Of a stretch of 64,000 nucleotides of DNA, positions 1 to 64,000 are shown one piece after another. The stretch comes from Chitinophagales bacterium (GTDB taxonomy: Bacteria > Bacteroidota > Bacteroidia > Chitinophagales > CAIOSU01). Where the stretch lies: positions 1-64,000 of the forward strand of contig JAGYJT010000004.1 in NCBI GenBank assembly GCA_018401955.1, written 5' to 3'. Under the pieces are notes generated by a model. The model was not told the DNA's origin and searched no databases. It was given only the letters and a program-made list of their open reading frames with translations. Position numbers and translations under genes: made by a program. Numbering within the stretch: the stretch's first letter is position 1; each line of letters starts with the position of its first letter.

Positions 1-98
1 TGGCCTATGCGGTTATTTAATTCATAACCAAATTTAATACCTAAACCCAGTACAAGGGCAAACAGAAAAGGCATTAAGAACGAGTACTTCCGATCCAT
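1..98 (-). CDS. Partial N-terminus of a membrane-anchored protein
   Basis: Reading the minus strand from the ATG at 96-98 gives an open frame to the window edge. It begins MDRKYSFLMPFLFALVLGLG and continues into a short polar stretch, which is an N-terminal signal anchor. Bacteroidota S41 C-terminal processing proteases often start this way, but about 32 residues cannot prove that. It is divergent from the murK-like gene; the space between holds an inverted heptamer repeat. Confidence 0.5.
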   Translation of the reverse strand, partial: MDRKYSFLMPFLFALVLGLGIKFGYELNNRIG

Positions 99-150
99 AA
101 TATTACTTAAGAGTAACTGCAAAAATAGGCAATAATGGGCAATGAAACTT

Positions 151-262
151 GTTACGGGTTGTGAGTTGCGAGTTATGGGTTTATTATAAAAACCAAGTGC
201 GGGTATATGGTGAATCAATGTTTAAAATTCAACCCTGAAACTCGTAACCCGTAACTCACAAC
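151..262. repeat. Inverted heptamer-period repeat (GTTACGG/GTTGCGA type)
   Basis: The left arm at 151-182 reads as successive 7-mers gttacgg, gttgtga, gttgcga, gttatgg. The right arm at 231-262 is its approximate reverse complement (actcgtaacccgtaactcac). The arms could form a long imperfect hairpin in this divergent intergenic space. A near-identical pair lies at 12885-13020. Confidence 0.8.
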
Positions 263-313
263 TACAATCTAAAAACCTTATTTTTACCATTCACAAGGTT
301 TTCAAAATCTTCA

Positions 314-1159
314 ATGATACTAATAGCAGATAGCGGTTCTACCAAAACCAGTTGGATACTACAAGCAGCAGGGCATAAGCCCCAACAGATAGGCACCAGT
401 GGCATCAATCCATTTTACCAGCCAAAAGGCAGTATAGTTAACATTTTAAATACTGAATTGTTGCCGAGCATTAACGGCCACGGCCAGCCTGAGGCGGTAT
501 ATTTTTATGGTGCTGGCTGTTCGCAAGAAGATAAGATAATGGTGCTGGTGGATAGCCTTCGTGAGGTATTTGCTAAAGCGCACATTGAGGTAGACCATGA
601 TATGATGGGTGCTGCCCGTGCCCTTTGCGGCAAAGAGGCCGGCATAGCGTGTATATTGGGCACTGGCTCTAACTCTTGTTTGTTTGATGGTGTAAACATC
701 ATTGATAATGTGCCGTCATTGGGCTTTATAATTGGTGATGAAGGCGGTGGTGGTTACATTGGCCGAAAGCTGCTGCAAAGCTATTTTTATCGCGAGCTGC
801 CCGACGACCTCAGGGTAATGTTGGAGGCCAAGTTTGACATGGAGCGCTCAACGGTATTGAACCAAATATACGGTAAAGAAACCCCTAGTAAATATGTGGC
901 CGAGTTTGCCGGTTTCCTTACCGAAAACAATACGCATCCATACGTGCATACGCTTTTGTACAAAAGCTTTATGGAGTTTCTTACACGGCATGTGCTTAAG
1001 TATGAAAACTTTGGCAACCTACCCATTCACTTTACGGGCTCAATAGCACATTTTAACAAAGATATTTTGCTGGAAGCCATGGATAGCTTGGTGTTAAAGC
1101 CCGGTAAATTTATACGCGAACCTATTGAGGGGTTGGCAGAATACCATGCAAAGAAGTAA
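314..1159 (+). CDS. murK: BadF/BadG-type N-acetylmuramate/N-acetylglucosamine kinase
   Basis: A 281-residue sugar kinase of the BadF/BadG/BcrA ATPase (ASKHA) family. Phosphate-1 loop DSGSTKT is at residues 6-12, GTGSNS at 116-121 and a glycine-rich GDEGGGG at 141-147, as in N-acetylglucosamine kinases. The gene ends 2 nt before murQ. The MurNAc-6-P etherase next door implies that this kinase makes its substrate by phosphorylating MurNAc, and probably GlcNAc, recovered from peptidoglycan; Clostridium MurK belongs to this same family. The symbol rests on that context, and a plain GlcNAc kinase is the alternative. It is cytoplasmic, with no signal peptide. Confidence 0.8.
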   Translation: MILIADSGSTKTSWILQAAGHKPQQIGTSGINPFYQPKGSIVNILNTELLPSINGHGQPEAVYFYGAGCSQEDKIMVLVDSLREVFAKAHIEVDHDMMGAARALCGKEAGIACILGTGSNSCLFDGVNIIDNVPSLGFIIGDEGGGGYIGRKLLQSYFYRELPDDLRVMLEAKFDMERSTVLNQIYGKETPSKYVAEFAGFLTENNTHPYVHTLLYKSFMEFLTRHVLKYENFGNLPIHFTGSIAHFNKDILLEAMDSLVLKPGKFIREPIEGLAEYHAKK

Positions 1160-1161
1160 GT

Positions 1162-1974
1162 ATGGAGAAGTTTACCGAAAAGACTTCGCAATACCGCCAC
1201 TTGGAGCAGCAAAGCACCGAGCAACTGCTTACTTGGATAAACGACGAAGACCAAAAAGTACCTGCCGCCATTCGCCCATTGATACCGCAAATAGCCGCCT
1301 TGGTTGATGCCATTGCCGATAGGTTGATGGCCGGTGGCCGCTTGTTTTATATAGGTGCCGGTACTAGTGGCCGCTTGGGTATAGTTGATGCTAGCGAGTG
1401 CCCCCCAACTTTTGGCGTGCCGCATGGCTTGGTAAATGGATTGATTGCTGGTGGCGATGATGCCATACGTAAGGCGGTAGAGTTTGCCGAAGACAACACT
1501 ACCCAAGGTTGGGAAGACCTAAAAGTACACGACATAACCCCCAAGGATGTAGTAGTTGGCATAGCCGCTTCGGGAGGAACGCCTTATGTGGTTGGGGCTT
1601 TAAAGCGTTGCCGAGAAGAGGGTATATTAACGGCCAGCATTACTTGCAACCCCGGTAGCCCCGTGGCCCAGCAAGCCGACCATGCCATTGAGGTGGTGGT
1701 AGGCCCTGAGTTTGTAACCGGTAGCACTCGTATGAAGGCCGGTACCGCCCAAAAACTGGTGCTTAACATGATAAGCACCAGCGTAATGATTCGCTTGGGC
1801 CGTGTGCAGGATAACAAGATGGTAGACATGCAGCTAAGCAACGATAAACTCGTTGACCGCGGCACCCGCATGGTAATGGAACAGTTGGACATACCCTACG
1901 ACATGGCCAAAGCGTTGTTGTTGGAGCATGGCAGTGTGCGGAATGCAGTGGGTGCATATAAACGCAAGATGTAA
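1162..1974 (+). CDS. murQ: N-acetylmuramic acid 6-phosphate etherase
   Basis: A 270-residue SIS-domain protein, slightly shorter than E. coli MurQ (about 298). It carries the family signature IGAGTSGRLGIVDASECPP (residues 64-82), with the catalytic Glu of DASE at about residue 79, and a second SIS loop, IAASGGTPYVVGAL. MurQ cleaves the D-lactyl ether of MurNAc-6-P to give GlcNAc-6-P and lactate in cell-wall recycling. It starts 2 nt after murK and is certainly cotranscribed with it. The C-terminal region (STRMKAGTAQKLVLNM) is well conserved. There is no obvious terminator. Confidence 0.95.
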   Translation: MEKFTEKTSQYRHLEQQSTEQLLTWINDEDQKVPAAIRPLIPQIAALVDAIADRLMAGGRLFYIGAGTSGRLGIVDASECPPTFGVPHGLVNGLIAGGDDAIRKAVEFAEDNTTQGWEDLKVHDITPKDVVVGIAASGGTPYVVGALKRCREEGILTASITCNPGSPVAQQADHAIEVVVGPEFVTGSTRMKAGTAQKLVLNMISTSVMIRLGRVQDNKMVDMQLSNDKLVDRGTRMVMEQLDIPYDMAKALLLEHGSVRNAVGAYKRKM

Positions 1975-2011
1975 TTGCACTATATTTTCCCTTTTTTGGT
2001 TACATTTGGAT

Positions 2012-2203
2012 ATGGATTGGAGAGAACATATCGTTTCCGATAAAGGAGTTTTGTTAGGGAAGCCTGTGATAAAGGGCACTCGCATATCTGTTGAGTTAAT
2101 CTTGGAGCTAATGGCCCAAGGTTGGACAGAAGAGCAGATTTTAGATAGCTATCCATCCATTAATGCAACACATCTCTCTGTAGTAAGAAGTTATCCTCAA
2201 TAA
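2012..2203 (+). CDS. DUF433-family protein (orphan antitoxin-like)
   Basis: The start is set at the ATG of MDWREHIVSDKGVLLG, because upstream codons in frame overlap the end of murQ and look unnatural. The 63-residue protein has the DUF433 core: GKPVIKGTRISVELILELMAQGWTEEQILDSYP, a small winged-helix fold. DUF433 genes usually sit directly before a DUF5615/PIN-like toxin gene. Here no such gene follows, only repeats, and the usual C-terminal 'ltpedi.aal.ya' helix is replaced by NATHLSVVRSYPQ, so the end looks eroded. It is likely a solitary remnant or a housekeeping relative. Confidence 0.7.
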   Translation: MDWREHIVSDKGVLLGKPVIKGTRISVELILELMAQGWTEEQILDSYPSINATHLSVVRSYPQ

Positions 2204-2219
2204 AGTAATTGTCGCTCAT

Positions 2220-2336
2220 TCTTTGTGTAATACCTTTGTGAACTTTGTGGTTAAAACACACCTCCCATGTTAATAACACTTTGCGTTCTTTGCGCCTTTA
2301 ACTTTGCGCACGTTGCGGTTAAATCCGCACCACAAA
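2220..2336 (+). repeat. CTTTGTG/CTTTGCG word repeats
   Basis: The intergenic region contains tandem variations of ctttgtgaactttgtggtt and ctttgcgttctttgcgcc, followed by actttgcgcacgttgcggtt. Unit spacing is about 9-10 bases and each block ends in GGTTAAA. No open frame crosses it. This style of repeat recurs in many Bacteroidota genomes. Confidence 0.7.
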
Positions 2337-2415
2337 TTATTACAACTAGCAAAGTGAACTACCCACGCTCCCTATTTGTATTGTAACAAGACATTTAGCC
2401 CCGAAGGAATAATAT

Positions 2416-2988
2416 ATGCACGAACTGGAGCCTTTTTATAACTGGAAAGACTTGTATGAAGCCGCCAAAGACCGGCGCTCACCTTTCTATGGTGCCGAGC
2501 CTGATTTTAGCCAAATCAACAACTCGGTGTACAACTACGTGTTGCACCCGGAGTGGGATTACTTTGGCTCGGGTACGTTGTACCTAAAGGTGCTGTTTGC
2601 CGATTACGATGAGCACTTTGCCATCATTGAGTTTATTGGTGAATGGAATGACTGCATTGATAATGACATCATGTTCTTGAAGCGTGATGTGATTGATAAG
2701 ATGATTAAACAAGGCATTCACAACTTTATATTGGTTGGCGAAAACGTGCTCATTTACCATGCCAGCGACGACTGCTACTACGAAGAGTGGTATGAGGATA
2801 TTGCCGATGAGGGCGGCTGGATAGCGGCCGTGAACTTCACGCCCCACGTAGAGGCTGACATGCGCCAAGCCCGCCTGCACCACTACATCAACTTCAATGA
2901 GCTACTAAGTGATGTGCAATGGCGCAAGCTCAAACCCAAAGCCCTTTACGCTTTGGTGGATAATTTGATTATGAAGGCGCTGATGTAG
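2416..2988 (+). CDS. Conserved Bacteroidota protein of unknown function
   Basis: A 190-residue soluble acidic protein with no signal peptide or membrane segment. I recognise it as a family widespread in Bacteroidota (YNWKDLYEAAKDRRSPFYG at residues 8-26, then IGEWNDCIDNDIMFLKRDVID, and DDCYYEEWYEDIADEGGWIA), but no function is established. The many conserved Trp, Tyr and acidic residues suggest a structured domain rather than a linker protein. The gene stands alone between repeat regions. Confidence 0.8.
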   Translation: MHELEPFYNWKDLYEAAKDRRSPFYGAEPDFSQINNSVYNYVLHPEWDYFGSGTLYLKVLFADYDEHFAIIEFIGEWNDCIDNDIMFLKRDVIDKMIKQGIHNFILVGENVLIYHASDDCYYEEWYEDIADEGGWIAAVNFTPHVEADMRQARLHHYINFNELLSDVQWRKLKPKALYALVDNLIMKALM

Positions 2989-3008
2989 TACTGACATAGT
3001 ATGTAAGC

Positions 3009-3304
3009 CCCTCTCCCAAGCCTGCCCTGAGCCTGTCGAATGGGGGAGAGGTTGGGCGAGGGGCGGAAGCCAGCATGTCATCCTGAGCCTGTCGAAGGGT
3101 GCGCGCGTGGGCTGTTGGGGTAAGTACTGCTCTCTAAAATCGGAGCATACGGCATTTCAACGAAAGGGTATTAGCCCTAGTCTCGGGATTCACTACACGT
3201 CCATGTCCCACCTACGCATCCTTCGCGAAAAGCTTCGGATACTGCGGCGGGTTTGCAATCGCGCGCGCCAAAACCCTCACCTAGCCTCTCCCAAAGGGAG
3301 AGGG
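3009..3304. repeat. Inverted-end REP-like element, compact copy
   Basis: A 332-base gap without a gene holds this element. The outer ends are ccctctccc (3009-3017) and its complement gggagaggg (3296-3304). Inside, TGCGCGCG (about 3099) faces CGCGCGCG (about 3260). The motif cctgagcctgtcgaa occurs twice on the left side, and cttcgcgaaaagct with cggcgggttt on the right. Both sides recur, in the same order, around 43768-43850 and 44832-44875, so this is one family. An apparent open frame at 3107-3373 is not credible as a gene. Confidence 0.7.
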
Positions 3305-3320
3305 ACTACCGTATTGCGTT

Positions 3321-5045
3321 TCAATCCCCAATCACCAACTTCCCAAACTGCACTTGCCCGTTGTGGGCGGTGATTTGGTAGAGATAGATGCCTTTGGCAA
3401 AATCGAGGGGAAAGGTGGTTTTGTCGTGCTCGAGGGGGTATTCTAGTACCTGCTGTCCCAAAAGATTGAACAAACGGAAAGTATAACCGTCCGCACCTTG
3501 CGGCACTTCAACGGTAAGCAACCCATTGGTGGGGTTGGGGTATAGCTTGGCTTGCAGGGTTGGGGTTTCAGTGATGCCCGTGCACGTCTCCACTTTCACG
3601 TACACGCTATCCGTGTTTACGGCGCAACTGGTGGCCGTGGTATCGGTGGCGGTGAGGTAGTACCACGTGCTTTGGGCAGGGTTGGCCGTGGGCTGGGCAG
3701 TGTTGGCGGCACTAAGGCCTGTTGCGGGCTGCCACAGGTAGATTACATTGGGCACGGGCGGTGCGCCTATTGTTATACCTGTGCTATTGGTATTGCTGCA
3801 CAGCACGGTATCTTTGCCCGCATTAGCAAGGAACACCCCCTCGGGGCCGAGGTTGTAGTTGGGGAAGTTGGGCAGGCCAATGTTAGGAAGAGAATAACTG
3901 GGTAAACTAAAATGATAGTTAACTAAAGATGGATTGATGCTTCCAGGATTTTGTATAGCACTAAAATGCCTTTTATATTGATCAATCAATAAAGAGTCAA
4001 ATCCTGCATACCAATGGCTCACCCACATATTACCATCAGGCGCAACCTCGATTTGAGACAAAAAATCGCTTGATATATTTGCCTGATATATCGGAGGTAA
4101 TTCAATAATTGAGTCCGGTGTCCAATAAAAATGTTTTATCCCACCTCCCCATGAAGTGTTGTCATAATTGGTGTATGTGACATAAATATGTTTGTTGACT
4201 TCCGCAGTTGAATATACATATTGGTTTGCCGGAAGGAATAAATTTAACGTATCCCAAGCTACTATCTCTCCAGTGCACCTATCAAACTTGTCAATATATA
4301 CGACATTATCTCCTGTGACAGCGTCCAATAGGTAATTACCGTTTCTGAAAGGAACCAGCTCACCGGCAAAACTATAAAAATGGGTATGGTTATTTACTGA
4401 CGTTTCCAGATGCAGACTGACACCATTTTTTGTAACATCAAACACAAAGTATTTATTTGATGTACTATCCTGGGTTGATTTTTTTTGGCCGTGCACAATT
4501 AGCCACCAATTTAATGCATCAGAGTTTTTTACCAAAGCTATTGATTCCTCTACCGTTTCGTTTGAAAGCAGTACGTTTTTTTTAGCCACACTCCATTTGT
4601 TATCTTGGCCCTTTACAATCAATGAGTAATATAGCTTAAGGCACGTAAAATAGTCACAGCTTGTTGTATAGCTACCTAAATGAAATAAGAAGATACTATC
4701 ATTTGTCTCTGGTACAGGTAAAAAAACAGCACCATTAGTGGCAGAAAAATTAACATTGACCCCATTGCCGTTAGCTATTATATTATGGTTTCCGTCCCTT
4801 ATATCAGTTTGCATCCAACTATAGTTACGATTGTAGGAAATGTATAGTTGCAGATTTCCAGCAGAATCAGAAATTGAAGCATTAGCCTCAGCATTTTTAG
4901 AAATGCCTTTAAATGCAATTGGATTTTGAGAATTTCTAAAATCAATACCCACACTATCGCCAAAAACCCAATTGGCATCATGCTTCAATTGCCCGAAGCA
5001 CACCGCCACGCTCATCGAAAATAGGATTATCAAAATGCCTTTCAT
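3321..5045 (-). CDS. T9SS-sorted secreted protein with beta-propeller-like N-terminus
   Basis: 574 residues. Signal peptide MKGILIILFSMSVAVCFG; a long region with repeated W/G-rich strands (WVFGDSVGIDF near the start; several 'dGNxxV' strands) typical of exported Bacteroidota proteins that report on surface events. It is followed by a PKD/gliding-type Ig domain (AGKDTVLCSNTNSTGITIG, about residues 408-490) and a type A T9SS sorting domain (KLYPNPTNGLLTVEV to the end, about residues 500-574). It is predicted to cross the outer membrane through T9SS and be anchored or released. The part encoded by about 3900-5045 is clearly more AT-rich than the Ig and sorting-domain part at 3321-3890, so the gene looks like a fusion of modules with different histories. 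The ligand is unknown. Confidence 0.85.
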   Translation of the reverse strand: MKGILIILFSMSVAVCFGQLKHDANWVFGDSVGIDFRNSQNPIAFKGISKNAEANASISDSAGNLQLYISYNRNYSWMQTDIRDGNHNIIANGNGVNVNFSATNGAVFLPVPETNDSIFLFHLGSYTTSCDYFTCLKLYYSLIVKGQDNKWSVAKKNVLLSNETVEESIALVKNSDALNWWLIVHGQKKSTQDSTSNKYFVFDVTKNGVSLHLETSVNNHTHFYSFAGELVPFRNGNYLLDAVTGDNVVYIDKFDRCTGEIVAWDTLNLFLPANQYVYSTAEVNKHIYVTYTNYDNTSWGGGIKHFYWTPDSIIELPPIYQANISSDFLSQIEVAPDGNMWVSHWYAGFDSLLIDQYKRHFSAIQNPGSINPSLVNYHFSLPSYSLPNIGLPNFPNYNLGPEGVFLANAGKDTVLCSNTNSTGITIGAPPVPNVIYLWQPATGLSAANTAQPTANPAQSTWYYLTATDTTATSCAVNTDSVYVKVETCTGITETPTLQAKLYPNPTNGLLTVEVPQGADGYTFRLFNLLGQQVLEYPLEHDKTTFPLDFAKGIYLYQITAHNGQVQFGKLVIGD

Positions 5046-5184
5046 ATCCTAAAGATATATAAAAGGTTTGTAAAGTTGCTTGGCTGGTGTGGCGCATGTC
5101 CAACTTTCATGGGCTACACGCAAACTTTAACCATATCCGTCCCACTTTTTTCAAATTCGCCCGTCATTTTTGGGGCAAATGCCC

Positions 5185-5192
5185 TAACTTTG
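5185..5192 (+). promoter_or_regulatory. Bacteroidota -7 box upstream of carB
   Basis: TAACTTTG matches the Bacteroidota sigma-ABfr -7 consensus TAnnTTTG, 63 bases before the carB ATG. The T-rich run at 5167-5172 could supply the -33 element but is closer than ideal. Confidence 0.5.
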
Positions 5193-5254
5193 CGCCAGTT
5201 TATTTGAACCGTTCTGACCACCCTTCCGCATAGCGGACAACAGCTTACAGCATT

Positions 5255-8074
5255 ATGCCCAAAGACACCAGTATCAAGTCAGTACTCATTATAGGCAGTG
5301 GCCCCATTATTATCGGTCAAGCTTGTGAGTTCGATTATTCAGGTACCCAAGCGTCCCGCTCCCTTCGCGAAGAAGGCATTGAGGTAAGCCTCATCAACAG
5401 CAACCCAGCCACCATTATGACCGACCCGCTTACGGCCGACCATATATACTTGTGGCCGCTTACGGTGCAGAGCCTGGAGAAGATACTGAAAGAGCGCCAA
5501 ATTGATGCCGTGCTGCCTACCATGGGCGGCCAAACGGCCCTTAACTTATACAAAGAAGCCAGCGAAATAGGCCTTTGGGACGAATACAACGTGCGCTCAA
5601 TTGGCGTGGATATGGATGCCGTGGAGCGCGCCGAAAACCGCGAAACCTTCCGTAAGATGATGATTGATATGGGTATTGGCGTTGCTACCAGCAAAATTGC
5701 CAACTCATTTTTGGAGGGTAAAGAAATAGCACAAGAAATTGGCTACCCATTGGTTATACGCCCTAGTTACACGCTGGGTGGTTACGGCGGTGGCTTTGTA
5801 CATAATAAAGAGGAGCTTGACGAAAAACTATCGCGCGGCCTAAACGCATCGCCTACGCACGAGGTATTGGTAGAGCAAGCCGTAATCGGTTGGAAAGAGT
5901 TTGAGTTGGAGCTGTTGCGCGACAGCAACGACAATATCGTGATTATCTGTACCGTGGAGAATTTTGACCCGATGGGCATCCACACGGGCGATAGTATTAC
6001 AGTAGCCCCGGCCATGACCTTGAGCGATGCCACTTACCAGCGCATGCGCACATTGGCACAGCGCATTATGCGCGCCATGGGCAAGTTTGCGGGCGGTTGC
6101 AACGTACAGTTTGCCATCAACCCCGAAACAGAAGAAATTATTGCCGTGGAAATAAACCCACGTGTGAGCCGCTCTTCGGCATTGGCCAGTAAGGCAACGG
6201 GTTATCCCATTGCGAAGATAGCCGCTAAGTTGGCCATTGGTTACAACTTGGATGAGCTGCAAAACCAGATTACTAAAACCACTTCGGCAATGTTTGAGCC
6301 GGCGCTGGATTATGTAATCGTAAAAGTACCGCGCTGGAACTTCGATAAGTTTAAAGGCGCCGATACTACTTTGGGTCTGCAAATGAAATCGGTGGGCGAG
6401 GTAATGGCCATAGGCCGTAGCTTTATCGAGGCCCTGCAGAAGGCTTGCCAGAGCTTGGAGAACAACCGCTTGGGCTTAGGTGCCGACCAAAAAATGTGGA
6501 CCCGCTTGGAGGACATAGTTGCCGGATTGGAAAAAGCCAGCGACAACCGTTTGTTCTTGATTAAGGATGCCTTGAGCATGGGCGTGCCGGTAAAAACCAT
6601 TGTGAACATTACCAAAATAGACCGTTGGTTTATACTGCAAATACAAAAGCTGGTAGAAATTGAGGTAGAAATAAGCAAGCACAATAGCTTAGCCACGCTA
6701 CCTAAGGAGCTATTGGTTCGGGCTAAGCAAATGGGCTACAGCGATGGCCAGTTGTCGTTTTTGCTGCGTAATGTTAGTGAAGACGAGATATACGAGCACC
6801 GCTACAAATTGGGCATTAAGCGCGTGTATAAAATGGTGGATACTTGCTCTGCCGAGTTTGAAGCCAAAACGCCATACTACTACAGTACCTTCGACCAAGA
6901 GAACGAAAGCCCTGTAAGCGACAAGAAGAAAGTGATAGTGCTAGGCAGCGGCCCTAACCGCATTGGCCAAGGCATTGAGTTTGATTACTGCTGCGTACAC
7001 GGTGTGTTGGCCTTGAAAGAACTTGGCTACGAAACGATAATGATGAACTGCAACCCAGAGACGGTATCAACGGACTTTGACATTGCAGACAAACTATACT
7101 TTGAGCCGGTGTTTTGGGAGCATTTGCGCGAACTGATTGACCACGAGAAACCGGAAGGCGTAGTGGTGCAGTTGGGTGGCCAAACAGCTTTGAAACTTGC
7201 GGAGAAGTTACATGAGCACGGCATTAAAATTATTGGTACCAGCTACCACAACATGGATCTTGCCGAAGACCGAGGTTTGTTTAGCGACAAGTTGAAAGAG
7301 CTTGATATACCTTACCCACGCTACGGTGTGGCCAATACTGTTGAGGATGCCATTGCCGTAGCCAAAGAAGTTGGTTTCCCGGTGTTGGTGCGCCCTAGTT
7401 ACGTATTGGGTGGTCAGCGCATGAGTATCGTTATCAACGATGAGGAACTGGAGCGTGATGTATTGAAGTTGTTGAAGCACTTACCAGGCAACCGTATATT
7501 GATTGACCATTTCCTTGACCGTGCCATGGAAGCCGAGATTGACGCTATTTGCGATGGCGACGAGGTGCACATTATGGGCATTATGGAGCACATTGAGCCG
7601 GCAGGCATACACTCAGGCGATAGTAGTGCGGTGTTGCCACCGTTTAATTTGGCCGATGAGGTGGTTGAGAAAATGAAGGAGTATACCGAGAAGATAGCCA
7701 AAGCATTGGATATCCGCGGATTGATAAACATACAGTTTGCCATTAAAGGCACCGAGGTATACGTTATCGAGGCCAACCCTCGCGCTAGCCGCACCACGCC
7801 GTTTATTGCCAAGGCTTACCAAGTACCTTACCTTAACATTGCCACCAAAGTAATGATTGGTGCCAACAAGATAAAGGACTTTACCATCGAGCCGAAGCTG
7901 ACTGGATACGCCATTAAAGAGCCTGTGTTCTCGTTCAACAAGTTCCCGGAGATAACCAAGGAGCTAGGCCCAGAGATGAAATCAACGGGTGAGGCCATCA
8001 GGTTTATTACCGATACCAAAGACGAGTACTTCCGTAAGTTGTACAGCGAAAAGTCGATGTATTTGAGCAAATAA
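5255..8074 (+). CDS. carB: Carbamoyl-phosphate synthase large subunit, lacking MGS domain
   Basis: 939 residues; E. coli CarB has 1073. The N-terminal half has the biotin-carboxylase-like fold (IIIGSGPIIIGQACEFDYSG) and the first ATP-grasp domain. An oligomerisation region follows at about 400-545, and the second repeat restarts with VLGSGPNRIGQGIEFDYC and its own ATP-grasp (VEANPRASRTTPF). The protein stops at RKLYSEKSMYLSK, just where the C-terminal MGS-like allosteric domain should begin. The gene joins bicarbonate, glutamine-derived ammonia and two ATP for arginine and pyrimidine synthesis. Without that domain, control by UMP and ornithine should be absent or different. carA is not in the window. 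The start MPKDTSIKSVLIIGSG agrees with family starts. Confidence 0.97.
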   Translation: MPKDTSIKSVLIIGSGPIIIGQACEFDYSGTQASRSLREEGIEVSLINSNPATIMTDPLTADHIYLWPLTVQSLEKILKERQIDAVLPTMGGQTALNLYKEASEIGLWDEYNVRSIGVDMDAVERAENRETFRKMMIDMGIGVATSKIANSFLEGKEIAQEIGYPLVIRPSYTLGGYGGGFVHNKEELDEKLSRGLNASPTHEVLVEQAVIGWKEFELELLRDSNDNIVIICTVENFDPMGIHTGDSITVAPAMTLSDATYQRMRTLAQRIMRAMGKFAGGCNVQFAINPETEEIIAVEINPRVSRSSALASKATGYPIAKIAAKLAIGYNLDELQNQITKTTSAMFEPALDYVIVKVPRWNFDKFKGADTTLGLQMKSVGEVMAIGRSFIEALQKACQSLENNRLGLGADQKMWTRLEDIVAGLEKASDNRLFLIKDALSMGVPVKTIVNITKIDRWFILQIQKLVEIEVEISKHNSLATLPKELLVRAKQMGYSDGQLSFLLRNVSEDEIYEHRYKLGIKRVYKMVDTCSAEFEAKTPYYYSTFDQENESPVSDKKKVIVLGSGPNRIGQGIEFDYCCVHGVLALKELGYETIMMNCNPETVSTDFDIADKLYFEPVFWEHLRELIDHEKPEGVVVQLGGQTALKLAEKLHEHGIKIIGTSYHNMDLAEDRGLFSDKLKELDIPYPRYGVANTVEDAIAVAKEVGFPVLVRPSYVLGGQRMSIVINDEELERDVLKLLKHLPGNRILIDHFLDRAMEAEIDAICDGDEVHIMGIMEHIEPAGIHSGDSSAVLPPFNLADEVVEKMKEYTEKIAKALDIRGLINIQFAIKGTEVYVIEANPRASRTTPFIAKAYQVPYLNIATKVMIGANKIKDFTIEPKLTGYAIKEPVFSFNKFPEITKELGPEMKSTGEAIRFITDTKDEYFRKLYSEKSMYLSK

Positions 8075-8080
8075 AGTGAA

Positions 8081-8160
8081 GGTACGATTTACGAAGTACG
8101 GGGTACGATTGCAATAAAATCATTCCTCAATCGTAATTCGTATATCGTACCTCGTACATT
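8081..8160. repeat. Inverted heptamer-period repeat (GGTACGA type)
   Basis: The left arm at 8081-8112 reads ggtacga tttacga agtacgg ggtacga. The right arm at 8127-8160 (tcgtaattcgtatatcgtac...) is its approximate reverse complement. The loop is about 14 bases. It sits between carB and the small membrane protein gene. Confidence 0.8.
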
Positions 8161-8181
8161 TTATACCCGTAACTATAGTCA

Positions 8182-8400
8182 TTGAAAGTAGTCCTTACCA
8201 TAATCATTGTTATACTGATACTGCGCATCTTGGCGCGGTACAATATGCAGCGTATGCAAGAGCGCATGCGTGAGCAGGAGCGTATACGCTACGACCAATT
8301 GCATCAGCAACAGCAGCGCCAAAACCAGCCCGACATTACCGTCACCAAAAAGCCTAAAAAGGATGACGGTGACTATATTGATTACGAGGAGGTGAAGTAG
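8182..8400 (+). CDS. Small membrane protein, DUF4834-like
   Basis: 72 residues. An N-terminal hydrophobic helix (VVLTIIIVILILRILA) is followed by a charged Gln/Arg-rich helix and the acidic tail DDGDYIDYEEVK. This architecture and tail fit the DUF4834 family of Bacteroidota. The only start in frame is a TTG at 8182, since a stop lies two codons upstream; the next Met is inside the helix. The function is unknown. Confidence 0.6.
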   Translation: MKVVLTIIIVILILRILARYNMQRMQERMREQERIRYDQLHQQQQRQNQPDITVTKKPKKDDGDYIDYEEVK

Positions 8401-8405
8401 GGGTT

Positions 8406-8440
8406 GTCAGTCCATGGTCCATGGTCGATAGTCCATGGCA
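8406..8440 (+). repeat. Heptamer-period repeat (CATGGTC type), left copy
   Basis: The sequence reads cagtc catggtc catggtc gatagtc catggca. A direct copy (catggtcgatactcgttggtcgatgg) lies at 9166-9196, on the other side of the 8449-9027 gene. Confidence 0.75.
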
Positions 8441-8448
8441 ATAAATAT

Positions 8449-9027
8449 TCACGCTGCAATAATCGTACTAACACCCACACAGTTGGGTACGATTATGGGC
8501 TTGTTATCAATGATACAGCCTTCGTCGAGGTGTACATCCCGCAATATACTTACGCGAAGAAATCTCCTGATTTTGGTTGACTGTGAAAGAATATGCCTTC
8601 GTATTTTACGAAATAAGGATTTTTCAAAATGGTGCTGCAACGACCAAGTAAGGAAAGAAATATCCATTTCCAAAATGTTGCTAACCTGAAAGCCATCGAG
8701 TTTCAAAAACGTCCTATTTATTCGAAAATAAGTAAATTGAAAAATAGGGTTCTGAGAAAACCTTAAGTGCAAATGTTCCAGCGACACCTCTACTTCTATC
8801 AACCCGTATGAAGTGGTAGAATCGATACTAATTATCTGTATTAGGCTATCGTAATTGGCTTGAGTATTGTATAAAGCCGTTGCATCAAATATCCTGTCGT
8901 GGTATAGTTGATTGGTGAGCAATATATCTAGAAAGATGTCTTTCTTGATTTCGGAGATGCTTTTGGCCTTGAGAGGTGCATAACTAAACATCATTACCAT
9001 TGCTGTAAAGAACCCAATGCTTTTCAT
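8449..9027 (-). CDS. Exported protein of unknown function
   Basis: 192 residues, starting MKSIGFFTAMVMMFSYAPLKA, a signal peptide with probable SPI cleavage after residue 21. The rest is mixed, with no motif I recognise (EIKKDIFLDILLTNQLYHDR, FSQNPIFQFTYFRINRTF). The C-terminal third is basic and ends in a hydrophobic stretch. The gene is AT-rich compared with carB and is enclosed by direct copies of a CATGGTC repeat. It may be periplasmic or surface-exposed. Confidence 0.65.
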   Translation of the reverse strand: MKSIGFFTAMVMMFSYAPLKAKSISEIKKDIFLDILLTNQLYHDRIFDATALYNTQANYDSLIQIISIDSTTSYGLIEVEVSLEHLHLRFSQNPIFQFTYFRINRTFLKLDGFQVSNILEMDISFLTWSLQHHFEKSLFRKIRRHILSQSTKIRRFLRVSILRDVHLDEGCIIDNKPIIVPNCVGVSTIIAA

Positions 9028-9165
9028 CGCTTTTTTACAACTAAAAACAAAAGGGTAACAGCTACAACTACTAAGTCACGTAAATTATCTGCACAATATA
9101 TTTATAATCTCAAAGGTGCTGCCTAGCATTTAACTTCAGGTAAATTACATTAAGCGTCCGCTCCA

Positions 9166-9196
9166 CGCCCCATGGTCGATACTCGTTGGTCGATGG
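9166..9196 (+). repeat. Heptamer-period repeat (CATGGTC type), right copy
   Basis: gccccatggtcgatactc followed by gttggtcgatgg shares catggtcgata with the copy at 8406-8440 in the same orientation. Confidence 0.7.
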
Positions 9197-9234
9197 AAAA
9201 CAATTTGGTATAACTTTTATCGTTATATTAGGGT

Positions 9235-10206
9235 ATGCAAAAGGGTTTAAGCATTGTTTCCATCTTGGTTTTTATTCTAGGTGTTGGCCTAGTTGGCTGC
9301 CGTACTGACCAATTGCCAGGGTATCAAATTATTTATACGGTTGGTAATGAGGGGTTGTATTTGCATAAGACTGCTTCGGATACCACTATCTTGCTTGCCG
9401 AGTTGAAGGGAAACCTTATCGATGGCTCACTGTCATTTATTAATGATTCAATGGTAATGGTAGGATATATTGTACCATATGAAAACTGGCCCCTTCGTAT
9501 TAAAAACCTTAGCTCTTTGTTCGATACTTCTACCAACGTTGATACGATGGCTAAGTATCAATCAGAGTTTTCAGGCAAAAACCTCATGAAGTTTGAAGAG
9601 TTTTTGGCTATTGATGTTAAGCAGCATAAACAGTGGGTAGATCATACCATTTACTATAATCTTGAAAACGATACATTAAAAGTTGTCACCACTACTTTTA
9701 CACCAGCAGGTGAAATACTGGCCGAAAAGGATAGCTCTATTGAATGTAGAAGCTGGAGTTATTCAGGTGGACTTATAAAATTTTGTGATGATCAAGGACG
9801 TTTCTATTCAGAGTCAGCTTGGGTAGATGGATTGCAAGCCTTTACAAGCCAAGGTGATGTTTACCTTCGAGAAGCAGATACAACAAGACTTTTAATAAAA
9901 TCGGATATTGGCTTCGACCCTAAGTTTGGCAGCGGTTATTATGAGCCTACGCTGTCCAATGATGGTAAGAAAGTTTTGGTACGTTATCTACCAGGTTTTT
10001 TACGGCCAGGCAGTTGCATAATGGAGGTGGATATTGCTACTGGAGAAAAACAGGTAGTTGTATATGGGGATTATCGAAACCCATTGTACGCACCCGATGG
10101 CCAATACATACTCTTAAAGCACCAAAAAGGCGAGCTGTATTTAATGGATATTGAAACCCAAAAACTGACCTTTGTTGATGAGGTTGGGATGTTTATAGTT
10201 AAATAG
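9235..10206 (+). CDS. Lipoprotein with TolB/WD40-like C-terminus
   Basis: 323 residues. The signal sequence ends in the lipobox GLVGC with Cys at residue 22. The body is beta-rich. The last 100 residues carry beta-propeller-like phrases (YEPTLSNDGKKVLVRYLPG, NPLYAPDGQYILLKHQKGELYLMDIETQKL) like those of TolB/PD40 repeats. It is probably attached to a membrane facing the periplasm. No enzyme motif is visible. The gene is AT-rich and stands alone. Confidence 0.7.
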   Translation: MQKGLSIVSILVFILGVGLVGCRTDQLPGYQIIYTVGNEGLYLHKTASDTTILLAELKGNLIDGSLSFINDSMVMVGYIVPYENWPLRIKNLSSLFDTSTNVDTMAKYQSEFSGKNLMKFEEFLAIDVKQHKQWVDHTIYYNLENDTLKVVTTTFTPAGEILAEKDSSIECRSWSYSGGLIKFCDDQGRFYSESAWVDGLQAFTSQGDVYLREADTTRLLIKSDIGFDPKFGSGYYEPTLSNDGKKVLVRYLPGFLRPGSCIMEVDIATGEKQVVVYGDYRNPLYAPDGQYILLKHQKGELYLMDIETQKLTFVDEVGMFIVK

Positions 10207-10254
10207 CTGTGGTGCACATAGCTCTTTGTAGGCTTCGCCTGCGAAGGACTTGCT

Positions 10255-10629
10255 TTAAGCCGTTGTGCCTCGTGCTTGCCACACCATCAACCCCACCAAC
10301 GAAACTGTTAACCAGCCATGAAAAGCCAAGGCTGTAGCACCGCCACCGCCGCAAATGATTTGGGTAATGCCTATGCCTGCGTGGTATAGGGCCAATACCG
10401 TAAAGCCAGCCAATTGGGTTTGGCGTTGCTTAAGGAAGATGAGCATAAAACTATAAATACCTATAACGGTTGCCCCCACAGCAAACGAGCCAGCCAGGCT
10501 GATAATATCATCGCTTGGGTTGTCGAAAAATGTCTCTGGGCTAAACGACATTAAGTAGCCTGCCGCCAACTCCGCCCCACCACTCATTACCAGCACCAGT
10601 ATTCGGTAAATGTTTATTGCTTTCTGCAC
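10255..10629 (-). CDS. Small polytopic membrane protein
   Basis: 124 residues with four predicted helices (ILVLVMSGGAELAAGYLM; ISLAGSFAVGATVIGIYSFMLIF; LAGFTVLALYHAGIGITQII; FHGWLTVSLVGLMVWQA). No charged catalytic residues are conserved within the helices. I do not recognise the family. It is convergent with the lipoprotein gene before it. Confidence 0.65.
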   Translation of the reverse strand: MQKAINIYRILVLVMSGGAELAAGYLMSFSPETFFDNPSDDIISLAGSFAVGATVIGIYSFMLIFLKQRQTQLAGFTVLALYHAGIGITQIICGGGGATALAFHGWLTVSLVGLMVWQARGTTA

Positions 10630-10803
10630 ATAGGTTGTTTATAAAAGAAAGATACCAAACAATCTTGATGTGGTAAAAAAATATTTTAAGGTATCAGTTT
10701 TGAACAATGAAATATCTTTTACTAAAGTGCCTACTTTGGGTATGTTTCAGATACAACTAATGTAGCAGTAGCCTAACTTTACACACGCAAAAAACATCCT
10801 CTA

Positions 10804-11940
10804 ATGATCAGTCAATTCAATTTTCCTACCGTTATCCGTTTTGGTGCCGGTGCCGTGGCCGAGTTGGGCCCATATTTGGTTTCGCAAGGCCTTAAGCGCC
10901 CACTGGTTTCAACTGACCCTGTGGTGGCGGGCTTGCCTTTCTTTGCTAAAATATTGGCACAATTGAAAGAGCAGGGCATTACGCCAGTGGTGTTTAAAGA
11001 CATCCACAAAAACCCAGTAAAGAGCGATGTATTGGCTGGTGGCGATGTTTATGACCAGGAGCAATGCGATAGTATTGTAGGTATTGGCGGTGGTGCGGCT
11101 TTAGACGTGTCTCGTGCCATTGCTTTGCGCATCAATCACCGCGAAGACTTATTTGTGTACGACGATTTGATTGGCGGCGATGTATATGTAACCAACCCAG
11201 TGCCGCACTTTGTTACCATACCTACTACCAGTGGCACGGGCAGCGAAGTGGGCCGCAGTGCCATCATTAGTGAAGACGATACCCACCGCAAGCGTATTTT
11301 GTTTGCACCATCGTTGTTGGCCAAGCGTGTGTTTGCCGACCCTGAGTTGACTTACGACCTACCCCCAGCAGTAACTGCCGCCACAGGCATGGATGCGCTT
11401 ACGCACAACATGGAAGCCTATTTGGCCAAAAACTATCATCCTATGGCAGATGGTATTGCTTTGGAGGGTATTAAATTGATTGCAAACTCATTGGTGCGTG
11501 CCGTAAAACAACCTGACCCACAGAGCCGTGCCGATATGATGTTGGCATCTCTCATGGGGGCAGTTGCGTTTCAAAAAGGCTTAGGTGTAGTGCACTCTTT
11601 GGCACACCCGCTGTCAACGTTATTGGATATGCACCATGGCCTGGCCAATGCTTTGATGATACCTTACGGTATGGAGTTTAACCTAGCTGGCCAAGAAGAC
11701 CGTTTTGCTGAAATGGCAAAAGCACTAGGCCTGGAAAGCTATACTGGTGAAGCGGTGATTGACCACTTATTTAATTTGAACGAAATAGTGGGCATACCAC
11801 GTAAACTAAGCAGCCAAGGTGTGAAGCCTGAACACTTGGAGCAGTTGGCTGATTTGGCGTTGGCCGATTTTTGTCACCCAAACAACCCTAAACCCGTTAC
11901 TCGCGAAGACTTCTTGAACATGTACGAGCAAGCGCTTTGA
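10804..11940 (+). CDS. Iron-containing alcohol dehydrogenase
   Basis: 378 residues, group III alcohol dehydrogenase fold. The NAD-binding region has GIGGGAALDVSRA (residues 93-105) and TTSGTGSEV (141-149). The metal ligands are all present: D197, H201, H264 and H278, the last in HHGLANA. This matches the spacing in FucO (D196, H200, H263, H277). It should reduce or oxidise a primary alcohol/aldehyde pair; the substrate cannot be told. It has its own promoter region (TAACTTTA about 30 bases before the ATG) and a strong terminator after it, so it is monocistronic. Confidence 0.92.
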   Translation: MISQFNFPTVIRFGAGAVAELGPYLVSQGLKRPLVSTDPVVAGLPFFAKILAQLKEQGITPVVFKDIHKNPVKSDVLAGGDVYDQEQCDSIVGIGGGAALDVSRAIALRINHREDLFVYDDLIGGDVYVTNPVPHFVTIPTTSGTGSEVGRSAIISEDDTHRKRILFAPSLLAKRVFADPELTYDLPPAVTAATGMDALTHNMEAYLAKNYHPMADGIALEGIKLIANSLVRAVKQPDPQSRADMMLASLMGAVAFQKGLGVVHSLAHPLSTLLDMHHGLANALMIPYGMEFNLAGQEDRFAEMAKALGLESYTGEAVIDHLFNLNEIVGIPRKLSSQGVKPEHLEQLADLALADFCHPNNPKPVTREDFLNMYEQAL

Positions 11941-11982
11941 TAGATGACAAATGTCAGATATGAAATAAGAGATAAGAAATGG
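11941..11982 (+). repeat. Heptamer-period repeat (GAGATAA/GAAATGG type)
   Basis: tagatga caaatgt cagatat gaaataa gagataa gaaatgg follows the adh stop codon directly. No inverted partner is evident. It resembles the repeat at 46515-46601. Confidence 0.6.
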
Positions 11983-11992
11983 TAAAAAATAG

Positions 11993-12032
11993 AAAACGGC
12001 AATATCCTAAGGTGTTGCCGTTTTGCTTTTTA
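11993..12032 (+). terminator. Rho-independent terminator of the alcohol dehydrogenase gene
   Basis: A 10-bp perfect stem aaaacggcaa / ttgccgtttt with a 12-base loop is followed by gctttttat. Confidence 0.85.
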
Positions 12033-12102
12033 TAATCCTCGCCCCAAAGGGGCATAATATTTATAGCAGGGGGTAACGCCCTCTGTACGAAACGAGGAAA
12101 CC

Positions 12103-12870
12103 TTACAACAACCCCGGTATAACCGCCCTGCGCTCCTTCGGGTAATCAGGGAAACGCTTGAGGTAGAATTTGTGATGCTCCATGGCACGCGGCAACAGGT
12201 TGGCTATTGTCCAAATGGCAAAGCCCCACGCTGGCAGGGCACCTACCATTATGGCAAAACCTACCCATTCAATCATTTCACCAAATAGGTTAGGGCTACT
12301 TATCCACTGGAACAAGCCACCTTGGGGTATTTTGTAATCCGTTTCGCCAGGCTTGCGCAGGTTGAGTAGTTGCTGGTCGCTATGCAGGTTGATGCCTGCA
12401 CCGATAATAAACAATGCTAGGCCGACTATCATGTTCGCCGAAAACCAATAGTCTTCGGGGTATGGGGTGCAATAAGTGCCTAGAAAGTATCCGTTGGTAA
12501 AGCCATTAATAAGGTTGAAGAAAATGGCGGAAGCAGCAATGGAGAAAGGCATTTTTTTGCCTTTGGTTTTGATGCGAAAGGGGAATATTAGGCTCCGGTT
12601 AATATAGTGCGCCACCCACAAGGCAAAGAACAGCCACATTGGGGAAGTCTTTTCATTAGGCCCCAACAGAAAGAACAACCCAAAGGTGAGTAATGAGGGC
12701 AGCTCCATAATTATCCAACCCAATCGGTTGCTTATCATGGGCCCCCACCCACCTGTGGTGTGGCGGCCATATGGAGCGGTTACCTTTAACAGTACGAAAA
12801 ACGTAACCACCGCCACACCTATCCATACCCACACAATGGGGTAAAACCATTGGTTTATTAGTACTGCCAT
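12103..12870 (-). CDS. Steroid 5-alpha-reductase-like membrane reductase
   Basis: 255 residues with about six membrane helices. It matches the SRD5A1/2 type closely: APYGRHT near residue 33, RLGWIIMELPSL, HYINRSLIFPFRIKTKGK, and the C-terminal NADPH-binding block LRKPGETDYKIPQGGLF, SPNLFGEMIEWVGFA, HHKFYLKRFPDYPKERRAVIPGL. In eukaryotes these enzymes reduce the delta-4 double bond of 3-oxosteroids with NADPH. In a bacterium the substrate is unknown; a polyprenol, a sterol from outside or a long-chain enoyl compound are possible. It is convergent with the alcohol dehydrogenase and divergent from the SDR gene. Confidence 0.88.
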   Translation of the reverse strand: MAVLINQWFYPIVWVWIGVAVVTFFVLLKVTAPYGRHTTGGWGPMISNRLGWIIMELPSLLTFGLFFLLGPNEKTSPMWLFFALWVAHYINRSLIFPFRIKTKGKKMPFSIAASAIFFNLINGFTNGYFLGTYCTPYPEDYWFSANMIVGLALFIIGAGINLHSDQQLLNLRKPGETDYKIPQGGLFQWISSPNLFGEMIEWVGFAIMVGALPAWGFAIWTIANLLPRAMEHHKFYLKRFPDYPKERRAVIPGLL

Positions 12871-12884
12871 GGTGTAAAGTTAAC

Positions 12885-13020
12885 AAGTTACGAGTTGCGA
12901 GTTACGGGTTACGGGTTGAATTTTTATAATTGAAGCAGGAATGATAACAACTACTATGGTATAAATCGAAATTGAAAACCAATGCTAAAACTCGCAACTC
13001 GCAACTCGAAACCCGAAACA
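12885..13020. repeat. Inverted heptamer-period repeat (GAGTTGC/GGGTTAC type)
   Basis: The left arm at 12885-12920 reads aagttac gagttgc gagttac gggttac gggttga. The right arm at 12988-13020 (actcgcaactcgcaactcg...) is its reverse complement. It fills the divergent space between the reductase and SDR genes and is related to the pair at 151-262. Confidence 0.85.
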
Positions 13021-13057
13021 ATTCTTTTATCTTCGAGCTACACAAACCACACAACTA

Positions 13058-13855
13058 ATGTATCAATCTAATCTATTTGATGGCAAAGTGATTTTAGTAA
13101 CCGGCGGCGGAAGCGGTATAGGCAAGGCAATAGCCAAACAGTACTTGGAACTAGGGGCCACTGTTTATATTGGTTCTCGTAAGTTAGAGAAGTTGGAGAA
13201 TGCCCAAAAAGAACTCAGCCATTTAGGCGATTGCCGTTTGTTGGAGTTGAACATACGTGATTTGGAATCGGTGCAAGCGGCGGCTAAACAAATAAAAGAG
13301 CAAAGCGGCAGGTTGGATATATTGGTAAACAATGCCGGTGGCCAATTTCCGTCAGCTGCCGAGTTAATTGCCCCTAAGGGTTGGCATGCTGTAATAGATA
13401 CCAACCTTACCGGCACTTGGCAAATGAGCCAAACCTTTGCCATGGAATTTTTTATGCCCCAAAAAGATGGCATTATCGTTAACATCATCGCCAATATCGT
13501 GCGTGGGTTTCCGGGTATGGCGCACACCGGTGCGGCTAGGGCAGGGGTTGACAATCTAACTAAAACCTTGGCTGTGGAGTGGGCACCATACCACATCCGC
13601 ATCAATGCCATTGCCCCGGGTATTATTTTAAGTACTGGCCTCGACCAATACCCACCCGAATTATTGAAAGGCATCGAAGCCAAAATACCCATGAAGCGCC
13701 TAGGAGGTACCGATGAGGTAGGGCACTTGGCTTTGTTCTTATCTTCGCCATTATCCAATTATATTACTGGGCAAACCATGTATATTGATGGAGGGCAAAG
13801 TCTTTGGGGAGATATATGGGAAGTGCCCGATTTTGAACCGAAAGACAAATTTTAA
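13058..13855 (+). CDS. SDR-family oxidoreductase, PECR/DECR2-like, with Asp in place of catalytic Tyr
   Basis: 265 residues. Rossmann motif GGGSGIGKA at 16-24 and NNAGG at about 90. The segment HTGAARAGVDNLTK aligns with the active-site region of peroxisomal trans-2-enoyl-CoA reductase, but the YxxxK tyrosine is Asp (DNLTK). The same substitution occurs in DECR2-type dienoyl-CoA reductases, which do not use the classical Tyr. The C-terminal NYITGQTMYIDGGQSLWG is standard for SDRs. It is probably an NADPH-dependent enoyl- or dienoyl-CoA reductase. The next gene follows after 26 bases and is likely cotranscribed. Confidence 0.88.
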   Translation: MYQSNLFDGKVILVTGGGSGIGKAIAKQYLELGATVYIGSRKLEKLENAQKELSHLGDCRLLELNIRDLESVQAAAKQIKEQSGRLDILVNNAGGQFPSAAELIAPKGWHAVIDTNLTGTWQMSQTFAMEFFMPQKDGIIVNIIANIVRGFPGMAHTGAARAGVDNLTKTLAVEWAPYHIRINAIAPGIILSTGLDQYPPELLKGIEAKIPMKRLGGTDEVGHLALFLSSPLSNYITGQTMYIDGGQSLWGDIWEVPDFEPKDKF

Positions 13856-13881
13856 CATTTACAAGATATAACCACTATACT

Positions 13882-14229
13882 ATGAAATTGCTGATAAAAC
13901 TTCTGTTAAATGGCTTGGCGGTATATGCCACAGCTGCCTTGTTACCTGGCATTGGTGTTACTGGCTATTTTGCCGCTGTGCTGGTAGCTATTGTGCTGGG
14001 TATACTCAATACATTGTTGAAGCCGTTGCTGGTCGTACTTACCATCCCCATTACTATTTTTACTTTAGGCTTGTTCCTTATAGTTATTGATGCCCTTATT
14101 TTGATGTTGGCCGGCTGGTTTTTAGATGGCTTCGTAGTGGATGGCTTTTGGTGGGCGCTATTGGGCAGTTTAATTTTAGCACTGATAACCTCGGTGTTGG
14201 AGAAACTGGTATACGACGAAAGAGGCTAG
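13882..14229 (+). CDS. Phage-holin-4-superfamily (YvlD-like) membrane protein
   Basis: 115 residues with four hydrophobic helices and the family hallmark LGILNTLLKPLLVVLTIPITIFTLGLFLIVIDALIL. Despite the Pfam name (Phage_holin_4_2), these are chromosomal inner-membrane proteins of unknown role, some linked to envelope stress. No phage genes are nearby. It ends convergently with the GSCFA gene, 2 nt apart. Confidence 0.85.
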   Translation: MKLLIKLLLNGLAVYATAALLPGIGVTGYFAAVLVAIVLGILNTLLKPLLVVLTIPITIFTLGLFLIVIDALILMLAGWFLDGFVVDGFWWALLGSLILALITSVLEKLVYDERG

Positions 14230-14231
14230 GC

Positions 14232-15209
14232 TTAACCTTTAAAGTAGGCTATTTCCCTTTCAAAGTCCATCTCTGGGTATGCGGCTTTTAGCTGCATGGC
14301 TTTTACCAAGTTGCGCTTAAGGAAACCCTTGTGCCCATCCGTATCGGCATTAAAGGGGCGATGACTTAGTGCCATTCGTATTTCTTCAACCTGCTGCATT
14401 ATTGGTAGCACGCGGCGGTCAATGTATGCTTTCTGGAATTTGTCCCAAACATAGTCAATCGCCACTGGGCTGGGGTGAATCATGTCGGCATTATAAAAGC
14501 GATAGTCGCGCAGGTCGTCCATTACTATCTCGTATGCAGGGAAGTAATGCACATAATCGGCTTGGGCTGCAATTTTGTGTGCTGCCACTATCAAGCTCGC
14601 TTTGCTCAACTGGTTGCCAGCGGCGCCGTCTTTAAGGTGGCGCACAGGGCTTACTGATAGCAACACGTTCAACTTTGCATTGTGCTTACGTAGTTGTAGT
14701 ATGGTAGTGCCCAGTGTATCAACTATCTTATCTACATCAAGCATGTATCGCCTAAACTCGGTATTGGGCAATTTATGGTTATTGGCTACAACTTGCCCAG
14801 TTGCCAAATGCTCATATACCCAAGCTGAGCCTAGAGTAATTACTAGCCAGTTGCTCCGCAATAAATCTTCGCGGGCAGCCGCCAAGGAATCGTTAATGCG
14901 CTTGGTTGTTTGCACTGGGTCGGGCCCACTGAAACGGCCGTGGTGCTGAAAACTATGCCAAAGGTCTTGGTGATAAAATAGCTCTGATTGCTTAAACTGT
15001 TTATCCTTAAGCAATAGCTGGATGTGCTGGTGTATGGAAAGCGGATTGTAAACGATGCCGAACGGATTGAGGTTGATGCGGAACTTATAGTCCCACAAGC
15101 GTTTGCCGATGTGCTCGGTAAAGCACGACCCCATAAACAGCATACGGCTTTGGTAGCTGAATTTGATGGATGATTCGGGTACGGGTACCTCTGTTCTAAA
15201 ATGCTGCAT
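14232..15209 (-). CDS. GSCFA-domain protein
   Basis: 325 residues. The family-defining motif GSCFTEHIGKRL is at about residues 27-38, followed by NPFGIVYNPLSI and LGSAWVYE. The C-terminal part has SPVRH and NADMIHPSPVAIDYVWDKF, which supply the Asp/His expected of an SGNH-hydrolase-like fold. GSCFA proteins are known from Bacteroidota and some Alphaproteobacteria, and no reaction is established. There is no signal peptide. It is divergent from the YHS lipoprotein gene. Confidence 0.9.
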   Translation of the reverse strand: MQHFRTEVPVPESSIKFSYQSRMLFMGSCFTEHIGKRLWDYKFRINLNPFGIVYNPLSIHQHIQLLLKDKQFKQSELFYHQDLWHSFQHHGRFSGPDPVQTTKRINDSLAAAREDLLRSNWLVITLGSAWVYEHLATGQVVANNHKLPNTEFRRYMLDVDKIVDTLGTTILQLRKHNAKLNVLLSVSPVRHLKDGAAGNQLSKASLIVAAHKIAAQADYVHYFPAYEIVMDDLRDYRFYNADMIHPSPVAIDYVWDKFQKAYIDRRVLPIMQQVEEIRMALSHRPFNADTDGHKGFLKRNLVKAMQLKAAYPEMDFEREIAYFKG

Positions 15210-15274
15210 AGTCGTTCTTTCTGGCAGCCTTAAAATGGCTATCTTTACAGTCTACAAAGTTAAAGAGAATAGCC

Positions 15275-15568
15275 ATGACATTAAAGTTGAGCCAACTATT
15301 TGCCTTCGTTTTGTTACTAACATTGGCCTCATGTGGCGGCACTGCTGAGCCTGAGCATATGATGGATACCACTTCGCCAAATGGCAAGCCCGGCATCAAC
15401 ATTGCTCCATCTGAGCTCACTTCCACTATCGATCCTATTTGTAAAATGAACTTAGCTAACTCAAAAATTGCTGATACGGCCCATTACAATGGCGGTATTT
15501 ATGCTTTTTGTGCTGCAAGCTGTAAAGAGGCTTTTAAAGCCGCCCCAGAAAAGTATGTAGCTCAATAA
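15275..15568 (+). CDS. YHS-domain lipoprotein (metal-binding)
   Basis: 97 residues. The signal sequence ends in lipobox LASC (Cys at about residue 20). The C-terminal half is a YHS/TRASH-type domain: DPICKMNL, then AHYNGGIYAFCAASCKEAFKAAPEKY. The cysteines in DPICKM and FCAASC are positioned to bind a transition metal such as copper. It is likely an envelope metal-binding or metal-sensing protein. Confidence 0.88.
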   Translation: MTLKLSQLFAFVLLLTLASCGGTAEPEHMMDTTSPNGKPGINIAPSELTSTIDPICKMNLANSKIADTAHYNGGIYAFCAASCKEAFKAAPEKYVAQ

Positions 15569-15622
15569 TTTTTTTATCGTAGGTTCTCAAATTACGGGGC
15601 TAACGTTTCGTAAATATAGATT

Positions 15623-16210
15623 ATGGGTGACTTGTTTGACAGGATAAAAATGCTTTTTTCGCAGGCCACTGCTGAAGACAAACCCGCTACACACGAAGTT
15701 TTTACTCGTTCAGCTGCTGAGCTGGAAATATATGAGCAGTGGAAAAAAAGTAAACGTTTAGCCCGGATTTTGGAAGGTTTCAAGGCGCGAATAGAGGGCA
15801 GGTTTGCTACTGAAGCTGAGTTGCCCTTGCACTTTATTGATACTACCAAAAGCAGAGGATTTGTGCTTGAGCACGAAGAGGGGTTAATGACTGGCAACGA
15901 AATGCGTCACTTGTTGGATTACTTTCAAGAGCAGATTCTTACTGTTGGTTACGTGTCGTACATGTCGGATGTTAAGAACCAAATGCAGGGCAATGTAGTG
16001 CAAACCATTGAGCGCCATTACTTAAAGCCCAAGTTCAATTTTGATGAAACAACCGGCAAAATGGCTCAGCGCTTTGGCAACATTACCATTGAATATTTGG
16101 AGCAGAACCACCTTCCGGTTCAGCTGAAGCTGCAATCTAACGTATACAGCGATAGAAAATACACTGAGCCCCGTCCTTTTGAGGAGTTAATGGAGCTGTT
16201 GGTTACCTGA
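15623..16210 (+). CDS. Conserved hypothetical protein
   Basis: 195 residues, soluble, with no signal or known motif. The N-terminal part is helical (SAAELEIYEQWKKSKRLARILEGFK) and the C-terminal part looks like alternating strands (GYVSYMSDVKNQMQGNVVQTIERHYLKPKFNFD, FGNITIEYLEQNHLPVQLKLQSN). It starts 54 bases after the YHS gene stop and could be in one unit with it. Confidence 0.7.
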   Translation: MGDLFDRIKMLFSQATAEDKPATHEVFTRSAAELEIYEQWKKSKRLARILEGFKARIEGRFATEAELPLHFIDTTKSRGFVLEHEEGLMTGNEMRHLLDYFQEQILTVGYVSYMSDVKNQMQGNVVQTIERHYLKPKFNFDETTGKMAQRFGNITIEYLEQNHLPVQLKLQSNVYSDRKYTEPRPFEELMELLVT

Positions 16211-16279
16211 GCAGGATGTTACCTTGTGCATTTTACTGTGACACGCTAAAAAGAAAAATTTATTGACCATTTTTGCTGT

Positions 16280-16726
16280 ATGAGTAAGGCAAATTATCTA
16301 TTTCTTTTTGTTGCATTTGGGTGTATTGGTATTACTACCGAGATATTTTTCACCGCCATAGTTGATGCAATAGTGGCCGTGCAGCAGTTTGAGCCCATAA
16401 ATTGGCGATTGTTGGGCACTTCCTACATTTGGATGTTCCCTATATACGGGCTTGCAGGGCTGGCGTTTCCAGTGCTATTTACCAAAATTGATAAGTGGCC
16501 AGCAGTATTACGCTGGGCATTTTATGGGGTGGCTATTTTAATCGTGGAGTTTATTACGGGCTGGGCGCTAGATATGGCAACAGGCCGATGCCCTTGGGAG
16601 TACACTGCCGGTTGGCACATTATGGGTTACATACGGCTTGATTACTATCCGCTGTGGGTAGGGTTTGGTATTATGATAGAGCGTATATACCTATTACTGC
16701 GCGGTAAACTCAGTTTAAGCAAATGA
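16280..16726 (+). CDS. Four-helix membrane protein of the CmpB 'ABC-transporter type IV' family
   Basis: 148 residues with four helices. The third-to-fourth helix region GRCPWEYTAGWHIMGYIRLDYYPLWVGFGIMIERI resembles PF06541-type proteins (CPWDY...GYI.L.Y...W). Despite the family name, no ATPase or partner is encoded here and transport is unproven. A good terminator follows immediately. Confidence 0.65.
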   Translation: MSKANYLFLFVAFGCIGITTEIFFTAIVDAIVAVQQFEPINWRLLGTSYIWMFPIYGLAGLAFPVLFTKIDKWPAVLRWAFYGVAILIVEFITGWALDMATGRCPWEYTAGWHIMGYIRLDYYPLWVGFGIMIERIYLLLRGKLSLSK

Positions 16727-16762
16727 AAAAGGGCACAGAAATAAATCCATGCCCTTTTTGTT
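16726..16762 (+). terminator. Rho-independent terminator
   Basis: A 10-bp stem aaaaagggca / tgcccttttt begins at the stop codon of the preceding gene and ends in a T-run. It could act in both directions. Confidence 0.85.
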
Positions 16763-16787
16763 AATTTGATAGAGGTTTATTACAATT

Positions 16788-17000
16788 TTAGGCTTTCACC
16801 TTTTTGCCATTTTCATACATAGCATGTAACGTTTCCCAATCGCGTACTACGATATTGGTATCTACATAAAAAATGGTTTTTGATTGAATAACGCTCAGCT
16901 TAGTCCCCAACTTAGCTGATTGTTTTTTTGCGTCGCTTAAAGCTTCCTCAAGAGTAATAAATTTGGCCTGATAGCCTTCCACTTTTGCTGCCATAATCAT
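16788..17000 (-). CDS. Small hypothetical protein
   Basis: 70 residues. It may start at the first or third codon (MIM). Sequence features: AKFITLEEALSDAKKQSAKLGTKLSVIQS, then FYVDTNIVVRDWETLHAMYENGKKVKA. It is soluble and lysine-rich, without a recognised domain. It is convergent with the membrane protein gene across the terminator. Confidence 0.55.
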   Translation of the reverse strand: MIMAAKVEGYQAKFITLEEALSDAKKQSAKLGTKLSVIQSKTIFYVDTNIVVRDWETLHAMYENGKKVKA

Positions 17001-17322
17001 TAATTAATCGTTAACAAATTTTCCCGTTGCTATATTACAGTATTCTTTCCACTTATTCCACAATATGTTCTCTTTTAAAGCTAAAAAATATAAAAATGCA
17101 GCTTTTTCGGGTTCGATATTATTACTATGCGTAATGTACATACTAGTATTTGCTATGTATTAAGTATAAATAATTAAGTGGAAAAAGTTAGCATATTAAA
17201 ATAGGTATAGTTTTAATGCGTTTGTGCATTATCAATAGAATTGGGCGGCTTTTGGGGCAATAATCTTGATATTGCCATAGTTTATGGCAACTCATCGGTG
17301 CAAATAAAAAGTATATATTGCT
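17001..17322. other. AT-rich gene-free stretch
   Basis: 322 bases between two minus-strand genes. It has no open frame of interest, no clear hairpin and no repeat. It presumably holds the promoter of the 70-residue gene and the 3' end of the kinase transcript. Confidence 0.5.
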
Positions 17323-18369
17323 TTAAGCCTTTTTAAGCGTAAACCCGAAGGTAGAACCCACGCCAACTGTGCTGCGCACATTAATGGTTTGGTGGTGCGC
17401 TTCTACAATGTGCTTAACTATTGATAAGCCAAGGCCTGTGCCACCTTGGTCGCGCGCCCTACTTTTATCAACTCTGTAAAACCGTTCGAATAACCTGGGC
17501 AGGTGTTCTTCGGCCATACCGATACCATCGTCGGTAATCTCAATCAGCACATTGTCGTGCATATCATATATACCTACAGAGGTAGTGCCCTGCTGTTTGC
17601 CATATTTAATTGAGTTAGAGGTAAGGTTGGTTAGCACCTGCCTTACCCTTTCCCTGTCTGCCATTACGTTAATTGTTTTTGGCGAGTCTTCTTTAAACAG
17701 CAGCGAGATGTCTTTTAGGTCTGCCTGCATTTCCAGGTTTTCAAAAACCTCCTTCATTAGCTTTACAAAATCAAACTTTCTAATGTCGAGGCTTAGTGCA
17801 TTGGTCTCCAGCTGGCTTATGGTTTCAAGGTCTTCTACAATAGCGCTCAGCCTATCAAGGTTTTGGCTGGCTTTGTATAAGTAGCTTTTGTTTATCTTCT
17901 CATCATACAGGCCGCCATCAATAAGGGTGTGTATGTAGCCTTGGATGTTAAAGATGGGGGTTTTAAGCTCATGCGAAACGTTGCCAATAAACTCTTTGCG
18001 GTAACTGTCAGAGCTTTTCAATTTTTCAATTTCTTGGGTTTGGCGTTTAGTCCAATCCACTACCTCACGCTCCACGTTTGATAGAATGTCTTCATTTATT
18101 CTTAGGGGCATCTGCGTAGCGTTTTTGGGTGCCTTTAAGTTGTTAATGGTTTTATAAACAACCTTTACCCGCCTGTAGATAAACTTTTCGAGTAGAAAGC
18201 TTAGCAAAAAATAGCCTGTAACAAAGTTGACCAACGGAAGACCCAATACCACCCAAAACGGCAATTGTAAGCCTGCTATACGGGTAAGGCCATACAGTAC
18301 AAGCAAAAGCATAAAGGATAAGCTACCGGTAACGGTAAATACCAAATCGCGGGGTGAAAGGTTCTTCAT
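17323..18369 (-). CDS. PhoR-like sensor histidine kinase
   Basis: 348 residues. Two N-terminal membrane helices (about 9-30 and 38-62) have almost no periplasmic loop between them. A linker follows, then the dimerisation domain with NVSHELKTP (phospho-acceptor H133) and a HATPase domain with N-box NLTSNSIKYG, DDGIGM and GTGLGLSIVKHIVEAH. The lack of a sensory loop fits PhoR-type kinases, which read the state of a transporter. The start codon follows directly on the stop of the regulator gene, so the pair is translated together. Confidence 0.92.
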   Translation of the reverse strand: MKNLSPRDLVFTVTGSLSFMLLLVLYGLTRIAGLQLPFWVVLGLPLVNFVTGYFLLSFLLEKFIYRRVKVVYKTINNLKAPKNATQMPLRINEDILSNVEREVVDWTKRQTQEIEKLKSSDSYRKEFIGNVSHELKTPIFNIQGYIHTLIDGGLYDEKINKSYLYKASQNLDRLSAIVEDLETISQLETNALSLDIRKFDFVKLMKEVFENLEMQADLKDISLLFKEDSPKTINVMADRERVRQVLTNLTSNSIKYGKQQGTTSVGIYDMHDNVLIEITDDGIGMAEEHLPRLFERFYRVDKSRARDQGGTGLGLSIVKHIVEAHHQTINVRSTVGVGSTFGFTLKKA

Positions 18370-19047
18370 CTATACATCGAATTTGTACCCGATGCCTTTG
18401 ATGGTTTTAAACTGATCGTCGCCAATTTTTTCACGGAGTTTTCTGATGTGTACATCTATGGTACGGTCGCCAACAATTATATCGTTGCCCCATATTTTGC
18501 TCATAATCTCTTTGCGAGAGAACACTTTACCGGGCTTAGATGCTAGCAAACTTAATAGTTCAAACTCTTTTTTGGGTAAGCTCAATTTCTCACCATCTTT
18601 ATACACTAGGTATTTTTCTCGGTCAATTTCTATGGAGCCAAGGCTTACGTTTTCCTCTTGTACCTCGCTACCAAAGCGGCGCATTAAGGCCTTCATGCGG
18701 CTAATAAGCACTCGTGGCTTAATGGGCTTGGTTATATAGTCATCAGCACCAACATCAAAACCCGCTATTTGAGAGTAGTCCTCATTTCGCGCGGTTAAAA
18801 ACGCAATGAGTGTGTTCTTAAACTCGGGTATGTTGCGCAACTCTCGGCAGGTTTCAATGCCATCAAGCTCAGGCATCATAATATCCAACAAAATCATTTG
18901 CGGGTGGTGTGCCTTTGCCTTGGTAATAGCTTCGCGGCCATTTTCTGCTAGTATTATCTCGTAGCCTTCACGCTCTAAGTTATACTGCAAAAACTCCAAG
19001 ATATCTGGCTCGTCGTCGGCAATCAGGATTTTTATCTTATCAGACAT
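18370..19047 (-). CDS. OmpR/PhoB-family response regulator
   Basis: 225 residues. Receiver domain with acidic pair D11/D12, phospho-site D55 (LLDIMMPE) and KPIKP. The C-terminal winged helix has GDRTIDVHIRKLREKIGDD and ends FKTIKGIGYKFDV. It is cognate to the kinase downstream. It is divergent from the beta-helix lipoprotein gene, and the 195-base gap between them has 11-bp-spaced GTTAAA direct repeats, the layout bound by this family. Confidence 0.95.
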   Translation of the reverse strand: MSDKIKILIADDEPDILEFLQYNLEREGYEIILAENGREAITKAKAHHPQMILLDIMMPELDGIETCRELRNIPEFKNTLIAFLTARNEDYSQIAGFDVGADDYITKPIKPRVLISRMKALMRRFGSEVQEENVSLGSIEIDREKYLVYKDGEKLSLPKKEFELLSLLASKPGKVFSRKEIMSKIWGNDIIVGDRTIDVHIRKLREKIGDDQFKTIKGIGYKFDV

Positions 19048-19100
19048 GACTGTTAATTTTATGCAAAGCTAAAGTTGCACTCTTTGTCCATTGTTGCGCC

Positions 19101-19136
19101 AATGTTAAAGATACGTTAAAATGGACACTATTAACA
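19101..19136. promoter_or_regulatory. Candidate binding site for the OmpR/PhoB-type regulator
   Basis: GTTAAA at 19104-19109 and again at 19115-19120 form a direct repeat with an exact 11-bp step, followed by an opposed TTAACA at 19131-19136. OmpR-family regulators bind such one-turn-spaced half-sites as dimers. The position between the regulator and the lipoprotein-receptor genes would allow autoregulation as well as control of the uptake pair. Confidence 0.4.
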
Positions 19137-19242
19137 TTCGTTTTGGTAAAACAAACTTAATAAACCAGTCATTTCAGGTTAAGACTAACTGTGTTGTTTT
19201 GCATCGAGTTTTGAAACAGACAAAAACCTAAACCCAAACACA

Positions 19243-20493
19243 ATGTTTAAAAATCTTTCCCTTTTCCGTATGTTGCTTATGTTGCTAGCAACTTCAGTTA
19301 TTGTTTCTTCTTGCGACAAAGAAGATGATGACGATGATGATGAAAACCCACAAACTTCTACTGTAGTATTGCAAGGTGAGTACACTACTGACCGCCAATT
19401 GAGCAGCGATACTATTTATGAAATGAGAGGTTATGTAGTATTTACAGGTGGTGCTACCCTTAGCATTGAGCCAGGTACTATTATTAAAGCTGCTACTGGT
19501 ACTGGTACTGATGCCACTGTATTGGTAATTGCTCGTGGTTCAAAAATTGAAGCTGTAGGTAATGCTAATAATCCTATCATCTTTACCTCAGTAGAAGATA
19601 ACATTGCCCTTGGTCAAAAATTTGGTACTAACCTTGGTAAAGACGATATCTCTCTATGGGGTGGTGTAATTATATTGGGTAGTGCTAAAATATCTGCTCA
19701 AGACGGTGACACCGAAACTCAAATTGAAGGTTTGCCAGCAAACTCTACTTTTGGTTTATATGGTGGTAATAATGACGCTGACGATTCTGGCGAATTGCGC
19801 TATGTTTCTATCCGTCACACTGGTACTTCAATTGCTCCTGATAATGAGTTGCAGGGTCTTACCATGGGCGGTGTTGGTAACACTACCCAAATAAATTACA
19901 TTGAGAGCTATGCTAGTTTTGATGATGGAATCGAGATTTTTGGTGGTAGTGTAAATGTAAACCACCTAGTTGTAGCTTATGCTAACGACGATGCAGTTGA
20001 TTTGGATATGAGCTACTCTGGTACTATCGACAACTTTTATGTAATACATGAAGGTGGTAGCGCTGGTAACTCTGGCTTTGAGTTTGATGGCCCTGAAGGT
20101 ACTTCAAACCGTGGTGGTAAATATACCGTAACCAATGGTACCGTGAAAAAAGTTGGTGGTAATGGCCGTGCAGCTACATTGAAAAGTGCATCACAAGGTA
20201 CTATCAACAACTGTGCTTTTATTGGTTTCAGCGAGTGGGTTACTGTTGAAGGTGGCGATGCTAACAGCAACTACCTAGCAGGTGATTTGGAAATTACCAA
20301 TTGTCAATTTGTAACATCTGCCCTTACTGGTGTTGTAGTTTCAAATGGCAGCACTGCTGATTCATTGGCTATTGAGGCACTATTTGTATTGCCTGCCGCT
20401 GGTAATACTGCGGTTACTACCCCAACAGTTGGTGCTACTATCAATGCATTTTCTGGCTGGACTTTGGCTGGTGAGCAAGGTTTAATTGACTAA
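19243..20493 (+). CDS. Surface lipoprotein, right-handed beta-helix type
   Basis: 416 residues. The signal sequence ends in lipobox VSSC (Cys near residue 24), followed by an acidic linker KEDDDDDDE, which resembles export signals that place lipoproteins on the surface in Bacteroidota. The body has short repeating beta-strand turns rich in G, N, D and T (GGATLSIEPGTIIKA, GGVIILGSAKISA, GSVNVNHLVVAYANDDAVDLD), typical of parallel beta-helix proteins. Together with the TonB receptor gene after it, it looks like a lipoprotein/receptor uptake pair without SusD homology. No catalytic residues can be assigned. Confidence 0.8.
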   Translation: MFKNLSLFRMLLMLLATSVIVSSCDKEDDDDDDENPQTSTVVLQGEYTTDRQLSSDTIYEMRGYVVFTGGATLSIEPGTIIKAATGTGTDATVLVIARGSKIEAVGNANNPIIFTSVEDNIALGQKFGTNLGKDDISLWGGVIILGSAKISAQDGDTETQIEGLPANSTFGLYGGNNDADDSGELRYVSIRHTGTSIAPDNELQGLTMGGVGNTTQINYIESYASFDDGIEIFGGSVNVNHLVVAYANDDAVDLDMSYSGTIDNFYVIHEGGSAGNSGFEFDGPEGTSNRGGKYTVTNGTVKKVGGNGRAATLKSASQGTINNCAFIGFSEWVTVEGGDANSNYLAGDLEITNCQFVTSALTGVVVSNGSTADSLAIEALFVLPAAGNTAVTTPTVGATINAFSGWTLAGEQGLID

Positions 20494-20530
20494 TTCAACT
20501 TGTATTACTTTTTGCTACTAAAATCGTTTG

Positions 20531-20563
20531 CCCTCCCGGTCACTACCCGGGAGGGTACTTTTT
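20531..20563 (+). terminator. Intercistronic hairpin/terminator before the TonB receptor
   Basis: A 9-bp GC-rich stem ccctcccgg / ccgggaggg with a 7-base loop and a T-run (tactttttaaa) lies between the lipoprotein stop and the receptor ATG, only about 12 bases before the latter. Partial termination here would give more lipoprotein than receptor. Confidence 0.75.
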
Positions 20564-20575
20564 AAAACTACTGTA

Positions 20576-23407
20576 ATGAAAAACATTTGCTTACTACTGT
20601 TGCTATTGGCAACAACCTTTGGCATCGCTACTGCACAAGGAACCAACGGAACCATTCGCGGAACCGTGATTGACGACAAAACCGGAGAAACCCTTATTGG
20701 CGTTACCGTATTAATTGAAGGTACCGCTACCGGTACCATTACCGATTTGGATGGAGCTTACAACTTACCAGCACCAGCCGGCACCCACACTTTGGTATTT
20801 TCTTACATTAGTTACGCTACAAAGAAAGTAACCGAGGTAACCGTAAAAGCGGGCGAAGTAACCGTAATTGACCTGCGCATGGCGGGCAATACTGAAGAGA
20901 TTAGCGAGGTAACTATCTCAGCAGAGCGCACCAGAAACACCGATAATGCGCTACTTACCGTGCAGAAAAACTCTATGGTGGTGTTGGATGGCATTTCGTC
21001 GCAGAGCATCAGTAAGGCTGGCGATAGTGATGCCGCCGAAGCTTTAAAGCGCGTACCTGGGGTATCAATTGAAGGGGGCAAATATATGTATGTGCGCGGC
21101 CTTGGCGATAGGTATACTAAAACCATGCTGAACGGCATGGATATACCAGGCCTTGACCCAGACCGTAACACGGTGCAGATGGACGTTTTCCCGACCAATC
21201 TGGTGGATAATATCATAGTTTACAAAACCTTCTCTCCCGACCTGCCAGGTGACTTTACAGGGGGTGTGGTTGATATTAGCACCAAAAGTTTTCAAGATAG
21301 AAAGCAGTTTGACATAGGTGGTGGTTTTGGTGTTAACACAGCTACTACTTTTGACAATAACTTTATTCTATACAAGGGCGGCAAGCTTGATTGGCTTGGT
21401 ATGGATGATGGAACCCGCAGTTTGCCATACGACTTTAGCAAAACCATTGACGAATCGTATGAAATTAGGCGCAACCCTGAGCTTGAGGAAATTGTTCGCA
21501 GTTTTCCTACCACTTTGGGCGTAACAAAAACTAGGGCATTGCCCAACCAAAACTATTTTGTAAGCTTTGGTAACCAATATAATCGCAAGGGCAAAACATT
21601 TGGATTTAATACCGGCTTTACTTACCGCAATAATTTCCAGTTTTATGAAAAGGCTGAGTATGGCGAATATATACACGATGCCGACCCAGCTGATTTGGAA
21701 TTAGACAAAGAAAACTATCGCCAATCTTCGGGCCCATTGGGCATAAACAATGTTACTTGGAGTGGCTTACTAGCCGGTGCATACAAAACGGCTAAGAGTA
21801 AATATACCGCACAGCTTTTCCATACCCAAAATGGTGAGAGCGCAGGTAGTTTTAGAGACCAGTTTGATGGCGTAAACCAAATAAATACTATACTTCATGT
21901 ATTGAGCTACAATCAGCGCTCTATTACCAACTTTTTGCTTACAGGCAAACATCAGTTTAATAAGCTGGAAATGGAGTGGAAAAACTCCCTTTCGTACTCA
22001 AACTTAAAAGACCCTGACCTACGCATCATGCAGTTTAGGGTAATAAACAACGATACCGTACTTGAAGCAGGTGGTAGCGCAAGCGCTGCACGCTTGTACC
22101 GAAATTTGCATGAGATAACAGAGAACTTTAGAATGGACTTTACCCTACCTTTTAAACAATGGGGTGGTTTGGCATCTAAGTTAAAGTTTGGCGTATACGA
22201 TACCTATAAAACCCGCAGCTTTGAGTCATACAGGGTGCGCATGGTTAACAATGGATTGCAAATTGAGGGTGGCCCTGACTTTTTATTGGCAGAAGAGAAC
22301 ATCTGGAACCCGGAGAACCGTGGAGGTACCTATATAACTGGTAACCAAGACCTCTCAAATACCTTTGATGCTTGGATGAACGTAGCAGCGGTATATGTAA
22401 TGAACGAATTGCCGTTGCACCCTAAACTTAATGTGGTATATGGTTTGCGCGTTGAAAAGGCTGACCTTTTCTTTACAGGGCAAAAGCAGCAAGTATTTAA
22501 TCCTGAAACCGATAAGTTTGACAACGAACGGGTGTTGAACGAGATAGATTTCTTACCTGCGCTAAATATGGTATACACGGCGGTAGAAAACATGAATATC
22601 CGCTTTTCATACTCTCGTACGGTAGCTAGGCCTACATTTAAAGAGAAGTCTTTGGCACAAATTGTTGATCCAATCTCGGAGATTACTTTTATTGGGAACA
22701 TTGGCCTAGAGCAAACCAACATTGATAACCTTGACCTTAGGTGGGAATACTTTTTTGGCCTAGGAGAAATGATTTCGGCCAGTGCGTTTTTCAAAAACTT
22801 TAACAACCCTATTGAGGTGGTTATTTTCTCAGATGTGGCCCCTAGGGACTTTACCCCGCGCAACGTTAACAATGCCAAGGCTTATGGTTTGGAGGTAGAA
22901 ATACGCAAGAATTTTAAGTTTGTACATTCTAAATTAGAGCCTCTTGTAATTAGCCTCAACGCATCTTGGATAAAATCGGTAACGGAGCTAAGCGAAGCAG
23001 AAATTGAAGGCCGTAACAAATGGGTAAAAGATGGCTATAGCATCCCTACCAAGCGTGCCATGTATGGCCAGTCGCCTTACCTTATTAATGCTAACATCAG
23101 CTACAATGCCGAAAAGTTGGGCCTAACTGCCACGTTAGCATACAACGTACAAGGCAAGCGCTTGGTAGTTGTGGGTGGTGGTAGAGCACCCGATGTATAT
23201 GAGATGCCGTTCAATAGTTTGAATTTCAAACTATCAGAGGTGTTTGGTAAAAAAGATCAGTTTAGGGTTAGTGTACAGGCAGAGAATATACTAGGCGATG
23301 ACTTACTAAAACAATACGAAACGTATTATGGTGCTGAGCCTGCTATTTTTCAAAGATTGTTACCTGGCAGAGGTTTCTCAGTTGGGTTTACTTACTCTAT
23401 AAATTAA
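20576..23407 (+). CDS. TonB-dependent outer-membrane receptor
   Basis: 943 residues from the ATG at 20576; codons upstream lie in the hairpin. Signal peptide MKNICLLLLLLATTFGIATAQ, then a carboxypeptidase-regulatory-like domain (GTIRGTVIDDKTGETLIGVTV, about residues 24-105), and a plug domain (DAAEALKRVPGVSIEGGKYMYVRGLGDRY, VDNIIVYKTFSPDLPGDFTGGVVDI). A 22-strand-type barrel ends in a C-terminal aromatic strand (GFSVGFTYSIN). It lacks the FRAP/NPxL boxes of haem receptors. Proximity to a PhoBR-like system suggests a phosphorus-containing substrate, but that is inference. A terminator follows after a small inverted repeat. Confidence 0.93.
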   Translation: MKNICLLLLLLATTFGIATAQGTNGTIRGTVIDDKTGETLIGVTVLIEGTATGTITDLDGAYNLPAPAGTHTLVFSYISYATKKVTEVTVKAGEVTVIDLRMAGNTEEISEVTISAERTRNTDNALLTVQKNSMVVLDGISSQSISKAGDSDAAEALKRVPGVSIEGGKYMYVRGLGDRYTKTMLNGMDIPGLDPDRNTVQMDVFPTNLVDNIIVYKTFSPDLPGDFTGGVVDISTKSFQDRKQFDIGGGFGVNTATTFDNNFILYKGGKLDWLGMDDGTRSLPYDFSKTIDESYEIRRNPELEEIVRSFPTTLGVTKTRALPNQNYFVSFGNQYNRKGKTFGFNTGFTYRNNFQFYEKAEYGEYIHDADPADLELDKENYRQSSGPLGINNVTWSGLLAGAYKTAKSKYTAQLFHTQNGESAGSFRDQFDGVNQINTILHVLSYNQRSITNFLLTGKHQFNKLEMEWKNSLSYSNLKDPDLRIMQFRVINNDTVLEAGGSASAARLYRNLHEITENFRMDFTLPFKQWGGLASKLKFGVYDTYKTRSFESYRVRMVNNGLQIEGGPDFLLAEENIWNPENRGGTYITGNQDLSNTFDAWMNVAAVYVMNELPLHPKLNVVYGLRVEKADLFFTGQKQQVFNPETDKFDNERVLNEIDFLPALNMVYTAVENMNIRFSYSRTVARPTFKEKSLAQIVDPISEITFIGNIGLEQTNIDNLDLRWEYFFGLGEMISASAFFKNFNNPIEVVIFSDVAPRDFTPRNVNNAKAYGLEVEIRKNFKFVHSKLEPLVISLNASWIKSVTELSEAEIEGRNKWVKDGYSIPTKRAMYGQSPYLINANISYNAEKLGLTATLAYNVQGKRLVVVGGGRAPDVYEMPFNSLNFKLSEVFGKKDQFRVSVQAENILGDDLLKQYETYYGAEPAIFQRLLPGRGFSVGFTYSIN

Positions 23408-23408
23408 A

Positions 23409-23470
23409 GCATCAAGTATCAAGAAATCTAACTCAAAAGATACCCTGTAAGGGTTTTGATATTTGATGTT
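23409..23470. repeat. Inverted heptamer-period repeat (ATCAAGT type)
   Basis: catcaag tatcaag aaatc on the left (23409-23430) and gggttttgatatttgatgtt on the right (23451-23470) can pair, with ccctgtaaggg as the inner stem. It lies just after the TonB receptor stop. Confidence 0.65.
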
Positions 23471-23499
23471 AAAAAGTCTACAGTAGTAGTAGCAAGAGT

Positions 23500-23539
23500 G
23501 GCGCCTAAGGATGTAGTGGTCTTTAGGCGCTTTTTTATT
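23500..23539 (+). terminator. Rho-independent terminator of the TonB receptor gene
   Basis: Stem gcgcctaa / ttaggcgc with a loop of about 14 bases and a tail of six T. Confidence 0.85.
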
Positions 23540-23921
23540 TACCGGCCAATAGCTGCATCCATATTAAGCGGTCAAACCATACCTCGTTGCGGGTAATCAA
23601 GCCATTTTGTATTTCTACAATGTCCAATCCGGTTTCCTCAAGTGTTTTGTTGCCCACCGGTATATGGGCTTTCCATTTTAGGGTAAATCCCTTTTGAGTG
23701 GGCATCACCTCCACTGCATTCCAAACCCAATTAGGGTTGGCGGCCAGTAGTTTTTCAAAGTAGGGTTTCATTTTATCTTTACCTTGCAGGCCTTCTCTTT
23801 TGGCCGGGTCGGCATATAAGGCTTCATCGGCATAAAATTCAAGTAGCTCATTTGGTCTATTGCCAGTCCAGGCGCTCAGCCATTGTTGGGCAAATTGCTC
23901 TAGTTTATATTGGGTATCCAT
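23535..23921 (-). CDS. SnoaL-like / NTF2-fold protein
   Basis: 128 residues. Sequence pattern fits SnoaL-like proteins: FAQQWLSAWTGNRPNELLEFYADEALYADP, GLQGKDKMKPYFEKLLAANPNWVW, and the strand-rich end TGLDIVEIQNGLITRNEVWFDR. These small cone-shaped proteins bind hydrophobic ligands or act as isomerases or cyclases; no specific substrate can be read. It is convergent with the TonB receptor gene. Confidence 0.85.
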   Translation of the reverse strand: MDTQYKLEQFAQQWLSAWTGNRPNELLEFYADEALYADPAKREGLQGKDKMKPYFEKLLAANPNWVWNAVEVMPTQKGFTLKWKAHIPVGNKTLEETGLDIVEIQNGLITRNEVWFDRLIWMQLLAGK

Positions 23922-23931
23922 TTCCGCAATT

Positions 23932-23970
23932 TAATAAAAAAGCCCCGCTTAGCAACTGCTAAGCGGGGCT
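23932..23970 (-). terminator. Terminator of the beta-barrel gene
   Basis: A 14-bp perfect stem agccccgcttagca / tgctaagcggggct with a very short loop. The A-run at 23934-23940 becomes the U-tail on the minus strand. Confidence 0.9.
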
Positions 23971-23990
23971 GTGAGTTTTATTGTACAGCT

Positions 23991-24725
23991 TTACAATCCG
24001 TTGATGGAGATACCTACGGTGTAAGAGTGTATACCACTTGGCCCAGATTCTTTGAACACGGTACCTATATTGTAAAAACCAAATACATTGAATGCCCCGT
24101 AGCCAATACGAAAAGTTGGCCCATAACGGAAACGTTGCAAATCAACATAATTTTTCACTTTTTCCACCCTTGGCTTGTCGTTAGCGGTGGTATATTTAAG
24201 TTTGGTATGGCTATCAAATAACACACCTGCTTTAAAACCTACAGCCAACTTAAAGCTTTTGTTATGTTTGTTGGGTTTTGCACGGTAGCGAAGCTCAACG
24301 GGCAAATCAATAAAAGAGGTAACCAGTTTATGCTTTTTAACGTCATCCTCTGCAACACCGTATGCTGTGCTGAAGTTTTGGAAGGTAGTACCAACGGTAT
24401 CCTCTACGAGACCCCTGCTGGTAAATACATTGCTTATGCCAAAACCTAAGCCAGGGGCAACACTAAAGCGAGATTTCTTAAGTATGATGTCGTACATGAA
24501 ATAGAAGCCATAACTACGGCTAAACCATTTTACATCAGTCACTTTACCATCAGCCTGGTTCCAGTTGTCAAAACCTACCTCAACCACAATACGATCGCGG
24601 CTGCCGGTTTGGGCAACTTTCTCTTTTTCCTTTTTCGGATTTTCGGTTCCTGTTGAATCAGGTTGTTGGGCGTATGCGCCTAGTACTAAGATGTTGAATA
24701 TTAGCAACAGTAAGAAACGTTTCAT
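23991..24725 (-). CDS. Outer-membrane beta-barrel protein
   Basis: 244 residues. Signal peptide MKRFLLLLIFNILVLGAYAQ, then a charged linker (GTENPKKEKEKVAQTGSRD). The following strands alternate hydrophobic and polar residues (RIVVEVGFDNW, SYGFYFMYDIIL, FSVAPGLGFGISNVF, FIDLPVELRYRAK, FKLAVGFKAGVLF, YGPTFRIGYGAFNVFGFYNI, SYTVGISINGL). This fits the PorT/OMP_b-brl family of 8-10-strand barrels. The phrase FIDLPVELRY is typical of these. The ligand or role is unknown. Confidence 0.85.
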   Translation of the reverse strand: MKRFLLLLIFNILVLGAYAQQPDSTGTENPKKEKEKVAQTGSRDRIVVEVGFDNWNQADGKVTDVKWFSRSYGFYFMYDIILKKSRFSVAPGLGFGISNVFTSRGLVEDTVGTTFQNFSTAYGVAEDDVKKHKLVTSFIDLPVELRYRAKPNKHNKSFKLAVGFKAGVLFDSHTKLKYTTANDKPRVEKVKNYVDLQRFRYGPTFRIGYGAFNVFGFYNIGTVFKESGPSGIHSYTVGISINGL

Positions 24726-24826
24726 TTATGAGAGGTTTTTCCTTAATGCCAAAAATAGGACTTTATAGCAGAATAAGGGAATAACGCTTCTTTTTATTAA
24801 AGATTATCTAACGATCGGGATAATAA

Positions 24827-25273
24827 TTACAGTTGTTTAACTGCTACGTTAAGTTCTTGCACCAATTGCGTAAGGTCTTTGTTTAGCTGCATCATCAGCG
24901 TTGGCATGTTTTCTTCAATAGTAACGCCTAAACAATGACTTTCAATTCGCTCTATCAGCTCAGCTAAGGGCACATCACCCATCATTTTTACTGATGATTT
25001 CATGCGGTGCACGCTTGCCTTTAGTAGCGTTAGGTTCTCGTTTTTATGATAAACTATAGCTTGTTTTAATAGTACAGGTGCATCATTCACAAACATTTGT
25101 ATGATTTCTTTGATAAATTCTGTATCGTCTCCAGACAAGTCACGCAAATATTGCAAATCATAACGGTTAGGCCCTTCCTTCCTTCCCCGTGTTGTTGCAC
25201 TTTGCCTTACCATGTTGTTTTTTCCCTCCAGCATATGGTGATTTTTGTGTGCACCCTTTATTACGTTTTTCAA
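24827..25273 (-). CDS. Hpt (histidine phosphotransfer) domain protein
   Basis: 148 residues. A basic N-terminal tail of about 35 residues precedes one Hpt domain: LRDLSGDDTEFIKEIIQMFVNDAPVLLKQ and the phospho-acceptor motif HRMKSS with H89. The domain accepts phosphate from a hybrid kinase and passes it to a receiver; no partner is encoded nearby, the PhoR/PhoB-like pair being of the orthodox type. Several Met codons (residues 1, 14, 21) could be the start. Confidence 0.85.
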   Translation of the reverse strand: MKNVIKGAHKNHHMLEGKNNMVRQSATTRGRKEGPNRYDLQYLRDLSGDDTEFIKEIIQMFVNDAPVLLKQAIVYHKNENLTLLKASVHRMKSSVKMMGDVPLAELIERIESHCLGVTIEENMPTLMMQLNKDLTQLVQELNVAVKQL

Positions 25274-25867
25274 CCTAGTTTGTTTCGCGAATGAAGCATT
25301 TATTATAAATTTTTACTCTTTTTGTGTAGGGTTACCTTTAAGTTAAGTAAAACTAAAGTTGTTGCCCACTTTTTGTTTGTTAAACGCAATGTTGCGTGCT
25401 GTAAATATCAATGTGCTTAAAGCACAGTGTTTTATGTAATAAACCGATGCTTAAGTGAATAATAACATCTTTACTTTAAGTGCCTCCGATAATGAGTTTG
25501 TAGACATTTTGGCGGGGTAAATATTTTTTATTTGCAAGTGAACAGTGAGAGGTGCTTTTAGGTATTAATGGTGAGCTAACGAACCAACTTGTTGCGGGCT
25601 TAGTTGACAGGGTTCAATGGTTAATAAAAGTGGTTTTGGCTACTAATGAGCTAGGTGAAAGCGCTTAGTTTTGGTAAAGCTATAATTAGTTAATATTGCA
25701 AAACGAAATGCCTTAAACCATTACACAATAGTATATATGCAATGCGCTGCTTGAATTTTGTTAAATGACGTTATGAGCAAACTAAAATTGAGGCAGTGTC
25801 GTTAAGTTTAGGTGTACGGCCAATTAGTTTTATCTTTAAGGCTAATACCACATAAAATAAGTTGTAA
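25274..25867. other. 594-base AT-rich gene-free stretch
   Basis: No open frame above about 17 codons, no heptamer repeat and no strong terminator. A small palindrome gtgctt-aa-agcac is near 25412. TATCTTTA about 35 bases before the next gene resembles a weak -7 box. It may contain an untranslated leader or a small RNA, but I see no direct support. Confidence 0.4.
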
Positions 25868-27127
25868 ATGTTATACCGCATACTCTTTGTATTACTTCTT
25901 ACCCTTGGGGCCAGCCAAGCGCGAGCCGCCTATTTATTGATACCGATGGATGGTGCCCAAAAGGAGCACTTGAAGGCTTATGGTATCGCTTATTGGGTTA
26001 TCAGTAATGGGGTAGAGGTGGATTGGATGTTGAACTACCGTGGAGGAAGTTTTGCTTTCCCTTATTTGAAACCCCTGGAAAGTGAGTGTTTGATTAGAGG
26101 GGTAAGCTACGAAATGATTGCCGATGCACAATATAATCGTATAGTGGCTGATATTGCTAACCCTGAGGTAAATATGGATGTGGTAAAGTTGGAAAAAACA
26201 CCAAAGATTGCCGTGTACTCACCCAAAAACAAACTGCCTTGGGATGATGCCGTTACCATGGCGCTTACCTATGCAGAGATACCATACGACGTGGTATATG
26301 ATGACGAGGTGCTTACCGGTGAGCTGCCAAAGTATGACTGGCTGCACTTGCACCACGAAGATTTTACGGGTCAATTTGGTAAGTTTTGGTCGCGCTACAA
26401 AAATGCACCTTGGTATATTGAAGATGTAAGACTACAAGAAACCACGGCCGCCAAGTTTGGCTACAAAAAGGTTTCGCACTTAAAACTTGGAGTGGCCCTA
26501 GAGATTAAGAAGTTTGTGTTGGGCGGCGGCTTCCTTTTTGCCATGTGTTCTGCTACCGATACTTATGATATTGCCCTAGCTGCTGAGGGTGTTGATATTT
26601 GCGACTATATGTTTGATGGTGACCCTGCTGACCCGCAAGCACAACAAAAGCTTGATTATAGCAAAACGCTGGCCTTCCGTGATTTTAGCTTAATACAGAA
26701 TCCTTACCAGTATGAATATTCAAGCATTGATGCCACAGAAACACGAAACGTGCCCAATGATTTGGATTACTTTACCCTCTTCGATTTTTCGGCAAAGTGG
26801 GACCCGGTGCCTACGATGCTTACCCAATGTCATACCCGCACCATTAAAGGTTTTATGGGGCAAACTACCTCATTTGTGAAAAGGGTAATAAAACCAGAAG
26901 TGTTGGTTATGGGGGAGAATAAAGCGGCCAGCGAAACACGGTATATACATGGAGAGCTTGGTAACGGTATGTGGACTTTTTACGGAGGGCATGACCCAGA
27001 GGATTACCAACATTTTGTAGGTGACCCCAAGACTGACCTATCGCTGCACCCCAATTCGCCTGGCTATCGCTTGATATTGAACAACGTATTGTTCCCAGCT
27101 GCGAAGAAGAAAAAACAAAAAACCTAG
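25868..27127 (+). CDS. Exported class-I-amidotransferase-like protein ('asparagine synthetase B' misnomer)
   Basis: 419 residues. Signal peptide MLYRILFVLLLTLGASQARA, followed by LLIPMDGAQKEHLKAYGIAYW, the hallmark of a Bacteroidota family that databases sometimes call asparagine synthetase B. It has none of the AsnB features (no N-terminal catalytic Cys, no PP-loop). Instead, GGGFLFAMCSATDTYDIAL near residue 225 resembles the nucleophile elbow of class I glutamine amidotransferase/ThuA-like folds. The end carries a basic tail KKKKQKT. It probably acts in the periplasm; the reaction is unknown. Confidence 0.75.
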   Translation: MLYRILFVLLLTLGASQARAAYLLIPMDGAQKEHLKAYGIAYWVISNGVEVDWMLNYRGGSFAFPYLKPLESECLIRGVSYEMIADAQYNRIVADIANPEVNMDVVKLEKTPKIAVYSPKNKLPWDDAVTMALTYAEIPYDVVYDDEVLTGELPKYDWLHLHHEDFTGQFGKFWSRYKNAPWYIEDVRLQETTAAKFGYKKVSHLKLGVALEIKKFVLGGGFLFAMCSATDTYDIALAAEGVDICDYMFDGDPADPQAQQKLDYSKTLAFRDFSLIQNPYQYEYSSIDATETRNVPNDLDYFTLFDFSAKWDPVPTMLTQCHTRTIKGFMGQTTSFVKRVIKPEVLVMGENKAASETRYIHGELGNGMWTFYGGHDPEDYQHFVGDPKTDLSLHPNSPGYRLILNNVLFPAAKKKKQKT

Positions 27128-27180
27128 GAACGCAGATTTTGTTGGATTGCGCTGATGGCGCAGATTAGGATTGTATGCTA
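27127..27180 (+). repeat. ACGCAGATT/GCGCTGATGGCGCAGATT repeat
   Basis: aacgcagattttgttggattg is followed by cgctgatggcgcagatt. This is the common Bacteroidota intergenic word repeat (CGCAGATT, CGCTGAT). Single copy here. Confidence 0.6.
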
Positions 27181-27196
27181 AAAGAATGTCTGTAGT

Positions 27197-27751
27197 ATGT
27201 TAAGGCCAGAGGTTCATCCACCGAGAAATATTGTGCTCAAATATGCTCCTTGGCGATTAGTAGCCTATGTTCTATTGCTGTCAGTTTTTGTTTGGTTTGG
27301 CATGTTCCTGTTCTTTGTTAATGATTACGTTTACGCTTGGTATCTATATCTGGGAGTTCTGATTTATCTCTTGGTATTCATTACCATTAACATTTTTACA
27401 CATCGGCTTAAAGCAATTGAGATAGTATCCAATGGTGTAATTATATATGGTAAGTTCCTGAATCCATTGCTATTGGAATGGGAGGATATTGAAGATATAG
27501 GAACTACCATGCCTGCAAACTTTGGTGGTTTACAAAGAGTGATAGTGGAAATGAGAATGGACACTGACAAAAAATACCTTTCAAAAGTAAACTTGCTTTA
27601 TCGGCTTTGGGTATGGCTCCACTTGATGGAACGAGATGGATTTTCTGTCACAACTTATCTAATGAATGAATCGGCAGAAGAAGTTGAGCAATTGCTTGAC
27701 GATGCTAAAACTGAGTATTTTAAGAAAAAGCTACAGGCTAATATACCTTAG
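27197..27751 (+). CDS. Membrane-anchored protein with PH-like domain
   Basis: 184 residues. Two membrane helices (WRLVAYVLLLSVFVWFGMFLFF and WYLYLGVLIYLLVFITINIF) are followed by a cytoplasmic domain beginning KAIEIVSNGVIIYGKFLNPLLLEWEDIEDIG, the strand pattern of bacterial PH-like domains (STM3941-type). A C-terminal helix follows. The function is unknown. AT-rich. Confidence 0.65.
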   Translation: MLRPEVHPPRNIVLKYAPWRLVAYVLLLSVFVWFGMFLFFVNDYVYAWYLYLGVLIYLLVFITINIFTHRLKAIEIVSNGVIIYGKFLNPLLLEWEDIEDIGTTMPANFGGLQRVIVEMRMDTDKKYLSKVNLLYRLWVWLHLMERDGFSVTTYLMNESAEEVEQLLDDAKTEYFKKKLQANIP

Positions 27752-27763
27752 CATAGAACGTTC

Positions 27764-29131
27764 TCAGAACAACCGCTCATAAAGCTCTTGCACTTTGTTT
27801 ACCGCTATTACCTCAATACTATATTTCTTAAGGTCTAGGCCTTTTACGCTAGCGCCGCTTACAAATATCTTTTTAAAGCCTAGCTTGTCCGCCTCGCTGA
27901 TCCGTTGATCAATGCGGTTTACGGCGCGAATCTCGCCTGATAGACCTACTTCGCCACTAAAGCAATAAGTTGGTGGTATAATCTGGTCCTCGAAAGAAGA
28001 AAGCAACGCACAAACTACTGCCAAGTCAATGGCTGGGTCTTCCACACGAAGGCCGCCAGCTATATTCAAAAACACATCTTTAGTACCAAACTGAAAACCA
28101 GAACGTTTCTCCAACACAGCTAATAGCATTTGCAATCGTCGTAAATCAAAGCCAGTAGCGCTACGTTGTGGGCTACCATATACTGCATGGGTTACTAGGG
28201 CTTGCGTTTCAATCAACATCGGGCGCATACCTTCAATGGTACCAGCTATGGTTACACCACTCAGTACTTCCTCGTGCTGATTGAGCAGAAACTCGCTTGG
28301 GTTGCTAACTTCACGCAAGCCACCGTTGCCCATTTCATATATACCAAGCTCGCTAGTGCTGCCAAAACGATTTTTGCTGGTGCGCAATATGCGGTAGTTG
28401 TAGTTGCGGTCACCCTCAAATTGCAGTACCGTATCTACTATATGCTCTAGCACTTTGGGGCCAGCTATGCTGCCCTCTTTGGTAATGTGGCCAATGAGCA
28501 TTACTGGTGTCGAAGTCTCTTTGGCATAGCGCTGCATTTCGCTGGCGCACTCCCTTATTTGCGATACACTACCCGGGGTAGACTCAATGTACTGTGACTG
28601 CAAAGTTTGTATCGAATCGATAATCACCAACCCCGGCTTCAGTTCCTTTAAGTGGCGGAAGATTTTATACGTCGCTGTTTCGGTAAGTATATAGCAGTTT
28701 TCAGCCTTCAGTCCTAACCTGCGGCCACGCATGGCTATCTGTTCCGCACTTTCCTCACCACTTACATACACCACTTTTAGCTTAGGTACACTCAACGCCA
28801 GCTGCAACATTAGCGTTGATTTACCAATGCCAGGGTCGCCAGCAATTAATACTAACGAGCCAGGTACAATGCCACCACCTAATACGCGGTTTAGTTCATT
28901 GTCGGGCATGCTGATGCGGTAGGTTTGCGCTTCCTCTATCTCATCCAGCAATTGCGGTACTGCCTCTGCAGAGCCAATGTCTTTTTTCAGTTGAGCCTTA
29001 GGGGTATCGTCTTTTTCTAGTACTTCCTCCACATAGGTATTCCACTGCCCGCACGATGAGCAGCGGCCAATCCATTTCGGAGATTGTGCCCCACAACTTT
29101 GGCAACTATAAACGGTACGTATTTTCGACAT
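27764..29131 (-). CDS. radA: DNA repair protein RadA (Sms)
   Basis: 455 residues, full length. Zinc finger C10-x2-C13 and C24-x2-C27, RecA-like domain with Walker A GDPGIGKST (98-106), the diagnostic KNRFGST motif in the second half, and a C-terminal Lon-protease-like domain (GLSGEIRAVNRIDQRI). RadA is a hexameric helicase that drives branch migration of recombination intermediates. It is convergent with the PH-like gene, 13 nt apart. A heptamer repeat lies just upstream of its start. Confidence 0.97.
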   Translation of the reverse strand: MSKIRTVYSCQSCGAQSPKWIGRCSSCGQWNTYVEEVLEKDDTPKAQLKKDIGSAEAVPQLLDEIEEAQTYRISMPDNELNRVLGGGIVPGSLVLIAGDPGIGKSTLMLQLALSVPKLKVVYVSGEESAEQIAMRGRRLGLKAENCYILTETATYKIFRHLKELKPGLVIIDSIQTLQSQYIESTPGSVSQIRECASEMQRYAKETSTPVMLIGHITKEGSIAGPKVLEHIVDTVLQFEGDRNYNYRILRTSKNRFGSTSELGIYEMGNGGLREVSNPSEFLLNQHEEVLSGVTIAGTIEGMRPMLIETQALVTHAVYGSPQRSATGFDLRRLQMLLAVLEKRSGFQFGTKDVFLNIAGGLRVEDPAIDLAVVCALLSSFEDQIIPPTYCFSGEVGLSGEIRAVNRIDQRISEADKLGFKKIFVSGASVKGLDLKKYSIEVIAVNKVQELYERLF

Positions 29132-29143
29132 GCAGCGAAGTTA

Positions 29144-29174
29144 GTGTACAATGTACGATGTACAAAGTGCAATG
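29144..29174 (+). repeat. Heptamer-period repeat (GTACGAT/GTACAAA type)
   Basis: agtgtacaatgtacgatg continues into tacaaagtgcaatgg just upstream of radA. It is the same family as the arrays at 47871-47935 and 48014-48040. Confidence 0.7.
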
Positions 29175-29186
29175 GATTGGTTGGGT

Positions 29187-29357
29187 TTAAGCCTCCACGC
29201 TATTCAAGCGTGTTCTCCAGTTTACGGTGCGTAGCTTGTCGGTAATACGTTGTTTCGCAGCTTCAAGAAATAAAAAGCGCTCAATGTTTTCTATTATATT
29301 CGGTGTAATGTTGGCAGTTGTTGCCGCTCTCTTACTTTTTTTACGGTGCTTATTCAT
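29187..29357 (-). CDS. Possible small basic protein (56 residues)
   Basis: The minus-strand ATG at 29355-29357 opens a frame of 56 codons: MNKHRKKSKRAATTANITPN, then a helix-prone stretch (IIENIERFLFLEAAKQRITD) and KLRTVNWRTRLNSVEA. The basic N-terminus and amphipathic middle look like a real small protein, perhaps nucleic-acid- or ribosome-binding. On the minus strand TATCTTAG precedes it by about 30 bases, a partial -7 box. No homolog is known to me; it could be chance. Confidence 0.4.
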   Translation of the reverse strand: MNKHRKKSKRAATTANITPNIIENIERFLFLEAAKQRITDKLRTVNWRTRLNSVEA

Positions 29358-29730
29358 AGCGTATGCAATTTTGATAACACTAAGATAGTGAATTGCAAAT
29401 TAAAATAGCAAATAAAAACTAAAAATAGTTGCAAATTAGTTTTGTGCTAAATAGTAAAGGGTAAACTAATGAGCACTGTAGTTGTAAGTAACAATAACGA
29501 AAGGGGGCAAAAAGTTTAAGCGCATAGCAGCTACGGGTGGCTTTGGAAAATATATGGATAAATAATGTGATTGAATAGATGGATTTTGGATAAAGTTATT
29601 CGCAAGCTAATTCAGCTATAACAACCATTACAGCTTAAAGTGCTTGCCGCTACTAGCTTTTAAACGAATATTGGCTAAAAAATTCACTATCTTTGTTAGT
29701 AAAACCAAACTTGTCTACGGGCAACGAAGC
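29358..29730. other. AT-rich gene-free stretch
   Basis: 373 bases of mostly A/T sequence. It holds the presumed promoter of the small minus-strand frame and, at 29688-29695, the -7 box of the next gene. I see no repeat or RNA structure. Confidence 0.4.
29688..29695 (+). promoter_or_regulatory. Bacteroidota -7 box of the GNAT/racemase operon
   Basis: TATCTTTG matches TAnnTTTG 35 bases before the ATG at 29731. A TTGG at 29671 may serve as the -33 element. Confidence 0.55.
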
Positions 29731-30129
29731 ATGATTGCAACGCCAGCCGAACACGAAAAAGTAATACAACTTCTTATAGCAAAGCTCCAGCAGGAGGGTT
29801 TTCAGCAAATCCAGGCAAAGGTATCTGGATATGATCCGCCTAATAACATATTCTTGCGTGACAGCGGTCAAACGCATACCCCTAGCCTAGTGGCGGTGCA
29901 AGATGGGCGAAGTTTCTTTTTTGATATTGATTTGAGAAGCCCCATACCTTTAAAACTGTCGCGCAACAAATGGGGGCAGATGTCACGATGGGCGGGCATG
30001 AAGTATGGCCGTTATTTTGTAGTAGTACAAGCCTCTCAAGTAGAGCCAGTAAACAAGCTGGTTGAGTCAGAAGGATTAGATATGGGTGTGCTCACTTTGG
30101 CCCCAACCAAAAACGTGGATAATGATTGA
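29731..30129 (+). CDS. Degenerate PD-(D/E)XK-like protein
   Basis: 132 residues. The start at 29731 is chosen because a -7 box lies upstream and inside any longer frame. The order helix (HEKVIQLLIAKLQQEGFQQIQAK), then HTPSLVAVQDGRSFFFDIDL, then KWGQMSRWAGMKYGRYFVVVQ copies the pattern of a Bacteroidota family (tPDvta..dgk.yifEvet) with a restriction-endonuclease-like fold. The expected E-x-K active-site residues are replaced (FDIDL), so catalysis is unlikely. It overlaps the GNAT gene by 8 nt and leads the operon. Confidence 0.6.
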   Translation: MIATPAEHEKVIQLLIAKLQQEGFQQIQAKVSGYDPPNNIFLRDSGQTHTPSLVAVQDGRSFFFDIDLRSPIPLKLSRNKWGQMSRWAGMKYGRYFVVVQASQVEPVNKLVESEGLDMGVLTLAPTKNVDND

Positions 30130-30577
30130 TACGGATACTAAATACTTGATTTTGGATTCTTTTACGGGTCCTAATTTGCAACATACCAATGAGCGAATTG
30201 CTCGTTTTTTGTACGAAAACCTTGACCAATATGGAGATGAAGAGGTACATATTGCTAAATGCCTAGAGTACGTATTTGGCAAGCAAGAGGGTAAAGGTGG
30301 TCGTATTGTTTTAGCCTTGCACGGTGAAGACATAGTTGGGGCTGTTGTGCTCAACGAAACAGGAATGGGTGGCTATATACCAGAAAATATCCTGGTGTAT
30401 ATTGCTATCCATAAAAACCACAGAGGTAAGGGCTTGGGCGGGCAACTTATGGATAAAGCAATCCAGCTTACTAATGGTTCTATTGCCTTGCATGTAGAGC
30501 CGGATAACCCAGCAAAGAAGTTATACGAACGCAAAGGTTTTACCAATAAATATCTCGAAATGCGTTTAAGTCGCTAA
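30122..30577 (+). CDS. GNAT-family N-acetyltransferase
   Basis: 151 residues. The start ATG lies within the end of the previous gene (ATGATTGA overlap), so translation is probably coupled. Acetyl-CoA binding loop HKNHRGKGLGGQLMDKAI at about residues 99-116, and C-terminal NPAKKLYERKGF typical of GNAT motif B. The racemase that follows after 3 nt suggests that an amino acid or a D-amino acid is the acetyl acceptor; this is inference. Confidence 0.88.
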   Translation: MIDTDTKYLILDSFTGPNLQHTNERIARFLYENLDQYGDEEVHIAKCLEYVFGKQEGKGGRIVLALHGEDIVGAVVLNETGMGGYIPENILVYIAIHKNHRGKGLGGQLMDKAIQLTNGSIALHVEPDNPAKKLYERKGFTNKYLEMRLSR

Positions 30578-30580
30578 ATA

Positions 30581-31651
30581 ATGGCCTACTTAAAACTTTA
30601 CAGAGAAAAGCTACAGCACAATTATCAGTTCCTTAATGAAAGGTTTCTTGAAAACCACATCGATTGGGGGGTGGTGTCTAAAATGTTGTGTGGCAACCCG
30701 CTATATCTAGCAGAGTTGGTGGCCCTAGGCACCATGGAAATTCACGATTCGCGTATTAGCAACCTAAAAATTATAAAAGAGCTTAAGCCAGAGATTCAGA
30801 CGGTATATATAAAGCCACCAGCGGAAAAAAATATACCAGATGTGGTAAAGTATGCCGATGTGAGTTTTAATACGGAGCTGGTTACAATAGGTAAGCTAAG
30901 CGAAGAGGCCGTAAAACAGAAAAGAACCCACAAGGTGCTAATTATGATTGAGATGGGCGACCTGCGTGAAGGAGTAATGGGTGATGATTTGATTGATTTT
31001 TATGGCAAGATATTCAACCTTCCCAATATTGAGGTAGTGGGTATAGGTACTAACCTAAACTGCTTGTATGGGGTAATGCCCTCGCCCGATAAATTGGTAC
31101 AACTTAGCTTGTACAAGCAATTAATCGAGGTAACGTTCAAAAAGAAAATACCTTGGATTAGTGGCGGTACCTCGGTTACATTGCCCCTGTTCCTTACCAA
31201 ACAGCTACCCAAAACCGTTAATCACTTTCGAATTGGAGAAACCTTATACTTTGGGGTGAATTTGGTTACGGAGGATACCATACCAGGTATGAAGGATGAC
31301 GTAATCGAACTTTTTTGCCAAATAATTGAACTATCAGAAAAACCAGTGGTACCTACGGGCGAATTGGCCGCTAACCCATCGGGCGAATTGGTACAAATTA
31401 ATGAGGCCGATTATGGAAAAACCTCGTACCGTGCCATCCTCGACTTGGGGTTATTGGATGTGTCGCCCGATTTTCTTATCCCGCAGCAAAAAGGCATTAG
31501 CATTACCGGTGCCAGTAGCGACATGTTGGTGGTTGACTTAGGTGAAAATGAGCAGGGGTTTGCCGTTGGCGATATTCTTTCTTTTAGCCTCAAGTATATG
31601 GGAGCCTTGGCACTGATGAACTCTTATTACATAGAAAAGATAGTGGAGTAA
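30581..31651 (+). CDS. Alanine/ornithine racemase family PLP enzyme
   Basis: 356 residues, fold-type III (alanine-racemase-like) TIM barrel. The PLP lysine is in DWGVVSKMLCGNPLYLAEL at about residue 34. Other family features are GDLREGVM, ISGGTSVTLPLF and HFRIGETLYFG, which belong to the ornithine racemase/YhfX branch rather than Alr. The C-terminal half continues as a beta domain. It lies 3 nt after the GNAT gene; together they may make and acetylate a D-amino acid. The exact substrate is open. Confidence 0.82.
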   Translation: MAYLKLYREKLQHNYQFLNERFLENHIDWGVVSKMLCGNPLYLAELVALGTMEIHDSRISNLKIIKELKPEIQTVYIKPPAEKNIPDVVKYADVSFNTELVTIGKLSEEAVKQKRTHKVLIMIEMGDLREGVMGDDLIDFYGKIFNLPNIEVVGIGTNLNCLYGVMPSPDKLVQLSLYKQLIEVTFKKKIPWISGGTSVTLPLFLTKQLPKTVNHFRIGETLYFGVNLVTEDTIPGMKDDVIELFCQIIELSEKPVVPTGELAANPSGELVQINEADYGKTSYRAILDLGLLDVSPDFLIPQQKGISITGASSDMLVVDLGENEQGFAVGDILSFSLKYMGALALMNSYYIEKIVE

Positions 31652-31663
31652 TTTTTGCTTAGG

Positions 31664-32305
31664 CTATTTGCGTTGTTTCAATGGTATGTGGTTCTCAACA
31701 AATGCCGAAGTAGGATCAATGGTTACAACACGATTGTCCATAGAGTCGGTAATGCTTAGTACCGCGGGCAAACTTGCCACATCCAAATCGTGCTTAGCAA
31801 TATACACCTTCAATAGCAACGATTGAAACGGATCGGTAGCTACTGCTATGCGCTTAAAGCCATTTTCGGTTGCTATTATTGATGAATAATCAACGTTTTC
31901 TGTACTATGCAAAGCATTCGGCTCGGTAAAAATGTGCGCTGTTGGTACGCCCAACTGTATGGCATAAAGCGCCATTATATCCGCTTCAATATAAGCAGTA
32001 TGTACTGCACTTCCTGAAAAAATAATGTTTTTCGCGATGCCCTCGTTGTAAAGATATACCCCCCAATACACGCGCATCTTCATTAGCCAACCCCACTCCA
32101 TGTCGTCAAACGGTATGCCTGGCACAATGATGGCATCATAAGGTTCAGCTACTCGAGCCTTTGCCAATACTTGCTTGGGTACGTATCTAAAGTGATACTT
32201 TGCCGCCACAAACAGCCCAGCAGAAACAATAACCAAGACAATGACAAACCGTTTTAAGTACTTCTTCCACATATAGGTAAAACTAGCAATTACTTTAAAA
32301 CGCAT
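31664..32305 (-). CDS. DUF218 / YdcF-SanA-family membrane protein
   Basis: 213 residues. One N-terminal helix (FVIVLVIVSAGLFVAA), then the DUF218 domain: PYDAIIVPGIPF, GIAKNIIFSGS, ALYAIQLGVPTAHIF, ALHSTENV, IAVATDPFQSLLL. SanA/YdcF proteins act in the envelope (vancomycin resistance in SanA; the ElyC relative in peptidoglycan and lipid-carrier metabolism). A downstream Met (residue 12) may be the true start. It is convergent with the racemase gene. Confidence 0.85.
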   Translation of the reverse strand: MRFKVIASFTYMWKKYLKRFVIVLVIVSAGLFVAAKYHFRYVPKQVLAKARVAEPYDAIIVPGIPFDDMEWGWLMKMRVYWGVYLYNEGIAKNIIFSGSAVHTAYIEADIMALYAIQLGVPTAHIFTEPNALHSTENVDYSSIIATENGFKRIAVATDPFQSLLLKVYIAKHDLDVASLPAVLSITDSMDNRVVTIDPTSAFVENHIPLKQRK

Positions 32306-32386
32306 GGAGGGGTGTTTTGTTTGGTAGCATTAAAACAACCTACCGAAACAGGATAAGAGGTGTGATAAACATCGGGTAACAAAGTT

Positions 32387-32394
32387 TATTTTTG
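32387..32394 (+). promoter_or_regulatory. -7 box placed for a leaderless ATP-grasp mRNA
   Basis: TATTTTTG (TAnnTTTG) ends 5 bases before the ATG at 32400. If used, transcription would start at or next to the start codon. Confidence 0.45.
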
Positions 32395-32399
32395 CCACC

Positions 32400-33299
32400 A
32401 TGAAAGCCTTTGATGTAACACTGCTTACCTGCCCCGACTATGAGCACCCTGTAGCCGATACTGAATACATCCAAAATGTATTGCTTGAAGACCGCTTGAT
32501 TGCCGAGGCACTGGAAGCCAAAGGTTTGAAAGTACACCGAACCAGCTGGGATAACCCTAACTTTAATTGGGCCGATACTAAGGTAGCAGTGGTGCGTACC
32601 ACTTGGGACTATTTTCACCGAGCCAAAGAGTTTGCCGATTGGTTGGATAAAGTGCAGCACCTTACACACCTACTTAACCCTGTTGAGACATTGCGTTGGA
32701 ACATGGATAAACATTACTTACAAGACCTTGCAAACAGCGGGGTAAATATTGTTCCTACACAGATTATCGAAATAGGGGAGACCCAAACCCTGCAATCGCT
32801 GGCAGAAGCAACTGGCTGGCAAAAACTCATTATTAAGCCCGCAATATCAGGCGCAGCAAGGCATACTTATAGAATGACGCTTGGGCAGGTATCTGCTCAC
32901 GAAGAAATTTTCAGAGCGTTGATTACCCAAGAAGCAATGCTTTTACAACCCTACATGGATGCAGTTGAAACACAGGGCGAAGTTTCGCACATGGTGTTTG
33001 CGGGTAAATACAGTCACTCGGTATTGAAACGGGCCAAGGTCGGTGATTTTAGGGTGCAAGATGACCACGGGGGTACTGTATATACCTATAATGCAACGGC
33101 GCATGAAATTGAATTTGCGGAAATGGTAACGGCTAAATGCAGCCCACTGCCTGTATATGCTAGGGTAGATGTAATGCAAGACAATAGTAATCAACTTGCC
33201 TTAGTGGAACTGGAATTGATAGAGCCTGAGTTATGGATGCGGAAGTACCCATTATCGGCCAATGTGTTTGCTGATGCCGTGGTTGCCGCTATGTTTTAG
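32400..33299 (+). CDS. ATP-grasp domain protein
   Basis: 299 residues. N-terminal preATP-grasp region with VVRTTWDYFHRAKEFADWL, then LRWNMDKHYLQDLANSGVNIVPT at the start of the ATP-grasp, KLIIKPAISGAARHTYR (ATP-binding Lys) and the C-terminal metal-binding stretch YARVDVMQ...VELELIEPELW. It is closest in style to DcsG-like and similar ligases that couple a carboxylate to an amine. The substrate is unknown. It is monocistronic. Confidence 0.85.
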   Translation: MKAFDVTLLTCPDYEHPVADTEYIQNVLLEDRLIAEALEAKGLKVHRTSWDNPNFNWADTKVAVVRTTWDYFHRAKEFADWLDKVQHLTHLLNPVETLRWNMDKHYLQDLANSGVNIVPTQIIEIGETQTLQSLAEATGWQKLIIKPAISGAARHTYRMTLGQVSAHEEIFRALITQEAMLLQPYMDAVETQGEVSHMVFAGKYSHSVLKRAKVGDFRVQDDHGGTVYTYNATAHEIEFAEMVTAKCSPLPVYARVDVMQDNSNQLALVELELIEPELWMRKYPLSANVFADAVVAAMF

Positions 33300-33527
33300 C
33301 ATCAAAAATAAAAGCCAGCATGAGCGAGAAGTAAAGAGGGGCATTACTTACAGGTTTTTTAGCCAAACAAAACAAACACCGCTAAAAAGGCAACAGTACT
33401 GTTGTTTGGGAAAAGTAGCCTAAGCATGTAAAATAGTTGGATGGCTTGTAAACTATTGATAAGTATTGTACGTCTATGCATACGGAAACAACTTTTATTT
33501 ATTTTACACGATTATCCCACCCAATAC

Positions 33528-34802
33528 ATGAAATTTTTTGGAGTACTAGTAATAGCATTATCCATACAAGTGCAATTATCAGCCATTCAACCTCAACTTG
33601 AAGCATACGATAAGGTAGCAAGCTATAGTGTGGATGAGCTCAAACAGTTTTGGAAAAAGGCTCACATACCGCAATTTATTGCCCCTATAAATTATGGGGT
33701 AGATATGTATGAAGTGATTTATACCAGTACCTGGATTGACGGCTCTCCTGTAAAAGCCTCGGGCCTGTACTTTGTACCACAAGGTAAACGCAATAATTTA
33801 CCAGTAATTATTTATCACCATGGTACGCGCATTGAGAAAGAGCGAAGCATGAAATTGGGAGGAGAGCTCGGCCTATGCGTGGGTTTTGCCGCTGATGGCT
33901 ATGCTATAGTTATGCCCGACTATTTTGGTTTGGGAAAAGGAGAGCAAAAGCATTTATACATCCATGCCGAATCAGAAGCGCTTTCGGCTATCGATATGTA
34001 CCGCAGTGTAAAGGTTCTAAACGAGCGGGAAGGCATAAGCTGGGGCGATAAGCTTTTTCTTACAGGTTACTCACAAGGTGGGCATGCCGCTATGGCTACC
34101 CACATAGCCATGCAAAGAGATTTTCCGGATGAGTTTAAGGTAACGGCCTCTGCGCCAATGTCGGGCCCTTACGATGTATCTGGCGACCAAGGTACTGTAA
34201 TGTTCAGGCCATATTCTCATCCTGGTTATTTGCCTTACCTTATATACTCCTACCAGGAAGTGTATAAATTGGTGCCCGACGAGAAGTTGCTTTTTAAAGC
34301 GCCGTATGACTCAATTTTGCCGCCTATGTTTGATGGTAAGCATTCAATGCGCGAGATAAACAAGGTTTTGCCCGAGGTACCTAAGGATATTATTGCCGAC
34401 GATATATTAAAGGCTTTTCTAGAAGATACCACTTTTGCTTTTCGCAAAGCATTACAGGCAAACGATGTATACAATTGGAAGCCAGAAGCCCCCGTATTGC
34501 TTTGCTACTGCAAAGGCGATGAGCAGGTAAGTTATAAAAATGCATTGACTGCCGAGCGCGTAATGAAACTTAATGGTGCCAAAAATGTGAAATTGAACCA
34601 TAGTGGTAAAAAGTTTGGCCACAATACCTGTGCGCTGTATACATCCATATATACCAAAATGTGGTTTGATAGCTTTGTAGCAGGAAGTAAAAATGGGCGA
34701 AAAGGGCCAGTGTTTAAGCGCATGTTGGTAAACCTTAGTAAAGTAAAAATGGTGCGCGACCAAAAAAAACGTGCCCGCCAGCGCAAAAAGGAGACCCAAT
34801 AA
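33528..34802 (+). CDS. Secreted alpha/beta hydrolase
   Basis: 424 residues. The start at 33528 gives a proper signal peptide MKFFGVLVIALSIQVQLSA; upstream in-frame codons do not. The nucleophile elbow is GYSQGGHA (Ser), preceded by NLPVIIYHHGT (oxyanion strand) and FGLGKGEQ. The C-terminal part APVLLCYCKGDEQV supplies the likely Asp and KKFGHNTC the likely His. It resembles lipase/esterase or prolyl-peptidase-type enzymes acting in the periplasm or outside. The last 30 residues are strongly basic. Confidence 0.85.
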   Translation: MKFFGVLVIALSIQVQLSAIQPQLEAYDKVASYSVDELKQFWKKAHIPQFIAPINYGVDMYEVIYTSTWIDGSPVKASGLYFVPQGKRNNLPVIIYHHGTRIEKERSMKLGGELGLCVGFAADGYAIVMPDYFGLGKGEQKHLYIHAESEALSAIDMYRSVKVLNEREGISWGDKLFLTGYSQGGHAAMATHIAMQRDFPDEFKVTASAPMSGPYDVSGDQGTVMFRPYSHPGYLPYLIYSYQEVYKLVPDEKLLFKAPYDSILPPMFDGKHSMREINKVLPEVPKDIIADDILKAFLEDTTFAFRKALQANDVYNWKPEAPVLLCYCKGDEQVSYKNALTAERVMKLNGAKNVKLNHSGKKFGHNTCALYTSIYTKMWFDSFVAGSKNGRKGPVFKRMLVNLSKVKMVRDQKKRARQRKKETQ

Positions 34803-34900
34803 AACAATAAACCGCAAACAGCATCTAAGTTGGCATTGATTATTACATTTTAGTAATAATCGCATATTTTATAGGTTAAAATGCTAGCTTTACAAACTTG

Positions 34901-35272
34901 ATGCCCTACACATACATATTGAAAACAACAATGTTGCTACTGCTTTGCGTGCAGCTGTTTAATGTGTGCCTATATGTGCCTGCTTGGATGCACCCAGGGC
35001 ATGTAAAGGCAGACCTTACCGAAAGTATTTTGGAGTTGATATTGGAGGGCATTACTAATGACGCTAACACGATGCGTACCTATGATGAGGGTAGCCCCAG
35101 CAGCCCTTCGTTTGCCGAAGAAATCTTAGAAGACCTCCATTTAACGAAGGCCAGCAATTTAGATTTTACCTTATCGGTCTTCTCACAGGTGCAGCACAAT
35201 TACTACCGGTATACCGCCGATTTAAAAAACCACGTTTTTGCTGTGGTATATCCCCCTCCCGATTTTTGTTGA
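34901..35272 (+). CDS. Small exported protein of unknown function
   Basis: 123 residues from the ATG at 34901. The N-terminal hydrophobic segment (ILKTTMLLLLCVQLFNVCLYV) is followed by a mature part with WMHPGHVKADLTESILELILEGI, a Ser/Pro-rich linker and the end VVYPPPDFC. This kind of small His/Pro-ending protein accompanies transport genes in Bacteroidota, but I know no function. TAGCTTTA about 12 bases before the ATG is a -7-like box. Confidence 0.6.
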   Translation: MPYTYILKTTMLLLLCVQLFNVCLYVPAWMHPGHVKADLTESILELILEGITNDANTMRTYDEGSPSSPSFAEEILEDLHLTKASNLDFTLSVFSQVQHNYYRYTADLKNHVFAVVYPPPDFC

Positions 35273-35486
35273 TTAATCAAGATGTATTGCCATCCAAAAA
35301 AAGTGGTATGCTGCAACTAAATAACTACTACCGTTAGTCAAACTTTGTGTTAGCAATGCTGTTTTCGTTTCGGTCAAATTTGGTCATGGCAGAGGGTTAC
35401 TTTAACACCCATTCGCTTGCAACACAATTTATATTATGCCCAACGTGGGCAAGGGCGTTTATTAATGCCATAAATGGGGGAATATT

Positions 35487-37076
35487 ATGAAGAAGCCAAA
35501 AGGAATATTTAGTGAATTGCAAAGCGATGCACCAGCAGGCTTGGTAGTGTTTTTGGTGGCATTGCCGCTGTGCCTAGGTATAGCGCTTGCATCGGGTGCT
35601 GAGCTGTTTTCGGGTTTAATTGCAGGCATTGTTGGCGGCATAGTTGTAGCTTCGTTTAGCGGCTCGGCACTAAGCGTTAGTGGTCCAGCTGCAGGGCTTA
35701 CAGCAATAGTATTTGCAGCACTTGCTGATTTAGGTTCGTTTGAGGTGTTTTTGTTGGCCGTGGTTTTGGCTGGTGCATTACAAGTTATATTGGGCTTTGC
35801 AAAGGCTGGTATTATTGGTTACTATTTTCCTTCAGGCGTTATAAAAGGCATGCTGGCGGCCATTGGTCTTATATTGATACTCACCCAGGTGCCCCATGCG
35901 CTTGGATATGATGCAAACCCAATGGATATGGGTACATTGGGTATGATGGATAACGAAAAGAGTAGCTTTCCTTTAATTGAAAATTTAAAAACGATATGGT
36001 TGTCGTTTCAAGCTTTTGAGATAGGGGCCATCATAATTACGGTTGTGTCATTAGCAATTTTAATTGTCTGGGATTTACCGTTTTTAAAGCAATACCAGTT
36101 TTTTAAGTTAGTGCCAGGTGCACTTATTGCAGTAGCCGCAGGTACCATAATCAATCAACTGTTTGCAGCTTCAGCACCTGCCTTGGTATTATCTGGTAAC
36201 CACTTGGTAGAGCTTCCTGAGGCAGAGAGCGCAGCTGATTTTTTCTCGTTTTTCACGCATCCTGATTTTTCAGCGGTGACTAATTACAAGGTATACGTAA
36301 CCGCGGTAACAATAGCCTTGGTAGCAAGTATTGAGTCGCTCTTGAGTGTTGAGGCTGCTGATAAACTAGACCCATATAAACGCAATACGCCAACTAACCA
36401 AGAGCTGAAGGCGCAAGGCATTGGCAACATGGTAAGTGGCCTGATAGGTGGTTTACCTATTACTGCAGTTATTGTGCGCAGCTCGGCAAACATTAATGCA
36501 GGTGCAAAAACCAAAATGTCGGCCATTATTCATGGGGTGCTGTTGCTTGCTTGTGCGGTTTTTATACCAATGGTGCTTAACCTCATACCACTTTCATGTT
36601 TGGCAGCATTACTTTTGCTAGTGGGCTATAAGCTGGCCAAAATTTCATTGTTTACTGAGATGTATAAACAAGGACTTAGGCAGTTTTTACCATTTTTGGT
36701 TACCATTGGGGTTATTTTAATGAGTAACCTTTTGGTAGGTATAGGTGTGGGCATGGTGCTGGCCATTTTCTTTATCCTAAGGGATAATTATAAAACACCT
36801 TATTTCTTCAAACAGCTAAGTAATACAGACGGAAAGTTTTATGTGCTGGAGTTATCAGAGCAAGTTACATTTCTAAACAAAGGAAGCATTCAACTGGCAC
36901 TTGATGACTTACCAAATGATTCGCGGTTGGTTATAAACGGCAGTAAAACCGTGCAAATTGATTACGATGTGCAAGAAGTGTTGTATAATTTTTATAATTA
37001 TGCCTCGCAAAGGGATATTGAGGTAGAGTTAATTGACATTGATTTTAAGGGGTTTAACCCATCAGAAGCACATTAA
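35487..37076 (+). CDS. SulP-family anion (probable bicarbonate) transporter
   Basis: 529 residues with 10-14 membrane helices. SulP signatures: AGLVVFLVALPLCLGIALASG, SGSALSVSGPAAGLTAIV and SIESLLSVEAADKLDPYKRNTPTNQELKAQGIGN. A shortened C-terminal STAS-like region follows (about 445-525: VLELSEQVTFLNKGSIQLALD). The carbonic anhydrase gene begins 9 nt after its stop, which in many bacteria marks SulP proteins that import bicarbonate. Sulfate is the alternative. It likely runs on a Na+ or H+ gradient. Confidence 0.93.
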   Translation: MKKPKGIFSELQSDAPAGLVVFLVALPLCLGIALASGAELFSGLIAGIVGGIVVASFSGSALSVSGPAAGLTAIVFAALADLGSFEVFLLAVVLAGALQVILGFAKAGIIGYYFPSGVIKGMLAAIGLILILTQVPHALGYDANPMDMGTLGMMDNEKSSFPLIENLKTIWLSFQAFEIGAIIITVVSLAILIVWDLPFLKQYQFFKLVPGALIAVAAGTIINQLFAASAPALVLSGNHLVELPEAESAADFFSFFTHPDFSAVTNYKVYVTAVTIALVASIESLLSVEAADKLDPYKRNTPTNQELKAQGIGNMVSGLIGGLPITAVIVRSSANINAGAKTKMSAIIHGVLLLACAVFIPMVLNLIPLSCLAALLLLVGYKLAKISLFTEMYKQGLRQFLPFLVTIGVILMSNLLVGIGVGMVLAIFFILRDNYKTPYFFKQLSNTDGKFYVLELSEQVTFLNKGSIQLALDDLPNDSRLVINGSKTVQIDYDVQEVLYNFYNYASQRDIEVELIDIDFKGFNPSEAH

Positions 37077-37085
37077 ACTAAAAAT

Positions 37086-37739
37086 ATGAAAACATCATAC
37101 GATAAACTAATTGAAAATAACAAGGTTTGGGCTGCTCAAAAGTTACAAGAAGCACCAGAGTTTTTTAACCTAAGCGCTCAGGGCCAAGCACCAGAGTTTT
37201 TGTGGGTGGGCTGTTCGGATAGCCGAGTACCCGCCAACGAAATAACGGGCACGGAGTCTGGCGAAATATTTGTGCATCGTAATATTGCCAATATGGTGGT
37301 ACATACTGATTTTAACTTTATGAGCGTATTGCAATACGCCGTAGAGGTGCTCAAAGTAAAACACATTATTGTATGTGGCCACTATGGTTGTGGTGGCGTA
37401 AATGCGGCAATGGGTCCCATAAACAATGGATTGGTAAACAAATGGCTACGAAACATTAAAGAGGTATATGCCAAATACGAATCGGAACTGAATGCTATAG
37501 CTGATAAACAAGCACGAGCTAACCGATTGGTGGAGCTAAATGTGATAGAGCAAGTGCACAACTTGGCCAAAACCAGCATTGTGCAAAAGGCGTGGGCCGA
37601 CCGAAGCCTGCAAATACACGGCTGGGTATATGGTATAGGTGATGGTAGGATAAAAGACTTGGATTGTATGGTTCACGAAATTGAAGACTTGGAGCCAATT
37701 TTTCGATTTGAGTTTCCTAACAACCCATTAGATTTGTAA
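37086..37739 (+). CDS. can: Beta-class carbonic anhydrase
   Basis: 217 residues. Zinc ligands C43 (with D45-x-R47 in CSDSRVPA), H99 and C102 (CGHYGCGGV). Other family features are EIFVHRNIAN and the C-terminal VHGW-type segment LQIHGWVYGIGDGRIKDLD. It interconverts CO2 and bicarbonate in the cytoplasm and should keep the bicarbonate brought in by the SulP protein available for carboxylases and CarB. It shares an operon with sulP and is followed by a terminator. Confidence 0.95.
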   Translation: MKTSYDKLIENNKVWAAQKLQEAPEFFNLSAQGQAPEFLWVGCSDSRVPANEITGTESGEIFVHRNIANMVVHTDFNFMSVLQYAVEVLKVKHIIVCGHYGCGGVNAAMGPINNGLVNKWLRNIKEVYAKYESELNAIADKQARANRLVELNVIEQVHNLAKTSIVQKAWADRSLQIHGWVYGIGDGRIKDLDCMVHEIEDLEPIFRFEFPNNPLDL

Positions 37740-37773
37740 TTTTCCTATGCTAATGTAAACGGGCAAGCTAAAT

Positions 37774-37812
37774 AACCTCGGTCGCTTCTGCCAGAGTTTC
37801 CGAGGTTTTTTA
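37774..37812 (+). terminator. Terminator of the sulP-carbonic anhydrase operon
   Basis: Stem aacctcgg / ccgaggtt (37774-37781 and 37800-37807) followed by a T-run. Confidence 0.85.
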
Positions 37813-37865
37813 TTAAGTAAGTGCAACTACCACGCACTTTTGCCCGTTATGTATGGCAACGCAAT

Positions 37866-39356
37866 ATGAACGCACGAGTACAAATATACGGTTGGCTGCT
37901 GCTTGGCTTTATGCTTATGGGCAGTGCAGTGCATGCGCAATCCTCTAAACGGGAAAAGTATAACCTGCAGTTTAATAAAATTTACCCAGCACAAGCCATC
38001 AACGACGATGTTGATCAGTTTTACGCTGCACTTAGGGCGGGCCATCCTGATTTGTATAGATATGCAACCAAGCAACAGCTCGACTCGCTAATTGCCAACT
38101 TAAAGTTGCAGGCCGGCACCATAACCACCCGTCAGTTTTACAATGAGCTAAGCCACATTGCTGCTGCTATTGGCTGTGGGCATCTGGTATTGGATTACCC
38201 GAAAAAGCTGGGCCGGTACTTCAAAAAAATGGTTTACTACCCGCCATTGTATCTAGAAGTACACGACAGTGTCGTGCTAGTGATAAAAAGTTATCTGGAC
38301 TCAACCATGGCTGAGCAAGCAGTTGTAACGGCAATTAATGGTGTTGCTATTGATAGTATATTGAGCAGCTTTAATCACTACAATACACGCGACGGTTATA
38401 ACACTGCTGCCAACGATTGGCTGTTGGAGAATGGCTGGTTCAATGATTTTTACACCCGGTTTTGGCCTGATAGCAGCACTTATACTTATGGCTTAGAGCA
38501 GCTCACTGATACCGGATGGGTGCTTAAAGAGATAACGTTGCCGGGCTTTGATTATAAAACCATGAAACTGCCTCATGCTAAAAGGCATAAGCCCGAACCG
38601 CAACTAAAGTTGCACTACATTGAGGGTACCCGTACTGCAATATTGACGCTCAAGACATTTGACCCAAGAGCAATACGCAGCGGAAAGCAGCAGTTTAACA
38701 AGTTTATCACGCAGTCTTTTTGGAAAATAGCGCAACTTAGGCCCGAACAGCTGATAATTGACATAAGAGGTAATGAAGGTGGCAACTCATTTTACCCTGA
38801 AGTATTGATTGGCTTGCTAAGTACTGAGCCGTACCACCTTTATCGCAATATGGAAATTCGTTACCGCAGTATGAGGGGTAAAGCACAACTGCTGAAGGTA
38901 AAGAACCGAAAATCGTATAAACGCTTAGAAAAACACGGCATACCTAGTAAAAATGGTAACTTATCTATGAGCTTGTTTACCGATAAGCTGCTGGGCAGCC
39001 ATCCATTGGCTTATGCTGGCAATGTGTATGTGATGGTTGATGGCGGTACTTATTCGGCTGCATCAGAGTTGGCTTGCTACCTTAAACAACATGTGGAGGC
39101 CATTGTAGTAGGCACCGAAACGGGAGGTACTTGCGACCCGATAACTGCGGGGCTATATGGCGATGTGGAGCTAGCCAATACGGGTATTGTGGTGCATATT
39201 CCTTTAATAGCCTTTGATAAGGATATACAGAAACCCCGGGTGCCTGGACGTGGCTTGTTGCCAGACATATTGCAAGACATTAGACCTACGGATACAATAA
39301 CCGACCCCGAACTTGAGCAATTGCTCGATTTGATTGAAGGTCAGCAGGTAGATTGA
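37866..39356 (+). CDS. Exported S41-family protease, paralog 1
   Basis: 496 residues from the ATG at 37866, which gives signal peptide MNARVQIYGWLLLGFMLMGSAVHA. The N-terminal domain has DDVDQFYAALRAGHPDLYRY. The C-terminal S41 domain has LIIDIRGNEGGNSF and the nucleophile in DGGTYSAASELACYL (Ser about residue 397), then VVGTETGG. There is no obvious PDZ domain. It is probably a periplasmic or secreted tail-specific-type protease. The next gene is a tandem paralog. Confidence 0.88.
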   Translation: MNARVQIYGWLLLGFMLMGSAVHAQSSKREKYNLQFNKIYPAQAINDDVDQFYAALRAGHPDLYRYATKQQLDSLIANLKLQAGTITTRQFYNELSHIAAAIGCGHLVLDYPKKLGRYFKKMVYYPPLYLEVHDSVVLVIKSYLDSTMAEQAVVTAINGVAIDSILSSFNHYNTRDGYNTAANDWLLENGWFNDFYTRFWPDSSTYTYGLEQLTDTGWVLKEITLPGFDYKTMKLPHAKRHKPEPQLKLHYIEGTRTAILTLKTFDPRAIRSGKQQFNKFITQSFWKIAQLRPEQLIIDIRGNEGGNSFYPEVLIGLLSTEPYHLYRNMEIRYRSMRGKAQLLKVKNRKSYKRLEKHGIPSKNGNLSMSLFTDKLLGSHPLAYAGNVYVMVDGGTYSAASELACYLKQHVEAIVVGTETGGTCDPITAGLYGDVELANTGIVVHIPLIAFDKDIQKPRVPGRGLLPDILQDIRPTDTITDPELEQLLDLIEGQQVD

Positions 39357-39424
39357 TAAATGCAACATGTTTATCAAGTTTGCGTATAACTACGTATTTT
39401 TACCTAGAACAAAATACGTAAGAG

Positions 39425-40930
39425 GTGTTTCGCAAAACGATAGGTCTAGTAATAATAGCAATAGCGCTACTGCTGCACACTAACCCAGTTCTGGGTCAAT
39501 CATCTAAAATTGATGAATCCCAAAAACAACTCAATAGTGTATTACCGGCCAACCAAGTAAGTGATGACGTTGACTATTTCTTGAAAGTGCTTCAAGCAGG
39601 TCACCCAGACCTTTACAGGTATATATCGCAAGAGCAGTTGGACTCAATGCTGGCAACCGTAAAAGCCAAGGCTGGACAACTTACTTATAGCGAATTTTAT
39701 AATGAACTCTCAGCAGTGGGGGTGGCTATTGGATGTGGGCATTTGTCGTTATCATACCCCAAAGCCATTGAGCGCTATCTTTATCTATACTCTTATTATC
39801 CACCACTGTATATTGAAATACATGGTAAAGATGCCTTGGTAGTTGGCGATTATAAAGATTTAATTAGCCCAGAGTTTACCTTGGTGCGAGCCATCGATGG
39901 GGTGCCTATGGATAGCATAATTGCTGAAATGAGCAAGTATATATACCGTGATGGCTATGTTACTACGGGAGCTACCTGGGCGTTGCAGCAAGGCAGGTTC
40001 ACTGATTACTACAATAGGCACATAGCCGATAAAGAAAGCTATACATACCTGTTGGAACAGGCAACTGATAGCGGGTGGGTGCAAAAAGAGGTTACCTTGC
40101 CAGCCTGGGATTATAAGAACCCTACCTACTTGTACAATAATAATGTGTGGAGAGAAAAGCAGCTTGATTATACATTTGATGCCGAAACGAATACTGCCAT
40201 ATTAACAATAAAAAGTTTCCATTATTATGATATAAAAAGAGGCCGGCAGCGGTTTGTTAAGTTTCTTAAAACAGCGTATGCCAGCATTCAGGAAAAACAA
40301 CCCGAGCATTTGATTATTGATGTAAGGGATAATGAAGGTGGCAGTCCCTTTTTTGCTGAATTGGTGGCGCGGCTTTTTGATACGAAGCCTTTATCATTGG
40401 ATAGTGTAAACGAAATAAGGTACATCACAAAAGCAGATGATAACAAACTGATAAAAGTAGACTATAAGCACAGCTACAGACGTATTGAGAATGCATCCAA
40501 ACTTGCAGCAAATGGTAACTTTTTAAAAGAGGTAGCACCTAAATCTTTCACTTGGTTTGATACAGCTTACAAAGGTAATTTGTATGTAATGGTTAACGGC
40601 GGTACGTTTTCGGCAGCCTCGGAGCTTGCCTGTTATTTAAAGGCAAATGAAGGAGCGATAATAGTTGGTACTGAATCGGGCGGTACTTGCGACCCTATAA
40701 CTACCGGCTATACCGGGGCGGCTGAGTTGCCCAATTCTAAAATAGTTGTTTCGGTGCCGCTTGTTACTTATTACAACAACATCCCCTTGCCTAATATTCC
40801 TGGGCGAGGTGCAATACCCGATTTGCCCATCACTAGCCTTGGCGGAAACAATAACTCCAATGTTGATGTAGAGTTGAATTATTTATTGAAAGAGATAAAA
40901 AAGCAGCAAGAAAACTTATCTGTTAAATAG
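39425..40930 (+). CDS. Exported S41-family protease, paralog 2
   Basis: 501 residues with a GTG start (MFRKTIGLVIIAIALLLHTNPVLGQ signal peptide). It matches paralog 1 along its whole length: DDVDYFLKVLQAGHPDLYRYIS, YNELSAVGVAIGCGHLSLSYP, LIIDVRDNEGGSPF, NGGTFSAASELACYL (Ser about residue 396), VGTESGGTCDPIT. This is a recent tandem duplication with divergence. A promoter-like TATTTTTA lies before it. Confidence 0.88.
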   Translation: MFRKTIGLVIIAIALLLHTNPVLGQSSKIDESQKQLNSVLPANQVSDDVDYFLKVLQAGHPDLYRYISQEQLDSMLATVKAKAGQLTYSEFYNELSAVGVAIGCGHLSLSYPKAIERYLYLYSYYPPLYIEIHGKDALVVGDYKDLISPEFTLVRAIDGVPMDSIIAEMSKYIYRDGYVTTGATWALQQGRFTDYYNRHIADKESYTYLLEQATDSGWVQKEVTLPAWDYKNPTYLYNNNVWREKQLDYTFDAETNTAILTIKSFHYYDIKRGRQRFVKFLKTAYASIQEKQPEHLIIDVRDNEGGSPFFAELVARLFDTKPLSLDSVNEIRYITKADDNKLIKVDYKHSYRRIENASKLAANGNFLKEVAPKSFTWFDTAYKGNLYVMVNGGTFSAASELACYLKANEGAIIVGTESGGTCDPITTGYTGAAELPNSKIVVSVPLVTYYNNIPLPNIPGRGAIPDLPITSLGGNNNSNVDVELNYLLKEIKKQQENLSVK

Positions 40931-40965
40931 GGCTGGGTTTAGTTATTCATTATAACTTTTTTCTG

Positions 40966-40996
40966 GTCTTGTGTCTTGTGTCTTGTGTCTTGTGTC
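40966..40996 (+). repeat. Perfect heptamer tandem repeat (GTCTTGT x4)
   Basis: Four exact tandem copies of GTCTTGT starting at about 40966 run directly into the TACCTTTG box of pyrD. This is the cleanest example of the heptamer-period arrays in the window. It is unpaired. Confidence 0.9.
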
Positions 40997-41004
40997 TACC
41001 TTTG
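40997..41004 (+). promoter_or_regulatory. -7 box of pyrD, leaderless layout
   Basis: TACCTTTG matches TAnnTTTG exactly and ends 4 bases before the ATG at 41009. It is fused to the heptamer array upstream. Confidence 0.55.
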
Positions 41005-41008
41005 CGGT

Positions 41009-42026
41009 ATGTACTTTCTACTCCGCCCACTGCTTTTTACCCTCTCGCCCGAAAAGGCGCATAAAGTTACCCTTGGCTTGTTAAGTTTCGCGCTGGTGAT
41101 ACCCGGCATGAAAGCCATTTTCAAGGCCCTATATAGTGTAAAGCATCCTAGTCTAGAGCGTGAAGTGTTTGGCCTAAAATTTCCGAACCCGGTAGGTTTG
41201 GCGGCTGGCTTTGATAAGGATGCCAAGCATTATGAGCACTTGGCTTGCTTCGGGTTTGGCTTTTTTGAGATTGGTACCATTACCCCCAAGCCACAAGATG
41301 GCAATCCGCAACCGCGCCTATTCCGTTTGCCGCAAGATCAAGGTTTGATAAACCGTATGGGCTTTAACAATGGTGGCTTGGATGAAGCCGTGGAGCGACT
41401 AAAGCATCGCAACCCGAACATTATAGTAGGTGGCAACATCGGTAAAAACAAAGTAACACCCAACGATGAGGCTGTAAACGATTACCTTATCTGTTTCGAA
41501 GGGCTCTTATGATTATTTTGTGGTGAACGTAAGCTCACCCAACACGCCCGGTCTAAGAGAGTTGCAAGAGAAAGAACCGCTTACCCACCTGCTGAAAACC
41601 TTGCAAGGCCTTAACGACCGCCAAAGTAAGCGCAAGCCTATCCTCCTTAAAATTGCTCCAGACCTTACCGATAGCCAGCTTGATGATATTATTGAGATAG
41701 TACAAGATACCAAACTCGATGGCCTTATTGCCACCAACACCACCATCGACCGCAGTGGACTTACTGCTACCGAGAGTACCCTGAATAATATTGGTGCAGG
41801 CGGCCTAAGCGGCAAGCCCCTCCGCAAGCGGGCTATTGAAGTGGTATCATACATCTACCAAAAATCGGGGGGTAGTTTCCCCATCATCGGCGTGGGTGGT
41901 ATCATGACTCCCAACGATGCACAAGAAATGCTGAATGCCGGCGCATCATTGGTACAACTATATACAGGCTTTGTATATGGTGGCCCGTCTATTGTGGGGG
42001 ATATTAATAAGGGGTTGATTAAGTAA
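41009..42026 (+). pseudogene. pyrD: Dihydroorotate dehydrogenase (quinone), frameshifted
   Basis: Class 2 PyrD. The true start is the ATG at 41009 ([20 protein letters not shown]). The first part has [16 protein letters not shown] and [19 protein letters not shown], and runs to a stop at 41510-41512 (LICFEGLL*). The rest continues in another frame: [16 protein letters not shown] (FMN/catalytic region), [39 protein letters not shown] to 42026. The break lies at 41499-41512. Compared with E. coli the joint is about three residues short, so roughly 8 nt were lost, or one base was gained next to an older three-codon loss. All catalytic parts are otherwise intact. Either a fresh mutation or an assembly error in an essential pyrimidine gene. 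Confidence 0.9.
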
Positions 42027-42045
42027 TATAAGACCTACAACATAC

Positions 42046-42297
42046 CCGTCATTGCGAAAGTCCAAATCCGTCATTGCGAGGAGCACGGATGCGGAGCAAC
42101 CGTGCGACGTGGCAATCCCCTGAGAGATTCGCTGCTACCCAATGTTGCACTTTTACATATTATGTGCGTTGTTCAGCGTTAGGGTAGCCTTTTCGATTAT
42201 CGTGTGGGATTACTGCAAAAGCAGTGAGAATAGTTGCCACAAGCCTATTAAATCTATTGGTTGATTGGTTGACTTGGTCAGGCTTTCGCAATGACGG
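42046..42297. repeat. MITE-like element with perfect 15-bp terminal inverted repeats
   Basis: ccgtcattgcgaaag at 42046-42060 and its exact complement ctttcgcaatgacgg at 42283-42297 enclose 222 bases. Inside, a second start of the same word (ccgtcattgcgagg) and the hairpin gcacgg/ccgtgc (near 42083-42105) occur. A shorter relative (gtgcaatgacaaacggg) follows at about 42307. GTCATTGCGAGG-type words are known intergenic repeats in several phyla. It occupies the pyrD-DUF4159 gap, which has no gene. Confidence 0.75.
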
Positions 42298-42331
42298 ATG
42301 GGGGGTGCAATGACAAACGGGGGGAACTAAC

Positions 42332-42991
42332 TTACCTCGTAAACACATACTGCACCAAGTTGGCGCCCATTTGTAGGGCTTTTTGGCGGGTAGCTTCGGG
42401 GTCTTTGTGTACTTCGGGGTCTTCCCAGCCATCGCCAAGGTCGCACTCAAAGCTGTAGAAACAAATCAATCGACCTTCCCAAAACAAACCAAAACCCTGT
42501 GCAGGTTTTTCGTCGTGCTCGTGTATTTTCGGCAATCCGTTCGGGAAAGAATATTTCTGGTTGTAAATCTCGTGGTTGAAAGGCAGCTCAATCCAGTTCA
42601 GCTCTGGGAACACCTTTTTCATGGCTGCACGCACATAAGCATCCATGCCGTAGTTATCATCAATATGCAGAAAGCCACCGCCGGTAAGGTATTGGCGTAG
42701 GTTCTGGCTCTCTTGGTCGTTAAATACCACGTTGCCATGGCCCGTCATGTGAATGAAGGGATAGTTAAACAACTCCGGACTGCCCACTTCCACCGTTTCC
42801 GGCTCAGGGTCAATGTTCATGCCCAGGTTTTGGTTGCAAAACTCCACCAAGTTGCCCAACGACGTAGGGTTGGCATACCAGTCGCCACCACCGTTATATT
42901 TCAGCAGGGCAATGCGCAGGGCAGGGTTTGCCGCCTGTACCATCAGGCCGCACAACAATATAGAAAGTAACAATACTCGTTTCAACATCAT
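42332..42991 (-). CDS. DUF4159-domain exported protein
   Basis: 219 residues. Signal peptide MMLKRVLLLSILLCGLMVQA, then a DUF4159 domain: LKYNGGGDWYANPTSLGNLVEF, YPFIHMTGHGNVVFND, LRQYLTGGGFLHIDDNYG, LPFNHEIYNQKYSF, LGDGWEDPEVH. It adopts a GATase-like fold with no established reaction. It overlaps the rsmE stop by 4 nt (ATGA), so it is translated with rsmE. Confidence 0.9.
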   Translation of the reverse strand: MMLKRVLLLSILLCGLMVQAANPALRIALLKYNGGGDWYANPTSLGNLVEFCNQNLGMNIDPEPETVEVGSPELFNYPFIHMTGHGNVVFNDQESQNLRQYLTGGGFLHIDDNYGMDAYVRAAMKKVFPELNWIELPFNHEIYNQKYSFPNGLPKIHEHDEKPAQGFGLFWEGRLICFYSFECDLGDGWEDPEVHKDPEATRQKALQMGANLVQYVFTR

Positions 42992-43695
42992 CCGTTCAAT
43001 ACATGAATGGTTTGCACTACGGCCAGGGCGGCGGTCTCCACCCGAAGCCTTGCAGCACCTAAAGTTACGGGTTGGAACCCACTTTGCACAGCGGCATCCA
43101 CCTCTTCGGGCGTAAAATCACCTTCGGGGCCAATCATCACCAGCACGTCCTCGCCAGTAGTATAAAGCTCGGCCAGCGTTTTTCGTTCACCAAAGCAAGC
43201 AGCAATCAGCTTTTTACCCTTAAAATCAGCCGATGACTTGATAAAATCGGTCCACTCCTGCGGTTCGCCCAACACCGGCAAAGTCGCCCTGCCCGATTGT
43301 TTCAAAGCCCCCGTTAATATCTTCTGTAATCGCTCGGCCTTATACTTAAAACGTTCTGTTCGGGCAGTTATTACCAGTTGTATGGCATCAATGCCCAATT
43401 CGGTCGCTTTTTCGATAAACCACTCCAACCTATCGCTATCGTGCGTGGGTGCAACGGCAATGGTAAGCTTGTAGGGGCGGGCGGTTTCGTCGGCAACGGC
43501 TTCTATCACCTGCAATTGGCAATCATCGTATCTATCCGCCAGCACCTCTGCCAGGTACAAATGGCCGAGACCATCCGTTACATGTACGGTATCGCCCATC
43601 TTTTTGCGCAGCACCTTCAAGCAATGCCTCGCCTCATCGGCCGGCAACGCAAAGGGTTGGGTAGTTTGTAGCTGTGGTACGTAGAATAATTGCAC
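42988..43695 (-). CDS. rsmE: 16S rRNA (uracil(1498)-N3)-methyltransferase
   Basis: 235 residues. PUA-like N-terminus (LPADEARHCLKVLRKKMGDTVHVTDG) and SPOUT methyltransferase domain with the knot residues IGPEGDFTPEEVDAAVQSGFQPVTLGAARLRVETAAL. It methylates U1498 of 16S rRNA with SAM. The length is normal. Confidence 0.96.
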   Translation of the reverse strand: MQLFYVPQLQTTQPFALPADEARHCLKVLRKKMGDTVHVTDGLGHLYLAEVLADRYDDCQLQVIEAVADETARPYKLTIAVAPTHDSDRLEWFIEKATELGIDAIQLVITARTERFKYKAERLQKILTGALKQSGRATLPVLGEPQEWTDFIKSSADFKGKKLIAACFGERKTLAELYTTGEDVLVMIGPEGDFTPEEVDAAVQSGFQPVTLGAARLRVETAALAVVQTIHVLNG

Positions 43696-43926
43696 GGTGC
43701 AAAGTTAGGGATGATTTATTGATGTACCAATGTGCTGATGTACCAATGGGCATATGAATGCGTAATGGCGGAAGCCGGCTTGTCATCCTTTTTTTTACGA
43801 AACAGGTAAGTCCCTCTCTGGGGAGAGGTTAGGTGGAGGGGGCGCGTGGCTTGCTGGGAGATTGGCGGTGAAGTTGAGAAATTACTTACGCATTGCAAGC
43901 CAGCCATTAGGCTGGGTATTGTTTTC

Positions 43927-43950
43927 ACCTTAAGCGAGGACGCTTAAGGT
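43927..43950. other. Perfect hairpin downstream of the enclosed gene
   Basis: accttaagcg / cgcttaaggt, 10 bp with a 4-base loop. There is no U-tail on the minus strand, so it is not a classical terminator, but it may protect the 3' end. A second, smaller one (ccagcc-atta-ggctgg) lies near 43905. Confidence 0.6.
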
Positions 43951-43969
43951 AGCATGGACATAATTTAAT

Positions 43970-44677
43970 CTACTCCTGTTTTAAATTCTCAATTACCACC
44001 AACATTTTGTTCAACACTAAATTCAGCGTTACGACTTGGTTGTATTCTAATATGTGCAGCGTAACGATTGCTGAAGATAGAGTTGTGTTTTTGAAGTAAT
44101 ATTCTTCCCAATTTTTTCTTCCTATTACCTCACCCCATTTTTCATTGTATTGGATTGTTGATGGAAGGAAAAGTGATTCATTTGACGGATTGAATACATC
44201 CCCCAATAGCATATCACTTTGCATATAGAAATATCCAATTAGAGACTGAATATTAGTTGCTAAGTTTGACGACAATAATTGATTTGCTCCATTGATGTCA
44301 TAAGGATAGTATAGTTCGTCGCTTAAATAACCACCATATTCCATATTTATTCGGTACCCACCGCCTTTTGCTACTGCCAGCTGTTTGGCATACTTAAGGG
44401 AATCCATTATTTGATTATGCAAAAGCACTAACCCTTGAGCCGAATTGATTTTTCCTGATTTTGCAATAAGGCTATCATTTGCATAACTCAATATCTTATC
44501 ATTGAGGAAGGTATTGTTTTCTTCCATGCTTATAGTGGCATAACTAACCAAATTTATTAACTTCTTGTACTCATTTTTCTTGTTAAAATCTTCTGGAGCT
44601 GAGCGCAAGTCATTGACGAAGTATCCGCCTGCAAAGGCAATTGCACTTGAAATTATTATTGCTAAAAGATACTTCAT
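43970..44677 (-). CDS. Unknown membrane-anchored protein within a repeat element
   Basis: 235 residues. Signal anchor MKYLLAIIISSAIAFAGGYF, then a mostly helical region (KKLINLVSYATISMEENNTFLNDKILSYANDSLI, GLVLLHNQIMDSLKYAKQLA), followed by KWGEVIGRKNWEEYYFKNTTLSSAIVTLHILEYNQVVTLN. The phrasing (N-terminal helix, then repeated helix pairs with 'nsal..v..Yn..v') recalls the N-terminal domain of GldM/PorM-type proteins, but this is only a likeness. It is markedly more AT-rich than rsmE and miaB and lies inside nested inverted repeats. Confidence 0.6.
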   Translation of the reverse strand: MKYLLAIIISSAIAFAGGYFVNDLRSAPEDFNKKNEYKKLINLVSYATISMEENNTFLNDKILSYANDSLIAKSGKINSAQGLVLLHNQIMDSLKYAKQLAVAKGGGYRINMEYGGYLSDELYYPYDINGANQLLSSNLATNIQSLIGYFYMQSDMLLGDVFNPSNESLFLPSTIQYNEKWGEVIGRKNWEEYYFKNTTLSSAIVTLHILEYNQVVTLNLVLNKMLVVIENLKQE

Positions 44678-45016
44678 AGTCTTATTAGGCTGGTAAATGG
44701 ATGTAAGCTAAAGTTAAAAATATTCGCTAGCTCGTCCTTATTTCTGACGAGGATAAAACGTACTTTGCGTCTCCAGACACATGAATAGCATTGTATAATC
44801 CTGAGCCTCACCACCCACCCCAACATGCCCACCTTCGCGAAAAGCTACGGCGGGTTGGCAATCGCGCGCACCAACCACCCCCTACCCCCTCCTTGCCCAA
44901 TCGCTCAAAGCCATTCGAAGGAGGGGACCCATTCCGGTTCGTCTCACCCATCAGCACATTAGCACATCCCCACATCAGCACATTAAATTTTCCCTGCCAT
45001 TCTGTCACAATTTCGT

Positions 45017-45024
45017 TATATTTG
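45017..45024 (+). promoter_or_regulatory. -7 box of miaB
   Basis: TATATTTG matches TAnnTTTG, 21 bases before the ATG at 45046. A purine-rich ggaggaaa directly precedes the ATG, an unusually strong Shine-Dalgarno for this phylum. Confidence 0.55.
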
Positions 45025-45045
45025 CCCTTCAATATTTGGAGGAAA

Positions 45046-46517
45046 ATGTCTGATTTCAATATAGAACAACCAGCCAAACAATTGCTGGGAGAAGAGCGGC
45101 AGGGCGAGGCGTATGCACCGTTGGTGGCAGAGGTGATTGAGCCAGGAACCAAGCGTTTTTACATGGAGAGCTACGGCTGCGCCATGAATTTTAGCGATAG
45201 CGAGGTGGTGGCTTCTATTCTTACCGAGAAGGGTTTTCGTGCCACGAAGCAGTATCTAGGAGGCCGATTTGATATTGATAAACACCTGTGCCATACGCGA
45301 TAATGCCGAGCAACGGGTGCGCAAGCGCCTGAACGAGCTGGGCTTTGTAAAAAAGAGCAAACCCGATGCCTTGATTGGCGTAATGGGCTGTATGGCCGAG
45401 CGATTGAAATCGAAATTATTAGAGGAAGAGCGCTTGGTGGATATAGTGGTGGGCCCCGATGCTTACCGCGAGCTGCCGAACTTGGTTGCCACTGCCGATA
45501 CGGGCCAAAAGGCCGTGAACGTGCTGTTGAGCCGCGAAGAAACCTATGCCGACATTAGCCCCGTGCGATTGGATAGCAACGGCGTTTCGGCGTTTGTGAG
45601 CATTACCCGTGGCTGCGACAATATGTGCACTTTTTGCGTGGTGCCGTTTACGCGCGGCCGAGAGCGCAGCCGCGACCCACAATCGATACTGAACGAGGTG
45701 AACGATTTGGTGGCAAAGGGTTTCCGTGAGGTAACCCTGTTGGGCCAAAACGTGGATAGCTATCTGTGGTATGGCGGCGGCCCGAAAAGATTTTGAGAAA
45801 GAGAGTGAGGAAGTGCAGGCCAACGCCATTGGGTTTGCCCAATTGATGGCGATGGTGGCCGAGGTGAGCCCGCTATTGCGCGTGCGCTTTAGCACCAGCA
45901 ACCCGCGCGACATGACCGAGGAGGTGGTGCAAACCATGGCCAAGTACCCCAATATTTGCAACTACATTCACTTGCCCGTGCAGAGTGGCAACAGCCGGGT
46001 GCTGGAGAAAATGAACCGTGGCCACAGCGTGGAGCAATACAAGCATTGGATAACCCGCATACGCGAGATAATGCCCGATGTGGCGCTATCAACGGATATG
46101 ATAGTGGGCTTTTGCAGCGAAACGGAGGAGGACTTTGAGGACAGCTTGCGACTGATGGAGTGGGCGAGGTTTGATTATGCCTTTATGTATTTCTACAACG
46201 AAAGGCCCGCTACCCCCGCTGCCAAAAAGTTTGAAGACGATGTGCCGCACGAAGAGAAGAAACGCCGCCTAGCTAAGATGATTGAATTGCAGCGCGGCTT
46301 GTGCGAAGAGAGCAACCAGCGTGATTTGGGCAAAGTGTTTGAGGTGTTGGTTGAAGGCCCTTCGAAGCGCTCTGATGAGCAATTGTGTGGCCGCAACAGC
46401 CAAAACAAAATGTTGGTTTTCCCTAAAGTTGATGGCATAAAGCCGGGCGATTATGTGCAGGTAAAAGTTACCTCATGTACCTCGGGCACGCTGTTGGGAG
46501 AGGTTTTTGAAATGTGA
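45046..46517 (+). pseudogene. miaB: tRNA-2-methylthio-N6-dimethylallyladenosine synthase, two frameshifts
   Basis: All MiaB parts are present but in three frames. Part 1 (45046 to about 45259): N-terminal domain with [11 protein letters not shown]. Break 1 at about 45257-45260: tatctaggaggcc reads correctly ([13 protein letters not shown]) if one base is removed. Part 2: [18 protein letters not shown] and radical-SAM motif [15 protein letters not shown], to GGGP. Break 2 at about 45783-45790: ccgaaaagattttgag, where an A-run is one too long or two too short. Part 3: [40 protein letters not shown] and a C-terminal TRAM domain (LCGRNSQNKMLVFP...VTSCTSGTLLGEV). It methylthiolates i6A37 of tRNA. 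Both breaks are in short runs, so sequencing error is possible. Confidence 0.92.
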
Positions 46518-46601
46518 GATGAGAAATTTGAGATACGAAACATTGGAATGGTGTTTTGTCTTTCTTTTGGTTTCTCATCTGTTATCTCATATCTGATATT
46601 T
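46515..46601. repeat. Inverted heptamer-period repeat (GAGATGA type)
   Basis: Left arm gagatga gaaattt gagatac gaaac (46515-46540), right arm gtttctcatctgttatctcatatctg (46570 on) as the approximate complement. It fills the miaB to sigma-54-activator gap and ends just before the GTG start at 46607. Confidence 0.75.
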
Positions 46602-46606
46602 GAACT

Positions 46607-47863
46607 GTGGATTTAACTAGCATAAAACAGCGTTTCGGTATTATCGGCAACTCGCCGGAACTGAACTACGCATTGAGCGTTGCCATGCGCGTGGCGCCTA
46701 CCGACCTTACGGTATTGATTACCGGCGAGAGTGGTGTGGGTAAAGAGATTTTCTCGAAAATCATTCATAACCTTAGCTCGCGCAAGCACAACCCCTTTAT
46801 TGCCGTTAACTGCGGCGCTATCCCCGAAGGCACCATCGATTCGGAGCTGTTTGGCCACGAAAAGGGCTCTTTTACAGGAGCTACCGATGCCCGTAAAGGT
46901 TACTTTGAGCACGTGCAGGGTGGTACCATCTTCTTAGATGAAATTGGTGAAATGCCATTGGGCACCCAGGCTCGCTTGCTGCGGGTGCTAGAGACTGGCG
47001 AGTTTATACGCGTGGGTTCTAGCAAGGTAATGAAAACCGATGTGCGGGTAGTTGCCGCTACCAATGTGGAGTTGATGGCATTAATAAAGCGTGGCAAGTT
47101 CAGGGAAGACCTTTATTACCGCTTGAGCACGGTGCCTATCAAGGTATCACCGTTAAGAGAGCGGAGGGAGGATATTTACCTGTTGTTCCGCAAGTTTGCT
47201 ATTGATTTTTCGGAGAAGCACCGCACCCCGGCCATCCAATTGGATGCCGAAGCGCAGCAATTGCTTACTACTTACGATTTTCCGGGCAATATCCGTGAGT
47301 TGAAGAATTTGGCTGAACAGATTTCAGCTTTGGCTAGCGATAAGTTGGTAACGGTAGCTGAACTAAAGCACTTTTTACCAACCCAAAACCGCAGCGGTTT
47401 GCCAGCAGTAATGCAAGGTAATGCTGGTGCCAATGGCAAAGGCGAGGGAAGCGAATTTTCGGAACGCGAACTATTGTATAAGCTCTTCTTTGACATGAAG
47501 AAGGATTTAACCGACTTGAAGAAGTTTATTTTTGATGTGGTAGGCAACCAGCAAACTGATTTTTCAAACGTAAAGCCACCTAAGTCAAATATAGATGAGA
47601 GCATGTTGGCGCGTTTAGATGATTATGATACCGATGAAGATATCCCTGCACCGCGACCGATTGTAATTGACCAACCAACTGCGTATGCACGCCATGAGCC
47701 TGTTATGGAGGAAACCTCATTATCTTTGGCTGACAAGGAAAAGGAAATGATACAGGTGGCGCTTAAAAAGCATAAAGGTCGCCGTAAAGATGCTGCACTG
47801 GATTTGGGTATTAGCGAACGAACCCTTTACCGCAAGATAAAGGAATATAAGATTGTGGAATGA
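46607..47863 (+). CDS. Sigma-54-dependent transcriptional activator without receiver domain
   Basis: 418 residues, GTG start. The AAA+ domain fills residues 10-240: Walker A GESGVGKE (40-47), loop GSFTGA (87-92; usually GAFTGA), Walker B GGTIFLDEIGE and the arginine fingers REDLYYRL. A linker of low complexity follows (about 260-370), then a Fis-type helix-turn-helix (KHKGRRKDAALDLGISERTLYRKIKEY). With no N-terminal sensor domain, activity must be set by level or by partners. The miaB / activator / lptE order is common in Bacteroidota, suggesting an envelope-related regulon. Confidence 0.93.
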   Translation: MDLTSIKQRFGIIGNSPELNYALSVAMRVAPTDLTVLITGESGVGKEIFSKIIHNLSSRKHNPFIAVNCGAIPEGTIDSELFGHEKGSFTGATDARKGYFEHVQGGTIFLDEIGEMPLGTQARLLRVLETGEFIRVGSSKVMKTDVRVVAATNVELMALIKRGKFREDLYYRLSTVPIKVSPLRERREDIYLLFRKFAIDFSEKHRTPAIQLDAEAQQLLTTYDFPGNIRELKNLAEQISALASDKLVTVAELKHFLPTQNRSGLPAVMQGNAGANGKGEGSEFSERELLYKLFFDMKKDLTDLKKFIFDVVGNQQTDFSNVKPPKSNIDESMLARLDDYDTDEDIPAPRPIVIDQPTAYARHEPVMEETSLSLADKEKEMIQVALKKHKGRRKDAALDLGISERTLYRKIKEYKIVE

Positions 47864-47870
47864 GTGATTT

Positions 47871-48040
47871 GATGTACAGTGTACGATGTACAAAGTGAAG
47901 GATGAAGTACAATTTACGATGTACAAAGTACAATGAAAGGAAAAGAATGTAAAAGGTTTTGGAAAATGGAATTAAACAAAAACATATTACCACATAACAT
48001 AAAAACACATCGTGCATTGTATATTGTACTTTGTACATGT
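47871..48040. repeat. Inverted heptamer-period repeat reaching into lptE
   Basis: Left arm at 47871-47935: gatgtac agtgtac gatgtac aaagtga ... gatgtac aaagtac aatg. Right arm at 48014-48040: gcattgtatattgtactttg followed by tacatgt. The right arm lies inside lptE and encodes residues of its signal peptide. The same word family occurs upstream of radA (29144-29174). Confidence 0.8.
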
Positions 48041-48517
48041 TTAGCCTTTTTCTTCACTTCGTGCTATTCATTCAAAGAAGGTCGCATACCACCTGAAATA
48101 CAAACAGTAAAGGTTTTCACTTTTACTAACCAATCATCCAACGGAAACACACAGCTTAACCAAGGCATGACCGATGCGCTGCGCGATAGGTTTATTACCC
48201 AAAGTAGCCTACGCTTGTTGCCCGTTAGTAGTGAAGCTGATGGTGATATTGAGTTCACGGGTGTTATTACCGGATACTCAGTATTGGGTACTGCGGCTGC
48301 GGCCAACCAAACCACTGCATTGAGCAGATTAACCCTTACTGTGCGTGTTGATTTTGTAAATAACACCAAGCCAGGTGACCAATGGAGCCAAAGCTTTAGC
48401 CGCTTTGCCGATTACAGCAGCACCCAAAACCTCCTAGATGTGGAGGCCCAGTTGCTACAAGATATTTATTTTCAGTTGGTGGAAGACATTTATAACAAAG
48501 CTTTAGTTAACTGGTAA
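47966..48517 (+). CDS. lptE: LPS assembly lipoprotein LptE
   Basis: 183 residues from the ATG at 47966, which has a ggaaa before it; an ATG 33 bases upstream lies in the repeat arm and is also possible. Signal sequence with hydrophobic core ALYIVLCTCLAFFFTS and lipobox TSC. The mature part CYSFKEGRIPPEIQTVKVFTFTNQS and the later GVITGYSVLGTAAAA, RLTLTVRVDFVN, FADYSS, LLQDIYFQLVEDIYNKALVNW fit Bacteroidota LptE. It plugs LptD and delivers LPS to the outer membrane. Its stop overlaps the start of the next gene by one base. Confidence 0.88.
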   Translation: MELNKNILPHNIKTHRALYIVLCTCLAFFFTSCYSFKEGRIPPEIQTVKVFTFTNQSSNGNTQLNQGMTDALRDRFITQSSLRLLPVSSEADGDIEFTGVITGYSVLGTAAAANQTTALSRLTLTVRVDFVNNTKPGDQWSQSFSRFADYSSTQNLLDVEAQLLQDIYFQLVEDIYNKALVNW

Positions 48518-49833
48518 TGGAAGCCAAACAATTTGCGGAACTGCTTAAATCGCCATTGCAGGTAGCCCAGCTACCTGTAGATGCCCTCCGCGAATTGGTT
48601 AAGCGCTATCCGTTTTCGGCCAGTTTGCAAATGCTGTTGCTAAAGCAATACCAGTTAAATGACCACCCGGCCTACGACGAACAGTTGCCCAAAGCAGCTA
48701 TTTATGCACCTGATAGAAGGGCACTATACCGCTTGGTACAGCTTAGGGAGATGGTGGTGAAAGAGGTGGCTCAAACTGCAATTGAGCCTGAGCATACTTT
48801 ACATGAGGAAGAAGGTAACATAGCTGATTCAGAAGTGCCACTTTTGGATACAGAGGATGAAGATGCATCAATTATTGATGTTGAACCAATCAGTTTTATT
48901 GATTCTGAACAAGCAATAACTGATGAAGAGCCGCTGTTTACTGACGAAGAGGTTGCTGCTATTGAAACAGACACTCCGATTTATGACGAAGCTCCAGCCA
49001 GTGCAAATGCCGAGAGTAGTGAGCTAGATGGGGATGAAAAGACAGTTAAGCCATTAGCTGAGTTTAGTTATTTGCCTCCTGTTATTCCGCAAGAGCATTT
49101 GAGTATAGTGCTGGAAGAACAAGATGAAAAGGCACTTACTGAAGAAGAGGTAGTACCTGAGGAGGATAGTGAGGGCGAGCACGAACCAGAATTATTACCA
49201 GCGGATGCTGATTTGACTGCCAATGCGGAAATTGTGAGTGAATCAACAACAATGAGCGCGGAACCCGCAGCAGAGGCGGCAGTTGATGAATTAGCACCTG
49301 TGCAAGTTGAGAATACAGAACCAACAACCGAGGTGTCGAGTGCTGAGCTACAAGCTGAGCCTATTACCGATGAAACAGCAAGCCAAGCCTCACCACCAAA
49401 GCAAACGCTGCCAAGTACCGATAGCTTTACCGGTTGGTTGCAGCGTGTAAAACGCAACGAGCTACCTAAGCCAATGGATGCTGATGACCATCAAGAAAAG
49501 GCGGCTTTGGATGCCCTGTTTGGCGCAGGTACATATGAAGCCACCTTGGTGAAAGAATCCATAGACCTGCCCGAAATAGTACCAACTCCTAAAGTACCTC
49601 CAACCCGGGAAGAGCTTATGGAACCTGATGATGAGGCAAATAGAAAAATGGACGAGCAGGCCAAGAAAAGCCTTACCATGGGTAACGAGCTGGTAACCGA
49701 AACCCTAGCGCGCATATACGAAATACAGAAAAAGAACGCCAAGGCTATCGAGGCTTACGAAATACTCAAAGTGCGTTTCCCAGAGAAAGTGGAGCAATAT
49801 AATGCCAAAATTCAGTCTCTCAGAGAGATATAA
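48517..49833 (+). CDS. Acidic protein with C-terminal TPR-like repeat
   Basis: 438 residues. The N-terminal 80 residues are helical (LPVDALRELVKRYPFSASLQMLLLKQYQL). A long, strongly acidic, low-complexity middle (about 85-290, rich in E, A, D and S) follows, then SFTGWLQRVKRNELP, and a C-terminal TPR-like helix pair (NELVTETLARIYEIQKKNAKAIEAYEILKVRFPEK). Proteins of this build follow lptE in many Bacteroidota. The function is unknown; it is likely a scaffold. It is translationally coupled to lptE (taATG). Confidence 0.75.
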   Translation: MEAKQFAELLKSPLQVAQLPVDALRELVKRYPFSASLQMLLLKQYQLNDHPAYDEQLPKAAIYAPDRRALYRLVQLREMVVKEVAQTAIEPEHTLHEEEGNIADSEVPLLDTEDEDASIIDVEPISFIDSEQAITDEEPLFTDEEVAAIETDTPIYDEAPASANAESSELDGDEKTVKPLAEFSYLPPVIPQEHLSIVLEEQDEKALTEEEVVPEEDSEGEHEPELLPADADLTANAEIVSESTTMSAEPAAEAAVDELAPVQVENTEPTTEVSSAELQAEPITDETASQASPPKQTLPSTDSFTGWLQRVKRNELPKPMDADDHQEKAALDALFGAGTYEATLVKESIDLPEIVPTPKVPPTREELMEPDDEANRKMDEQAKKSLTMGNELVTETLARIYEIQKKNAKAIEAYEILKVRFPEKVEQYNAKIQSLREI

Positions 49834-49910
49834 GACCATTGTTATGGTAAAATTCTTGTTAGGTTAGGTATTCTTTTGAAATTTCTATCTTGTTATTTAT
49901 AAAGGGAGCG

Positions 49911-50702
49911 ATGCTACGATTGACAGTAATAGGCTACTTAATGGTAATATTGGCTTCATGCCAAACGCCAACGCCTGCTGCCTTATCAATTAATCACCTC
50001 CAGTTTCCCGACCCAGAACGTGATGCTATAGCTGCAAATGGAATTAGACAAGTAACGGGCCGCATTTTATCTGGGCGCTACCAAGGCGACACGGTAAGTT
50101 TACATTACTACAATGCCCTAGGTAACCTTTTGTACCACGAAGACATATCGCTTATGGGGCCTAAAACCAACGCATGGTATAACAGCCTCGGTTTGGTTGC
50201 AGTAGAGTCTATCTTTACCGATTTTAGGGAGGATATTGTTTACAGTTATTGTTACGTTCCTGAAGAGCGAATATTGTTTGAGAATAGATGCCATGTAGGT
50301 TATATGGTTTATACCCAAATTTGGCAATTTAACGAGGACAGCAAGCCCATCGCTAGCTTTAATGCTTATGAAATGGAAAGGATAGCTTATGATAGCTTGG
50401 GAAGAATATCCATGCGCACCATGACAATTGATACGACCTTTGTAGAGGAAGACGACAAATGGATGACACCCATTACGCGGGTAAGTAATTATTATTATCA
50501 TACAACAACCAATTTGCTAAGCAGGGTAGAGTACTTGTTTGTAAACAACCAAAGCGAAACGATAGCAGGAGAAATCATCAAAACATATACTAGTAAAGGC
50601 CTTCCGTATCAGCTAGAATATAGTGATGGTAACATTGTTCAATACGAGTTATTGACTGAAACTGATTGGAAACGAACGGCTAGTTTGCCACAGTTGCGAT
50701 AG
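49911..50702 (+). CDS. Lipoprotein of unknown function
   Basis: 263 residues from the ATG at 49911, which is preceded by gggagcg; a TTG 21 bases upstream is less likely. Signal sequence MLRLTVIGYLMVILASC with lipobox LASC. The mature protein is strand-rich (VTGRILSGRYQGDTVSLHYYNALGN, YDSLGRISMRTMTIDTT), reminiscent of YD-like repeats in Bacteroidota lipoproteins. No motif assigns a role. Confidence 0.65.
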   Translation: MLRLTVIGYLMVILASCQTPTPAALSINHLQFPDPERDAIAANGIRQVTGRILSGRYQGDTVSLHYYNALGNLLYHEDISLMGPKTNAWYNSLGLVAVESIFTDFREDIVYSYCYVPEERILFENRCHVGYMVYTQIWQFNEDSKPIASFNAYEMERIAYDSLGRISMRTMTIDTTFVEEDDKWMTPITRVSNYYYHTTTNLLSRVEYLFVNNQSETIAGEIIKTYTSKGLPYQLEYSDGNIVQYELLTETDWKRTASLPQLR

Positions 50703-50726
50703 ATAAACTGTTGTTTATAGTAAAGC

Positions 50727-52166
50727 TCACGGTGTATTGGTAAGAATAACTATCGGCTTATACTTTATAAACTCAGCATTAGGCGTAAAGTTAAAGAATG
50801 GGTTGTCATCAGCAATGGTGAAAAAGCTAGCTGGCATGTGGAAAATTTCTTGTGCCTCTAGCCATGTTAATTGGTGCCTTCCTACGCTATCGGTTACTAC
50901 TATTTGGGCGGTATAAGGAGTAGTTGGATTCATTGCCGAGTACACAACTACCTCCAATGGATTAATGATGGGCATATTTGGGTCGCTGTACAAGTAATCT
51001 TCGTTGATGTAGTAGCGCATGTTTTTATCGGGCATTTGCGCTATCAACTGCTTATAAACCATAATTTTATTCCTTCCTACTTCTGAGTATTGGTTAACCT
51101 GAAAACTGTGTTTTACAGTCATTAACAACACAATGGCTATCATAATACCTGTGAATGCCAATTTATTTTTTAGCCACAAGCTTTTTAGCATCCACTCCGC
51201 AAAAATGTAGCTAAACAAAAAGGCAACCGGTGCCATTGCCTTGCCCGCTAAGTCGTGGTAAGGGTGGTTGGCAAATATGCCATACATTACAAAAACACCA
51301 ACTAGGTAAACAAAGGTGCCCATTATCATCAAGGCTTTCCAATAATTGCCCTTCTTAAAGAGCGATACACTATAAATAGCGCCAAATACCAGTAATGGTG
51401 TACTTATAGGAAATGCCGTAAGTGCTATTTGGGTCCAATACTTAACATATGGCCAGTCAAAGCTTGATAGTGCCTCGTACTGTACGCCTGCAACCCGCTG
51501 CATATCGTAGGGGTCAGGATTGAAATTCTTAACTACTACAAAAAAGACGAACAGCAAACCTGCGGCAATGTATTTTGAAAGGGCAGCTCTGCTAGGCCAT
51601 GTTTCTGAGAAGTAATATGCGAAGAACAGCAGGGTGGCAATGGTGTTAATTGGGTTGGAAAAAGCAAGGAAAAATAGACAGACGGCCACTAATAACATCC
51701 GCGCTATCGGGTTGTGTAACAATATTTCTTTCCTTAAGATAAGCATTAAGGTAAGCAGCAAAGGGTATGCTATTGGGATGGAACAGGTAATAATTAGATA
51801 ATTGTAGCCCAAGAAGGTAAAGTAACCAATAACAAGGGCCAGGGCAGCGGTAGGCTTTTTAAATCCAAAGAGAAACAACAAGAAGAAGCTTAAATACCAC
51901 AAAAAATCGTTGGCATACAGGGCTTTTACTACCCAATGTATGTTGGTGGTAACATAAGATGTAATAACTGGCAATACTTGGTTGATACCAACAGCAAATC
52001 GAGACTCGGTAACGTCAAAGAATTGGGTACCACATATCACAAAGGTGCTTACCGCGGTATCTACAATCATGCGCTCTTCGTATAGCTTAATTTGTATGCG
52101 CAGTAGCAGGGCGAAACCAATTACCCCCAATATTAATACATACCACCTATTTTGTGCTGCTTGCAT
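50727..52166 (-). CDS. Large polytopic membrane protein, possibly GT-C fold
   Basis: 479 residues with about 10-11 predicted helices and a C-terminal soluble tail (NKIMVYKQLIAQMPDKNMRYYINEDYLYSDPN). The first extracytoplasmic loop contains FFDVTESRFAVGINQVLP. Layout and the early acidic/aromatic loop resemble GT39/GT-C-type glycosyltransferases, but no diagnostic motif is certain. It could work on a lipid-linked sugar at the inner membrane. Confidence 0.6.
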   Translation of the reverse strand: MQAAQNRWYVLILGVIGFALLLRIQIKLYEERMIVDTAVSTFVICGTQFFDVTESRFAVGINQVLPVITSYVTTNIHWVVKALYANDFLWYLSFFLLFLFGFKKPTAALALVIGYFTFLGYNYLIITCSIPIAYPLLLTLMLILRKEILLHNPIARMLLVAVCLFFLAFSNPINTIATLLFFAYYFSETWPSRAALSKYIAAGLLFVFFVVVKNFNPDPYDMQRVAGVQYEALSSFDWPYVKYWTQIALTAFPISTPLLVFGAIYSVSLFKKGNYWKALMIMGTFVYLVGVFVMYGIFANHPYHDLAGKAMAPVAFLFSYIFAEWMLKSLWLKNKLAFTGIMIAIVLLMTVKHSFQVNQYSEVGRNKIMVYKQLIAQMPDKNMRYYINEDYLYSDPNMPIINPLEVVVYSAMNPTTPYTAQIVVTDSVGRHQLTWLEAQEIFHMPASFFTIADDNPFFNFTPNAEFIKYKPIVILTNTP

Positions 52167-52322
52167 AGTTGCTACCTATTGGTTTGCGACCGCCATATTA
52201 ATAAAATAATTGCTTACGCAGGTACATAGTGGCAATAATTTACCAAATGCAGCGGGTTTACAATCGCGCAACCGAAACAAATTGCACTTGAGGCTGTTAA
52301 CCCAATTAAGTAATTTTGCATA

Positions 52323-52790
52323 ATGAGTAAGGAACGAGAAGCACCACAGCCAAGGCCAGATTTTGTAAACCCAATTGACCCAGATAAGATAACCGAAAAC
52401 CCTGGCTTGCTGCCATATGCCCACACGGTTAGTGGAGCGGTTATTAAGCCAGAGGATAAAGGTAAAATAAGGGGGCGAGCCATGGCGGCCATGGTACAGC
52501 AAACCGACCGCCAAATGCAACAGCTGTATAAGCAGATGGAGGTGTTGGCTAATCAAGCGAAGGAGTTACAGCGCCGCGTGCAGGTTTCTGAAATGATATA
52601 TAGTGCTGATATGGGTTCTGAACCATTAGTAGGGCATACGTATCACCTATACGAAAAACAAGATGGCGGGCATGTGCTATCTATGGTAGCACCAACAGAG
52701 TGGGGTAGAAGTTTTAAGTACGCTGCGCATGTAGCCACGGTAACGTTGATGGCCGACCATACTTGGGATGTGCTGGCTGAACAAAAGTAA
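52323..52790 (+). CDS. DUF2452 family protein
   Basis: 155 residues. Family hallmarks: NPIDPDKITENPGLLPYAHTVSGAVIKPEDKGKIRGRAMAAMVQQTDRQMQQLYKQM (a coiled helix), then RVQVSEMIYSADMG and the strand-rich end GHTYHLYEKQDGGHVLSMVAP. It is soluble. The function is unknown. Confidence 0.88.
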   Translation: MSKEREAPQPRPDFVNPIDPDKITENPGLLPYAHTVSGAVIKPEDKGKIRGRAMAAMVQQTDRQMQQLYKQMEVLANQAKELQRRVQVSEMIYSADMGSEPLVGHTYHLYEKQDGGHVLSMVAPTEWGRSFKYAAHVATVTLMADHTWDVLAEQK

Positions 52791-52831
52791 TGCAGGGCAG
52801 GAATCGGGAGTTTTGATAGAAAGACTGACAC

Positions 52832-52868
52832 AAAAAAGCCGCTGCGGAATCTCCACAGCGGCTTTTTT
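52832..52868. terminator. Bidirectional terminator
   Basis: aaaaaagccgctg / cagcggctttttt, 13-bp perfect stem with A-run and T-run. It serves both the DUF2452 gene (plus) and atpC (minus). Confidence 0.9.
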
Positions 52869-52885
52869 ATTGGGGCGTAAGGAGT

Positions 52886-53137
52886 TTATGCTACTTCTTT
52901 AGCACCTTCTACCAGTACGGTTACATTGTTGTTAAGGCACTCTACGAAGCCACTTTCAATTTCAAATTGCTTAGTGCCTGCAGCAGCCGAAACACGAATA
53001 GGACCTTTTGCCAAAGCAGAGATAATAGGGGCGTGGTCTTTCAATATTTCGAAAGAACCAGCTGCTCCAGGTACTTTTACACCTGTTACATCGCCTTCGT
53101 ACAGCTTCTTCTCTGGGGTCAATATTGTCAACTTCAT
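52886..53137 (-). CDS. atpC: F1 ATP synthase epsilon subunit (short form)
   Basis: 83 residues, only the N-terminal beta-sandwich (MKLTILTPEKKLYEGDVTGVKVPGAAGSFEILKDHAPIISAL). It lacks the C-terminal helical hairpin that inhibits ATP hydrolysis in other bacteria; short forms are normal in Bacteroidota. It follows atpD after 56 bases of AT-rich repeat and is likely in one transcript with it. Confidence 0.95.
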   Translation of the reverse strand: MKLTILTPEKKLYEGDVTGVKVPGAAGSFEILKDHAPIISALAKGPIRVSAAAGTKQFEIESGFVECLNNNVTVLVEGAKEVA

Positions 53138-53160
53138 AACTTACTTAGTTGTATCGAAAA

Positions 53161-53193
53161 TTTAACTTTTAATCTTGAATCTTAAATTTTCAA

Positions 53194-53195
<2 letters not shown>
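53161..53195. repeat. Heptamer-period AT repeat between atpD and atpC
   Basis: ttttaat cttgaat cttaaat tttcaat: 7-base period within the short atpD-atpC spacer. Confidence 0.6.
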
Positions 53196-54750
<1,555 letters not shown>

Positions 54751-54884
54751 TTACTCAATCGCCACTTATAATCAAATTAAAAGGAACTAATAATCCACAG
54801 TTTGAAAATTTACCGTGGACAAGTAAGGTAAGTGCAGGGTTCTTACAAATAATATTGTGACCTACTAGGTGGCAAGGCACTTGA

Positions 54885-56456
54885 TTATCTGTAGCGCAAT
54901 GCCCTAACATTAGTAGCAATAATAATTATGGCCGAGCCAAACAAAATTATCTCGGTAGGAAAAAACCAGGCCGCATATCTATGGTAATCGAAAGTATGAA
55001 TAACCGCTACCGTGAGCACCAACGAAAACTGAATAAGTGCGAGGTAAAGCAAAAAGCGCAGCATTGGGCTGTAGGTGTTTGGGGTGGCCTTCTTTTTTAG
55101 GTAAACAAAGGCACAGAGCAATGCCATAATGATTATTGTATGAACATAGAAAAACTTAAGGATGAGCCCTATTACGGCCAATATCGAAAAATTTGAAACC
55201 CAGTGCCAGTTTGTGAGCTGTTGATTGGCTAAAAATTGGTAATCTCGGGTTAAATCCCAATTGCTCATTTCGGGCCTGTGCGTCACTTCTAGGGTCATCT
55301 CTTGCACATTATACAGCTCTACAAATTCTCCAACCAGCAACCTATCGTAGCCGTCGGCACCAATGTAGTAATGTTGTACTTGGTCGGCAATTTTTAATGC
55401 ATACTTACCGGGCAATTCTTTTAAAATTCTGATGTTGTACTGTTTCTGAAAACTGAGACTATTATATCCATAAGAGTTAAGCAATTCAACAAGTTTTGTA
55501 TCGTAGCCGCCAATTAGCATGGTATCTACATCAAAGCCCAAGTATTTAAAGTTTTGATGTGGGGCGTTTGGTAACACCATTATATCGTTAACCTGTTTTA
55601 GTAAATCGGTTGGGTATTGGGTTTGGTTGTATGCTATATCGCTTTCGATAAGGTTTTTGGCCATATCGGCGTGCGAGTAAAAAAATTGTTTGAAAGGGAA
55701 AACGAACTTATAAGGGTCATACTTTCTAGCCAAATATGTTTCTGGTAACCATAGCAGCGCAAAAAATATAACGGTTGGGAGTGCTACCGGTAGTATCCAT
55801 CTTTTAACATGGATGCCCCTCAGATAAAACTCAATGAACACTATTAGGCCAATTAGCGGTAGCGCAAAACCTAACTTTGGGGTAAGTATAAAGGTGAGTA
55901 GGGCTAAAAATATGATTGCTGAGCCCCTGCGGAGGTTGGCTTTTTCTGTTGCCTTATTGCCTACTAATGTTGCCAGTAACAATAGCTGGGTAGTGAGTAT
56001 AAAGGTGCAAATAGCTTGCGAGGTGATAAAATGCTCGTATTGGAATATACTACTGGCTAGCAAGTAATAGGCCGTGCAGCCTAATTGCACAGCGGTAATT
56101 AACTTAGCTAGTTTGCCTGTTTTTAGCGCTCTAAATATTGGTTGTTCAAATATCTGAAAGATAAAGAAGCCGGTAAGTAATCCGATAAGGTGCTGCACAA
56201 AAGCCACGATGGTTACCGAGCCCCATATTTTCATTAACACCGAAATAAACAAGGGATAAACAAAACTTCGAGTGCCCTCATGAGATAAAGTATGGTCTTC
56301 AAGAAGTCGCACCGCTGGCAACAGGTAGCCGTATAAATCACCATCGGCAAACGGAACCGAAGGTAATGAAAACCTCCTAATGGCTGCGATAAGCAATATA
56401 ATGCCCAATGCCACATAGCGAGGTTTCAGTTTTGATAAGGCACTTGTGGCAGACAT
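54885..56456 (-). CDS. Large polytopic membrane protein
   Basis: 523 residues from the ATG at 56456; a longer form starting at 56543 has an atypical N-terminus. About 10 helices, with a soluble segment in the middle (KYDPYKFVFPFKQFFYSHADMAKNLIESDIAYN and later DQVQHYYIGADGYDRLLVGEF). The first loop contains VPFADGDLYGYLLPA, with the acidic DGD common in GT-C-type glycosyltransferases. No clear family; possibly a mannosyltransferase-like or lipid-sugar enzyme, similar in style to the protein at 50727-52166. Confidence 0.6.
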   Translation of the reverse strand: MSATSALSKLKPRYVALGIILLIAAIRRFSLPSVPFADGDLYGYLLPAVRLLEDHTLSHEGTRSFVYPLFISVLMKIWGSVTIVAFVQHLIGLLTGFFIFQIFEQPIFRALKTGKLAKLITAVQLGCTAYYLLASSIFQYEHFITSQAICTFILTTQLLLLATLVGNKATEKANLRRGSAIIFLALLTFILTPKLGFALPLIGLIVFIEFYLRGIHVKRWILPVALPTVIFFALLWLPETYLARKYDPYKFVFPFKQFFYSHADMAKNLIESDIAYNQTQYPTDLLKQVNDIMVLPNAPHQNFKYLGFDVDTMLIGGYDTKLVELLNSYGYNSLSFQKQYNIRILKELPGKYALKIADQVQHYYIGADGYDRLLVGEFVELYNVQEMTLEVTHRPEMSNWDLTRDYQFLANQQLTNWHWVSNFSILAVIGLILKFFYVHTIIIMALLCAFVYLKKKATPNTYSPMLRFLLYLALIQFSLVLTVAVIHTFDYHRYAAWFFPTEIILFGSAIIIIATNVRALRYR

Positions 56457-56668
56457 GTATATACCATTAAGTAAGCAATAGATAAAACTAAATAATTTGT
56501 TTGAATAGCCACAAATTGTGTTTAATGCTTGAAAACGTGACACTTCAATAAGTGTGGCAGAGCGTGCGAGTATTTATTCAGACCACTACTGGCAGTTATC
56601 ATACGTTATTAATAGTTAGCCATTGTGCCATATTTGTATATTGCAGCACAACCACCATTAACAATGGC

Positions 56669-57835
56669 ATGAAGATAATTGAAGTAACAAACGAGCAACA
56701 AGCCACTGACTTTTTGGAAGTGCCGGTATATATCTATAAGCACGATCAGAACTGGATTAGGCCTTTGGATGATGATATAAATAAGGTATTTAACCCTGAA
56801 AAAAACAAGTACTTTAAGCATGGTAAGCTTTGCCGCTGGTTGCTGTTGGATGAAACCGGTAAAGCCATTGGTAGGGTAGCGGCTTTTATAAACGATAGCA
56901 CGGCCTATAAGTTTGACCAACCAACAGGTGGTATGGGTTTTTTTGAGTGCATCAACAACCAACAGGCAGCCAACTTATTGCTCGATACCTGTAAAGATTG
57001 GCTGGCAGCAAACGGCATGGAAGCGATGGATGGGCCGATTAACTTTGGCGAGCGCAACAACTGGTGGGGGCTGCTTATCGAAGGTTTTGACCCGCCGAGC
57101 TATGGTATGAATTATCACCCGCCATATTATCAAACGTTGTTAGAAAACTACGGTTTTCAGTTATACTTCAATCAGTTTTCGTACGGCTTGGGCGTAAATG
57201 ATGAACGGCCAGAGGTATACTATGCCAAAAGTAAAAAGCTGTTGGCCGAAGACCCTAATTATCGATTTGAGCATTTAACTTTCGATAAGATTGAAAAGTA
57301 CACCGAAGATTTTCGCACCATCTATAACAAAGCATTTATAAATAGTAGAGAGGGGCTTAAAGAAATGAGCCAAGAGCAAGCTCGCAATCTAATGAAGGCT
57401 ATGAAGCCCATTTTAGTAGATTACCTAATATGGTTTGGCTATTATAAAGAAGAACCCATTGCTATCTTTTTTATGATGCCAGAGTTGAATGGCTACTTTA
57501 AGCATGTAAACGGAAAAATGAATTTAGTAGGCAAGCTCAAGTTTCTTTACCACAAGCTCACGGGGTCGGTGCGTAAAATGTACGGTATTATGTTTGGCGT
57601 GGTGCCCGAGCACCAGGGCAAAGGCGTTGAGGGAGGCATAATTATGGCAGCTAATGCTGCGGTGCAGCCCAAAAAACGTTGGGATGAAATGGAGCTTACC
57701 TGGATAGGGGATTTTAACCCTAAAATGATGCGCGTGGCTGAAAACCTGGGTGCACGTGTGGTAAAAAAGCATGCTACTTTTCGCTACCTGTTTGATAGAA
57801 GCAAGCCATTTAAACGTTACCCAATTATAGGTTAG
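56669..57835 (+). CDS. GNAT-like conserved protein
   Basis: 388 residues from the ATG at 56669 (MKIIEVTNEQQATDFLEVPVYIYKHDQNWIRPLDDD), the conserved start of a Bacteroidota family with two GNAT-like folds. Middle: MDGPINFGERNNWWGLLIEGFDPPSYGMNYHPPYY. The C-terminal acetyl-CoA-like loop GVVPEHQGKGVEGGIIM and MRVAENLGARVVKKHATFRYLFDR are typical. The substrate is unknown. Confidence 0.82.
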   Translation: MKIIEVTNEQQATDFLEVPVYIYKHDQNWIRPLDDDINKVFNPEKNKYFKHGKLCRWLLLDETGKAIGRVAAFINDSTAYKFDQPTGGMGFFECINNQQAANLLLDTCKDWLAANGMEAMDGPINFGERNNWWGLLIEGFDPPSYGMNYHPPYYQTLLENYGFQLYFNQFSYGLGVNDERPEVYYAKSKKLLAEDPNYRFEHLTFDKIEKYTEDFRTIYNKAFINSREGLKEMSQEQARNLMKAMKPILVDYLIWFGYYKEEPIAIFFMMPELNGYFKHVNGKMNLVGKLKFLYHKLTGSVRKMYGIMFGVVPEHQGKGVEGGIIMAANAAVQPKKRWDEMELTWIGDFNPKMMRVAENLGARVVKKHATFRYLFDRSKPFKRYPIIG

Positions 57836-57891
57836 TACTAGTTAGGGTTCATTTGCCAATGCAGATTATTAGGTATTGGCTATATTGCAAT

Positions 57892-58908
57892 ATGGCAGAG
57901 TTGAAAAGACCGAAAAACCTCAAACCTCGTCTGTTTCAGATATTGGCTTTTTTATTAGGTTTGATGCTAAGTTTACTTGTCGGGCTGGGTATATTGCGCT
58001 ATTACCACAACCAAAAAGCACCTCGTTTTTTCGGTAACTATGTAGTTGAGGGTTTTGTGCCACATCCATATTTGGGTTATGCGCCCACAGCCAATGCCAA
58101 ACTTCATTCGTGCAAAACAATAAATAACGATACCGTTTATTGTGTGCAATATACGCTTGATGCTAATGGCCAAAGAGTAGTACCTGTAAATGATACAGCC
58201 AGCAAGCATGTGCTGTTTTTTGGTTGTTCGTTTACCTATGGCGAAGGTGTTAACGATGAAGAAACTTTTGCATATAGGTTGGGTACCCAAAGGGCCGATT
58301 TGCAAATACATAACTATGCCTACAGTGGCTATGGGCCACAACAAATGCTGGCCAAACTTGAGTATGGCAGGCTACACCAATACGTTACCGAGCCAGATGG
58401 ATACTTAGTTTATGTGTTGTTGCCTGAGCATGTTTACAGGGCATCGGGCGAGCCATACTATATTCAAGGTTGGGGTAGTAGTTCGCCTCATTATGCATTT
58501 GATGCTGACACGCTAAAATACTACGAGAGCCATATGGCTTGGCGCCCAGCTTATACCAGCTGGCATCGTTTTTTGGGATGGAGTGGCTTGGGCAGTATTT
58601 TTACCCAGTTGCCTAGTGTATACGAGCAAACGGATATTAACCTTACCGTGGCTATTTGTGTAAAAGCCAAAGAGCAATATCTTTCTCGGTTTCCCAATGG
58701 CCGTTTTGTAGTAGCAATGTTTCCAGTTGAGCAATCGGAGGTAGAAGTAGGACAAATTATGGCCTCTCTCAAAGATGCTGGGATAGAAGTGTGGGATTTG
58801 CATACAGATTTGCGTATGGCTGATAGATACACAATTCCAAACGACAATCATCCCAGCAGCGAAGCACATAAAGAAATTGCAAGACTTTTATCAAAACTTA
58901 TTAAGTAG
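57892..58908 (+). CDS. Membrane-anchored SGNH-hydrolase-like protein
   Basis: 338 residues from the ATG at 57892; an ATG 39 bases upstream is possible. One N-terminal helix (LFQILAFLLGLMLSLLVGLGILRYY), then an SGNH-like domain: block I HVLFFGCSFTYGEGVNDEETF (GCS in place of the usual GDS, Ser kept), GYGPQQML in block III position, and block V NDNHPSSEAH with the Asp/His. Such proteins often deacetylate or acetylate envelope polysaccharides. It follows the GNAT gene after 56 bases. Confidence 0.8.
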   Translation: MAELKRPKNLKPRLFQILAFLLGLMLSLLVGLGILRYYHNQKAPRFFGNYVVEGFVPHPYLGYAPTANAKLHSCKTINNDTVYCVQYTLDANGQRVVPVNDTASKHVLFFGCSFTYGEGVNDEETFAYRLGTQRADLQIHNYAYSGYGPQQMLAKLEYGRLHQYVTEPDGYLVYVLLPEHVYRASGEPYYIQGWGSSSPHYAFDADTLKYYESHMAWRPAYTSWHRFLGWSGLGSIFTQLPSVYEQTDINLTVAICVKAKEQYLSRFPNGRFVVAMFPVEQSEVEVGQIMASLKDAGIEVWDLHTDLRMADRYTIPNDNHPSSEAHKEIARLLSKLIK

Positions 58909-59069
58909 CGTTGTTACCATTAATACGCTATTCCACTTGGGTTATCCTCCCCTAATTAGGGTAAACCATTGTCATAGTATTGTCAATTAAAGGTTTTGGT
59001 GGTGTTTATCATGAACTAATGGACGAATATTGCATTCTTATTTAGAAACAATCTAAACGTCAATTCACA

Positions 59070-60347
59070 ATGTTCCGTTTTTTTACAAAATCATTTTTAT
59101 TATCGCTAATGCTGGTTGTTGCAACCAGTAGTATTCATGCACAGTTTACTCCGGTTTTCGATTCGGTTGCACTGGGAGCAAATTATACCGATCAAGTTTA
59201 TTACAGTTTAGTTAGTGGGCAAAAGACTACTGCCCCTATTAACGAGTGGGATGTAGCCTTCCAGGCCAACGGTATTACTTTTGGCGTATGGGTAAACCGT
59301 GGCGCTGGTTATAAGGCATATTTGGTGCCAAACCTTGATGCAACTGATTGGGGTGCTGCGGTAGATACTACTGGTTTTGCTAGCTGGCCTGCCTTGGATA
59401 ATGGCAAAGATACTTGGGCCAATGGTGCTTTCAACCAAAACCCTACCAATCAGTTTGATGTAGGCTGGGGCTTGTATTCTGGTCCTCCGGCGCATGAAGT
59501 AAACGGAGATTCGATTTACTTGGTGCAGTACACTGATGGCTCTTTTAAGCAACTATTGATTGAAAACTTAAACGTAAACCGCTACGTATTCCGTTTTGCC
59601 GACCTAGACGGCACTAACGAAGTAGTTGATTCGGTTGCTAAAGACAATAACCTTAACCTTTCTTACTACAGCCTGAAAAATGCGACAGAGCTTAATCGCG
59701 AGCCGGCTAACAATGCTTGGGATTTGTGGTTTACTTACGGCATGACCGCCGATGTGGTTGCTGGCCCACCCGGCACCCCTGCAGGTGTTGCATCGGGCGC
59801 AGTTTATACCAACCGCGGCATACAGTCAGTTCAGGTATCTGGCGTTCCAAACGATTCGGCAGATTACATGACCGCTGCTTTTGATAGTGTAATTTTCAAT
59901 ATTGGAGATTCATATCGTGTGCGCTCTATGATGGGCTGGGAAGTACCAGATAGCAACGTATACTTCGTAAGGGCTAAGGATACTGAAATTTATAAGCTGG
60001 TGTTTACAGCCTATGAAGGTCAAAGCTCGGGCAAAATCGTTTTTGAGAAAACGCAATTAACCAATAACGCTACCGTAGGCATTAACGATGTAGCTGCTGC
60101 AACCCGTGTTTTGTTATATCCAAACCCTGCTATTGATCGCTTGAATGTAATATTAGATGCCAACCAAGCAGGCTTGCATAATATTACCGTTACCGATTTG
60201 GCCGGTAAAGTAGCTTACAGTAACAGCACTGAAGTAAATGGCTTGCAAAACATAAGCATACCAGTTTCAAACTTTGCAAATGGTTACTACTTGGTTTCTG
60301 TTGAAACTAATGGCAGCCGAAGCGTACACAAATTTATCAAGCAGTAA
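59070..60347 (+). CDS. HmuY-like protein with T9SS sorting domain
   Basis: 425 residues. Signal peptide MFRFFTKSFLLSLMLVVATSSIHA. HmuY-like features: YTDQVYYSLVSGQ followed by NEWDVAFQANGITFGVWVN; a second copy of the WD-strand motif, NNAWDLWFTYGMT; and VYFVRAKDTEIYKLVFTAYEGQSSGKIVFE, close in pattern to the end of Porphyromonas HmuY. The last 75 residues are a type A T9SS sorting domain (VLLYPNPAIDRLNVILD to HKFIKQ). HmuY normally is a lipoprotein, so this is a surface-sorted or secreted version, perhaps a haemophore. The receptor gene follows after 1 nt. Confidence 0.82.
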   Translation: MFRFFTKSFLLSLMLVVATSSIHAQFTPVFDSVALGANYTDQVYYSLVSGQKTTAPINEWDVAFQANGITFGVWVNRGAGYKAYLVPNLDATDWGAAVDTTGFASWPALDNGKDTWANGAFNQNPTNQFDVGWGLYSGPPAHEVNGDSIYLVQYTDGSFKQLLIENLNVNRYVFRFADLDGTNEVVDSVAKDNNLNLSYYSLKNATELNREPANNAWDLWFTYGMTADVVAGPPGTPAGVASGAVYTNRGIQSVQVSGVPNDSADYMTAAFDSVIFNIGDSYRVRSMMGWEVPDSNVYFVRAKDTEIYKLVFTAYEGQSSGKIVFEKTQLTNNATVGINDVAAATRVLLYPNPAIDRLNVILDANQAGLHNITVTDLAGKVAYSNSTEVNGLQNISIPVSNFANGYYLVSVETNGSRSVHKFIKQ

Positions 60348-60348
60348 A

Positions 60349-62598
60349 ATGCCCAATAAAGCACTACTTACCATATTAGTTACTATACTTAGTATCCTTG
60401 GCTTGGCGGCCCAGCAGCGCACCATTACAGTGGTAAGCGATGCAGATGGCAGCCCAGCTGGGGATGCTTATGTTTTGGTGCACTCCCTTACAAGCGAGGG
60501 TAAAAAATATTCAGTGCTTACTAATGAAGATGGTGTTGCCAATCTCAAATATACCGGGCCTGTTTTTATTGAGATATCGCATGCCAGTTTTGTGCCACAT
60601 AGCGATACCTTAAAAGCTGGCGAAAGCCAATATTACAGGTTAATACCGTTGAATATACAGGTGCCTGAAGTAGTGGTTACGGGGCAGTTTACCCCCGAAG
60701 ACCCTAAACGCTCAGTGTATGCAATTAAGGTAATTGATGTAAAAACAATTGAACGCCGCGGGGCTACCAATTTAAGGGAGTTGCTGAGCCAAGAGTTAAA
60801 TATGCGGGTTACCCAGGATAATGTTTTGGGCAGCGGATTAAGCCTCCAAGGGCTAAGTGGCGAACAGGTTAAGTATATGATTGATGGGGTGCCAATTCTA
60901 GGCCGCCTTAATGGTGATATTGACATAAGCCAGATAAATCTGAACGATGTTGAGCGCGTAGAGGTAATTGAGGGGCCAGTATCGGTGCAATATGGTACCA
61001 ACGCTTTAGGTGGCGTTATTAATATCATTACCAAAACCGATCAAGGGGATAAAATAAATACCTCAGTAAACAGCTATTACGAGAGCAGGGGTACTTATAA
61101 TTTTGATGCTATGGCTGGGTTTAGGGTAAAAAACCATTTTTTTGGAGCAAGTATGGGCCGTTGGTTTTTTGATGGGTACGACCAAGATAAAACCCGGCGC
61201 GATGTCGCTTGGAACCCCAAAGAGCAGTACTTTGGCAATATCAAGTATGGCCTTACTTTTAATCGCATGCGCTTAATGTACAGTACCAATATTTTCAACG
61301 AAAAAATAACCAATCGTGGCGCGCCCCGTGCTCCATTTAATGTAAATGCATTTGACGACTACTATTATACCTTCCGCAATGCAAACTCACTAACCCTAAG
61401 TGGCGAAATAATCAAAAACCATTATCTCAATCAGGTAATTGCTTACTCGTTTTTTAGACGCAAAAAAAATACCGTTTTTAAAGATTTAACTGACCTTAGT
61501 GAAACGCCAGCCGCCGACCCGTCGTTACACGACACCACTACTTTTAACGCATTTTTGGCACGCGGTTTTATCAGTCGCAACAAAATTGATAGGAAGCTAA
61601 ACTACCAAATTGGTTACGACATAAATATCGAAACGGCCAGTGGCAAGCGCATTGAGAGTGGCAGCCAGTCAATAGGCGATTATGCAGGTTTTGGCAGCGT
61701 TAGTTATGCACCGTTTAATTGGTTAACCATTCAGCCTGGGTTGCGATATTCTTATAACAGCGCATATAGGGCACCGGTTACGCCATCATTGCATATAAAA
61801 ATGAATCCTGCCGAGCATTTAATTGTTCGCATGTCGTATGCACGAGGCTTCAGGGCTCCATCCATCAAAGAGCTTTACTTCGATTTTTACGACATCAACC
61901 ACAACATATATGGCAACCTTGATTTAGAGGCTGAGTACAGTAATAATGTAAACCTTCAGGTTAGTTACAACAAGCCATTTAAGCAGCACCATTTAATAAA
62001 GGTAACGCCAACACTTTATTTCAACGATATTAAGAATGATATAGAGCTGATACAAGATTTTAGCAGTGGCGATGAGGGAAATGTGTTGCCTTATACCTAC
62101 GGAAACCTTAGCAGCAACCGGATAGTTGGCTATAATTTTATTGTGCAGTATACGCTTAAAGAAAACTTTAGTATTGGTTTTTCAACTGCTATGAATGGCC
62201 GAAACTACCAGTTTAATGACACCTTAAGTTCTGATGGGTTTAAGTGGAGCCCAGAGGTATCGGCTAATGCCAATTATGTAATACCTAAGGCAAAATTGCG
62301 TTTAACTGTTTATTATAAGTACAACGGCCAGTTTATTACCCCATACATTGAGTCTGATGGCTCGGTGGCCGAACAAATCATAAACCCATACGGTTTACTT
62401 GATTTTAGTGTTGGCCGTAGCTTTTGGAAAAACCGGGTTGTGGTTAATGTGGGTGCCAAAAACTTGCTTGATATAAACCAGGTAAACACCAATGGTGGTT
62501 CGGGTGGTGGGGCACATAGTGTAGGTGCTACAAGTGTACCTATTGCTTGGGGCCGTAGCTACTTTGTTTCTTTAAAGCTTCAATTCTCTAAGTTATAA
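60349..62598 (+). CDS. HmuR-like TonB-dependent receptor
   Basis: 749 residues from the ATG at 60349, one base after the stop of the previous gene. Signal peptide MPNKALLTILVTILSILGLAA, a short beta-sandwich domain (about 24-115), plug (ATNLRELLSQELNMRVTQDN, VEVIEGPVSVQYGTNALGGVINIITK) and a 22-strand barrel ending in FVSLKLQFSKL. The haem-receptor FRAP box is present at residues 501-504 (GFRAPSIKELYF), and GNLDLEAE at 522-529 replaces the usual NPxL box; an intervening H518 could bind haem. Likely ligand haem or a related porphyrin, but the altered box leaves cobalamin-like or other ligands possible. Confidence 0.88.
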   Translation: MPNKALLTILVTILSILGLAAQQRTITVVSDADGSPAGDAYVLVHSLTSEGKKYSVLTNEDGVANLKYTGPVFIEISHASFVPHSDTLKAGESQYYRLIPLNIQVPEVVVTGQFTPEDPKRSVYAIKVIDVKTIERRGATNLRELLSQELNMRVTQDNVLGSGLSLQGLSGEQVKYMIDGVPILGRLNGDIDISQINLNDVERVEVIEGPVSVQYGTNALGGVINIITKTDQGDKINTSVNSYYESRGTYNFDAMAGFRVKNHFFGASMGRWFFDGYDQDKTRRDVAWNPKEQYFGNIKYGLTFNRMRLMYSTNIFNEKITNRGAPRAPFNVNAFDDYYYTFRNANSLTLSGEIIKNHYLNQVIAYSFFRRKKNTVFKDLTDLSETPAADPSLHDTTTFNAFLARGFISRNKIDRKLNYQIGYDINIETASGKRIESGSQSIGDYAGFGSVSYAPFNWLTIQPGLRYSYNSAYRAPVTPSLHIKMNPAEHLIVRMSYARGFRAPSIKELYFDFYDINHNIYGNLDLEAEYSNNVNLQVSYNKPFKQHHLIKVTPTLYFNDIKNDIELIQDFSSGDEGNVLPYTYGNLSSNRIVGYNFIVQYTLKENFSIGFSTAMNGRNYQFNDTLSSDGFKWSPEVSANANYVIPKAKLRLTVYYKYNGQFITPYIESDGSVAEQIINPYGLLDFSVGRSFWKNRVVVNVGAKNLLDINQVNTNGGSGGGAHSVGATSVPIAWGRSYFVSLKLQFSKL

Positions 62599-62602
62599 TT
62601 GT

Positions 62603-63622
62603 ATGCGTATATATTTAGCTTGTTTAGTGATTATAGCTTTATCAATTTCATCTTGTTTAAAGGAAGAGGAAACCGTTGATAAACCTACCGTTTCGCAAAC
62701 GGTACAAATACCTTTGGGGCCTAATTACGAAAACCAGTATTACTTTGATTTGGAATCGAACGAGACAGTGAAAAGCGAATCCCGTTTCAGTTGGGATTTA
62801 GCCTTTGAATCTACACCAGAGGGGTATCGTGTTTTTATCAACGGCTTTAAATTTATGTTTGCTTACAACACCGGCAAAACAAGGTTTGACAGCACGTATA
62901 CTTACAATGCACTACTTAGGCGTTGGGATGAGCCAGATGGTGACCTTGCTAAGACCGCCTTTGGCGAATGGGGTACCCCATCAACTGGTGGTGATGTAGT
63001 GGGTAATGGCTTTGTGTATGTAGTTGATAGGGGCTTTAATGCCAATTTGGATACTTTGGGTAGGCGCAAAGTAATTATCAATAGTCTGTTTGATGGTACC
63101 TACAGTGTTAGTTTTGGCAGCCTAGGTAGTACCACACCCACAACGGTAAACATCCCAAAGGTTGATGGTTACAATAAGGTTTTCTTGAGCTTTGATAATG
63201 GTGGCGAGATAATAAATGTAGAGCCTGCCAGTAGTGCATGGGACATTAATATTACGCGCTATACCCATGTTTTTTATGGTCCGGTTCCAGGTTTCCCGCC
63301 CACTGATACCCTCCCTTATCAAGTAGTAGGCGTGTTGACCAACTATACCAATGGGGTAGAGGTAGCTAAATTGGATTCGGCTGACTATAATGCTTTTACC
63401 TTGGCCGATGCCGCCAACCTCATTTTTTCGTCTAACCAAGATGCCTTAGGCTTTGATTGGAAAAACTTTACCCTTACCGATGAAAACTATGTGGTAGAAC
63501 CGCAAAAGCTATACATCATCAAATCAGTTGAGGGTAATTACTACAAGTTGCATTTTGTTGAGTTTTATAACAATGCTGGTGCTAAGGGGTACCCAACCTT
63601 TGAGGTACAAGAGCTGAGATAG
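62603..63622 (+). CDS. HmuY-family lipoprotein
   Basis: 339 residues. The signal sequence MRIYLACLVIIALSISSC ends in a lipobox (Cys 18). It has the same two WD-strand motifs as the T9SS relative: SRFSWDLAFES with YRVFINGF, and SSAWDINITRYTHVFYG. The end KLYIIKSVEGNYYKLHFVEFYNN matches the closing strands of HmuY (PF14064). It starts 4 nt after the receptor stop and so belongs to the same operon. It should hand ligand to the receptor on the cell surface. Confidence 0.85.
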   Translation: MRIYLACLVIIALSISSCLKEEETVDKPTVSQTVQIPLGPNYENQYYFDLESNETVKSESRFSWDLAFESTPEGYRVFINGFKFMFAYNTGKTRFDSTYTYNALLRRWDEPDGDLAKTAFGEWGTPSTGGDVVGNGFVYVVDRGFNANLDTLGRRKVIINSLFDGTYSVSFGSLGSTTPTTVNIPKVDGYNKVFLSFDNGGEIINVEPASSAWDINITRYTHVFYGPVPGFPPTDTLPYQVVGVLTNYTNGVEVAKLDSADYNAFTLADAANLIFSSNQDALGFDWKNFTLTDENYVVEPQKLYIIKSVEGNYYKLHFVEFYNNAGAKGYPTFEVQELR

Positions 63623-63729
63623 TTGTTGGTTGATTTGTTATTGGTTACTCGCTATTAGTAAAGCTGCGCAGTATTAGGCCCTTAATTGGGTCATATCAAC
63701 CAATTAACCAATAACCAAGCCCCAATTAA
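63623..63729. repeat. Inverted heptamer-period repeat (TTGGTTA type)
   Basis: Left arm gttggtt gatttgtt attggtt (63623-63648); right arm caaccaattaaccaataacc (from about 63698) as its complement. It lies between the HmuY lipoprotein gene and yicC. Confidence 0.75.
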
Positions 63730-63768
63730 CTGAATTATCTTAACTTTATCGCAAACCTAAGTACACGC

Positions 63769-64000
63769 ATGATACTATCCATGACGGGCTACGGCAAGGC
63801 AAGTACTAATTTGCATGGCCGTGCATTTCAAATTGAAGCGCGCGCGCTCAACAGCAAATACCTTGACTTAAACCTTAAGTTGCCTTCGGTATTGCGCCAT
63901 AAAGAGATTGAAATACGCAGCCTTATTACAGCCAACCTAATGCGCGGCAAAGTTGACTTTACTATCACTACCGATGGTGGTGCCGACCTACCAACCCAAA
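63769..64000 (+). CDS. yicC: YicC-family endoribonuclease, partial
   Basis: The N-terminal 77 residues are present: MILSMTGYGKASTNLHGRAF, then ARALNSKYLDLNLKLPSVLRHKEIEIRSLI, which is the YicC/YloC signature (SMTGYG, E.R.LN.Ryld...). The window ends within the gene. TAACTTTA about 25 bases upstream is a -7-like box. YicC cleaves RNA and affects small-RNA stability in other bacteria. Confidence 0.93.
   Translation, partial: MILSMTGYGKASTNLHGRAFQIEARALNSKYLDLNLKLPSVLRHKEIEIRSLITANLMRGKVDFTITTDGGADLPTQ

Follow-up and report, generated by a model that had tools for sequence, protein, structure and literature searches.

Two mirrored candidate Pho promoters between a PhoBR-like pair and a lipoprotein/TonB receptor pair in an uncultured Chitinophagales lineage

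Background

A PhoBR-like gene pair lying back to back with genes for a lipoprotein and a TonB-dependent receptor raises the question of which signal the pair answers and through which DNA sites it would reach the genes on either side. Such a locus is present in the 64,000-nucleotide stretch of Chitinophagales DNA analysed here (the window), and a sequence-only reading had proposed for it a phosphate-starvation uptake system, possibly for an organic phosphorus polymer. The genome of the window is a draft of 3.49 Mb in 153 contigs and is 79% complete. Bacteroidota promoters have the consensus TAnnTTTG for the -7 element and TTTG for the -33 element.

Several counterparts are described in the sections of published work drawn on here. 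In Flavobacterium johnsoniae, PUSIV or the 'PhoBR operon' (Fjoh_0541-0549) is a phosphate-sensitive cluster with PhoR, PhoB, a TonB receptor and the lipoprotein FII; its transcriptome column, presumably log2 fold change, gives 8.02 for the receptor, 9.91 for FII and 3.06 for PhoB, with no significant induction of PhoR (0.76) or OprP (-1.3) (PMC8115612). The same account relates the lipoproteins FI-FIII to the Caulobacter low-phosphate lipoprotein CC0170 at 31-36% identity, and plant-associated Bacteroidetes are said there to be without PstSABC (PMC8115612). CC0170 is ElpS of Caulobacter crescentus, a low-phosphate surface lipoprotein linked with extracellular alkaline phosphatase activity (PMC2996285). 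A motif in which TTTAACA is most conserved is reported for PhoP of Riemerella anatipestifer, which binds upstream of its own operon and has hundreds of sites (PMC9603813), and PhoB of Bacteroides fragilis binds the pstC promoter in a gel shift (PMC3547664).

Results

The gene coordinates bear out a 195-bp divergent gap (19048-19242), from which the kinase/regulator pair runs on the minus strand and the lipoprotein/receptor pair on the plus strand (Table 1). The search for conservation that the sequence-only reading had proposed found the four-gene block in four of five same-genus genomes, the window's own counted, and all four keep two repeats at an 11-bp step, with bases changed in G001. The two best NCBIfam models of the regulator are PhoB models, with scores below the curated equivalog cut-offs (TIGR02154, 219.8 vs 296.2 bits; NF053854, 215.6 vs 270 bits), and the kinase misses the PhoR equivalog cut-offs (TIGR02966, 233 vs 334.2 bits; NF053855, 163.3 vs 500 bits), so the names PhoB-like and PhoR-like are used. 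The kinase had been described as lacking a sensory loop, as in PhoR, and this agrees with the domain search, which returned HisKA and HATPase only, and with two hydrophobic segments located within residues 7-34 and 31-60, indicating that the loop is very short.

Table 1 Features of the locus, in window coordinates
Feature	Position	Strand	Basis or remark
PhoR-like histidine kinase	17323..18369	-	HisKA + HATPase, no sensory domain found
PhoB-like response regulator	18370..19047	-	receiver (Asp55, Lys107) + winged helix
-7 element of phoB promoter, TAGCTTTG	19064..19071	-	27 bp past the two-unit box, a spacing shared with other promoters
Predicted phoB operator, four 11-bp steps TTTAACGTATC TTTAACATTGG CGCAACAATGG ACAAAGAGTGC	19077..19120	-	22-bp matrix rank 1, 69-bp model rank 2
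Predicted lipoprotein operator, four 11-bp steps GGTAAAACAAA CTTAATAAACC AGTCATTTCAG GTTAAGACTAA	19145..19188	+	69-bp model rank 1
-7 element of lipoprotein promoter, TTGTTTTG, one base off TAnnTTTG	19194..19201	+	27 bp past the two-unit box
Lipoprotein, predicted parallel beta-helix	19243..20493	+	likened to F. johnsoniae FII by position and class
Strong GC-rich hairpin, then T-rich stretch; possible partial terminator	20529..20557	+	between lipoprotein and receptor, folding z -3.7
TonB-dependent receptor, CarboxypepD_reg-like N-terminal domain, not SusC	20576..23407	+	domain/family searches

The lipoprotein carries a lipobox, VSSC, with Cys24, and matches no Pfam or NCBIfam family. Its AlphaFold2 model (mean pLDDT 79.5, pTM 0.82) is a right-handed parallel beta-helix, and VIA-align placed it, among the 50 matches listed, at Z 19.7-22.6 and 8-14% identity to proteins that include many beta-helix enzymes and tailspikes. 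Foldseek found nothing in the PDB at E up to 0.001, nor did the profile search at E up to 1. The beta-helix assignment is taken from AlphaFold2 and the VIA-align matches listed, and families beyond those may match as well; together with the lipobox, the two support the beta-helix lipoprotein of the sequence-only reading. Nine acidic residues are invariant in 17 of 17 aligned lipoproteins, which suggests a metal site or an active site. The partner receptor scored 70 bits against the SusC/RagA model TIGR04056, where the cut-off is 368, and the lipoprotein, having no Pfam match, is without a SusD domain; in agreement with the sequence-only reading, the pair is not SusCD. The start of the receptor was taken as the ATG, and TTG 20528, merely the first start given by the ORF lister, was rejected. 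Hairpins like the one between the two genes were also seen, with changed sequences, in seven of seven other lipoprotein-receptor intergenes that were folded, for which there was no shuffle control; a hairpin after the lipoprotein gene could permit an excess of lipoprotein over receptor.

The repeat that had drawn attention to the gap, GTTAAA twice with an 11-bp step, was confirmed as the single GTTAAA-N5-GTTAAA site in the window (19104-19120), where dinucleotide shuffles gave a mean of 0.06 and one occurrence in 6 of 100 shuffles. Read on the reverse strand it is TTTAAC-GTATC-TTTAAC and points at phoB, away from the lipoprotein gene. It forms the first two steps of the phoB operator (TTTAACGTATC TTTAACATTGG), and the last two steps are weak. 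The proposal that this repeat is the regulator site of the divergent gap was right in that it behaves as a PhoB-type box, but the box is placed in the phoB promoter, and the lipoprotein gene has a weaker array of its own on the other strand.

A 22-bp matrix was built from 14 sites of other genomes that had been picked as motif matches and included no phoB and no lipoprotein site; one of them, the pstS site of G006, sits 40 bp inside the longest possible ORF. On the window the phoB box ranked first of 127,958 positions at 17.3 bits, while the lipoprotein array reached just 5.4 bits (rank 32). The matrix was also applied to 80 named loci, the best 80 of at least 535 relatives, 77 of which are titled with Bacteroidota taxa (names as read), one (L193) with Verrucomicrobia and two (L184, L190) with 'bacterium' only; counts are given for these loci, without probabilities, because the loci are related to one another. 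Scores of at least 10 bits occurred upstream of 45 of 78 lipoprotein genes, compared with 39 of 547 other ORFs and 34 of 1560 shuffles, and regulator promoters reached that score in only 14 of 30 loci. Pfam searches on 10 of the 15 best other ORFs identified three PhoU-fused Na/Pi cotransporters, two porin O/P, two Pit, one regulator, one MORN protein and one ORF without a family, later labelled lipoprotein-like in the run of the 69-bp model described below; the other five of the 15 comprised two receptors, a near-copy of the MORN gene, L210 (unannotated) and L219 (porin O/P). With a matrix made without Na/Pi sites, 11 of 16 PhoU-fused Na/Pi genes of relatives beat all but at most 3 of 200 shuffles, and the other five scored no better than shuffles.

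The position of TTTG 3' of the box keeps to a fixed register. In 63 promoters, offset class 5 modulo 11 holds 42 of 58 TTTG occurrences, against a mean of 1.6 and a largest value of 9 in 2000 shuffles; octamer offsets of 5, 16, 27 and 49 account for 41 of the 58, and the non-redundant set of 56 promoters gives 34 of 49. The fuller TAnnTTTG occurs ten times, at offsets 5, 16 and 27 and once at 28. Spacings 1-2 bp off the register are found in phoX group d (18) and at the Na/Pi gene of the window's own genome (4), and no TTTG lies in range at the own phoA or at the phoA and pstS genes of relatives. The resulting layout has as many as four 11-bp units, followed at a fixed distance by the Bacteroidota -7 element.

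A 69-bp model was anchored on the in-register TTTG of 34 non-redundant lipoprotein promoters of other loci and contains TTAAC-like units at four 11-bp steps followed by the -7 element. On the window, which was held out, the lipoprotein promoter (19139-19207, plus strand) ranked first of 127,864 positions at 26.4 bits and the phoB promoter (19058-19126, minus strand) second at 23.8 bits, with the third position at 5.4 bits, indicating that both genes at the gap have one kind of promoter, in mirrored arrangement. Among the other ORFs of the 80 loci, at least 10 bits were reached by 8 of 11 porin O/P, 7 of 9 Pit, 7 of 36 regulator and 3 of 13 PhoU-fused Na/Pi genes, and by 5 of 71 receptors, 0 of 25 kinases and 4 of 422 unlabelled ORFs. 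Receptor promoters were not enriched for the model (p 0.29).

Phosphate genes were located by family searches and scored for the pattern NTTAAC-N5-NTTAAC oriented toward the gene. The phosphate proposal had been made to depend on the motif recurring upstream of other phosphate genes, and it was found in the own genome before phoA, two of three phoX genes and the Na/Pi cotransporter. In relatives, with at most one change in ten scored bases, it precedes phoA in 3 of 4 cases, phoX group b in 3 of 3, phoX group d in 2 of 3, the Na/Pi cotransporter in 4 of 5 and PstS-like genes in 1 of 5 (G005, with four tandem units). The upstream scan found no motif at the third own phoX, phoX group a, the PstS-like genes of G001 and G003 or the phoA of G043. 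In structure, the tandem 11-bp units before these genes agree with a Pho box. An own-genome match to the PstS family (22 bits, below cut-off) was not accepted as PstS, an absence that carries little weight at 79% completeness.

Counted in bulk, the motif is not enriched. TTAAC-N6-TTAAC has 20 exact sites in the own genome where its reversed control has 23 (44 vs 47 with one mismatch); 5 of the 20 immediately precede phosphate genes, among them phoB. Six genomes together have 85 sites, compared with 187 for a reversed pattern that is inflated in some of them. GTTAAA-N5-GTTAAA has three exact sites in the own genome. Of the two outside the window, one is found 90 bp ahead of a MarR gene; the remaining one has no ORF of at least 80 aa within 3.9 kb in the one direction examined. 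The window and L034-L051 contain 231 ORFs of at least 150 aa, and the exact motif lies no more than 150 bp ahead of 11 of them, namely 4 regulators, 4 lipoproteins, 1 receptor, 1 PhoA and 1 PhoX; lipoprotein-locus genes are over-represented in L034-L051, since these loci were fetched for their lipoprotein. Two clusters of TTAAC repeats, at G000:C2:32145-32227 (L163), lie ahead of a MarR-family gene.

In the 80 loci the receptor is directly 3' of the lipoprotein in 75. A PhoB-like gene is present in 30, and in 22 it is divergent and within 1.5 kb, giving blocks similar to that of the window; the other 50 have no PhoB-like gene nearby, and many loci end at contig edges. A PhoU-fused Na/Pi cotransporter accompanies 13 of the 30 loci with a regulator vs 2 of the 50 without, and Pit is found in 0 of 30 vs 9 of 50. 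Cotransporter, PhoB-like regulator and lipoprotein occur together in L204, L206, L212, L214, L218, L222, L223, L234, L235, L237, L243, L246 and L252. Porin O/P is also present in eight of the nine Pit loci (L219, L230, L241, L247, L248, L251, L253, L256 and L260); there the Pit and porin O/P genes are 3' of the lipoprotein and receptor, with no regulator nearby, and are among the strongest promoter matches. No stand-alone PhoU was found in any of the five same-genus genomes, the sole PhoU match being in frames of 598-709 aa, and Pfam identifies the PhoU-containing frame of the own genome as the Na/Pi fusion. The box precedes this gene in the own genome and in G001-G004.

Discussion

The block, in which phoB, phoR, a TonB receptor and a beta-helix lipoprotein stand together, is a phoBR/lipoprotein/receptor module of the PUSIV type and a relative, in an uncultured lineage, of an already known phosphate-starvation locus. 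The promoter layout, its conservation and the company of phosphate genes in which it is found are computational observations. Regulation by phosphate is well supported: the motif stands at phosphate genes, its TTTAACA core is published, and so is induction of the F. johnsoniae block when phosphate is depleted (PMC8115612, PMC9603813), so the phosphate-starvation part of the sequence-only reading holds. It is very probable that the window block is a Bacteroidota phosphate-starvation module of this kind, with the PhoBR-like pair acting on both arrays in the gap.

The mechanism that we propose would begin with phosphate shortage, on which the PhoR-like kinase would lead to a phosphorylated PhoB-like regulator. 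The regulator would bind the tandem 11-bp repeats in the gap, where two back-to-back arrays, each at a fixed register to its own -7 element, would serve phoB-phoR on one side and the lipoprotein and, beyond the hairpin, the receptor on the other. Most likely it would fill the units up to the -7 element and replace the -33 element, analogous to E. coli PhoB, which acts at the -35 region. As a consequence, the regulator would feed back on phoB and activate the lipoprotein/receptor genes at low phosphate, and the lipoprotein/receptor pair would help to obtain phosphorus outside the cell.

Comparison with the counterparts, limited to the parts of their accounts drawn on here, shows both likeness and difference. 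PUSIV shares phoR, phoB, the TonB receptor and a lipoprotein of beta-helix class (IPR011050) in one cluster, and its PhoR, like the window kinase, has HisKA and HATPase only; the window pair is likened, by description and class, to Fjoh_0546 (lipoprotein) and Fjoh_0545 (receptor) (PMC8115612). The locus-tag order in PUSIV, however, is PhoR, PhoB, receptor, lipoprotein, compared with PhoR, PhoB, gap, lipoprotein, receptor in the window, and next to the window block there was no sign of the OprP, glycosyltransferase and PF07705 lipoprotein genes that neighbour PUSIV's (PMC8115612). The ElpS gene also adjoins a TonB receptor gene (CC0171), a pairing said to be widespread, but it is beside type II secretion genes and not phoBR, and CC0171 is reported not to be phosphate-regulated, the two systems being compared by description (PMC2996285). 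The Riemerella site shares the TTTAACA core and the position before its own operon with the phoB box, whereas the account calls it ArcA-like and gives no four-unit register with a -7 element; the regulators are likened by motif (PMC9603813). The E. coli Pho box likewise has two 11-nt direct repeat units with seven well and four less conserved bases, but reads CTGTCAT in place of NTTAACA and belongs to another core promoter (PMC4415409). B. fragilis PhoB, from the same phylum, is also tied to a phosphate-gene promoter, with no box sequence given in the text drawn on (PMC3547664). Block and motif core are thus already in print, in PUSIV (PMC8115612) and the Riemerella TTTAACA (PMC9603813). Literature searches on a Bacteroidota Pho box returned the Riemerella motif alone, with no -7 register or mirrored arrays, and as far as they reach the promoter register with its -7 element, its two mirrored copies and the candidate phosphate sensor are new.

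Chance resemblance in AT-rich intergenic DNA as the source of the repeats would fit the bulk motif counts, which equal their controls, but is scarcely credible given the TTTG register and the two top held-out ranks, which are 18 bits clear of the third. It is also quite unlikely that the regulator answers another signal, such as redox or envelope stress, with TTAAC repeats as a general site and phosphate genes as part of a broad regulon. This reading gains from the ArcA likeness of the Riemerella motif, with its hundreds of sites and an account that discusses oxidative stress and virulence and not phosphate in the part drawn on (PMC9603813), and from own-genome sites before MarR, acyl-CoA ligase-like and isocitrate dehydrogenase-like genes; against it, matches to the 69-bp model gather on porin O/P, Pit, regulator and PhoU-fused Na/Pi genes, with few among the unlabelled ORFs, and phosphate depletion switches on the F. 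johnsoniae block (PMC8115612).

Within phosphate regulation, the task of the lipoprotein can be read in two ways. It may be an auxiliary protein that boosts extracellular phosphatase activity or anchors it, a role suggested for ElpS, with the receptor importing the product or phosphate, a tentative view that we would not call probable. The alkaline phosphatase activity linked with ElpS (PMC2996285) and the lipoprotein/receptor paralogues beside phoX in the own genome point this way, but no phosphatase domain or partner was identified at the window block, and ElpS is likened by description. Rather doubtful is uptake or degradation of a phosphorus polymer at the surface, the substrate suggested by the sequence-only reading, in which the lipoprotein would bind or cut the polymer and the receptor import the pieces. 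The predicted fold does resemble polysaccharide lyases, epimerases and polygalacturonases, a role in binding or hydrolysing plant glycans has been suggested (PMC8115612), and the invariant acidic residues would fit; yet similarity of fold does not reveal a substrate, the relative in Caulobacter is tied to alkaline phosphatase activity instead (PMC2996285), and an acidic face would be ill-suited to a bare polyanion.

Being found near phoBR in other lineages and, in this genus, with the box upstream and no stand-alone PhoU detected, the PhoU-fused Na/Pi cotransporter is a candidate sensor. A more general proposal, which we consider improbable as a whole, is that the Bacteroidota Pho regulon uses tandem NTTAACA 11-bp units 5+11k bp from a -7 element, replacing the -33 element, and that where stand-alone PhoU is absent, as in this genus, the fused cotransporter, itself so promoted and elsewhere near phoBR, senses phosphate for the loop-less kinase. 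The promoter rule, if it holds, would allow phosphate-regulated Bacteroidota genes to be read from sequence and would be more widely useful than the block itself, and the association of phoBR with the fused cotransporter opens a way to ask how phosphate is sensed without Pst and PhoU.

Paralogues of the lipoprotein and TonB receptor genes lie on the minus strand at L052 (G000:C86, 3148-9291), divergent from a PhoX gene with a T9SS sorting domain; this PhoX gene has the exact box, and the same arrangement is present in G004. Relatives of the lipoprotein at 30-40% identity occur on 21 plasmid-collection records, 12 of them Pseudoalteromonas, indicating that the lipoprotein family reaches beyond Bacteroidota.

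Follow-up and report, generated by a model that had tools for sequence, protein, structure and literature searches.

An inverted pair of short repeat arrays built from 7-nt units probably entered the junction between a regulator gene and the outer-membrane assembly gene lptE in an ancestral member of one genus of Chitinophagales, and it now supplies the most likely start codon, the n-region and most of the hydrophobic core of the LptE signal peptide. That a repeat was co-opted as the core of this signal peptide is well supported. The evidence comes from a window of 64,000 nt (positions 1 to 64,000 of contig JAGYJT010000004.1, assembly GCA_018401955.1), part of a 3.49-Mb draft genome of a freshwater Bacteroidota lineage in 153 contigs (79% complete), and from related genomes, most of which are metagenome assemblies. 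The congeners in which lptE was found appear in public records as the uncultured bacterium isolate Loclat_bin-14753 and two “Sphingobacteriales bacterium” metagenome-assembled genomes, one of them a pond isolate.

All of the features at the locus lie on the forward strand. A gene for a sigma-54 interaction-domain regulator (46607–47863; PF00158, E 1.8e-68, with an HTH_8 domain) ends with its stop codon just before the left arm (47870–47935), a 7-mer array found by repeat search that begins GTACAGT, GTACGAT, GTACAAA and ends GTACAAT, TTACGAT, GTACAAA, GTACAAT; the arm is also present in the congeners G001, G002 and G003. The loop between the arms (47936–48006) carries the most likely start codon and the n-region MELNKNILPHNIK, which is conserved in G002 as MELNKNIL. 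The right arm (about 48007–48040) is an inverted 7-mer array that lies in frame and codes for ...HRALYIVLCTC, with a period-7 match of 0.76 over 28 nt (0.86 in both G001 and G002). It is followed by LAFFFTSC (48041–48064), the end of the hydrophobic region and the lipobox Cys (48062–48064), with FF(T/S)SC common to the congeners. The gene runs from 47966 to 48517, or from 47933 as a longer open reading frame, and its product matches the LptE profile PF04390 at 60 bits (cut-off 23; E 4.6e-16). Family names throughout follow profile matches. Judged by sequence, the Cys of the lipobox FFFTSC aligns with the lipobox Cys of congeners and of relatives in the order, and LptE is predicted to be exported by this array-coded signal peptide.

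The initial annotation had placed ALYIVLCTC at 48014–48040 in the lptE frame, ahead of the lipobox FFFTSC, and both the coordinates and the reading are correct. Its description of an inverted repeat needs amending: the arms are indeed inverted, but they are tandem 7-mer arrays and not the halves of a single palindrome. Repeat search pairs 47919–47934 with 48023–48038 (inverted, 16 nt, 100%) and 47905–47929 with 48007–48031 (inverted, 25 nt, 80%), with the register off by one unit, and there is a direct repeat of 27 nt at 47870 and 47903. The frame offers two ATG codons, 47933 and 47966. The first lies within the left array, so that the arm does touch the upstream alternative start, as had been noted. 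In G001 a stop codon stands immediately 5' of the ATG equivalent to 47966, and of the upstream ATG codons this one alone is open there. Because of that abutting stop codon, 47966 is the shared and the most likely start of lptE. In G003 there is no in-frame ATG between the arms, and the possible starts are a TTG or GTG in the loop or ATG codons 5' of the left arm.

Both arms are kept in all four genomes of the genus where lptE was found. In the source genome, G001 and G002 they consist of GTACRAW units, whereas in G003 both are a TTTACGA-rich variant. The right arm of G003 reads NRKSYFVNRTS, which is mostly polar, and the hydrophobic core YFAIIALSLFF lies downstream of it. The signal peptide therefore changes along with the repeat, and where the unit is less suitable the core can come from adjoining sequence. 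The proposal that an intergenic repeat was co-opted as the signal-peptide core thus stands insofar as the arm supplies the core here, but the arm is not fixed in that role, since the core of G003 lies about 10 residues downstream. In the remaining congener, G004 (90% complete), a repeated search found no lptE match, probably owing to an incomplete assembly.

Relatives without the arms look as the initial annotation had predicted. Two sister genera (G005 and G006) have ordinary signal peptides unrelated to those of the genus, and their leader is shorter: the distance from the upstream stop codon to the lipobox Cys is 56 and 95 nt, compared to 161–212 nt in the genus and a median of 77.5 nt in the order. 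No example was seen of the case that would have made the pairing a coincidence, namely distant relatives with the same signal-peptide codons but no array. From the sister genera, insertion would be the simplest account of how the arrays arrived, in preference to growth in place.

The lptE arms belong to a much larger population of arrays. The pattern GTACRAW, or type A, has 45 matches in the source genome against none for the reversed pattern, and it occurs in five of five genomes of the genus (45–110 matches each) and in neither of the two sister genera. In 448 kb of the source genome there are 20 inverted pairs of 7-mer or 8-mer arrays, compared to zero in a shuffled Markov control. Periods 7 and 8 dominate, and about seven unit types recur. 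The pairs are usually intergenic, with loops of about 30–250 nt. For example, the array-pair search found intergenic pairs of type B (GTTACGR) at 151–262 and 12887–13020 of the window and one of type A at 8080–8152, where the orthologous G001 site holds type B; a single type A array lies at 29146–29174.

A few arrays in this population stand apart. Two inverted 8-mer arrays, TGATGTACCAATGTGCTG at 43712–43756 and CATCAGCACATTAGCACA at 44949–44984, are about 1.2 kb apart and flank a gene-sized stretch instead of a short loop. A perfect GTCTTGT array of 4.6 copies (40960–41002) lies at the 5' end of an open reading frame (40976–41512) and is also found in G003. In G001, an open reading frame of about 406 aa has an in-frame GACACAA-type array in its middle (L213, about 10416–10451; G001:C15:140416–140451). 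It reads ETQDARHKTQD and may be a coding insertion outside any signal peptide.

Most orthologous sites retain the pair, often with another unit type in both arms. Site C1 42650, for instance, holds type B in the source genome and type C in G002 and G003. Overall, 13 of 16 sites with a pair in the source genome hold a pair in G003, seven of them of another type, whereas of the sites that lack arms only 2 of 73 do so (Fisher p 4e-11). At a low array threshold there were 213 real arms against 82 shuffled ones, so this comparison uses stricter pairs, as does the count of intergenic regions given below. Some pairs are heterotypic, and yet their orientation is kept. One reading, which we put forward tentatively and together with the hotspot reading of lptE given below, at somewhat less than even chances for the two jointly, is that the arrays form a class of intergenic element in which the site is conserved and the two arms are swapped jointly for a different unit type.

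The joint switching of both arms at many orthologous sites is also what would be expected if mutation alone, by template switching or slippage, homogenised the arms, which would then be functionless both as DNA and as RNA, the coding effect being tolerated. Hairpin stems are known to be formed and kept up by template switching (PMC8794818), a process in which both arms of an inverted repeat likewise change together, and template switching can alter coding sequence (PMC8604942). However, copying one arm from the other, as in those hairpins, does not by itself explain why about seven dispersed unit types recur across the genome, nor does it explain heterotypic pairs that keep their orientation. 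We regard this explanation as rather unlikely, though it concerns the upkeep of the arms and is compatible with the entry of an array pair as the best explanation of the signal peptide.

A different possibility is that the arms act as an RNA device, forming a hairpin in the leader that controls lptE translation, with the coding overlap as a by-product. The arms are complementary in all four species despite their differing sequence, and the leaders fold better than shuffled ones in the source genome, G001 and G003 (z −2.5, −5.4 and −6.1). In the fold model the arms are paired, as is 93% of the alternative ATG at 47933. The leader of G002, though, folds weakly (z −1.6), and the likelier start at 47966 sits in the loop. 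Moreover, array pairs occur in 29 of 269 intergenic regions in every gene orientation (11 between tandem forward genes, eight between divergent, seven between tandem reverse and three between convergent genes), including divergent ones, which have no shared leader. The array-coded LptE signal peptides examined in families f9 and f10 have no inverted partner that passes the search. An RNA device is an unlikely account of the arms. The earlier suggestion that the hairpin may hide the lptE start region is possible but not well supported, given the position of the likelier start and the weak fold of G002.

The orientations bear on other familiar roles as well. Since the pairs occur in every gene orientation, they are not simply terminators. 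They are not enriched between convergent genes, and the G+C-rich stem and T run of a terminator were not found at lptE. A G+C-rich hairpin and T run are held in the spacers at C1 208555 and C46 3468 (orthologous intergenic sites in G001–G004), so the arrays can frame ordinary terminators. A promoter reading of the arms found no support. The array pairs resemble miniature inverted-repeat elements (MITEs) in being short and non-coding with inverted repeats at their ends; the sporadic occupancy and empty orthologous sites of such elements were not seen, given the occupancy in G003, although the flanks turn over so rapidly that an empty site is hard to define. Genes for Y1_Tnp (RAYT) transposases occur in every genome of the genus (one to seven matches) and also in sister genera that lack type A, so their presence is not specific. 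The REP/BIME elements with their RAYTs (GTAG/CGTC-tagged palindromes; PMC3733652) are likewise dispersed, numerous and mostly intergenic inverted repeats, whereas the arms here are period-7 arrays of several unrelated units, and Y1_Tnp is also found where type A is absent.

The ability of such an array to code a signal peptide can be explained by its period. Since 7 is not a multiple of 3, a 7-mer array yields a single heptapeptide whichever of the three frames is read, and for the same reason a period of 7 is beyond the reach of selection on the protein. The right-arm unit GTACAAW reads (F/I)V(L/H)CTLY, with a mean hydropathy of 1.4–2.2, and two units found at lptE in other families, TTTGCTA and TATTGCC, read FAICYLL and YCLLPIA. 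Not all of the dispersed unit types could do this, as types B to F give polar or neutral residues or stops on the right arm; type G would read hydrophobic. The units that code LptE cores are those with a hydrophobic reading, which suggests that selection acts on the unit type.

The same arrangement recurs across the order. Calling a period-7 array at a 28-nt identity of at least 0.76 within the signal peptide, 10 of 99 lptE 5' regions in the order encode the core in such an array, in families f1, f3, f9 and f10. Because the order was sampled after the first case had come to light, the genus has to be omitted when judging recurrence, which leaves 6 of 95 loci. The units are GTACRAW in f1, CTACTGC in three species of f3 (g39), TATTGCC in two species of f9 (g28) and more weakly in a third, and TTTGCTA in f10. 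Thus 7-mer arrays with other units recur at the lptE signal peptide in at least three lineages besides the genus. It might be argued that LptE signal peptides are hydrophobic and T-rich, as hydrophobic codons are, and so contain short repeats by chance. Against this, lags 4–6 and 8–13 yielded 0 of 99 lptE loci in the order, with enrichment only at lag 7 and its harmonic, lag 14. When codons are redrawn for an unchanged peptide, only 0.15–2% of draws attain the observed period, and the shuffled genome has no inverted array pairs. Coincidence is very improbable on these grounds. About 76 other lipoprotein signal peptides, taken from sampled stretches rather than genome-wide, held no period-7 array.

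The arrays at lptE mostly resemble what is resident in the same genome. There are 17, 15, 6, 12 and 5 CTAYTGC arrays in G137, G160, G108, G064 and G096, respectively, where the LptE signal peptides use CTAYTGC, compared to none in G097 and G067, which belong to the genus of G137 and have ordinary LptE signal peptides. In G015 (f10) lptE was the only place where the TTTGCTA array was found, and the family search yielded G015 alone. A different repeat is seen in another genus of f9, where lptE loci L241, L243, L250, L261, L265 and L269 (G091, G169, G085, G157, G172 and G153) have the signal-peptide motif SPF-x-KG-x-RGI, coded at or near a CCCCTTT-AAAGGGG palindrome with 8–21 copies per strand in the genomes searched. 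The second half of the tentative joint reading is that the 5' end of lptE may be a hotspot at which the signal peptide is replaced time and again by dispersed repeats resident in the genome. This would have happened with 7-mers at least four times (genus g1, f3 g39, f9 g28 and f10), CCCCTTT-AAAGGGG palindromes would supply part of the signal peptide in f9 g52, and 7-mer arrays would be a general, frame-independent source of hydrophobic export signals.

Several known systems share some of these traits. The literature searched for heptamer arrays in Bacteroidetes yielded only the TAACTGA repeats, which occur in Beggiatoaceae, Cyanobacteria and a few Bacteroidetes as direct tandem, intergenic heptamers, often just 5' of start codons (PMC4679880). 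They are likewise short intergenic tandem 7-mers but are direct and have one fixed unit, whereas the arrays here use GTACRAW, GTTACGR and other units, form inverted pairs and include one that is translated in a conserved protein. The coding palindromes of Nematomorpha mitochondria (PMC6649704) also lie across conserved coding sequence while the protein is retained, but they are long and perfect, with both arms coding, while here the arrays are short and one arm codes. The Rickettsia palindromic elements and similar in-frame repeats (cited in PMC6649704) are dispersed palindromic repeats that are likewise in frame inside a protein-coding gene and translated. They differ from the present case, a 7-mer array pair that forms a signal peptide, is frame-independent and has a unit that varies by species.

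In the account we prefer, a dispersed inverted array pair would have inserted, in the ancestor of the genus, between lptE and the sigma-54 regulator gene and shifted the start of lptE about 100 nt downstream. Start codon and n-region would then come from the loop, and most of the hydrophobic core (LYIVLCT) from the right arm. Whatever the frame, a hydrophobic array landing there could act as a signal peptide. Selection would remove units that read hydrophilic residues or stops, with the repeat otherwise free to change as DNA, because a signal peptide needs hydrophobicity only.

Conserved sites with swapped units in paired arrays pose the puzzle of how such repeats spread. The co-option at lptE, for its part, is a repeated and concrete example of how “junk” repeat DNA can turn into something that a conserved protein requires, and a simple reason is proposed for it: a period of 7 gives a frame-independent peptide, and some units happen to be hydrophobic. 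The origin of signal peptides from non-coding repeats thereby becomes testable by comparative genomics and simple reporters.
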